Positions 1-38,630 of a stretch of 38,630 bases of DNA are shown here, in pieces. The notes below the pieces were generated by a model that ran no database searches, was not told where the DNA came from, and saw only the letters and a list, made by a program, of their open reading frames with translations. The stretch lies in NCBI GenBank assembly GCA_001795735.1, contig MGKQ01000001.1, forward strand, positions 105,006 through 143,635, given 5' to 3'. A program made the translations under genes and the position numbers. Each line of letters begins with the position of its first letter. The stretch's first letter is position 1. The DNA is from Candidatus Yanofskybacteria bacterium RIFCSPLOWO2_02_FULL_41_13. Lineage in GTDB: Bacteria; Patescibacteriota; Minisyncoccia; 2-02-FULL-40-12; GWA2-44-9.

Positions 1-754
1 ATTTCGAGCCGGTAACCCGATAACCATAATCAACTCTTGTCTCCGGATCTTTGGGGGATACGAATCCGCTTATACTGTCATTCAACTGCTGAGTATTCTG
101 AGGCAGAACCTGTTTTCTCTGCCAATAGTTGAGCACCTGATACTGAATATTCGAAAGATCCGATACCCGGCGTTCATCAAATCTAATCGCCCTCTGCTGA
201 GCCGGTGAACCGGCTATCCAGAATCCGGCCGCAACCCCGACTGCGACCAATATAATGAGGGCTTTATCAAAAATTCCCATCCATGAAAATGCTTTATCCT
301 TAAGTTCCGAGAAATAATGAGCAAATATGGAACCGGCGATAAAGAAGACGACCAGAACTTTAAGCACGAATCTATTAGTCAATTCTCCATTTAAAAAATT
401 AATAAGAAGAGCCACTAAATCACCAATAATAACTAACGAGGCGAGAAAAAGCGTTAGATACAAGAGCCAACGTCTTATTTTAAGTTCTCTTTTCTCGGGA
501 TTTTTCTTTAAATCTTTTCTCAAAAACCATGACACCCAGATAAAAACCGGGAAAACAACCATCAGCACAGCCATAGAATTACGGACTGAGTCAAAAGAGG
601 CGGATTTAGACCAGTAATAACCCTCGGTCAAAAGATCGGGAAATTTAATATCAATATACTGATACAGCAAGATACCGAAAGCCACCGCAATAGTTACCAG
701 TGTTATTATCGAAAGCAGATACATGAAAACATCCCGTGGAAAAGTTTTTTCCAT
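1..754 (-). CDS. Membrane protein, DUF5671-like, partial (3' end beyond window)
   Basis: Open minus frame from ATG at 752-754 (MEKTFPRDVFMYLLSIITLVTIAVAFG...) to the window edge (...PETRVDYGYRVTGSK), several hydrophobic segments; absent from ORF track because it has no stop in window. Confidence 0.7.
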   Translation of the reverse strand, partial: MEKTFPRDVFMYLLSIITLVTIAVAFGILLYQYIDIKFPDLLTEGYYWSKSASFDSVRNSMAVLMVVFPVFIWVSWFLRKDLKKNPEKRELKIRRWLLYLTLFLASLVIIGDLVALLINFLNGELTNRFVLKVLVVFFIAGSIFAHYFSELKDKAFSWMGIFDKALIILVAVGVAAGFWIAGSPAQQRAIRFDERRVSDLSNIQYQVLNYWQRKQVLPQNTQQLNDSISGFVSPKDPETRVDYGYRVTGSK

Positions 755-766
755 AAAATTAAGCTA

Positions 767-1528
767 TTATTTCTTAAGTTCTTCGTCAATAATAGCTTTA
801 AAAGCCGAAAACGGCTGGGCACCGACTATTAGCCGGCCGTTTATAAATACACTTGGCGTTCCGGATACTCCGGCCGCCGAACCATCGCTAAAATCTTTGG
901 CAACCTCATCTTTGTATTTTCCGGAGTCAAGGCACTCATTAAAACTGGGCCCATCAAGGCTGATCTCCGATGCCCAGCGCTTAACTTCTGCGACTGTATA
1001 AGTAACTGTCCCCTGCCCTTTCTTCTCCTGTTCTCCGAATATCTTGTCATGCATCTCCCAATACTTTCCCTGTTCATCGGCGCACTGACCCGCTTGAGCC
1101 GAAGGTTCGGCCATCGGATGAAAAGATAGCGGGTAGTCCCGATAAATAAATTTAACTTTACCGGTATCTATGTACTCTTTTTTGATCTGGGAAAAGCTTT
1201 CTTTCCAAAAAGACCGGCAAAAAGGACACTGATAATCACTGAACTCAATAATCGTAACTTTGGCATTTTTATTTCCCAAAATCGGATCGTCATCAGCTGA
1301 AACTTCCACTCTTTGCTGAGGCTGTCCGCTTCCGTCATTTATATTGGCCGTTCCGGCTTTCAGATTACCGTTTGAATACAGAACGGAAACGGACACCATG
1401 ACGCCAGCGGCTAAAATTGAAACAGCCAAAAAGTTTTTTTCAAAAAAAGACCAGAAGCTTTTCTTCTGTTCGCTGGTCTTATCTTCAATTGCGGTATCCG
1501 AGTTTGAATTTACCTGTTCTTCGTTCAT
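767..1528 (-). CDS. DsbA-family thiol-disulfide oxidoreductase, membrane anchored
   Basis: N-terminal TM, thioredoxin-fold CPFC motif (FSDYQCPFCRSFW), C-terminal GVSGTPSVFINGRLIVGAQPF. Confidence 0.92.
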   Translation of the reverse strand: MNEEQVNSNSDTAIEDKTSEQKKSFWSFFEKNFLAVSILAAGVMVSVSVLYSNGNLKAGTANINDGSGQPQQRVEVSADDDPILGNKNAKVTIIEFSDYQCPFCRSFWKESFSQIKKEYIDTGKVKFIYRDYPLSFHPMAEPSAQAGQCADEQGKYWEMHDKIFGEQEKKGQGTVTYTVAEVKRWASEISLDGPSFNECLDSGKYKDEVAKDFSDGSAAGVSGTPSVFINGRLIVGAQPFSAFKAIIDEELKK

Positions 1529-1586
1529 ATTTTATGTGCCACAGCAACCTAAAGATTATATCTTTCCTATAAAAATAAATCAACCT

Positions 1587-1901
1587 TTACTCGTTGGTTT
1601 TTAATCGTCTTTCAAACTCTTTCTCGAGAAAATCAACTTTAGCCAGAGGAAGCCGGCCGATTTTGGATGATCTCATGACGTCTGAATGAGGGTCCTTTAT
1701 TTTCCCGAGTATTTCTCTAACTTCCTGCTCATCAACTCCGGGATGCTTGTCATAAGGCGAAGCATCAAAATGATGACCAACCACGCTTTGAACAAATTCT
1801 CTTTCTCTCTCATTAAAATCGCCTATTGAATATAGGTCGTTAACAATTTTCTTAAATTCGTTTTTCGTTATTTTTGGTTTTTCGGTTGTAAACAATCCCA
1901 T
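1587..1901 (-). CDS. Hypothetical protein, start likely at internal MGLFTTEKP
   Basis: Minus ORF; 1949 start overlaps corA end, 1901 ATG more plausible. Confidence 0.6.
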   Translation of the reverse strand: MGLFTTEKPKITKNEFKKIVNDLYSIGDFNEREREFVQSVVGHHFDASPYDKHPGVDEQEVREILGKIKDPHSDVMRSSKIGRLPLAKVDFLEKEFERRLKTNE

Positions 1902-1911
1902 GGCTATTTCA

Positions 1912-2808
1912 TTATATCCATTTATTCTTCCTAAGCCAAGAAAGGGCAATTAGCGTGCTGATTGCCATGGTTCCCATTATCCACCAGAATGCGTACCTGT
2001 TGTCTTCAAATGGAAGCGGGACATTCATACCGTAAACTGACGCAAACAGAGAAAGAGGCAGTAAAATCGCCGTAAAAATTGTCAGAATTTTTATTACATA
2101 ATTTCTTTTATTATCCAAAAGCGAGCTCGATGTTACATGAAGCGAATCAGCTACCTCCCGGTGGGTTTCGGTGAAATGAAGAGTTCGGTTATAATCTGCA
2201 ACCAGATCTAAAATATACGGTTTTATTCTATCGCCCCAGAACCCAATTGTTATTTCGGGCGCCGAGTCCCACACGGCTTTCTGGGGTTTTAGAGCCCTTA
2301 TAAAATCCAGAATCTGTCTTTTGATATGGGCAATTTCTTCTATTATATCATCTCTGAAGTTCTTAAATATTTCGTATTCAATCTTATCTATTGATTCTTT
2401 GATCTTATCCAGCTCCGGAAACATTTTACTGAAAAGTTGTTTCGTTATGTGGTGGAGAAGATGGCCGGTAGTTTTATCTAAATTAAGTTCCGGGCTTTTT
2501 TGGATATCATCAAAGATATTCTCAAAATCAGGAAAATCGTGATAACGAACCGTTATCAGCGCGTCTTTGGTTATTAAAAAATCTATTTCCACCGATTGAA
2601 TCTGGTTCGTCCGCCGATAGAAGTTGGGGAAATGAAGAATCAGAAAAAGATAGTCCTTATAAGACTCCAGTATCGGGTGATACGTCGGGGTTCTGATCTC
2701 CTCGAGAATTAAGTGGTGAAAATTAAAAGTTTCCAGGAATTTTATATCCCTATCTGCCGGTTTCAGAATATCTATCCACCTTACTCCGTTGTAGCTGACT
2801 TCTCTCAT
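1912..2808 (-). CDS. corA: CorA-like Mg2+/Co2+ transporter
   Basis: C-terminal YGMNVPLPFEDN (GMN motif) with two TM helices. Confidence 0.93.
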   Translation of the reverse strand: MREVSYNGVRWIDILKPADRDIKFLETFNFHHLILEEIRTPTYHPILESYKDYLFLILHFPNFYRRTNQIQSVEIDFLITKDALITVRYHDFPDFENIFDDIQKSPELNLDKTTGHLLHHITKQLFSKMFPELDKIKESIDKIEYEIFKNFRDDIIEEIAHIKRQILDFIRALKPQKAVWDSAPEITIGFWGDRIKPYILDLVADYNRTLHFTETHREVADSLHVTSSSLLDNKRNYVIKILTIFTAILLPLSLFASVYGMNVPLPFEDNRYAFWWIMGTMAISTLIALSWLRKNKWI

Positions 2809-2988
2809 TGGAAGATCCTATTAAGATTTTCTTTTGGTTATTTTTATTATAAACATTATTTTTTCAATTACGAAGAAAACTGTTCACAATGTAGCTCAAT
2901 TATTCGCACCCCGCTTAGCCCTCTTTCGTTAAATCCGCCGGTATGATATAAAATCAGCAAGAGTTCTTTTATACTTAAGGAGAATAAA

Positions 2989-4245
2989 ATGGGAAGCAGC
3001 ATAAAAGACCTTTCTCTGGCCAAGTCGGGCCTTGAAAAGATTGAATGGGCAGAAAAATTTATGCCGGTATTGGTTTACATAAGAAAAAGATTCACCGACA
3101 ATAAACCTCTCTCCGGCACCAGGATATCGGCCTGTCTTCACGTAACCGCTGAAACGGCTAACCTAATGCGGACATTAAAAGACGGCGGAGCAGAAATTAT
3201 TCTTTGCGGATCCAATCCTTTAAGCACCCAGGATGATATAGCTGCTTCTCTTGTTGCTGACTTCGGAATTTCAGTTTTCGCAATTAGGAGTGCTGACAAT
3301 AAAACTTATTACGAACACATTATTTCCGCCCTTTCTCATCATCCAACAATCACTATGGACGATGGTGCCGACCTCGTTAGCATGCTTGCCGGGGAACAAA
3401 AGAAATTTGCCGACAGTATTCATGGGGGAACCGAAGAAACAACAACCGGCGTAATTCGCTTAAAAAACATGGCCAGAGCTAAAGTCCTGCCATTTCCGGT
3501 TATTGCTATTAATGATGCCAAGACAAAATATTTATTCGACAATCGTTATGGAACGGGTCAATCAACACTTGACGGCATTATAAGAGCTACGAATATTCTT
3601 GTGGCCGGTAAGACGGTTGTCGTTTGCGGTTATGGCTGGTGCGGAAGAGGTATTGCCATGCGAGCCAAGGGTCTGGGAGCTAAAGTTATAATTACTGAGG
3701 TTGATCAGATAAAAGCTCTAGAAGCGGCAATGGAGGGCTATGATGTCATGAGCTTATACAAAGCAACCCAATACGGAGATATTTATATAACCGCCACTTC
3801 AAATAAAAACATACTCCGTGAATACCACTTCGGTCAGATGAAAGACGGCGCTATTTTATGCAATGCCGGTCACTTTAATGTGGAAATAGACATTGAGGCT
3901 CTTGAAAATAAATCTATGTCAAAGATAAGAGTCCGAGAAAATATCGATGAATACACATTGCGGAATGGAAATCGCATTTATCTTTTAGGCGAAGGTCGGC
4001 TTATTAATCTAGCCTGTGCCGAAGGACACCCGCCCAGTGTTATGGACATGTCTTTCGCCAACCAAGCTTTATCGGTCGAATATCTGGTCAAAAATGCTAA
4101 GGAACTTGAAAAGGAAGTTTACTCCGTCCCTGAAAGTATTGATAAGTATATTGCTAAACTTAAGCTAGACTCTATGGGTATTACAATCGACTCTCCCACC
4201 CAAGAACAAATTGTCTATTCAAGAGCCTGGCAAGAAGGCACGTAA
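2989..4245 (+). CDS. ahcY: Adenosylhomocysteinase
   Basis: SAHH motifs (TAETANLMRTLKDGGAEIILCGSNPLSTQDD, GYGWCGRGIAMRAKGLGA, LAEGHPPSVMDMSFANQ-like); RBS aaggag upstream. Confidence 0.96.
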   Translation: MGSSIKDLSLAKSGLEKIEWAEKFMPVLVYIRKRFTDNKPLSGTRISACLHVTAETANLMRTLKDGGAEIILCGSNPLSTQDDIAASLVADFGISVFAIRSADNKTYYEHIISALSHHPTITMDDGADLVSMLAGEQKKFADSIHGGTEETTTGVIRLKNMARAKVLPFPVIAINDAKTKYLFDNRYGTGQSTLDGIIRATNILVAGKTVVVCGYGWCGRGIAMRAKGLGAKVIITEVDQIKALEAAMEGYDVMSLYKATQYGDIYITATSNKNILREYHFGQMKDGAILCNAGHFNVEIDIEALENKSMSKIRVRENIDEYTLRNGNRIYLLGEGRLINLACAEGHPPSVMDMSFANQALSVEYLVKNAKELEKEVYSVPESIDKYIAKLKLDSMGITIDSPTQEQIVYSRAWQEGT

Positions 4246-4252
4246 AAATAGT

Positions 4253-4278
4253 AATACTCCACGAAAATGTGGAGTATT
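4253..4278 (+). terminator. Hairpin terminator after ahcY
   Basis: aatactccac-gaaaat-gtggagtatt followed by T-rich sequence. Confidence 0.7.
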
Positions 4279-4320
4279 TAATTAACGACAGTTTACTGAT
4301 ACAGCATATATAAACCTACA

Positions 4321-4360
4321 TAAAGTTTATTATTTAAAATAACTTTTTTAATAAACTTTA
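4321..4360. repeat. 12-bp inverted repeat (taaagtttatta / taataaacttta)
   Basis: 4321-4332 and 4349-4360, downstream of the minus HTH gene; possible terminator. Confidence 0.55.
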
Positions 4361-4401
4361 CTAATACTTAGAGTTTTAGCTCAAAGAAATAATTTAACAC
4401 A

Positions 4402-5178
4402 TTACCCCCAATAATAATCTTGAATTCCCTTCATCCAACCGGCTATTTGTCTAGCCAGCATAGAGCTGGATTTTACCCTTATTCTTAACAATCCCTGATC
4501 GGCTTTTTTTGTAATTTTCCTATGTTTACTTGGTTTGCTTTTTGCCCTACTATTCTTCTGAAAATAGATGTGGTTAAGAAAATTATCCTTTGCAAAACCA
4601 GTGACTTTAGACCAATATATGATTGCTTCTTTTACCGACTCAAGTGAAGATTTTTTTTCACTTTTTAAAAAAATATCGAACTTGATTTCACCATCCCCGA
4701 TGCCTCCGACTCCGTTAAGCCATTTTAAAAATAATTTTATTAAGCCCGGATCTGAGCTGATGAACCTGACTCCGTTGCGAATATCATTTTCGCTTCCCGA
4801 TATCAGACGCTCCTTCCAATACAAGATTATTCCCATCAGCCATAACTCCCTTTTGGTAATTTCTTTTATGTCCTTGGCTGAAGATTTTTTAATCTCTTCA
4901 ATCATGGCTGAAGTTTTTAAAATTCTTTTTCTTGCGTTCTCTTTTGCCGTTTCAAGTTGCCTATTTTTTAATTTCTCGGCATAAAAATCATTGAGCTTAA
5001 TCTTCTTTAACCATAAAGAAAGGGTGGATTTCGGAACTTTAAGCTTCTCTCCGATCTCGGAATACGAAAATCCCTTCTTTCGAAGTTCGATTGCCGTATT
5101 TTTCTTGAACTTTCCTAAAGATTGTACTACGTTCTTCATTACTTGTAACATACTATCACTATACGTTAGCATGTGCAA
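4402..5178 (-). CDS. HTH-domain protein (CPR-type, resolvase-like HTH plus uncharacterised C-terminal domain)
   Basis: IELRKKGFSYSEIGEKLKVPKSTLSLWLKKIKL HTH; C-terminal LYWKE...FISSDPGLIKLFLKWL. Confidence 0.75.
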   Translation of the reverse strand: MHMLTYSDSMLQVMKNVVQSLGKFKKNTAIELRKKGFSYSEIGEKLKVPKSTLSLWLKKIKLNDFYAEKLKNRQLETAKENARKRILKTSAMIEEIKKSSAKDIKEITKRELWLMGIILYWKERLISGSENDIRNGVRFISSDPGLIKLFLKWLNGVGGIGDGEIKFDIFLKSEKKSSLESVKEAIIYWSKVTGFAKDNFLNHIYFQKNSRAKSKPSKHRKITKKADQGLLRIRVKSSSMLARQIAGWMKGIQDYYWG

Positions 5179-5376
5179 ATAAACTTGTAAACACCTAGCT
5201 TATTTCATTTTTACTCTATTTTAAGCCCTTAATGCCCCATACTACGAATCCCTTCATAATTACTTGGTGAACTTATTGAAATATTGCTATCAATCAGCCG
5301 AATTAGGCTTTAGTCTCGCCTCAATTATTGAAAGAACAGTCTATTTGTTGTAAGATGAGTCGTATAATTTAGACAT

Positions 5377-5447
5377 TGCGGGGTCGTCTAATGGTAGGAC
5401 GATAGACTCTGAATCTATTAATCCTGGTTCGAGTCCAGGCCCCGCAG
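5377..5447 (+). tRNA. tRNA-Gln(CTG)
   Basis: Acceptor tgcgggg/ccccgca, anticodon loop CTCTGAA, T-arm cctggttcgagtccagg; CCA not encoded. Confidence 0.9.
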
Positions 5448-5453
5448 CAGTCC

Positions 5454-5500
5454 TGTGATAGGTTCTTGCGACCACGACGGGTCGCGCCATCACATGATAC
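5454..5500 (+). terminator. Interrupted hairpin plus T-run after tRNA-Gln
   Basis: TGTGAT...GCGACC-acgacg-GGTCGC...ATCACA then tgatacttttt. Confidence 0.45.
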
Positions 5501-5581
5501 TTTTTCCGCCAAGTCACTGTGTCCGTCCGTAGCTTTACGCGAAGGAGGATACCGGCTGAGCGCCGTATTCAAGACATAAGA

Positions 5582-5599
5582 CCGCCGAAAGGCGGTTTT
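5582..5599 (+). terminator. Short hairpin ccgcc-gaaa-ggcgg-tttta
   Basis: GC stem with GAAA loop followed by T-run. Confidence 0.6.
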
Positions 5600-5656
5600 A
5601 TGATTGAATAACAAGCGGGAAAGAGGTAAGATAAAATCAACTTACTAGATAATTTT

Positions 5657-6875
5657 ATGGCAAACAGCAATCTAAGCAGTGCAAAAAATGCAAAGAATGA
5701 CGAGTTTTATACTCAGTACGGCGATATTCAAAAAGAAATTGAGGCTTATTTGGAATACAACTCAGATGTATTTCGCGGCAAGGTAGTGTATTGCAACTGC
5801 GACGATCCGTTCGAGAGCAATTTCTTTCGCTATATTCGTACTCAAGTTCAACAAGCTTGGATTGAAACAGCTCATCACCACCAGCTACAAACCCTCGCCC
5901 GTTGCCAACACGCAACTTGGATTATTTGGCGATGATAAGACTCTCACGAAATCAAAGGGACGTCCTAAGATAAATGCCAATAAATTTATTATCAACAAAG
6001 TGCATGATATAGACAACGATGGCGAGTTTAACTTGAAGGACGTTGCCAAGCAGTTAAAGGCCAACAAACACAATGAATGGATGCCGCTAGAAGGCGACGG
6101 CGACTTTCGTAGTGACGAATGTAAAAATCTACTTAAACAATCAGACATCATAGTAACAAATCCGCCGTTCAGTTTGTTTCGCGAATACGTTAAACAACTT
6201 TTTGATTACAAAAAAAAGCTTGTGATTATCGGCAATATGAATGCGATTACATATAAGGAAATTTTTCCGCTGATAAAAGCAAATAGGCTGTGGCTCGGAG
6301 CGACTGGAAACGGAAGTGATATGGTTTTTGCCGTACCAAATGGGATGGAGATTGCAGAGAGTGACAGACAAAAGGCAGCTCGACTCGGCTATATTGGTGA
6401 CTATACAAGACTCGGGAACTCTTGCTGGTTTACAAATCTTGATCATGGTAGACGTCATAAACCATTACCCCTAATGACGGGGGCAGATATTATAAAGTTC
6501 AGTTCAAAAAAGCCGTTTAAAAAATATGATAATTATAATGCAATAGAGGTTTCTTTAGTTAAAAATATCCCCAGTGATTATAACGGCGTAATGGGTGTGC
6601 CGATTAGTTTTTTGGATAAATATAATCCTGAACAGTTTGAAATTTTAGGAGCTACTCAAAGAGGTTGCCACGACGATGTTCCTGACACAAAAAAATATGA
6701 TGAGTACTGGGAAGTAAGACAGAATGGTAAGAAAACAGGATCGTCTGGTGGAAAAACAAATGAAAATGCCAATTTGGTTGGGAATGACGGGAAAAAGAAT
6801 TACTTTATAAATAATGAAGGCCGAATAATTCAATCCGCTTATCAAAGAATTTTTATAAGGCATAAGAAAAAATAA
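5657..6875 (+). pseudogene. EcoRI-family adenine-specific DNA methyltransferase, disrupted by a single-base frameshift
   Basis: MANSNLSSAKNAKNDEFYTQYGDIQKEIEAYLEYNSDVFRGKVVYCNCDDPFESNFFRY then, after skipping one A near 5834, FVLKFNKLGLKQLITTSYKPSPVANTQLGLFGDDK...; NPPF catalytic motif (IIVTNPPFSLFREYV) in second frame. Confidence 0.88.
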
Positions 6876-6876
6876 T

Positions 6877-8040
6877 ATGAAAACAACATTAAAAACTAAC
6901 ATTACGGTCAAAGAAATCTGCGAGGGCTTTGTCTATAATGAACTTGAAGGAAAGGGGCTATTTGGTTTGTCTGGCGAGCTGACCATCCAGCCAGAGTATC
7001 AGCGTAACTATATTTACGCGGAAGAAGGAAAAGAAGCGGCGGTTATCAATTCAATTCTAAGAGAGTATCCGCTTGGATTGATTTATTTCCATAAAGCTGG
7101 CGCAGATAAATTTGAAGTTTTAGATGGACAGCAACGTATTACCAGTATCGGGCGTTTTGTGAATGATAAATTTGCTATCAAAGACGAGAATGGGATGGAA
7201 CAATATTTCGGCGGAATGGCGAAAGACAAGAAAGACAGAATCTGGGAAACTAAACTACTTATATACGAATGTGAAGGTGAGGAAAGCGAAATAAAAGATT
7301 GGTTTAGAACGATTAATATTGCCGGAATTCCACTTAGGAATCAGGAATTACTTAATGCTGTGTACTCTGGATCGTTCGTAACATTGGCAAGAGAGGAATT
7401 TAGCAATCGGCAAAACGCGAACATCCAGAAATGGAGTGCGTATATATCAGGCAGTGTGAACCGCCAGGATTTTTTGGAGTGTGCGCTTGATTGGGTAAGC
7501 AATGGCAAGATCGAAGATTATATGAGTAAGCATCGCAAAGATAAGGATATTACAGAATTGAAGAAATATTTTAACAGCATAATTGATTGGATATCCAGTG
7601 TATTTACCGACGTAGAAAGCGAAATGCGCGGACTTGAGTGGGGACGACTTTACGAGGAGTATCACAAAAAATCATATAACCCAGCCAAAGTATCAGCCGA
7701 GGTACACAAGCTCTATGGCGACTTTTTTATCAAAGATAAAAAGGGTATTTTCGAGTATATCTTGGGAGGTAATAACGACACAAAATTGCTTAATATTCGT
7801 ATTTTTGACGAACCAACCAAAAGAGCTGTTTATGAAAAACAGACTCGCGAAGCTGAAACTAAAAAGAAATCAAATTGTTCACTTTGTGCAGTTGGACACG
7901 ACGCTAATAAGGAAAAGATTTGGGGTTTTGGTGAAATGGAAGCAGACCATGTATCAGCGTGGAGTAAGGGTGGTGCTACTTCAGCGAAGAATTGTGAGAT
8001 GTTGTGCAAGACCCACAATCGGGCAAAAGGTAACCGTTAA
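6877..8040 (+). CDS. DUF262 (DGQQR nuclease fold) + C-terminal HNH endonuclease
   Basis: [10 protein letters not shown]...[16 protein letters not shown] and C-terminal CSLC...[33 protein letters not shown]. Confidence 0.9.
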
Positions 8041-8059
8041 AGAATCACAAAATCAGGAG

Positions 8060-8300
8060 TTATAAATATAACAATTTATCTTTAAGCTTGAGTTTACTCT
8101 TAAGACATGACAGCAATTCTCGTTTTTCAAAATTAGTGCCTTCCCTTAAAACATATTTGGCATAATTCCTTATTTCAATATCAGCAACTTTGATCTTATC
8201 TTTTACGCCCGACACTCCTGATTGGAATTTCTTGTATCTTTCCACTTCATACCGAGATTTCTTAAGTGAAAATTTGAAATAATCGGCGATAAGTGAGATA
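8060..8300 (-). pseudogene. Probable C-terminal remnant of a serine recombinase
   Basis: Residual reading frame (upstream in-frame TAA at about 8301) ending YAKYVLREGTNFEKRELLSCLKSKLKLKDKLLYL, resembling the conserved C-terminal tail of large serine recombinases; no catalytic domain present. Confidence 0.5.
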
Positions 8301-8315
8301 TTAGATTAAAGAATT

Positions 8316-8936
8316 ATGTCAAACGATTTTATCGACAAACTAAAAAAATCCATAAAAGGAAAGATATGTGTTTTTATAGACGCGGCTAATCTTGAGCAAT
8401 CGGTTCGGGGTATGTGGGTTAATCCCAAAGACATACCCGATGAATTAAAGAAATATACTCCTGATCAGCTGGTCTGGCGAATTGACTATGAAAAGCTTAA
8501 GAAATTTTTTGAAGGCGTTGGGAATTTGGGGGGCATTCGTTTCTACTCGGCTTATTTTGCTTCAGATTCTCATGGCCGTTTCCTGGCTTTTCTTAAAAAA
8601 GTCCTCGCATTTGTATTAAAAACCAAACCCTTAAAAGAATACGGCGATCATACCCAAGAACGTCCCCACCGAAAAGCCAATTTTGACGTTGAAATAGCCG
8701 TTGATGCAACCTTTTCTTTAAAAGATTATGACACCTTAATTTTATTTTCAGGAGATTGTGATTCTGAATATCTGCTCAAGTTTTTAAGGGGACGAGGCAA
8801 GATTGTCATAGTTTTTTCAAGATCAGGTCATATTGCCAAGGAGCTTCTTCCGGCCAGTAGTTACTACTTTGATATTGCTGATTTTAGAACCGAGATACTC
8901 AGAATAGAGGTCAAAAAAGCAAAGAACCCCGCATAA
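8316..8936 (+). CDS. NYN-domain (LabA/DUF88-like) protein
   Basis: ICVFIDAANLEQSVRG, KANFDVEIAVDATFSLKDYDTLILFSGDCDSEYLLKFLRGRGK acidic NYN motifs. Confidence 0.88.
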   Translation: MSNDFIDKLKKSIKGKICVFIDAANLEQSVRGMWVNPKDIPDELKKYTPDQLVWRIDYEKLKKFFEGVGNLGGIRFYSAYFASDSHGRFLAFLKKVLAFVLKTKPLKEYGDHTQERPHRKANFDVEIAVDATFSLKDYDTLILFSGDCDSEYLLKFLRGRGKIVIVFSRSGHIAKELLPASSYYFDIADFRTEILRIEVKKAKNPA

Positions 8937-8945
8937 ATGCGGGGC
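8928..8945 (+). terminator. Hairpin ccccgcataaatgcgggg overlapping the NYN stop codon
   Basis: 7-8 bp GC stem; no clear T-run. Confidence 0.4.
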
Positions 8946-9126
8946 CCTGCAGTTGATCTCAAATGGCACTGCTGCCACCTGTACTGGCAATATACCACAC
9001 TAGGAGATGAAAAGTCAATGATTATCCACAGGAGCAAAACCCTGTTTTTATTTTATATATCTCAACACATAAACATAGCGTGTAAATATTGACTGAAGAC
9101 GGTCGGGGAATATAATATGCGGCATT

Positions 9127-11964
9127 ATGAAAAAGGTATATTTTATCTCTGTTCTCATTCTTTTAGGAGTGGTTGGGAGTTTAGGTTTAAGCGCCAACGC
9201 CGAAATTACCCAAGAAGTTCTCTTTGAAGTCCACGGATCCTTCTCAGATTACTGGCTACCGACATATTGGCAAACAAGAGTCTGGGGATGGGGTTCCTTT
9301 ACCGTGCCTGATAGAGTAGCGGTTGAATATACCCCAGTATCCTCTCAAACAGTCTGTACCGCCAAAACATATATTTCTCGTAGCTCAGGAACATCTTATG
9401 ACCTAATCCTATCCGTTTATGAAGGCGGCTTAAAACCTGAATCGGGATCACTAATCGGTCGTAAAACAATTCCCAGTACTGCTGTCCCGACTCAATTCGG
9501 CATATATACTGCTTTTAATTTTGATAACTGCCTTAACCTCAAAAAGGATACGACCTACTGGTTTACCTGGACCAGATCTCAGCTGCAACTGTGGAATGGT
9601 TACTATACCGAATATCGGGGCGACGAATATCCCAATACCAAAGGCTGGTTTTATGAAATGTCGGGTCCTTATGGCTGGACGGCTTATTCAAGAGAAATAT
9701 CCCTTCGATTGGAAGGTTATTCCACAAAAGAACCGGTTTTGATAATTCCCGGTATTGCCGGAAGCGAATTATATAATGGAGACGATTTGATTTGGGCTGA
9801 TTTGGGAGAGATGTTCATTAATCCAAATGACCCTCTAGATTTTAGTGATCACTTTTTGACCAATAATTTAATGCTTGATGAGAACGGAAATTCGATAAAT
9901 TCTATTGATGCCAAGAATGTTATTGAGGTTATCTTTAATCTGCCCTTACTCAATATTAATATTTTCAAAGATTTACACGACGATTTAGGGGATTCTGAAT
10001 ATGTAACCGATCAAAACTTATTCCTGTTCCCATATGATTGGAGGCTTAATCTGGATAGCACAAAAGATATGCTTAACACAAAAATCGAAGAAATTAAGAC
10101 TCAGACGGGTGCTGATAAAGTAAATATCATAGCTCATAGCATGGGTGGACTTTTGGCTAAGGATTACATAAATAGCTATGGCAAAGATAGTATAGATAAA
10201 TTAATTTTTGTTGGCACACCTCACCTCGGCGCGCCTAAGGCTGGCAAGGTCATTTTAGCTGGAGAAAATTTTAGTATTCCTTGGCTCGAAGAAGAGCGCC
10301 TTAAAGAATTAGCCAAGAATTCACCCGCTCTTCACCAGCTTCTTCCCAATCAAAAATACTTCGATTCATTTTTGGGTTACATTCAGAAATCTGATGTCAG
10401 CGACCCTCTTAATTATCAGGATACCAAAGACTTTCTTATCAGCCAGAACTCGAGTTCATTGATAATGGGTTTGGCTGAAAGTTTCTGGGCAAAGAATCTG
10501 GAAAATACTGATTTTTCAGGAGTTGATGTATATAACTTTGCTGGATGTAACTCGAATACCCAAGCCGGCTATCAGTTAAAATCTGATAATACCTCGATAA
10601 GTAATGTCGGTTATACTTCAGGAGATACAACCGTTCCATTAGTCAGCTCAGATTATATTAATATTCCAGACGAAAAGAAGTTTTATTTAAAGAAAGCTCA
10701 TCATGCTGAAATGCCCAGTCAAGAGGACGTCAAAAAAGCAATTCTCGAAATTTTATCCGATAAGCCGATAGAACTATCTGGGAATTTAAAAACTGATTCT
10801 ACTGAATGCGACTTCAGCGGAAAAACTCTTACTTGGCATAGTCCCGTCGGAGTCCATATTTACGATTCCCACGGTCGTCATACTGGCCCAATCGATAATG
10901 CTGGTATTGAATATGGTGTTCCAAGTGTAGATTATGAAATAATAGGTCACGATAAGTTCGTTTTTCTTCCGACTGATATAGGAGAAACTTACAATATTGT
11001 AGCTGATGGCCTGGCCACTGGTTCATTCGATCTTCTAATATCTCGGAATAATAACGGAATTGTAGAAAATACAACCGTATTTAACGATGTGCCGATTGGA
11101 GAGTCCGGCGACGTTCATTTCAGTGTCTCAAATTCAAGTTCTGATTCCAGCATAAACGTCGATTATTATGGTAATGATACTATTCAAAGTGTTTCGGCTG
11201 TTTCAGTTTTATCTGGTGATGACGTTCTTGATGTTATTTCTCCAGAGACCCAAGCAACTATCACCGGTCAAGCCGGCTCAAGCGGTTGGTATCTCGGGAA
11301 TGTAACGATTGGGCTTTCGGCGACTGATGATAATTCCGGAGTTTTAGAAACTAAATATTCTCTCGATGGTCAGCCGTTAACTTCCTATACAGGGCCGATA
11401 AATATATCTGACGAAGGAATGCATGTTGTCTTGTATTATTCCGTGGATAGAGCAGGTAATAACGAAGAAGTAAAAACATTGTCTTTTGGAATAGATATGA
11501 CCGGAATCGAAATATCGGTCGGCATTGATATCGATGCTGGCTTATTCAAGTTCTTGCCAGTAAGCGATGATTTAAATGAGGTTGATTTCTCATGCGATTT
11601 AGTTTCATGTACGGCCATTGATAGAGCCGGAAATACTATGAAACTTGAGTTTAACCTTATCCGAGAAGGTATCCAGCAAATACTGAACTTTAGCTCCGTG
11701 AGCTATAACGGTACCGAGCATTCAGTTTCTGGCAATCAACTTGTTTTCAAATTATGGCCCGAGGGCAATACTTCAAAGGATTTTAGCCAGACTTTCTTGG
11801 TTGGAGATAATAAGCAAGTTCGGCTTGATTATAACGAGAAACAAGATGAGTCGGTCGTCATATATAAGCCGATCGTAGGAAAACCGATCCGGGAAAACAT
11901 TAGTGGAAAACGCTTTTTGCAGATATCTACGGATAAGGGTAAAATAGAGTATATAATTCAATGA
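9127..11964 (+). CDS. Secreted LCAT/PGAP1-like lipase/esterase with C-terminal beta-sandwich (OmpL47-like) repeat
   Basis: Signal peptide MKKVYFISVLILLGVVGSLGLSANA; IIPGIAGSELY oxyanion region; AHSMGGL GxSxG nucleophile; C-terminal YSLDGQPLTSYTGPINISDEGMHVVLYYSVDRAGN. Confidence 0.85.
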   Translation: MKKVYFISVLILLGVVGSLGLSANAEITQEVLFEVHGSFSDYWLPTYWQTRVWGWGSFTVPDRVAVEYTPVSSQTVCTAKTYISRSSGTSYDLILSVYEGGLKPESGSLIGRKTIPSTAVPTQFGIYTAFNFDNCLNLKKDTTYWFTWTRSQLQLWNGYYTEYRGDEYPNTKGWFYEMSGPYGWTAYSREISLRLEGYSTKEPVLIIPGIAGSELYNGDDLIWADLGEMFINPNDPLDFSDHFLTNNLMLDENGNSINSIDAKNVIEVIFNLPLLNINIFKDLHDDLGDSEYVTDQNLFLFPYDWRLNLDSTKDMLNTKIEEIKTQTGADKVNIIAHSMGGLLAKDYINSYGKDSIDKLIFVGTPHLGAPKAGKVILAGENFSIPWLEEERLKELAKNSPALHQLLPNQKYFDSFLGYIQKSDVSDPLNYQDTKDFLISQNSSSLIMGLAESFWAKNLENTDFSGVDVYNFAGCNSNTQAGYQLKSDNTSISNVGYTSGDTTVPLVSSDYINIPDEKKFYLKKAHHAEMPSQEDVKKAILEILSDKPIELSGNLKTDSTECDFSGKTLTWHSPVGVHIYDSHGRHTGPIDNAGIEYGVPSVDYEIIGHDKFVFLPTDIGETYNIVADGLATGSFDLLISRNNNGIVENTTVFNDVPIGESGDVHFSVSNSSSDSSINVDYYGNDTIQSVSAVSVLSGDDVLDVISPETQATITGQAGSSGWYLGNVTIGLSATDDNSGVLETKYSLDGQPLTSYTGPINISDEGMHVVLYYSVDRAGNNEEVKTLSFGIDMTGIEISVGIDIDAGLFKFLPVSDDLNEVDFSCDLVSCTAIDRAGNTMKLEFNLIREGIQQILNFSSVSYNGTEHSVSGNQLVFKLWPEGNTSKDFSQTFLVGDNKQVRLDYNEKQDESVVIYKPIVGKPIRENISGKRFLQISTDKGKIEYIIQ

Positions 11965-12251
11965 ACGCTAAGGTCAAAAGAGTATTTATTATTTTTGTTA
12001 TAACCCCCATATTATTGGCCATGTTAAATTGGCTTTTTTCTGGACGTTATTTTCTCTCATGGGCATATTATCGTACCAATGAAATTAGCATGATTGCTCT
12101 GGCTATATCCTTTTTTGGTTCATTGCTCGTCGTTTATTTTAACTACAGGTTAGAAAAACGTAGGATATGGTATGTTATTTCAATTATTTCTGCGCTGGTT
12201 TCAGCCATATATTTTTATATTGTTCGCTCTCTTTCTAATTTTGGCTTCTAA
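11961..12251 (+). CDS. Small membrane protein, translationally coupled to the lipase gene
   Basis: 4-bp ATGA overlap with preceding CDS; three hydrophobic segments. Confidence 0.7.
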   Translation: MNAKVKRVFIIFVITPILLAMLNWLFSGRYFLSWAYYRTNEISMIALAISFFGSLLVVYFNYRLEKRRIWYVISIISALVSAIYFYIVRSLSNFGF

Positions 12252-12262
12252 AAATAGATACC

Positions 12263-12898
12263 ATGAATACCATCAAAGACTGTTTTGATATAATTTTGAG
12301 CAGCAATGAGAATGACAGTCGTTTAGCTGCCCGCAGGGTAAGAAAACTTCTTTATAGCGCAACGGCTTCACCCGATAGAAGTAAGCACAATGAGATTAAT
12401 AATGTTATTAATAATGCCTTGGATACTTACTCCAAGATTCAGGAGGAGTGGCGGCAAGAAAATTTTGTAATGGCTGCCTCAGTTATTTATTGGTGTCACG
12501 ATAAAGAAAGCCAGCCAGATTTCCTTTTCCCCTGGTTTTTTCAATTACTCCAGCATTCAAATGGCTATATTCGTCATGCAGCCGTAAGAATGTTCTCTCA
12601 TGAAATCTGGCCACTTACTGTTCATATCCGTATCCCTGGCTATAAATTAAGCCATTTTGATAAGCTGACCCCGGAACAAGCCAATAAAATTTTACATTCC
12701 CTATCTGCAGATTTAAATAAACTACTGGCTACTTTGTGGCAACCGAAGTATAAAAGATATAAATATATTGATTCTCTGCCGGTAAGCCCGTATAAGTCGG
12801 TACAGATGGTTCTGTCTGAACTGGAAGAATCATGTGAACAGGAACACTCTGATCGTTTTACTGGACGATTTTCCAATGATAATATCGGAATCGCATAA
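12263..12898 (+). CDS. Hypothetical protein, helical/HEAT-like
   Basis: 211-aa ORF, same strand as neighbours, helical composition. Confidence 0.65.
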   Translation: MNTIKDCFDIILSSNENDSRLAARRVRKLLYSATASPDRSKHNEINNVINNALDTYSKIQEEWRQENFVMAASVIYWCHDKESQPDFLFPWFFQLLQHSNGYIRHAAVRMFSHEIWPLTVHIRIPGYKLSHFDKLTPEQANKILHSLSADLNKLLATLWQPKYKRYKYIDSLPVSPYKSVQMVLSELEESCEQEHSDRFTGRFSNDNIGIA

Positions 12899-13165
12899 AT
12901 GAACTTAATCAAATACAATCTATGGCCGTTAATAAAAGTAAAAACTATGTATTGGTGGTGGATAGTTAAATACGGTGGAAAGAAGAAAATTCCGCATGAT
13001 CTAGTTTTTAAGAAAATCGAGGAAACAATGCAAAGCTTTAAAGATGACCTCATGCAAGCTGTCCGATATAGTCCCGAAGATATGACCGAAGAAGAAAGAA
13101 AAGAATTCATAAAAATCCTAGAAAAAACCGGAGAATTGAGCAGAGGAATTAAGAGTATCAAATGA
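12899..13165 (+). CDS. Hypothetical protein
   Basis: 88-aa ORF abutting previous stop codon (operon-like). Confidence 0.6.
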   Translation: MNLIKYNLWPLIKVKTMYWWWIVKYGGKKKIPHDLVFKKIEETMQSFKDDLMQAVRYSPEDMTEEERKEFIKILEKTGELSRGIKSIK

Positions 13166-13183
13166 GACACTCGCTGATCTGTA

Positions 13184-13225
13184 CCCCGAAAAGCCTTATA
13201 ATACCCCTAGTTATGAGGTCCTAGA
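13184..13225 (+). repeat. 42-bp direct repeat, left copy
   Basis: ccccgaaaagccttataatacccctagttatgaggtcctaga; 41/42 identical to 15670-15711. Confidence 0.95.
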
Positions 13226-13326
13226 CCAGGCATGCCAGCAGAATTGAACACTCTCAAACCTTTGAAATTATTTTACCAAATCTGATACACAAATCCAAGA
13301 AGCAAAATCTGCGGCGGGATTCGCTC

Positions 13327-13373
13327 GGACGGCTCGGCATTCCTCCCCCCAACCCCCTCCTGCCGAGCCGTCC
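13327..13373. repeat. 13-bp perfect stem with C-rich loop
   Basis: ggacggctcggca ... tgccgagccgtcc. Confidence 0.85.
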
Positions 13374-13377
13374 TCGC

Positions 13378-13403
13378 TCAAAAACGCTGAATTATAGACG
13401 AAT
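13378..13403 (+). repeat. 26-bp inverted repeat, left arm
   Basis: tcaaaaacgctgaattatagacgaat; exact reverse complement at 15384-15409. Confidence 0.95.
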
Positions 13404-13412
13404 TTGAAAGAC

Positions 13413-13440
13413 TTGCAATAATCTTATTGCATGTTATAAT
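13413..13440 (+). promoter_or_regulatory. Sigma70-like promoter for ABC transporter
   Basis: TTGCAA - 16 bp - TATAAT. Confidence 0.6.
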
Positions 13441-13496
13441 ATAGGAAGGAAGATTCTGCTCTTTAATATAAACCTACAACCTACGGGAGGTATCGC

Positions 13497-15323
13497 TTGT
13501 CCACAAGAAAACAGTTCGTTCAGCAGGCATGGGCCATTTTCGGCCCGTTCAAATGGAGGATCTTGTTGGTCCTCGCCATGATCTCGGCGGGTCAGGCCTT
13601 GATGCTGATCAGTCCGTACATTCAAGGCATGATCATCGACAACATCACTCAAGGTGTGACGATGCATCAGACCTACTGGCTGATCGCCTTGGCTGGGTTC
13701 ATCATGACCTTCAGCCACTGGGCGATTCAGTACACCAGAGAGCGATACGAGACCGACAAGCTTGAGTTCAACATCGACGAAATGGCGAGCGATCACACGA
13801 TGTCTCGAATGCTGACGCTTTCAGTAGGCCAGCACAACACACTTCACTCCGGTTTGAAGTACAGCATTATCAACCGGGGCCAGCACTCGCTCACCTCGCT
13901 GGTGTTCATGCTTGTCTACGAGATCGTACCGACGGCAAGTCGAGCACTCTTGATGACAGCAGCGATCTGTTGGCTGAGTCTGACGATGGGCGTCATCGTC
14001 CTTTCTGCCGTCGTGATCTTCACGGGTCTGACGCTTTGGCAGAATCATCTCTTCGGCAAGGACTTGAAAAAGCTGGAGAGGATGTGGAACAAGGAATCCA
14101 AGTTCCGGAACGAAATCATTCAACACATCAGTCATGTACTGGTGAACGCTCAAGAGAAGAAGGCTCGGGCTGAAGCCGACGCAAAGTACGAGGAAACGGT
14201 CGGCTTCGCAAAACCAGTCTGGCTCCGCTTCATCATATACGCCTATCTTCGCTCGATGGTCATCATCGTCGCGCGAATAGCCGTGATAGTGATCGGCGCC
14301 TACTACGTCTACAACGGCCGGTTCAGCGTCGGCACGATTGTCGTCTTCTGGGCCTGGTCAAGCAACGCCTTCGATGGCTTGTGGATCATCGGACATCTTC
14401 ACCGCCAAATCATCAGGATGTGGACTTCCATCAGGAGGTACTGCGAATTCCTGGCGATGGAAAGCGACGTGAAGGTGGTCTCAAATCCGGTTCTCTTGAA
14501 TCCGATTCAAGGCCGGATCGAAGTGAGAGACGTGTCGTTCACCTACGACAGCCGTATGCCGATCTCGATGCACGATGACGATGATGAGTTCGAGACAGTT
14601 CAAGCCAAGGAGAAGTCAACGAAGCCTGCGCTTCAAGGCATTTCTCTGGTCATTGAACCAGGCGAGACCATCGCTTTCGTCGGCGAGACCGGCTGCGGAA
14701 AGACTACTCTGGCCAATCTCTTGGTTCGCTCAAGCGATCCAACGACGGGTCAGATTCTGATCGACGGCCAGGATCTTCGGGTGATCGATCTCGAAAAGTT
14801 CCGACAGAAGGTCGGTATCGTAGAACAATACGTGCCGCTCTTCGACCGGAGCATTCGTGACAATATCCTCTATGGTCTCAATGGGAAAGCTAAGGATGTG
14901 ACCCCAGAGGAGCTGGAGCGGATTTCCAAGATCGCTCAGATCAGTCGGTTCTCGCACAAGCTTGAAAAAGGGTTCGACACCCTGATCGGTGAGCGCGGGA
15001 TCAAGCTGTCCGGTGGTGAACGCCAGCGCATCGGGATTGCCCGAGCGCTGATCAAAGACCCCGCGATTCTTATCTTCGACGAGGCAACCAGTTCGCTGGA
15101 TGCCGGAGTCGAAGCCGAGATCCGAGATGCGATCAACCAAGCATCCAAGGGACGGACGACGATCATCATCGCTCATCGCTTCTCGACGATCCGATACGCA
15201 AATCGGATCATCGTGATGGACGACGGGCGAATCATAGGCCAGGGCAAACACGACGAGCTGTATCAGTCGTGCCAGTCCTACCAGCGCTTGGCAGATCACC
15301 AGGTGGCGGGATTCATTAACTAA
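13497..15323 (+). CDS. ABC transporter, fused permease-ATPase (exporter type)
   Basis: N-terminal TM domain, Walker A GETGCGKTT, signature LSGGERQR, Walker B AILIFDEATSSLD; TTG start with SD gggagg. Confidence 0.95.
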   Translation: MSTRKQFVQQAWAIFGPFKWRILLVLAMISAGQALMLISPYIQGMIIDNITQGVTMHQTYWLIALAGFIMTFSHWAIQYTRERYETDKLEFNIDEMASDHTMSRMLTLSVGQHNTLHSGLKYSIINRGQHSLTSLVFMLVYEIVPTASRALLMTAAICWLSLTMGVIVLSAVVIFTGLTLWQNHLFGKDLKKLERMWNKESKFRNEIIQHISHVLVNAQEKKARAEADAKYEETVGFAKPVWLRFIIYAYLRSMVIIVARIAVIVIGAYYVYNGRFSVGTIVVFWAWSSNAFDGLWIIGHLHRQIIRMWTSIRRYCEFLAMESDVKVVSNPVLLNPIQGRIEVRDVSFTYDSRMPISMHDDDDEFETVQAKEKSTKPALQGISLVIEPGETIAFVGETGCGKTTLANLLVRSSDPTTGQILIDGQDLRVIDLEKFRQKVGIVEQYVPLFDRSIRDNILYGLNGKAKDVTPEELERISKIAQISRFSHKLEKGFDTLIGERGIKLSGGERQRIGIARALIKDPAILIFDEATSSLDAGVEAEIRDAINQASKGRTTIIIAHRFSTIRYANRIIVMDDGRIIGQGKHDELYQSCQSYQRLADHQVAGFIN

Positions 15324-15343
15324 ATCGGTCGTAAAAGAAAGCA

Positions 15344-15370
15344 AAGGAGCCTGACCAGCTCCTTTTTGTT
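15344..15370 (+). terminator. Intrinsic terminator of ABC transporter
   Basis: aaggagc-ctgacca-gctcctt then tttgtttt. Confidence 0.9.
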
Positions 15371-15383
15371 TTGCTTAAATTTT

Positions 15384-15409
15384 ATTCGTCTATAATTCAG
15401 CGTTTTTGA
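15384..15409 (-). repeat. 26-bp inverted repeat, right arm
   Basis: attcgtctataattcagcgtttttga. Confidence 0.95.
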
Positions 15410-15669
15410 ATACATAGATATATACCCTGAAGTGATTCCAAGCTATTGAACCTATTCGTCGTTCGTTCGGTTTAGGGAGATAACAAAATCAGACTAAAAA
15501 CTAATCTGGGTAAACAACCAACTAGGCTATATAGAGGCGAGAAGCTAGTAAATATAAGGCGTAGGTGTGGGTAGAATAAGACAATCAATCGCCAAGCCCC
15601 CTTTTTATACTGTCATATTTGTCCTATTTACCTCGACCAAGAAGCATCATTTAATCTCTGGCAAAAGAC

Positions 15670-15711
15670 CCCCGAAAACCCTTATAATACCCCTAGTTAT
15701 GAGGTCCTAGA
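15670..15711 (+). repeat. 42-bp direct repeat, right copy
   Basis: ccccgaaaacccttataatacccctagttatgaggtcctaga. Confidence 0.95.
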
Positions 15712-15767
15712 TCGGGGGCATGAACTAAAATTCCAACTTCGTCCGGTAATCTGCTATAATATCTCTA

Positions 15768-16310
15768 ATGAACAACGGCTTAATTAGGGATATGGCAATA
15801 GTTATCCTAAGTATCCTCATTGCCATTATACTCGCCGAAACAGGAGCTCTTGAAAGTTTAATTACCTCAACCCAAGAAGTAAGGTTTATCGGCAGTTTTA
15901 TTGCCGGTATCTTATTCGTATCTGTCTTTACTGCCGCTCCGGCTACTATTGCTCTCGGAGAAATAGCTCAATCAAATTCCGTTATCACCGTTGCTCTTAT
16001 TGGAGGACTGGGTGCCTTAATAGGAGATCTTCTCATCTTCCGTTTTGTGAAAGATAAATTATCAGAAGATCTGCTGAATCTAATAAAAACATCAAAATCA
16101 GAAAGATTAACTTCTATGACCAAGATAAAGGGTTTGAAGTGGGTGGTACCTTTAATCGGAGCTTTAATAATAGCTTCGCCGCTACCAGATGAGATAGGAA
16201 TAGCAATGCTCGGTTTATCAAAAATGAAAAACTCACTATTCATTCCGCTATCATTTGCTTTAAATTCAGCCGGGATCTTAGTAATCGGGCTTATTTCAAA
16301 AGCAGTATAG
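15768..16310 (+). CDS. Integral membrane protein, unknown function
   Basis: 180-aa ORF with multiple TM segments. Confidence 0.75.
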   Translation: MNNGLIRDMAIVILSILIAIILAETGALESLITSTQEVRFIGSFIAGILFVSVFTAAPATIALGEIAQSNSVITVALIGGLGALIGDLLIFRFVKDKLSEDLLNLIKTSKSERLTSMTKIKGLKWVVPLIGALIIASPLPDEIGIAMLGLSKMKNSLFIPLSFALNSAGILVIGLISKAV

Positions 16311-16490
16311 TTGTGAAATAGCAATCCCAACTTCGTCTTTTAGTCCTCCGAAGCCTTGGTGAAGGAGACCCATATGGTCAGTACTTCAACTTGTTTACTT
16401 CAACAAAGTTCAGGACGAGTCGCTCGCTCAGTGAAAACTATTCTTGTACTTGGTGAGAAGACCTTTAATAATAAGATCTGACATAAAAAG

Positions 16491-16512
16491 AACAGCCTCT
16501 AGAAGAGGCTGT
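16491..16512 (-). terminator. Intrinsic terminator of acyl-CoA dehydrogenase gene
   Basis: Minus strand acagcctcttctagaggctgt followed by tctttttatg. Confidence 0.75.
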
Positions 16513-16520
16513 ATGTTCAA

Positions 16521-17711
16521 TTAAAAAGCTGAAATGCCGGTAAGGTGCTGGCCGATTATAAGCGTATGGATATTGTGAGTGCCTTCGTATGTGACGACTG
16601 TCTCTAAATTCGCCATATGGCGTCCGAACGGATAATCATCAGTCAGACCGTTAGCACCCATAAGATCCCGGCTCCTTCTGGCCACATCAAGAGCCATGCG
16701 GGCATTGTTATCTTTCAACATTGATATCTGACTGAATTTAACTTTGCCCAGATCTTTTAAGCGTCCGACATGAAGAGCCAGTGTCTGGGCCTTGGCTATC
16801 TCTGTTGCCATAGCAGAAAGTTCAGCCTGTACCAGCTGATGTGATGCCAGAGGCTTATTACCAAACTGCTTGCGCTGACGCACATATTCTAAGGCCGTAT
16901 CAAAACAAGTAGCCGCACTGCCTATACACCCCCAGCCTATTCCATAGCGGGCCTGTGTAAGACATTGCAGAAAAGACGAGTGTCCTATCGCCTGAGGCAG
17001 TAAATTAGCCGAAGGAATTCGGCAATCAGACAATGTCAGGCTTGAAGTAATTGAAGCGCGGAGAGACCATTTGTCGTGAATATTTGATGTTGAGAAACCG
17101 GGCGTCCCCTTCTCTACAAGAAAACCTTTTACCTGCTGATTGGCAGTGTCTTTCGCCCAGACAATGGCAATATCGGCAATGCTTCCGTTGGTAATCCATG
17201 TTTTTTCGCCATTCAATACCCAGCTGTCGCCATCACGCACTGCGCAAGAAAGCATACCGCCCGGATTTGAACCGAACTGAGGTTCGGTAAGTCCGAAACA
17301 GCCGATGGCTTTTCCACTCGCTAGAAGCGGTAGCCAGTGCAACTTCTGTTCGTCATTGCCAAATGTATATATCGGCCACATCACTAAAGCGCTCTGAACT
17401 GAGGCAAAGCTTCTGAGACCGCTGTCACATGCCTCCAGCTCCTGCATGATAAGCCCGTAGGCGACGTTGCTTATTCCGGCACAGCCGTAACCTTCCAGTG
17501 TAGCACCGAAAAATCCTAACTCAGCCATGCTTGGAATCGCATACATCGGGAAGGTTCCCTCGGTAAAGTATTTGCCGATATCTTTTTGAATTTCTCCCCG
17601 GACAAACTCCCGGGCCATATTTCTTATACTGAGTTCCTCGTCATTAAGCATTGAATCGATACCGATAAAATCAAGAGCAGACACAGATGGCTTCATGTCT
17701 TCTTTGCCCAT
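16521..17711 (-). CDS. Acyl-CoA dehydrogenase, glutaryl-CoA dehydrogenase-like
   Basis: FGLTEPQFGSNPG, GEKTWITNGSIADIAIVWAKD, C-terminal NLETVVTYEGTHNIHTLIIGQHLTGISAF resembling GcdH. Confidence 0.93.
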   Translation of the reverse strand: MGKEDMKPSVSALDFIGIDSMLNDEELSIRNMAREFVRGEIQKDIGKYFTEGTFPMYAIPSMAELGFFGATLEGYGCAGISNVAYGLIMQELEACDSGLRSFASVQSALVMWPIYTFGNDEQKLHWLPLLASGKAIGCFGLTEPQFGSNPGGMLSCAVRDGDSWVLNGEKTWITNGSIADIAIVWAKDTANQQVKGFLVEKGTPGFSTSNIHDKWSLRASITSSLTLSDCRIPSANLLPQAIGHSSFLQCLTQARYGIGWGCIGSAATCFDTALEYVRQRKQFGNKPLASHQLVQAELSAMATEIAKAQTLALHVGRLKDLGKVKFSQISMLKDNNARMALDVARRSRDLMGANGLTDDYPFGRHMANLETVVTYEGTHNIHTLIIGQHLTGISAF

Positions 17712-17776
17712 ATCTATCCCCCCTATTGTTTAAATTTAAATTGCTAGTTACAATACTAGCACAAAAACATTTTATT

Positions 17777-17802
17777 AAAAGCCCCGCGTCAGCGGGGCTT
17801 TT
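17777..17802. terminator. Bidirectional terminator aaaagccccgc-gtca-gcggggctttt
   Basis: Perfect 11-bp stem with A/T runs on both sides. Confidence 0.88.
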
Positions 17803-17860
17803 AATTGAGGATAACAATCAAGGCCTGCGTGTTTGAGCGATGAAGTACGCAGGTCTTGAA

Positions 17861-18844
17861 TTAAACTTTGAGAAATCTTCTGATGGCGATGGTACTTGAA
17901 GCAACACCGAGGAGAATACCGGCTGAAAAAACAAGAATAATATACTGAAAAGCATTCGAACCAAAATACCCCATCAGGCTGGCATTGGGCATTAGCATCT
18001 CCATTTTAGGCGAGACGAGATAAACAACTGGATAAAAAATAACCAGAGTTACAACTGCCGCGAACATTCCGTACAATCCTCCCTCAACCAGAAAAGGAGC
18101 TTTGATGTGCCAGCTGGAACCGCCGACCAATTTCATTATCTCTATCTCCTGTCTCTGATTGAAAATTGTCAGTCTGATTGTATTAAAAGTAACCAGTACC
18201 GCTACCAACGCCAAAGCCATGGTTAAAATAAAGCCCCAATTCTGAAGACCGGTGGAGATACTCTCGACTCTGCTTATAACCTGCTCATTCTCGTAGAAAT
18301 TTATTTTATCGATAAGGCTTCTGAATTTATTGGCCTCAAGATACGTGACGATAGCAGAGTATTGGGAAGTTTCGGTGGCCTTTATATTCAAAGATGCTTG
18401 AAGAGGATTAGAGCCTAGTTCAGCCAAAGATTCTTGTATCAATACGTCTCCGGCGTGATTTGCTTTAAACCCTTCCAGGGCCTGCTCGCGTGAAATATAT
18501 TCAACGCGAACAACTTCTTCCAGTTCATCAATATCTTCTTTTATTTTCATTATTTCTTCTTCGGTTGCGTCAGGCTTAAAGTATGCCGTAATATCGACTT
18601 TTTCCTGCAAAGAAGTGACAACTTTCAGTGAAAGAAAGTTTATTGCTATTAAAGCCGAGAATAAAAGCAAAACTAAAACCATCACTCCGGTCGTGCCCAA
18701 ACTTAAATAACTGTTTCTCTTAAAATTCGTCCATCCCGTTGACCAAATTCTTTTTAAACTCTCCTTCATCCCGTACGAAGTAGCCCCGCCGAGGTCCTTT
18801 GGACTCGCGACTTTGTCGCGAGCGAGACTTCGTACGGGATTCAT
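17861..18844 (-). CDS. ftsX: Cell division protein FtsX; true start may be MKESLKRIW near 18769
   Basis: FtsX-like permease architecture directly downstream of ftsE; N-terminal 25 aa come from a palindromic element. Confidence 0.9.
   Translation of the reverse strand: MNPVRSLARDKVASPKDLGGATSYGMKESLKRIWSTGWTNFKRNSYLSLGTTGVMVLVLLLFSALIAINFLSLKVVTSLQEKVDITAYFKPDATEEEIMKIKEDIDELEEVVRVEYISREQALEGFKANHAGDVLIQESLAELGSNPLQASLNIKATETSQYSAIVTYLEANKFRSLIDKINFYENEQVISRVESISTGLQNWGFILTMALALVAVLVTFNTIRLTIFNQRQEIEIMKLVGGSSWHIKAPFLVEGGLYGMFAAVVTLVIFYPVVYLVSPKMEMLMPNASLMGYFGSNAFQYIILVFSAGILLGVASSTIAIRRFLKV
18768..18840. repeat. 73-bp palindromic element, copy A
   Basis: 14-bp perfect ends atcccgtacgaagt/acttcgtacgggat with inner hairpins gtcc-ttt-ggac and ctcgcgac-ttt-gtcgcgag. 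Confidence 0.92.
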
Positions 18845-18876
18845 AAATTTTGCGTTTTGATTTTTAAACTTTGAAT

Positions 18877-19560
18877 TTATAGTATATACTTCCCCTCTTC
18901 TACCTGATCTCTGACAATCCGGCCGCTGTCCATCGAAATTACCCTTCGGCCGATAGAATTCACGATTTTATCATTATGGGTAGCCAGGATCACTGTCGTC
19001 CCAAGCTCGTTGATCTTTAATAACAATTTTACCACATCATAGCTGTTAACCATATCGAGGTTTCCAGTCGGCTCGTCGGCCAGTATTATCTTCGGCCTGT
19101 GAATCAACGCTCTGGCGATAGCCAAGCGCTGTTTTTCTCCGCCTGACATTTGGTGGGGAAAGCTTTTTACTTTTGTGTTTAAACCGACAATACCCAGAAC
19201 TTTCGGCACATCGGCCTCGATATCCTCCACTGGCGCTCCGCACACTTCCAACGCAAACGCCACGTTTTCAAAGGCGTTTTTATTCGACAGTAACTTGAAA
19301 TCCTGAAAAATCATCCCTATTTTTCTGCGAAGAAGCGGTATATCCCCGCCCGAAAGGTCAGCCAGATTAACCCCGTCAACTAAAACCTGCCCTTCATCAG
19401 GAATAAGCTCTCTGGTTAAAAGTCTCAACAGGGTTGATTTGCCTGCTCCGGAAGGTCCGACAAGAGAAACAAATTCGCCCTCTTTAACATGGAGGTCTAT
19501 TTTATCCAAAGCCCTAAAACTGTCTTCGTAAGTTGTGGAAACACCTTTGTATTCGATCAC
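18877..19560 (-). CDS. ftsE: Cell division ATP-binding protein FtsE
   Basis: Walker A GPSGAGKST, MSGGEKQRLAIARAL, ILADEPTGNLD; adjacent to ftsX. Confidence 0.95.
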   Translation of the reverse strand: MIEYKGVSTTYEDSFRALDKIDLHVKEGEFVSLVGPSGAGKSTLLRLLTRELIPDEGQVLVDGVNLADLSGGDIPLLRRKIGMIFQDFKLLSNKNAFENVAFALEVCGAPVEDIEADVPKVLGIVGLNTKVKSFPHQMSGGEKQRLAIARALIHRPKIILADEPTGNLDMVNSYDVVKLLLKINELGTTVILATHNDKIVNSIGRRVISMDSGRIVRDQVEEGKYIL

Positions 19561-19578
19561 AATTAATTTCTATTAACT

Positions 19579-20310
19579 TCAACTTATTTCTAAAAACTTC
19601 TCCAGATTTCCATCCAATACCTTATCCGGCTGGGATGACTTAACTCCCGTCCGATGGTCTTTAACCATCTGGTAAGGATTCAGCACGTACGATCTTATTT
19701 GACTCCCCCACTCTATTGAACCTGATCTAAGCTCAGGCTTCATCTCGGACAACTCCTTTATTTTAGCCTCTTCCATCTTTTTTGCCAACCTTGAATATAA
19801 GATTTGGACAGCTTTTTCCTTATTTTGAGCCTGCGATCTTTCAGATTGAACAGCAACCGATATTCCTGTAGGACCATGGGTAACTCTTACCGCCGTTTCT
19901 AGCTTATTTACATTCTGGCCTCCCGGGCCGGATGATCTGAATGTATCGAATCTGAGATCGTTAGGATTTATTTTTAGTTCTTTCGATATTATATGCGGTA
20001 ATATCTCAACCAAAGCAAAAGACGTGTGCCTTAGACTCTTAGCTGAAAACGGCGATATTCTTACAAGACGATGTACGCCCGATTCCCCCTTCAATGTATC
20101 ATAACAGTTGTCTCCAGTTATTTCGGCTATCGCATTTTTAATGCCGTTCTGCTCTCCGAAAGATTGATGCAAAATTTTAAAATCCCAACCTTGTTTCTGG
20201 GAATAACGCTGGTACATCTTTAAAAGCATTGATGCCCAATCCTGGGCATCAACTCCTCCCGCCCCGGAGTAAACATACAGGAGAGCTTTATTTTTAGCGT
20301 AATCAAACAC
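19579..20310 (-). CDS. prfB: Peptide chain release factor 2, lacking usual N-terminal domain
   Basis: RISPF (SPF codon-recognition motif), GPGGQNVNK (GGQ), C-terminal DHRTGVKSSQPDKVLDG; GTG start. Confidence 0.9.
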   Translation of the reverse strand: MFDYAKNKALLYVYSGAGGVDAQDWASMLLKMYQRYSQKQGWDFKILHQSFGEQNGIKNAIAEITGDNCYDTLKGESGVHRLVRISPFSAKSLRHTSFALVEILPHIISKELKINPNDLRFDTFRSSGPGGQNVNKLETAVRVTHGPTGISVAVQSERSQAQNKEKAVQILYSRLAKKMEEAKIKELSEMKPELRSGSIEWGSQIRSYVLNPYQMVKDHRTGVKSSQPDKVLDGNLEKFLEIS

Positions 20311-20418
20311 TTTTCAATTATACTCCAAATTTCCAAAATTTCAAATTGGGATTTACATCCTCAATCAAATATGTTTTAATCCAAGCAATCAGAGAACCTT
20401 TACAAAACATAAAGACTT

Positions 20419-22251
20419 ATGCCGGAAAACGTCCCGAAACCGCCTCCTTCAAGTTTTCGCACGATGCTTTTACTTTTACTGCTTTTACTTCTTACGTATT
20501 CAATTTATACCTCAAGCATACACTCATACTTGAATATCTCCTACGGCCAGCTGACCGAAGAGATCGCAAAAGACAACCTAGAGTCCATCAACATATCCGA
20601 TTATGGACAAATAACCGGACGACTCAAGACTAACGCAACCGGTACTAACCTAAACTTTGAGTCCTATATCGTACCCGGGTTGATTGAAAAATTAAATGAA
20701 GCCCTCGAAGAAAAAAATGTAAAGCCCAACTATATAAAACAGGGCTCAGGCTTTGGTCAAGTAATTCTGGCGTGGGCTCCGATCCTGTTAATCGTCGGCT
20801 TCTTCTGGTTTTTTATTCGCCAGATGAATTCAGGAGGCAACAAGGCCCTTTCATTCGGAAAATCAAAAGCAAAATTAGTTCGAGATAAAGAGAAGAAAAC
20901 ATTTGAAGACGTTGCCGGAATCGATGAGGCTAAAGAAGAACTCATGGAGATAGTGGAATTTCTTAAAGAACCCCAGAAATTCCAAAGGTTGGGCGGCAAA
21001 ATACCTGAAGGTGTTTTGTTATTAGGCCCTCCGGGAACCGGCAAAACTTTGCTGGCTCAAGCCGTAGCTGGCGAAGCTAACGTTCCTTTCTTCTCAATCA
21101 GCGGTTCTGAGTTTGTTGAGATGTTCGTTGGTGTCGGAGCGGCAAGAGTCAGAGATCTTTTTGAGCAGGGAGAGAAAAATGCCCCCTGCATAATTTTTAT
21201 CGATGAAATAGACGCAGTAGGTAGGCACCGTGGCGCCGGTTTGGGTGGAGGCCATGATGAGAGAGAGCAGACTCTAAACCAACTTCTTGTTGAAATGGAC
21301 GGTTTCGATGGCAATAGAGGCGTTATTATTATAGCCGCAACGAACAGGCCCGATGTATTGGATTCAGCTCTGCTTAGACCAGGAAGGTTTGATAGACGGG
21401 TAGTGGTAAATAGGCCTGACTTAAAGGGAAGGCTTGGTATATTGCAAGTTCATGTGAAGAAAGTACCACTGGATAGTGACGTTGACCTTAGTGTAATCGC
21501 CAGAGGGACTTCGGGATTTGTCGGTGCCGACCTCGCCAATCTTATAAACGAGGCGGCCCTAAACGCTGCCCGCTTTAATCAGAAAGCTGTCCGCATGCTC
21601 GACTTCGAATTTGCAAAAGACAAAGTTTTAATGGGCACGGAACGCCGTTCAATGGCAGTAAGTAATGAAGAAAAAAGAATTACCTCTATTCATGAGGCGG
21701 GACACGCTCTGCTATCTGTTAAATTGCCAAATGCCGAACCCCTTCATAAAGTTACAGTGATGCCCCGCGGTATGGCTATGGGATTAACCCTACAGTTACC
21801 AATAGACGATAAGCATAATTATTCCGAACCATATCTTAAAGATCAGCTTGCGATTCTCTACGGCGGACGTATAGCTGAAGAACTGCTCAATAAAGGCGTT
21901 AAGACAACCGGCGCTAGTAACGACTTCGAGCGGGCAACGGAACTTGCTCGCAGAATGATATGCGAGTGGGGCATGGGCAGTAGTGATCTTGGTCCGCTGA
22001 CCTTCGGTAAACCCGAAGAACATACATTTTTGGGCCGAGATATAGGCCGAAAGCAAGATTACAGCGAAGAAACCGCTCAAAGAGTAGATATTGAAGTAAA
22101 GAGGCTGACGAACAATGAATATAACCGCGCCAAAGACCTTCTCACGGAGAATAAAGTCCTTCTCGAAAAAATATCCAACGAACTTTTTGAGAGAGAAACT
22201 CTGACCGGAGAAGAAGTTAAGAAACTGCTAGAGATTCCCACATCAAGTTAA
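20419..22251 (+). CDS. ftsH: ATP-dependent zinc metalloprotease FtsH (with extracytoplasmic domain)
   Basis: [26 protein letters not shown] zinc site, two N-terminal TMs. Confidence 0.97.
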
Positions 22252-22276
22252 AGAGCCCTGCGGCTCTTTTTAATTG
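22252..22276 (+). terminator. Intrinsic terminator of ftsH
   Basis: agagcc-ctgc-ggctct-tttt. Confidence 0.85.
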
Positions 22277-22311
22277 AAGTAAACGATTTTTTTTGATAAA
22301 TTACAACTATT

Positions 22312-22387
22312 GCCACCTTAGCTCAGTTGGTAGAGCAGACCCTTCGTAAGGGTAAGGTCCCCAGTTCAAATCTGGGAGGTGGCTCCA
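22312..22387 (+). tRNA. tRNA-Thr(CGT)
   Basis: gccacct/aggtggc acceptor, loop TTCGTAA, T-arm cccagttcaaatctggg, encoded CCA. Confidence 0.92.
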
Positions 22388-22394
22388 GAATTTA

Positions 22395-22687
22395 AAAAAG
22401 CCTAGTCCCCTAAATTGCCATAATCTCTCCTGCGCGTTATCAGATAAAACTGTCCGAATTGAGGTAAGACAACGAAGGCATAGACACTCCTATGCCGAGG
22501 AGGAGAAACGAAAAGTTGGACAGTTTTATCAATAACCCTTCGGGATGCTGTTATTTTTGTTTTATACTTCAGGATTACTCTTCGGAGTAGAATAACTACG
22601 CCTTCATCATAATTCTTTGTCTAAAACAAAACTCCCTAGCATCGCGCTAGGGAGTTATGACAAATTAGGGGACTTTTAAGGCTTTTT
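22395..22687. other. Structured intergenic region bounded by imperfect inverted repeats; includes ftsH2 terminator
   Basis: AAAAAGCC..AGTCCCCTAA at 22395-22413 vs TTAGGGGACT..GGCTTTTT at 22665-22687; inner 13-bp stem 22443-22455/22518-22530; hairpin 22477-22496. Confidence 0.65.
22617..22656 (-). terminator. Intrinsic terminator of second ftsH
   Basis: Minus strand aactccctagc-gcgat-gctagggagtt then ttgtttta. Confidence 0.85.
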
Positions 22688-24232
22688 ATTTACAAGTTCA
22701 ACTATTTCTTCCCCGGAAACTGCTTCCTTCTCAAGAAGTAACTTCGCAATCACATGCAATTTATCTACATTGTCAGTCAAAATTTTCTCAGCCTTAGCGT
22801 AAGATTCTTTTAGAAGTTTGATTATTTCATTTTGAGCCTGCTCCTGGAATATTAAATTGCCCATTCCGGAAGAACTCCGGCTGGCACTTATTGAGATCGG
22901 ACCAAGTTCACTACTCATCCCGTAATCACAGACCATCGCCGTAGCAATCGCCGTTGCCCTTTCGATATCATTTGAAGCGCCTGCTGTTTCAGTCTGGCAG
23001 GCTATTTTTTCAGCCGCTCTCCCGCCGAATAACATTACCATCTGATCACAAAGAAAATCCTTCGATACATTATAACGGTCTTTCCCGGGAGTTAAGGCCG
23101 TAATACCAAGGGCTCTGTCTCTGGGAATAATCGTTACTTTATCTAAAAGGTCGACATTCTTCAGCAGAACAGCTAACAAGGCGTGGCCTGATTCATGATA
23201 GGCAACAATTTTTTTGTCTTCCGCATCAATCACCAGAGATTTTCTTTCCTTGCCTAAAACTATCCTCTCTTTTGCCGCAAGGATGTCTTCCTGGCTTATG
23301 TCCTTCTTGCCCTTTTTACCGGCATTGATCGCCCCTTCGTTAAGTATATTAGCCAGATCAGCTCCCGTAAAACCAGGTGTTAATTTTGCTATATACTTTA
23401 AATCTACATCCTCCGCCATAGTTTTGTTTTTAGCATGAACTTTTAGAATTGCCTCCCTCCCCTTTACGTCGGGCCGATCAATATAGATAGTCCTATCAAA
23501 ACGTCCCGGTCTTAAAATGGCTTCATCAATTTTATCTATTCTATTGGTAGCGGCCAAGACCATAACATTGCCCTTACTGGAGAAACCGTCCATCTCAACA
23601 AGAAATTGATTTATTGTCTGGTCATATTCACGATCACCGCCCGAATCTCCTTCTCCGCGCTTGCCAAGACTATCAAACTCATCGATAAATAATATACAAG
23701 GGGCCTTGCTCTTGGCTCGAGCAAATAACTCTCTGATCTTGCTGGCACCAATACCGACATATTTTTCAACGAAAGAAGATGCGGCAACTTCAATCATAGT
23801 TACGCCCGCTTCTCCGGCAATGGCTTTGGCGCATAATGTTTTGCCGACACCAGGAGGTCCGACCAGCATCACTCCGCTCGGAAGTTTTGCTCCAACGGCG
23901 GTATATCTGTCTTTGTTTCTCAAGAAATCAACTATCTGATTGAGATCTTCTATCGCCTCATCTATTCCAGCTACATCATCAAAAGTTACCTTGGGAGTTG
24001 ATTCTGATATTTCCGGCCCCTTCCCCTCATCACCAGCTCCAGTAGCAATTAATCTTAATTTTTCCCACGGCCACATCCCCGTCGATGAACGGTATGCATA
24101 AATTGAGGCAATAATAACAGCGGTCATAACCGATAATCCGATAAAATAAAATTTACCCAAAATAACTAAAACGTAGGCAAATAATATTAATACCGCGATG
24201 GTCACTTTCCTCATCCGGTATCTCCTTTTCAA
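22676..24232 (-). CDS. Second FtsH-like zinc metalloprotease (short N-terminus)
   Basis: GPPGVGKT, FIDEFDSLGKRG, YHESGHALLAV zinc site. Confidence 0.95.
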   Translation of the reverse strand: MKRRYRMRKVTIAVLILFAYVLVILGKFYFIGLSVMTAVIIASIYAYRSSTGMWPWEKLRLIATGAGDEGKGPEISESTPKVTFDDVAGIDEAIEDLNQIVDFLRNKDRYTAVGAKLPSGVMLVGPPGVGKTLCAKAIAGEAGVTMIEVAASSFVEKYVGIGASKIRELFARAKSKAPCILFIDEFDSLGKRGEGDSGGDREYDQTINQFLVEMDGFSSKGNVMVLAATNRIDKIDEAILRPGRFDRTIYIDRPDVKGREAILKVHAKNKTMAEDVDLKYIAKLTPGFTGADLANILNEGAINAGKKGKKDISQEDILAAKERIVLGKERKSLVIDAEDKKIVAYHESGHALLAVLLKNVDLLDKVTIIPRDRALGITALTPGKDRYNVSKDFLCDQMVMLFGGRAAEKIACQTETAGASNDIERATAIATAMVCDYGMSSELGPISISASRSSSGMGNLIFQEQAQNEIIKLLKESYAKAEKILTDNVDKLHVIAKLLLEKEAVSGEEIVELVNKKP

Positions 24233-24280
24233 AGTGCGATGAGTAGATTAAAGCACTTTTATATTAATAAGAAAAGCCTC

Positions 24281-24354
24281 TGGAGCGGGATACCAGAATC
24301 GAACTGGCGCCTTAACCTTGGGAAGGTCACGTACTACCACTATACGAATCCCGC
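24281..24354 (-). tRNA. tRNA-Gly(CCC)
   Basis: Minus strand gcgggat/atcccgc acceptor, loop TTCCCAA, T-arm ccagttcgattctgg, encoded CCA. Confidence 0.92.
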
Positions 24355-24404
24355 ATGCTTCCAATTTTAGAAGTTAGGTTAATTAGAAATTAGAAATTTA
24401 TTAT

Positions 24405-24773
24405 TTAATGTCCCAACAAGTAATACCCCCACTTAACATAGTTCGGCATCTGGGCCAGCTGTTTTTTAAAATCAACCAAATCAGAGGCAACAGTATCAGC
24501 CTCATCAGGATACACAAATACTACGGTCTCACCCGAAGCCCTGTAATTTAATTTCAACCGGGCCTCTTTTTCCAGAAACAAGGGATTTTTGACGTACTCA
24601 ATAAACTTCTCCAAAACTCCATTTTCTTTTTCCAAGTCCTGGATTTTTTTCTCAATATCGGCTACCTCCTTATTGACTATATCGCTGTGTAGTTTAATCT
24701 TAATGGAAGACAGGCTGAGCCAGCCGACACCGACAATAATAATAATAAGTAGCCATTTTGATTTAAGTATCAT
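24405..24773 (-). CDS. Septum formation initiator (FtsB/DivIC-like)
   Basis: Single TM, coiled coil, EKEARLKLNYRASGETVVFVYP. Confidence 0.85.
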   Translation of the reverse strand: MILKSKWLLIIIIVGVGWLSLSSIKIKLHSDIVNKEVADIEKKIQDLEKENGVLEKFIEYVKNPLFLEKEARLKLNYRASGETVVFVYPDEADTVASDLVDFKKQLAQMPNYVKWGYYLLGH

Positions 24774-24976
24774 ATGTTATTCGGAAGTAAAAAATTACTA
24801 AGGATTTTTACTATCGTAATTGCTATCTTGGTTTCCATCAGTATGGTCGCCTTTTTGCTCCTTCCTCTATTATACTAAATTAGCAATTTAGATTTTAGTA
24901 ATTAGGTTACTAGGTAAATTCGAAATAAATTGCCAAACTAATTACCTAGACACCTAGCAACCTAAAACCTAATCAG

Positions 24977-26863
24977 CTATCTCTTGAGCATCTTCAGAAA
25001 TACCTCCTGGGATAAATTAACTTTCCCCGTCTCTTCCATCTTCTCCTTGCCCCTTTTTTGTTTTTCAAGTAGCTTCTTTTTTCTTGTCACGTCACCGCCG
25101 TATAAATAGCCGGTAACATCTTTTCTGCGGGCTTTTATAGTTTCTCTGGCAATTATTTTCCCACCGATCGCCGCCTGTATCGCCACCTGAAACCACTGAG
25201 GCGGAATAATCTCCTTTAGCTTTACAACCATTTCTCGGCCTACGCCGTAAGCACTTTCTCTCGGAATAATCCTTGAGAACGGCTCAATCATGTCACCGGC
25301 CAGAAAAATATCCAGTTTCACTAGATCAGCTTGCTCCAGCCCGGCTAAATCATAGCTCATCGATGCATAACCGGATGAAACGCTTTTCAATTTATCGTAA
25401 AACTCAGTCACTATTTCGGCCAAAGGCACTCTATATTTTAAAATTACCGTGTCCTTGCCTAAATAATCAGTTGAAATATACATATTTCTAAAGTGAGAGA
25501 CTAAATCCATAATATTCCCCAGATAGCCGGCCGGACTTATTATCTCCAGATTAACTAACGGTTCGGATATGTTTTCTATTCTTGACGGATCAGGCAATAA
25601 TGATGCTGACCTTATTTTAATCGTCTCTCCATTTTTCAATTTAACAGAGTATTCGACTGACGGCGTTGATACTATTAAATTTAGCCCGAACTCTCTTTTT
25701 AATCTTTCGGATATTATTTCGACGTGAAGCATGCCCAAAAAACCTAATCTAAATCCCCGACCTAACCCCGCAGAAGATTCGGGCTCGTAAGAAAGAGAGG
25801 CGTCGGTGAGTTTTAGTTTCCCTAAGGCATCTCTCAGTAAATCATAATCATCCGCGTTTTCTGGAAAAAAACTGGCAAATACCATCGGCTTCGGTTCTTT
25901 GTAGCCTTCTAATGGCTTAAATTTAACATCTTCAGCTTCTGTTTCTGAAATTTTTAATTTTTCACTTCTAATTTTTAATTTCGTTATGGTATCTCCCACC
26001 CTGATCTGCCCCGGATCTTTCAACCCCGTCGCTACATAGCCTATTTCTCCGGCCGAGAGAGAATCTCCGACTTTTAGAGCCGGCGTAAAGTAACCGACCT
26101 CAATCACATCAGCATTGGCTTTTGTCGCAAAAGTTATTATCTTTTCGCTTCTCTTCAGAGAACCACTGAAAACCCTGACATAAGCTATCACTCCCTTATA
26201 AGCATCGAATGTTGAGTCAAAAATCAAAGCCTTCAGCGTATCGTCATCTTCAATCTTGGGAGGAGGAACTTCTTTCACCACTCTTTCCAGAACTTTATCT
26301 ACATTCGTTCCGTTTTTTCCTGAAATTTCTAAAATTTCTTCCTGCTCAACCGCTAGAAGATTAGATAATTCTTCTTTAACCTGCGCCGTTCTGGCGTTGG
26401 GAAGATCAATTTTATTTATAACCGGAATTATTTTGAGTCCTTGCTCCTCGGCAAGATACAAATTCGCCAGAGTCTGAGCCTGGATTCCTTTTGATGCGTC
26501 CACCAATAAAATCGCCCCCTCAACCGCCGCCAGAGACCGAGAAACTTCATATGAAAAATCAACATGGCCGGGAGTATCAATTAAATTTAAAATGTAAAAA
26601 TCAAAAGGTAAAATATCCAAATTATTATTTTGCTCTTTGCTCTTTGCTCTTTGCTCTTTGTAAGTCATTCGAACCGGCTGTAGTTTGATCGTAATCCCCC
26701 TCTCCCTCTCCAACTCCATTGAGTCCAAATATTGCTCCTGCATTTTTCTTTTTTCCACCGTTCCGGTCAATTCTAAAAACCGATCCGCAAGGGTCGATTT
26801 TCCGTGATCAATATGGGCCACTATAACAAAGTTCCTAATATTTTTTATACCAGATTGTTCCAT
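24977..26863 (-). CDS. lepA: Elongation factor 4 (LepA)
   Basis: AHIDHGKSTLADR, LIDTPGHVDFSYEVSRSLAAVEGAILLVDASKGIQAQTLAN, GRGFRLGFLGMLHVEI, C-terminal KQKRGKEKME. Confidence 0.97.
   Translation of the reverse strand: MEQSGIKNIRNFVIVAHIDHGKSTLADRFLELTGTVEKRKMQEQYLDSMELERERGITIKLQPVRMTYKEQRAKSKEQNNNLDILPFDFYILNLIDTPGHVDFSYEVSRSLAAVEGAILLVDASKGIQAQTLANLYLAEEQGLKIIPVINKIDLPNARTAQVKEELSNLLAVEQEEILEISGKNGTNVDKVLERVVKEVPPPKIEDDDTLKALIFDSTFDAYKGVIAYVRVFSGSLKRSEKIITFATKANADVIEVGYFTPALKVGDSLSAGEIGYVATGLKDPGQIRVGDTITKLKIRSEKLKISETEAEDVKFKPLEGYKEPKPMVFASFFPENADDYDLLRDALGKLKLTDASLSYEPESSAGLGRGFRLGFLGMLHVEIISERLKREFGLNLIVSTPSVEYSVKLKNGETIKIRSASLLPDPSRIENISEPLVNLEIISPAGYLGNIMDLVSHFRNMYISTDYLGKDTVILKYRVPLAEIVTEFYDKLKSVSSGYASMSYDLAGLEQADLVKLDIFLAGDMIEPFSRIIPRESAYGVGREMVVKLKEIIPPQWFQVAIQAAIGGKIIARETIKARRKDVTGYLYGGDVTRKKKLLEKQKRGKEKMEETGKVNLSQEVFLKMLKR
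26629..26660. repeat. Heptanucleotide tandem repeat (tgctctt)n inside lepA, about 4.5 copies
   Basis: ttTGCTCTTTGCTCTTTGCTCTTTGCTCTTtg. Confidence 0.95.
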
Positions 26864-26869
26864 TTTTAT

Positions 26870-26892
26870 TATTCAACAAAATATGCGATCGC
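26870..26892. repeat. 23-bp half copy of the 38-bp palindrome
   Basis: tattcaacaaaatatgcgatcgc, abuts stop codon of the PaaX/Cas2-like gene. Confidence 0.95.
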
Positions 26893-27480
26893 TTAAAACG
26901 TTGAAATATTAAATAGCTTACGTAATCGCATCTCTTCATCAATCGCATCTGCCACTAGAACACTGACATTTGGCTCTACTTCAAAAACTTTTCTTAGAAA
27001 AAATATCTCATCAAGACACTCCCACGGATGAATAAACACGCTTTTCTGTAGCTTATAAAATCCCATATTCTCCAACTTTCTACGCAATGCCTCCCGAGCG
27101 CTTTTCTTCTTATCCGGAATATCGAAAATAACCACCCGCCATTTACTATCCCACTTCTCCATTGGTTCTATCTTTAGGTTATCCAAATCAAATTTCTTTA
27201 TCCGGTCAATTCCTTTCCCAATAATTTTAATAGTAATCCCCGATTCATCCTCTTTAACCACCTTAATATATTTTTTCTTCCTTAAATACCATAGATATTT
27301 ACTAAATTGAGAACGGGCCAGTTTAAGTCTTCTTTTTTCTATATGCTTGCCTATTCCTTTTATTAGAACCTCTGCCCCTCTTGGCGAGGAGCTAAGTGCA
27401 ACAAATGCCATTCCCGTCAGTCCAATTATTCTAAGAATATCCAGAGCTAAATTTTTAGTTTTATTTCCATTGATTCCCAT
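26893..27480 (-). CDS. PaaX-like / Cas2-fold regulator-type protein
   Basis: N-terminal winged-helix-like segment plus WRVVIFDIPDKKKSAREALRRKLENMGFYKLQKSVFIHPW, typical of the PaaX/Cas2-like ferredoxin domain. Confidence 0.75.
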   Translation of the reverse strand: MGINGNKTKNLALDILRIIGLTGMAFVALSSSPRGAEVLIKGIGKHIEKRRLKLARSQFSKYLWYLRKKKYIKVVKEDESGITIKIIGKGIDRIKKFDLDNLKIEPMEKWDSKWRVVIFDIPDKKKSAREALRRKLENMGFYKLQKSVFIHPWECLDEIFFLRKVFEVEPNVSVLVADAIDEEMRLRKLFNISTF

Positions 27481-27563
27481 ATAATTTGGTCTTCTCTATA
27501 GTTCCACGGTCATTAATGTCCCCTGTTTTATTAAACTATCCTAGCATCCTAGCACACAAATCC

Positions 27564-27601
27564 TATTCAACAAAATATGCGATCGCATATTTTGTTGAAT
27601 A
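27564..27601. repeat. 38-bp perfect palindrome with GCGATCGC core
   Basis: TATTCAACAAAATATGCGATCGCATATTTTGTTGAATA. Confidence 0.97.
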
Positions 27602-27663
27602 TAAAGTATAAAGATAACTTTAACAATCTTAGATGTGGCTCTTGGATCGAGCTTTTAACCAGA

Positions 27664-29982
27664 CTAGAGGCCAAGGAGGTAAAGACGTTTTATTTCGTCG
27701 GTGGAAAGGACGCGGTCGTAGATACGGACTTCGTCGACCTTCCCATCAAAAGTATTTGAATTGGCACCAAAAACTCCAATACCAAGTAGCATATTAACCG
27801 TATTATCGTCGTCCTGAACGCCGCCAGCACTCTGAGTTTTCTGGTACCCAACTTCAACACCATCAATATATATATGAACGCCGGAAGCAGAAGTTGAACC
27901 ATCCCAAGTAACCACAGCATGCTGCCATTTATTCAAAGTAACCGTATTATCATTAGCAACCACATGTAAATCAGTACCGGAAGAAGGTACAAACAATGTA
28001 AGAGCATTGGTGCGATCTGTGCCGTCATCACCCGTAGAGCCGAATCTGAAACCAAGACCATCGATACCAGGGCCATTCCCATCACCTTTCACCAATATCC
28101 CACTCCTAGCATTCTCTCCTTCGCTCCTAGGATAGATCCATGCAGAAATAGTGACCGGGCCAAGATTATCAAGTAATGTACCCGACCCGACATCAACATA
28201 GTCATTGCTAGCATCAAAATCCAGCGCCGTACCAAGGCGGGGTTTACTCATTACCCAGTCGGTAGCGGGATCCATACTGGTCAACCGGCCGTCACTATTG
28301 TTGCCCGACTGGTCAAAAGCTATCGCTCCGCCTTTACCGAAATTAAAATCCCAATAGCCGACAAGGCCGTTGGAGATGGGAACTGTGGCGATTTTCGGCT
28401 GAGTCAGGTTATATAAACGTTTTATCTCGTCGGCCGACAGCGCGCGGTTGTAGATGCGGACTTCATCTAGTCGACCAGAGAAATAGTACCAAGAATTGTT
28501 AGTAGAAGGCCACTGATTTGTATAAGCCGCCCCCAGAAGATACACATAGCCATTATTTCCATACGGATCCTGACTAATAGTTTGAGAATCTACTTCGACT
28601 CCGTCGATATAAAGCCTCTCTACCCCCGAAGTATACATAGCCGTAGCATGGTGCCACTTGTTATCTCTATAATCTGTCCCCGATGTGGTATTTTGATTAT
28701 AGTCACCATGCCAGAAAAAGCTGGCTCTAATATTGCCACCAGAATCTACATATAAGGCAGGTACATATTCGTTTGGAGCAGATGGTGGAGATGCACTTTC
28801 TGTTTGACCTAATATACCGCCAGAAGAAGAAGTCCTGAACCATATACTAAATGTCAAATTGTAATTATTTGTAATACAAGACCCAATACTACATTCAGGG
28901 TAGTTAAATGGTTGCGTGGGAATCTGCACATAATCATTACTCCCGTCGAAATCTAGAGCGGTACCGAGGCCGGATTTGCCCACTACCCAGTCCGTTGCCG
29001 GATCCATACTCGTCAATCGGCCGTTGTTACCATTCCCCGATAAATCCCAAGCGATATCAGTGCCTTTGCCTGAGTTGAAGTTCCAATAACCGACGAGGCC
29101 GTTGGAGAGCGGAACAGTGGCGATTTTCGGCGCGGTCAGATTGTAGAGACGTTTGATTTCTGTCGCCAAGAGCGCGCGGTTGTAGATGCGGACTTCGTCG
29201 ATGAGACCGTTGAAAAACGTATTGACATTTGCATTAGCTCCAACCTTAAGGGTATTAGCTCCATTTCTAATTTGAGATGGGACAGTTCCACCCAAAGCAC
29301 CATTATTAAGCACTCCGTCTAAATAAAGGTTGAGGGTGCCTGCCGTTCCATTGAAAACAACCACAACATGATACCAGACGCCAATGCTGACAGCACTAGA
29401 GGACGATCTATTGGCATCGCTTGAGCCAGCTGTATTTGTTACTTCCACTTTTAGGATCTTTGTAGAATTAACTATCGTTAGTCTGTATTGCCTGTCTGCA
29501 CTAATAAATTTAGATATGATGGCTAAGTCTTCAACACCAAAACTGCTTAGTCTAAACCACGCACTGAATGTGGCCGCTGTTGTAGGCTCAACAGTATCAC
29601 CCATATCAACATAATCATTACTCCCGTCGAAATCTAGAGCGGTGCCGAGGCCGGATTTGCCCACTACCCAGTCGGTGGCGGGATCCATGCTAGTCAACTT
29701 GCCGTTATTCCCGTTACCCGATAAATCCCAAGCGATGTCAGTGCCCTTTCCTGAGTTGAAGTTCCAATAACCGACGAGGCCTAAATTATTCATAGGGAGA
29801 GAGATGGTGGCGGCGGCATTTACTCCGATAGGAGCAGAAAGCACCAAAAAACAAATTCCAAATAACAAATAAGCTCCAAACTTTAATAATTCAAATCTCA
29901 AACTTTTGGAATTTTGATTATTGAAATTTATTTGGGATTTGGAATTTGTCATTTGGAACTTATTTGAAAGCCCAGCTTTCAA
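27664..29982 (-). CDS. Secreted protein with three LamG (ConA-like) modules
   Basis: Three NGLVGYWNF...DEVRIYNRALS...EIKRLYNL modules; N-terminal hydrophobic segment. Confidence 0.9.
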   Translation of the reverse strand: MKAGLSNKFQMTNSKSQINFNNQNSKSLRFELLKFGAYLLFGICFLVLSAPIGVNAAATISLPMNNLGLVGYWNFNSGKGTDIAWDLSGNGNNGKLTSMDPATDWVVGKSGLGTALDFDGSNDYVDMGDTVEPTTAATFSAWFRLSSFGVEDLAIISKFISADRQYRLTIVNSTKILKVEVTNTAGSSDANRSSSSAVSIGVWYHVVVVFNGTAGTLNLYLDGVLNNGALGGTVPSQIRNGANTLKVGANANVNTFFNGLIDEVRIYNRALLATEIKRLYNLTAPKIATVPLSNGLVGYWNFNSGKGTDIAWDLSGNGNNGRLTSMDPATDWVVGKSGLGTALDFDGSNDYVQIPTQPFNYPECSIGSCITNNYNLTFSIWFRTSSSGGILGQTESASPPSAPNEYVPALYVDSGGNIRASFFWHGDYNQNTTSGTDYRDNKWHHATAMYTSGVERLYIDGVEVDSQTISQDPYGNNGYVYLLGAAYTNQWPSTNNSWYYFSGRLDEVRIYNRALSADEIKRLYNLTQPKIATVPISNGLVGYWDFNFGKGGAIAFDQSGNNSDGRLTSMDPATDWVMSKPRLGTALDFDASNDYVDVGSGTLLDNLGPVTISAWIYPRSEGENARSGILVKGDGNGPGIDGLGFRFGSTGDDGTDRTNALTLFVPSSGTDLHVVANDNTVTLNKWQHAVVTWDGSTSASGVHIYIDGVEVGYQKTQSAGGVQDDDNTVNMLLGIGVFGANSNTFDGKVDEVRIYDRVLSTDEIKRLYLLGL

Positions 29983-29984
29983 AT
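29962..29984. repeat. Inverted repeat atttgaaagc-cca-gctttcaaat at the LamG gene junction
   Basis: 10-bp perfect stem spanning the putative TTG start. Confidence 0.85.
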
Positions 29985-29985
29985 A

Positions 29986-32187
29986 TCAATTCCCCAGCAG
30001 ATAGAGACGTTTTATTTCCTCGGCCGACAGTGCGCGGTTGTAGATACGCACTTCGTCGATTTGACCGTTAAAGTAACATCCGCTGCACAGAGCCCCTATA
30101 TAGGGACTGTAACCAGAATCTGAAGTTCTGGAGCCACTTCCAGCTATGTTAGCTAAAGTTTTATTAACGCCATTAACATACCATTTAGCATTTGTCCCAG
30201 TTACATTGCCATCCCAAGTAAAAACAACATGATGCCACTTATTTGCAGTGAGCAAATCACCATTAGGAATATAGAGGGGATGTCCACTTGTAGTATCGAC
30301 ATCAAAGTCCAGTGTTGCACCACTACGACGCAATACCCATCCATTATCTACGGGGTAAACAGCCTCACCTTTTCCAATAATAACCCCGACACCACTTAAA
30401 TTGCTCGGTTTAATCCAGGCGGATATGGATAATGGGCTAACATTAACAAGCGTACTTGTGGGTAGTTTCACATAGTCATTACTCCCGTCAAAATCCAAGG
30501 CAGTGCCGAGGCCGGATTTACTGTCTACCCAATCGGTCGCAGGATCCATACTCGTCAGGGTGCCGTTGTTGCCGTTAGAGGTCTTATCAAAAGCTATCTT
30601 ACCACCTTTTCCAAAATTAAAGTCCCAATACCCGACAAGACCGTTGGAGAGCGGAACTGTGGCGATTTTGGGCTGGGTGAGGTTATACAAACGTTTGATT
30701 TCTGTTGCTGAAAGGACGCGGTTGTAGATGCGGACTTCGTCGATGAGGCCATTCCAAAATTGTGTTGGAGCTCCAGATGACATCACTGCTCCTACGGCAA
30801 CTTTTTCAGCTGTAGCCGTGGGGCCAGTTGATACATTGGAATTGTCCAGAACACCATTCCAATAAATGCGCCACGTCGTTGCATCTCGCGTTCCCACAAT
30901 ATGTGTCCACGTATTTGCGGATAATGTACTAATAGACTGAACACCAAAACTACTAGGATTAACAAATGTCTGAAGACTCACATTCCCGCCAGCAGTAGTT
31001 GTTTTCATTTCCCATTGGGTATTTAGTGCATCGTATCCTTTTGAAATGATTTGGTTGGCATTAGCTACAGTAGAAATTCTAACCCAGGCACTCAGTGAAA
31101 AATTCGATGTAAGATTGAGCGTTGATGGTGTTCCCATATCCACATAATCATTACTCCCGTCGAAATCTAGTGCCGTGCCGAGACCGGTTTTAGAGTCTAC
31201 CCAGTCAGTAGCTGGATCCATGCTGGTCAACCGGCCGTTATTCCCGTTGCCTGATAAATCCCAAGCGATGTCTTTTCCTTTTCCTGAATTAAAATCCCAA
31301 TAACCGACGAGGCCGTTTGAAATCGGAACCGTGGCGATTTTTGGTTGAGTGAGATTGTAGAGACGTTTGATTTCTGTCGCCGAAAGCGCGCGGTTGTAGA
31401 TACGGAATTCATCCAACGTAGCACCAACCGGACTACTTGGCCTGGTACCGTTAAAATTACTTGACATTAAAGTTAACCCTACCGAAGAAGCCCCAGTTAA
31501 TAAACTAGCTGAGTTGGTTTGTGTATTGGTCGAGTCTAAAACACCGTTAATATATATCCTTCTCTGACCAGTGCCGAAGATAAGCACAACGTGATACCAG
31601 GTTCCCGCTGTCCATGTTGTCCAATTTGAAGTACTATTATAATCACTTCCTCCTGTTTTAACATCAAGAAAAAGCTGACCGCCAGTAAATCGTACAAAAA
31701 CATATTCAGTTATCGCGACAGGATTTGCGTTAATCCAAAAGATGTATCGGTCTTCTAATGACGCCACGCCGGGTTTAAACCAGAAAGAAATCGTGTTATT
31801 TGTCCATAAAGATGCATCTAATGATTCCACGGCAATGTAATCATTACTCCCGTCAAAATCCAGGGCAGTGCCGAGGCCGGATTTTGAATCAACCCAGTCA
31901 GTAGCGGGATCCATAGTAGTAAGTTTTCCGTTATTGCCATTCCCCGATAAATCCCAAGCGATGGCAGTACCTTTTCCTGAGTTGAAGTTCCAATAACCGA
32001 CGAGGCCGAGGTTGTTGACGGGACGAGAGATTGTTGTGGCGGCCTGCACCTCGTTAGAGGTGCTTAAAATAACCAATAAACAAGAAACAAACACCAAACA
32101 AATTCCAATATTCAATTTCCAAAACCTAAATAGATGACCCCGGCCGAATCTTTTGGTTATTTTATTTTGTATTTTGGTCATTCCCAT
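29986..32187 (-). CDS. Secreted protein with three LamG (ConA-like) modules, paralog of downstream gene
   Basis: Same modular architecture; signal-like N-terminus LNIGICLVFVSCLLVILSTSNEVQAAT. Confidence 0.9.
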   Translation of the reverse strand: MGMTKIQNKITKRFGRGHLFRFWKLNIGICLVFVSCLLVILSTSNEVQAATTISRPVNNLGLVGYWNFNSGKGTAIAWDLSGNGNNGKLTTMDPATDWVDSKSGLGTALDFDGSNDYIAVESLDASLWTNNTISFWFKPGVASLEDRYIFWINANPVAITEYVFVRFTGGQLFLDVKTGGSDYNSTSNWTTWTAGTWYHVVLIFGTGQRRIYINGVLDSTNTQTNSASLLTGASSVGLTLMSSNFNGTRPSSPVGATLDEFRIYNRALSATEIKRLYNLTQPKIATVPISNGLVGYWDFNSGKGKDIAWDLSGNGNNGRLTSMDPATDWVDSKTGLGTALDFDGSNDYVDMGTPSTLNLTSNFSLSAWVRISTVANANQIISKGYDALNTQWEMKTTTAGGNVSLQTFVNPSSFGVQSISTLSANTWTHIVGTRDATTWRIYWNGVLDNSNVSTGPTATAEKVAVGAVMSSGAPTQFWNGLIDEVRIYNRVLSATEIKRLYNLTQPKIATVPLSNGLVGYWDFNFGKGGKIAFDKTSNGNNGTLTSMDPATDWVDSKSGLGTALDFDGSNDYVKLPTSTLVNVSPLSISAWIKPSNLSGVGVIIGKGEAVYPVDNGWVLRRSGATLDFDVDTTSGHPLYIPNGDLLTANKWHHVVFTWDGNVTGTNAKWYVNGVNKTLANIAGSGSRTSDSGYSPYIGALCSGCYFNGQIDEVRIYNRALSAEEIKRLYLLGN

Positions 32188-32192
32188 GGAGC

Positions 32193-32540
32193 CTACTTTT
32201 GAAATTTATTTATTATAGATGACAGAATATTTTTAAGTTCTTCGGTTTCCTTTTTTATACTTGTAATTTTATCAGTAAATTCTGGATTAGCTACTTCGAT
32301 TAATTCTAGCCAATGAATCGTCTCTTTTGCCTCCTTACGAGAAATCTTGATCCTATGAATAAAGTCTTTTTTACCTAAAGCGTCATTTGCTTCTCGATAA
32401 TTTGCCCCTATCGAACCGGCGGAACCAACAATTTGGCCTATCAAACGGTTATTCATGGAATTTTTTGGCAATTCTTTACATAATCTAATAACTTGTTTGG
32501 CAAACTCCGTCGTCCTTTTTTCTAAATCAAATTCATGCAT
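32193..32540 (-). CDS. Four-helix bundle protein (23S rRNA intervening-sequence protein family)
   Basis: LEKRTTEFAKQVIRLCKELPKN...GSAGSIGANYREANDALGKKDFIHRIKISRKEAKETIHWLELI. Confidence 0.92.
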   Translation of the reverse strand: MHEFDLEKRTTEFAKQVIRLCKELPKNSMNNRLIGQIVGSAGSIGANYREANDALGKKDFIHRIKISRKEAKETIHWLELIEVANPEFTDKITSIKKETEELKNILSSIINKFQK

Positions 32541-32610
32541 ATTTTGTACTGTTTTTGGTTATTGTTATTCTTTTTTGGTTATTGTCTCTTGTATCTTGGT
32601 TATTGAAATT

Positions 32611-33210
32611 TTAGAAACGCCAGGTTTCTAAAATTTTGACCATCGTTTCATCAAATTCAGTATAGGTTGTGATCTGGTAAAGATACCCCCGATAGACCCA
32701 CCAGACTTCGCGGGTTTGGCCCAGGGACTCACTTTCGCTCAGAAAAGCTAAAGCTATAGCCTCTCCAACCTTAATCTGTATCGGCTCGTTGATAACAATA
32801 TCCGGGACATCCTCCTCAATCCTTTCTTCAGTCAATGTTACATCCTCCTCAAAAGGAGTAATTTTAAGCTGAAACCCGACGCTATCCTTCTGAACTAACA
32901 ACTGCTGTTCCCCATCAAGCCCATCGCTAAATTCACCTATGTTGTATCCTTCCGGATAATCAAAAGAGAATCCGATTTCTGCGTGGGTATAGGTTTGTTT
33001 CTTGCCCGATTGCAAATCAGAAAGCGATGATTTGCTTTCTTCCACTCTGGAAACTAGATCGTTAGACGTATCCTCGTTAGAAAATCCCGATTTAATGTCG
33101 TTAAAAACTGTACCGTTATCCAAACCTTTTTTAAAAACAAAAAATCCGGCTATGATAACGACCACAGCCATTGCTATTAATATAATTTTAAATTTTGATT
33201 TCTTCCTCAT
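32611..33210 (-). CDS. Membrane-anchored hypothetical protein
   Basis: N-terminal TM then soluble domain (AEIGFSFDYPEGYNIGEFS...). Confidence 0.7.
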   Translation of the reverse strand: MRKKSKFKIILIAMAVVVIIAGFFVFKKGLDNGTVFNDIKSGFSNEDTSNDLVSRVEESKSSLSDLQSGKKQTYTHAEIGFSFDYPEGYNIGEFSDGLDGEQQLLVQKDSVGFQLKITPFEEDVTLTEERIEEDVPDIVINEPIQIKVGEAIALAFLSESESLGQTREVWWVYRGYLYQITTYTEFDETMVKILETWRF

Positions 33211-33254
33211 TCAATTAAGCTCTTCATAATTTTACTTTATCAACAAGGCTGCTA

Positions 33255-33282
33255 TTGACTTTATATGCGGTTTTGCTATACT
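33255..33282 (+). promoter_or_regulatory. Sigma70-like promoter upstream of putative ncRNA
   Basis: TTGACT - 16 bp - TATACT, no CDS downstream on + strand. Confidence 0.5.
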
Positions 33283-33289
33283 TAATAAT

Positions 33290-33500
33290 GTCAACCACGG
33301 GTTCGATCTAACCCTGAAAATCCGAGATAACCTCTCGGTTTTTCTTTTAGATCAATTTTTGATAACATAACGGCACGTGGAGCATTAAGGGGCCACCTCA
33401 AGGTGAGGAACCCGTGGTTGACGCTCGGGTAGAGGGGTCCGATTCCCCTTGGCTCCACGCTCAAGAAGCTTCGATTTAGTATCGGGGCTTTTTGATTTTT
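33290..33500 (+). ncRNA. Unassigned structured RNA candidate with tRNA-like 3' portion and two terminator hairpins
   Basis: 15-bp perfect inverted repeat 33290-33304/33408-33422; terminator-like ccgaga-taacc-tctcgg-tttttctttt at 33322-33348; cgtggagc/gctccacg (33376-33383/33452-33459) plus T-arm-like agggg-tccgatt-cccct (33433-33449); final hairpin 33466-33490 plus T-run. Confidence 0.5.
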
Positions 33501-33522
33501 TGCTTTCTTGCTCCTGGTCATA

Positions 33523-33789
33523 TTACTCTTCTTTTAATAACTGCTGTTCAGGTTCTTTATACTCCTCTCTTACCGCCTCAATAGCCTCCTTGCAGGGCTT
33601 GCACCATAAATGTTTCTCGCCTTTTGCCATAACTTCTGGCCTTAATTTATCCGGAAACCTTGCCATTGTACTGATGAAATTTTTGCTTAAATGATGTGTT
33701 TCCCTATCAAAAATCTGGCTCAAGTCAGGAAATCCATCATCGGTTTCAAAGCTATAAACATATTTTGGCGGTTTTTCAAATTTTGGCAT
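33523..33789 (-). CDS. Small hypothetical protein with WCKPC motif
   Basis: 88-aa ORF, 2 bp from the DUF4012 gene, same strand. Confidence 0.65.
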   Translation of the reverse strand: MPKFEKPPKYVYSFETDDGFPDLSQIFDRETHHLSKNFISTMARFPDKLRPEVMAKGEKHLWCKPCKEAIEAVREEYKEPEQQLLKEE

Positions 33790-33791
33790 AA

Positions 33792-36335
33792 TTATTTTAA
33801 TTTAATATTTATTTCAAAATCCTTTTTCAATTCCGTCTCAAGTACATACAAATCCCCGATTTTATTTAAAGACGGAATAGGATCGGCTAGCCTAAAGTCG
33901 TCTGAGCTTTTAACCGTAAATTTAAACTTCTTCCAATCCATGCCCGGCTGTTTTTGAAAGTAAAAACTGTAACTACTTCCGTCAAAGGGCACGGAATACT
34001 CAAACTCAATCCTCTTAGTCTCCCCGGGTTCAGTTATCATCCAGAAGCCGACACCTTGTTTACCTGCCTCTTCAAATTTATCGACACCGAAGGTTTTGTC
34101 AATCCCGTTCGAAGTAGCCTCGCCGAGGTCCGAAGGACTCGTGCCTTCGGCACGAGCGAGACTTCGAACGGGATCAAAGTAAAAAGTGGATTCAAGACTT
34201 CTGATGTCCTGATCATTTAAAAAGTCCAGCTGGCCATAATTAACTAGGGGTTTGAAATTCGGTAAATCATTTCCTGACATTTCCAGAAGCCTTGCTTCTG
34301 GAGGAAGGAGGATGCGGACGTAGGCCGGGTTTTGGCGGTTATAAAATCCATGTTCTTCATCTCCGCCGTTATGCTTTCGAGTAATTGTAACCCTGTGCTT
34401 AATAACTGGCCGTGAGTCGTTGGTCGTAAGTTGTGAGTTTATCTCAATATAATTATCCGTCACTATATCAGTTTTGGAACCTTTAATATTTGAGAAGTTC
34501 ACGGTCAGATAATCATCGCCGCCCGGCACATTTTTTACTTCACCACCCAGACCGTTACTAACGGCAAATTTTTCCAAATCTTTGTCGTTAAAATAAAACA
34601 TCATATCTTTTTCCTCTAATCCGGCCATCAAACCGCTAAAAATCTTCATCCAATCATCAGAACCGGCTGAGTATAACTTTTCAAGCAATCTCGGGGCAAA
34701 ATCAACGACGATTGATTTTGGCTGTGTCCGATTTTCGCCGTATTCAACTTCTTCCTGAATATTCGCCAGAAAATTATCAGCCGTAAGAGTCCGTCCGTAT
34801 TCCGGCATGGCTATAGGACCAACGACTTTTAAGATTCCGGCAACGATGTCGGGATTGAGAGCGATTACTCCGTCAACTTTATAGCCGGCTTCCTGCGAAA
34901 AAAACCACATTGCCTTTCTGGCTGAGGTTGGAAAGTCAATAAACCAAGCTGAGTCTCTCATGCCCCATGTCGGCGTGATATGCTGAAGCTGTTTCGGCGG
35001 AATGATATTTTTTTTTAACTGGCCGTCCAGATTATATACATCATCAACAAAAAAATCCGACAATCCCCCGCTTGAAAAAGAAACCACTCCATAAGTGCCC
35101 GGAAATCCACCGGTCGGCCTAAGCTCCGAATAATTCTGGAGAAGAACTAAATATTTTTTAGGTTCATCTACGCCTATAATTCCTTCGAGAAAGTCCGTAT
35201 AGCTTTCGGCATCGGCCAAGATTTTTTCAATCAATGGAATTTTTTCCTTAAAATCAATAAGGCTGGCTCTTTTATCTTCAGGCACAGCAGATTCGTCAAT
35301 ATCGGAAATCAGGGCCTTAGCTTTTTCAAAATTGCGGGTCGAGAGAAAGAGAGCGTCCTTAATCTGCCTGACTATAGTGAGGGGTTTTGTTTTGTGACTG
35401 TCGTGAGGATTTAATATGGAGCCCGTTTGGGAAAGCGCGTTTAATGCCTCCGACATGGCCTGTCCGGAGCTGGCTAGAAGTTTTCCGGCTTCAACCATAT
35501 TTTTGGCCGAACTTATTTTACTGACACCAGGCAAATCACCAAATATTCCGGCAATTCCGGCACCCATTAAATTAAGACTCTTGCCGGCTTCGGCAAAATC
35601 ATCATAAGACTTCTGAAAACTAGCCGCCGCTTCGACAAAGTTAAAATCCTTTAGATTTTGCTGGGCTTGCTCAAGGTTCTGAATGGCCATTGAGCTGTCA
35701 CTGACCAGCTCATTTTTTAATGTCAGGCCATAGCTAAAAAGACCGCCTGCCGCCAATGTTAAAAAAAGTAGCTTGAAAAATCTTTTTTTCTTCGGCGGAG
35801 CGAAGTTAAAAGACTTTTTAGAACTTACGATGGGCACCATCGCATCTGCGATGGTGCCCATCGTAACAGCAGATCCAGACGGCGGGTTTTGATAAAAATC
35901 GACTATCTTTTCCTCGACGATAAAACCGGCAATTGAGGCTTTGGGTTTAACAGGTAGAGATTTGAATGAAGACAAATTGGCAACACTTGAGACAACTGGC
36001 GCATGTATGTGAGAAATTATCTTCTTATAAAAATCGTCACTAACTTTTGAATTTTGATCATCGGCTTCTGAAATTCCAGATTCTAGATTCGATATTCCAG
36101 ATTCCATTGCCTTTGGCAATATTGCCCCCGCTTTTGCCAACTCCACTACTGGGTCTTGCTCTGTATTCAAAAGCGCCTCAAGTTCTTCCTGATAGCTCAT
36201 CGGCTCAGCCACCAAGTTACCGATTATATCGCTAACCGAAAAGCTATCGGCTTTTTGGTCGGTCTTTTTGTTATCACCCGCTGAGTACCCCCTTGGTGGA
36301 ATTATATCAATAACTCTTCTTCTAAGTTTAATCAT
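33792..36335 (-). CDS. DUF4012 domain-containing membrane protein
   Basis: YLVLLQNYSELRPTGGFPGTYGVVSFSSG and VDGVIALNPDIVAGILKVVGPI, TM segment FFKLLFLTLAAGGLFSYGL. Confidence 0.92.
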   Translation of the reverse strand: MIKLRRRVIDIIPPRGYSAGDNKKTDQKADSFSVSDIIGNLVAEPMSYQEELEALLNTEQDPVVELAKAGAILPKAMESGISNLESGISEADDQNSKVSDDFYKKIISHIHAPVVSSVANLSSFKSLPVKPKASIAGFIVEEKIVDFYQNPPSGSAVTMGTIADAMVPIVSSKKSFNFAPPKKKRFFKLLFLTLAAGGLFSYGLTLKNELVSDSSMAIQNLEQAQQNLKDFNFVEAAASFQKSYDDFAEAGKSLNLMGAGIAGIFGDLPGVSKISSAKNMVEAGKLLASSGQAMSEALNALSQTGSILNPHDSHKTKPLTIVRQIKDALFLSTRNFEKAKALISDIDESAVPEDKRASLIDFKEKIPLIEKILADAESYTDFLEGIIGVDEPKKYLVLLQNYSELRPTGGFPGTYGVVSFSSGGLSDFFVDDVYNLDGQLKKNIIPPKQLQHITPTWGMRDSAWFIDFPTSARKAMWFFSQEAGYKVDGVIALNPDIVAGILKVVGPIAMPEYGRTLTADNFLANIQEEVEYGENRTQPKSIVVDFAPRLLEKLYSAGSDDWMKIFSGLMAGLEEKDMMFYFNDKDLEKFAVSNGLGGEVKNVPGGDDYLTVNFSNIKGSKTDIVTDNYIEINSQLTTNDSRPVIKHRVTITRKHNGGDEEHGFYNRQNPAYVRILLPPEARLLEMSGNDLPNFKPLVNYGQLDFLNDQDIRSLESTFYFDPVRSLARAEGTSPSDLGEATSNGIDKTFGVDKFEEAGKQGVGFWMITEPGETKRIEFEYSVPFDGSSYSFYFQKQPGMDWKKFKFTVKSSDDFRLADPIPSLNKIGDLYVLETELKKDFEINIKLK
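34102..34174. repeat. 73-bp palindromic element, copy B, inside DUF4012 CDS
   Basis: atcccgttcgaagt/acttcgaacgggat ends; inner hairpins gtcc-gaa-ggac and ctcgtgcc-ttc-ggcacgag. Confidence 0.92.
35825..35866. repeat. 42-bp palindrome inside DUF4012 CDS
   Basis: ttacgatgggcaccatcgca-tc-tgcgatggtgcccatcgtaa, perfect 20-bp arms. Confidence 0.95.
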
Positions 36336-36420
36336 ATTCTAAATAACCCCATAATTTACCCTCCTTTTATTATATCTTTTTATTGTAGTGCTATCCACTT
36401 TACTTTGGTAAAGTTTATTT

Positions 36421-38630
36421 TTATAACTCTGGCGTAGGCTCATCTGAAGGCTGGGGAGTTAATTCAGGCGTCGGATTAGGAGTCGTGGTCAGAGATGGCG
36501 AAGCCAAAGGATCCCTTACTATCAACAGCGAAGGAGGCGGCGATGGAGCCGGAGATCCTGAGACAGCAGGCGAAGGAGACGGGCTTGTCGACGGAGTCGG
36601 AGATGATGAAACTAAAGGATCCGGTGTCGACGACGGTGAAGGAGACGGGCTTACTGATGGATCGGCCTGCGGTGAGCTTGTCGAATCCGGTGTTGCCGAA
36701 GGAGACGGTAGGGACGTCGCCTGCTGAGGAACTCCGGTTGCATCTAATAACGCTTTCAACTGATCTCGGGTAACGCAGACATCTTCAAGACATAACTCTT
36801 TAGCCGTAAGCTTGTCGCTGATAAGGTTAGCCACTCTTATAATCCCCCGCTCAAATACTATTTCAAACATACTGGCGAATTTGGTAATAATTGCGCCGAA
36901 TAAATCACTCACCGACATTCCTTCATATATAGCTTCGACACTGGTTGAAGCACTCTGCATAATCTCAGCATCGGCAAGATCGGGTATCCAGTAACCGGGA
37001 CTGACAAAAGTCATTACCATACCGTAAGAACCGGAAGAAATTAATCCTTCTGACGAATCAATAGCAATACCAACAACTATACCTGCCCTTGTTGCCTTCA
37101 TAGCTACACCCGGAATACTTGAAGCCGTTAATCTATCTCCAACTTTAACTGAACCGTTCTCAAGAGATACTTTTACCTTAACCCTACCTGACAATGCGAC
37201 TGGCTGCTGTAGCTCTCCATCTTTAAAGTTTCTTCCTATGGTATTGAAATCGCTCGATTGACTGGCAAGCGAAACAACTCCAACCAGATAACTATCATAC
37301 GCTTGTTGAGTTTTGGTTATCTTTGCTATCCTGTCGCCTTTTTTAGTAAAGGTAAACTTAGATTCATCAAAAACCACAAGGTCTCCCGGCTCGAGATAAT
37401 CACTCGTTGGGTATATCTCCATATAGTCTCCGGCTGTTGGATCGCAATCAACTAGCTCCTGACCGGTTGTCTGGCCGGCAGTTGGATGACAAACGGCATT
37501 AGTCGAAACTGTTCCTAGCAAACTAACAAATATTTTTGAGGCACTTGCGATGTTGGCGGAAATACTGCCGACGACATACAAGTCAGAAGAGATTAATAAG
37601 TCAGAAGCATTAGTAATCCAATTAGATTCGGGAAGGGAGACTGTTGAGGTGCCGAATCTTGAGTAAGAGACGGTGGCCACAGTAGAACCGAGGCCGACGT
37701 TAATCGCGTTTGTGAATGTGGCATAGGATATGGAAGCAGTGCCGGATACTTCAAGTTCTACCGACGGAGAAGCAGTGAATATTCCCACTCCTTGACTGAC
37801 AAGACCGCCAGAACCATTTGATTGAGCATAGACGCTAATAAACGGTTCGCCATTAAGCTGGGCGATATATCGATGAACTCTGTCGATTGGTGAGGATGCA
37901 CTTACGATTGCATCTACCCAAACAACGGTTCCTGGGTTATCGTCAAAGGTTAATTGACCAAGCCTTAAGCTATCGATTGAGGTTTGGCCAGTAGCCCAAT
38001 CATGATTTATGGCTCCACCTTGAACTCTAAATCCTCCGGCAAAAGATGATGTGGCATTGATACCTCTGGTTTCGACTGAAGTGGAAGCTAGGAAGGTACC
38101 GATGACGGCTAGTTTATAGAATGGAGAAGAAGAACCTATCCCCACTCTTTGATTCCCTCCATCGACAAAGAATGTATTTGAGATACTGGCTGTTATTCCT
38201 GATGCGGACGCTATCTCAAAATACGCTTCAGGCGTAGTATCACCTAATCCGAATCTTCCCAGTGAGGTGGAGGAGAAGATGGCAAACATGGAGTTATTAG
38301 ATCGGTCATAGAATTCTACGTCATTGGAGAAGGAGGCTCCGGATTGGAATTCCCAGAAACCGGATACTGATTCATTCTCAGAGAGAGAAGCCGGGCCGCC
38401 TGATCCCCAGTCTAGTCTGACAAAGGCGGTAGAAGCTGAGTCAGTGAAAGTTACCGTAAAGTGGGAGGCGTCATAGGAGATGGAGCCATATCTTAGAGCG
38501 GGGGTAGCGCCTGAGTTGAAGATCTCTATGCCGGAGAAGGAGGAGGCGGATGAATCATCGGCAGTACAAGAGAAGACTCCTAGATCCCAGCCAAGGACAT
38601 CGTTTTCATCGTTACAGTCTCCGACGGTTG
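36421..38630 (-). CDS. Large surface/fibre-like protein, 5' end beyond window; Ser/Pro-rich C-terminus
   Basis: ORF stays open upstream of the annotated Met (38289) to the window edge (...TVGDCNDENDVLGWDLGVFSCTADDS...); repeated FLASTSV/GIGSSSP modules; C-terminal SPSPSPSSTPDPLVSSSPTPSTSPSPSP. Confidence 0.82.
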   Translation of the reverse strand, partial: TVGDCNDENDVLGWDLGVFSCTADDSSASSFSGIEIFNSGATPALRYGSISYDASHFTVTFTDSASTAFVRLDWGSGGPASLSENESVSGFWEFQSGASFSNDVEFYDRSNNSMFAIFSSTSLGRFGLGDTTPEAYFEIASASGITASISNTFFVDGGNQRVGIGSSSPFYKLAVIGTFLASTSVETRGINATSSFAGGFRVQGGAINHDWATGQTSIDSLRLGQLTFDDNPGTVVWVDAIVSASSPIDRVHRYIAQLNGEPFISVYAQSNGSGGLVSQGVGIFTASPSVELEVSGTASISYATFTNAINVGLGSTVATVSYSRFGTSTVSLPESNWITNASDLLISSDLYVVGSISANIASASKIFVSLLGTVSTNAVCHPTAGQTTGQELVDCDPTAGDYMEIYPTSDYLEPGDLVVFDESKFTFTKKGDRIAKITKTQQAYDSYLVGVVSLASQSSDFNTIGRNFKDGELQQPVALSGRVKVKVSLENGSVKVGDRLTASSIPGVAMKATRAGIVVGIAIDSSEGLISSGSYGMVMTFVSPGYWIPDLADAEIMQSASTSVEAIYEGMSVSDLFGAIITKFASMFEIVFERGIIRVANLISDKLTAKELCLEDVCVTRDQLKALLDATGVPQQATSLPSPSATPDSTSSPQADPSVSPSPSPSSTPDPLVSSSPTPSTSPSPSPAVSGSPAPSPPPSLLIVRDPLASPSLTTTPNPTPELTPQPSDEPTPEL

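Follow-up and report, generated by a model that had tools for sequence, protein, structure and literature searches.

Mobile DNA inserted in frame is best known from Rickettsia and Wolbachia, where the mechanism of insertion is still open. Rickettsia palindromic elements (RPEs; Ogata 2000), which are reviewed with their Wolbachia counterparts in PMC10969869 and PMC2229807, are small palindromes that lie in frame in many unrelated and often essential genes. Each RPE family has one conserved peptide, intergenic copies also occur, and the mobiliser is unknown. For guanylate kinase, enzyme activity with and without an RPE has been compared (PMC2229807). Short palindromes are also found in repair and translation genes as intragenic REPs of the GTAG and CGTC families; their hosts include uvrA, recB, tRNA synthetases and pseudouridine synthases, and in two species recB has an insertion at nearly the same site (PMC3733652). 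The Correia/NEMIS elements of Neisseria (PMC2229807) form two related size classes, a smaller open class in ORFs and a larger intergenic class with stops in all frames. Bacterial MITEs, such as RUP and ERIC, are non-autonomous and have terminal inverted repeats and a short target duplication.

We report a 70-bp palindrome that is very probably a non-autonomous, MITE-like mobile element, translated as part of its host genes and resembling RPEs in the way it works, with an enzyme that has not been identified. The palindrome itself, its covariation, the target duplication, the empty sites, the keeping of frame and the spread are read directly from the DNA. Two copies lie in the window, which is the whole stretch of 38,630 nt that was analysed. 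An earlier note on this DNA had placed 73-nt copies at 18768-18840 and 34102-34174, and both were located there, 85% identical with 11 differences. The location therefore held and the extent did not, as the mobile unit is 70 nt and the 73 nt take in flank bases (Table 1). Copy B had been described as in frame on the minus strand, and it does encode FDPVRSLARAEGTSPSDLGEATSNGI within the long ORF, the 70-nt unit contributing PVRSLARAEGTSPSDLGEATSNG. The host protein belongs to DUF4012 (Pfam E 1.7e-26), and the insert falls in its C-terminal beta-rich domain. Copy A gives FtsX the N-terminal addition NPVRSLARDKVASPKDLGGATSYG, provided that the upstream ATG is used.

Table 1. Positions of the two window copies, their target sequences and their host genes.
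Feature	Position in window	Strand	Remarks
Copy A, mobile unit, 70 nt	18770..18839	-	At ftsX start codon
Copy A, target duplication TTCAT (reverse complement ATGAA)	18765..18769	.	ATG 18769-18767, presumed original ftsX start
Copy A, target duplication, second TTCAT	18840..18844	.	ATG 18844-18842, duplicated start codon
ftsX, host gene of copy A	17861..18844	-	FtsX_ECD E 1.5e-16, FtsX E 2.3e-12
Copy B, mobile unit, 70 nt	34104..34173	-	In frame in DUF4012 gene; covariance-model score 98.9 bits
Copy B, left target copy TCAAT	34099..34103	.	4/5 bases the same as in right copy
Copy B, right target copy TCAAA	34174..34178	.	No exact duplication
DUF4012 gene, host of copy B, 847 aa	33792..36335	-	

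Both strands of both window copies folded far beyond chance (z -5.6 to -7.2, 0/200 shuffles). Across 29 copies the unit is a branched palindrome with an outer stem of 13 pairs, an inner stem of 4 pairs and two hairpins. In this set 96.8% of the cells were paired and 13 pairs had changes on both sides, values that 0/500 shuffles reached in either case; cells with double changes numbered 54, compared with 13.5 in the shuffles. The signal collapsed in a control in which the partners were slid by 1-3 columns. The fold model was drawn from the same 29 sequences and is therefore somewhat favoured in this test. Selection on the fold would produce such covariation, but so would hairpin-templated repair by which the arms stay complementary, and the data do not separate the two. 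Between the window copies, 10 of the 11 differences are loop or paired changes, as had been claimed for all of them: the pairs 8/66, 41/51 and 43/49 are compensated, and positions 31-33 and 47 differ in loops. The exception is position 19, where copy A has a C.A mismatch and copy B a T-A pair. The earlier note had also concluded that structure rather than sequence is maintained. Compensatory changes do keep the structure, but this wording is too strong because there is conservation of sequence too, with columns 83% identical on average and 19 of them invariant. In the arm variants seen most often, TTAG, TACG and TTCG, the left arm always encodes PVRS and the right arm TSNG or TSYG, so that neither fold nor peptide is lost. 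A search of the window against Rfam at the gathering score returned only tRNAs and no match for the element.

The ends form a terminal inverted repeat of 12 bp (CCCGTTAGAAGT/ACTTCTAACGGG) that is common to several size classes. Exact 5-bp direct repeats flanked 31 of 64 copies when either of two equivalent registers was allowed, and 27/64 in a single register; the null from 2000 shuffles of flanks among copies averaged 6.9 and never exceeded 15. Two features expected of a MITE, terminal inverted repeats and target site duplication, are thus present. About half of the 64 copies, copy B included, are without an exact duplication. A six-base duplication was considered and rejected, as it fits fewer copies (12/64). 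The commonest target is TTCAT, whose reverse complement ATGAA is often a start codon. Since the unit is 70 nt and the duplication 5 bp, the usual net gain is 75 bp, or 25 codons. In 63/64 copies the terminal element base can pair with the last base of the target (T-A 51, C-G 12), which is unexplained and is not predicted by ordinary cut-and-paste. A conserved GTAG occupies element positions 13-16, where a stem has its foot; the two bases that open it never vary and are paired within the outer stem, and do not form an unpaired tag. Elements with the same ends and other interiors measure about 50, 76-79, 88 and 109-118 nt, and several members of this group, both short and long, have the same duplication. 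The longer elements examined had no long open frame, lay outside long ORFs and mostly contained stops. Copies occur in both orientations relative to genes. The 5-bp duplication, the 75-bp arithmetic, the start-codon hotspot described below and the other types with the same ends all go beyond the earlier note.

That note had named two outcomes that would refute it, a lack of insertion polymorphism between orthologues and a lack of additional copies, and neither was met. RuvB was recovered from 27 of the 28 family genomes, with an insert in 4 and an empty site in 23. The four fillings share one position and are four different element types (18 to 28 residues) in two genera (L059 in G020, L068 in G043, L120 in G010 and L077 in G022), which means that either a hotspot was hit repeatedly or interiors lying between shared ends were exchanged. 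Within one genus, RuvB is filled in G022 and empty in G013 and G042. The filled G022 DNA reads CAGATGAA/TCCCG...CGGG/ATGAA/GGATACG, with ATGAA duplicated around the 70-nt unit, and the empty G013 DNA reads CAAATGAA/AGACACG. When DUF4012 orthologues were compared for presence or absence, the site was filled in 2/25, the window's genome (G000) and, with a different element, G010; most of the others were empty there, one stopped short of the site and one had a short insert of another kind. In an FAD-linked oxidase the insert is complete in G041 (L070), and the corresponding position in G043 (L189) holds VTSNGID, apparently a remnant.

Some copies are composite. The HrcA copy (L006 / L042, G000:C11) contains a further nested 45-nt hairpin with the frame kept (118 nt matched, 40 codons). 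The pseudouridine synthase gene L019 (G026:C6:88845-89057) has two adjacent copies where G029 (L017) has one, and a further element with CCCGTTAGAG ends is inserted in one of the pair.

Many further copies were found in the window's own genome and in related genomes. The own genome has at least 5 copies besides the window pair: BLAST gave 5 full copies (E 1e-32 to 1e-9) plus diverged ones, and a covariance model built from 29 copies gave 7 strong matches. BLAST matches occurred in 14 of the 41 genomes searched, the own genome among them. Covariance-model matches with E <= 0.001 were present in 18 of the 28 family genomes scanned, and none was found there in several sister genera. Some matches of ~30 bits are other element types or the palindrome picked up again on the reverse strand, so the match counts in family genomes are not counts of 73-nt copies. 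In a phylum sample, strong covariance-model matches were obtained in 6/382 genomes, four of them from other families. A pattern scan of named genomes placed most copies in Candidatus Yanofskybacteria, with single copies in Liptonbacteria, Azambacteria, a Parcubacteria-group record and one further bacterium. The sequences come from draft genomes, and every one of the named relatives was assembled from a metagenome. The core pattern had no match in viral contigs; the 14-nt end gave 59 single unpaired matches in 2.9 million viral contigs, which were judged to be chance by a rough estimate.

Of the 64 copies, 46 are gene-linked (in ORFs >= 140 codons), and by a simple rule 23 of these are at start codons and 23 elsewhere. 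Only about 7% of the ATGAA sites in the window are start codons (8/112), so that 23/46 is a clear excess, which may reflect targeting or survival. N-terminal REP cases may be partly extragenic (PMC3733652), and by analogy the same caution may apply to the start-codon copies here. From the 23 non-start copies, 18 clearly interior ones were picked by inspection. Their net length was a multiple of three in 18/18 (P = 0.005, with reference to the 14/64 copies overall that are not divisible by three), and the PVRS phase was used in 17/18 (p = 7e-5 versus equal use of the two usually open phases); phase 0 is about as open as the PVRS phase. These p-values are approximate because the set was picked by inspection and includes the shared sites L017/L019 and L068/L077. 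The lengths of the interior copies and the existence of empty sites support the earlier proposal of a spreading element that leaves reading frames open. The insert peptide, PVRS...TSNG, is hydrophilic. That it is translated and tolerated is inferred, without protein or transcript evidence.

The Pfam families of the hosts are DUF4012, YdjC, HrcA, Pyr_redox_2, PseudoU_synth_2 (an RluD-type synthase), SecA, GH1, NusA, UvrC, RuvB, FtsX, IPP transferase, M16 peptidase, the leucyl-tRNA synthetase (LeuRS) editing domain, the class II (F) synthetase core, MraW/RsmH, FAD oxidase and DsbD_TM. SecA, RuvB and NusA are essential proteins. RuvB and SecA aligned to solved relatives before and after the insert, and no more than two chain residues separated the matched stretches; in SecA the duplicated residues MR correspond to the target codons. 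NADH dehydrogenase likewise aligned with a solved structure on both sides of its insert, and the gap there spans few if any chain residues; UvrC and the pseudouridine synthase gave compatible, weaker alignments. In the AlphaFold model of the DUF4012 domain (mean pLDDT 78.8) the insert, residues 177-203, is the only segment below pLDDT 50. The model of RuvB with its insert was poor overall (mean pLDDT 56) and is of no use beyond the observation that the insert, between two helices, has no predicted structure.

The means of movement is inferred. The most economical reading is that a transposase not yet found acts in trans on the shared ends. A search of 28 genomes for an autonomous partner with exact ends returned only short pairs, and no partner was found in the regions around solitary ends. 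Transposases of the rve family were present in 8/18 genomes and DDE_Tnp_1 in 2/18, and none of the genes of these families examined in the 18 genomes had matching ends. The search was limited to exact ends and to these two families, with diverged ends and other families outside its scope. The main rival is a hairpin or single-strand route other than standard DDE transposition, in which the folded unit would be attached to the target and would take its last base from it by copying. The nearly invariant terminal complementarity, the very strong fold and the lack of matching ends at any examined DDE gene all speak for this route, which we nevertheless regard as rather improbable; the complementarity would also arise if the outermost pair belonged to the palindrome and the target duplication were 4 bp. 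A match of the fifth base in the right flank argues against that 4-bp reading, without being decisive. Y1_Tnp enzymes act on folded single strands beside a GTAG tag. The GTAG at the stem foot and six Y1_Tnp matches in the own genome would be compatible with a REP/REPIN-type element spread by a RAYT (Y1_Tnp), but the copy-rich genomes G003, G041, G013 and G022 have no Y1_Tnp match, and no element end was found in the flanks examined at the six own-genome loci. GTAG is not a free tag here, as its G and T are taken up by the outer stem, and the element has target duplications, which Y1 enzymes are not known to produce. With the gene absent from nearly complete copy-rich genomes and no linkage, RAYT is largely refuted as a general mobiliser, and this explanation is very unlikely.

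Two further explanations were weighed. A strong hairpin within the coding sequence of highly conserved proteins might indicate that the inserts are spliced out like introns or bypassed like mitochondrial byp elements, leaving the proteins unchanged. Such processing requires neither a length divisible by three nor an open frame, yet the interior copies keep the first without exception and one phase with a single exception, and the longer, mostly stop-bearing classes are found only outside long ORFs; we give it hardly any credence. Still harder to sustain is an old, vertically inherited structured element (a terminator, regulatory RNA or attenuator) kept for its function. It would suit the maintained structure and the half of the gene-linked copies at gene starts, but not the two orientations, the mostly empty orthologous sites, the unrelated host genes, the lack of an Rfam family match or the target duplications at the flanks.

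Under the preferred reading, a non-autonomous mobile palindrome, the 70-bp unit inserts at short TTCAT-like targets with 5 bp duplicated. The PVRS...TSNG frame is open in either orientation and the common form adds 75 bp, so that the host gene stays in frame. The host protein would gain a hydrophilic, probably flexible loop of ~25 residues or, where the target is the start codon ATGAA, an N-terminal extension instead. Harmful copies would be lost, and the remaining insertions would lie in tolerant loops and at start codons. A bolder possibility, which we think unlikely and offer only tentatively, is a Patescibacteria-specific route that inserts folded hairpins with a preference for TTCAT sites, start codons among them. 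The terminal base would be a copy of the target's, interiors could replace one another at a single site (the four types in RuvB), and essential proteins would thereby acquire exchangeable modules of ~18-29 residues.

Other repeats and inserts were observed. In L181 (G000:C2:2000-8000) a ~50-nt palindrome ending ACTTCTAACGGGA lies near a LAGLIDADG_2 endonuclease ORF (Pfam E 8.6e-7) and near a second, similar-looking ORF. Possible in-frame inserts of other sequence occur in L151, L070, L199 and L154 (FAEASADRQGEP, PFDDAQGKPEIS, LVLRSPPKADEVGLSW and SGAGQASLAK), with a hairpin fold in L151, L199 and L154 and weakly in L070. In the window, similar 36-nt repeats (86%) at 26870-26905 and 27564-27599 bracket the ORF 26893-27480, the second being a near-perfect palindrome (TTCAACAAAATATGCGATCGCATATTTTGTTGAA). 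The 608-aa ORF 13497-15323 is surrounded by a 47-nt direct repeat (13184-13230 and 15670-15716, 94%) and a perfect 26-nt inverted repeat (13378-13403 and 15384-15409), an arrangement that would suit a mobile or duplicated unit. Two neighbouring large ORFs at 27664-32187 share a 278-nt repeat that is present six times (identity 64-83%), probably as repeated domains of surface proteins.

The same in-frame insertion strategy is thus met in the small, streamlined genomes of Patescibacteria, with a readable target duplication and pairs of filled and empty sites. The movement of the palindrome, start-codon preference versus survival, and the feeding of new loops into essential proteins are now testable. 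For annotation, PVRS...TSNG stretches in these proteins should be taken as mobile DNA and not as conserved domains. No description of such an element in Patescibacteria was found in the open literature searched, an absence that is not proof of novelty.

Compared with the bacterial MITEs, the element has no parent insertion sequence that could be found and shows extensive internal covariation. The two size classes of Correia/NEMIS have a parallel in the 73-nt and 111-118-nt classes here, whereas the Neisseria elements have TA termini and 24-bp inverted repeats and measure 107/155 bp (PMC2229807). The repeated filling of RuvB recalls recB among the intragenic REPs; REPs, in contrast, are single stems of 20-40 bp with a terminal GTAG or CGTC tag, their GTAG types are tied to RAYT genes, and no target duplication is mentioned for them (PMC3733652). 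The earlier note had called RPEs comparable in concept, rightly so, as this is an in-frame palindrome in many unrelated genes. By analogy the element appears to work like an RPE, although membership is not claimed. The phylum differs and so, presumably, does the sequence, and at 70 bp against 105-150 bp for RPEs (PMC2229807) the unit is shorter than the RPE-1 type. The element also has a clear 5-bp duplication and a target consensus, for which PMC2229807 enters '?' for RPEs, as well as a start-codon hotspot and several interiors with one set of ends. With these differences, it is apparently an undescribed counterpart of the Rickettsia palindromic elements in Parcubacteria.
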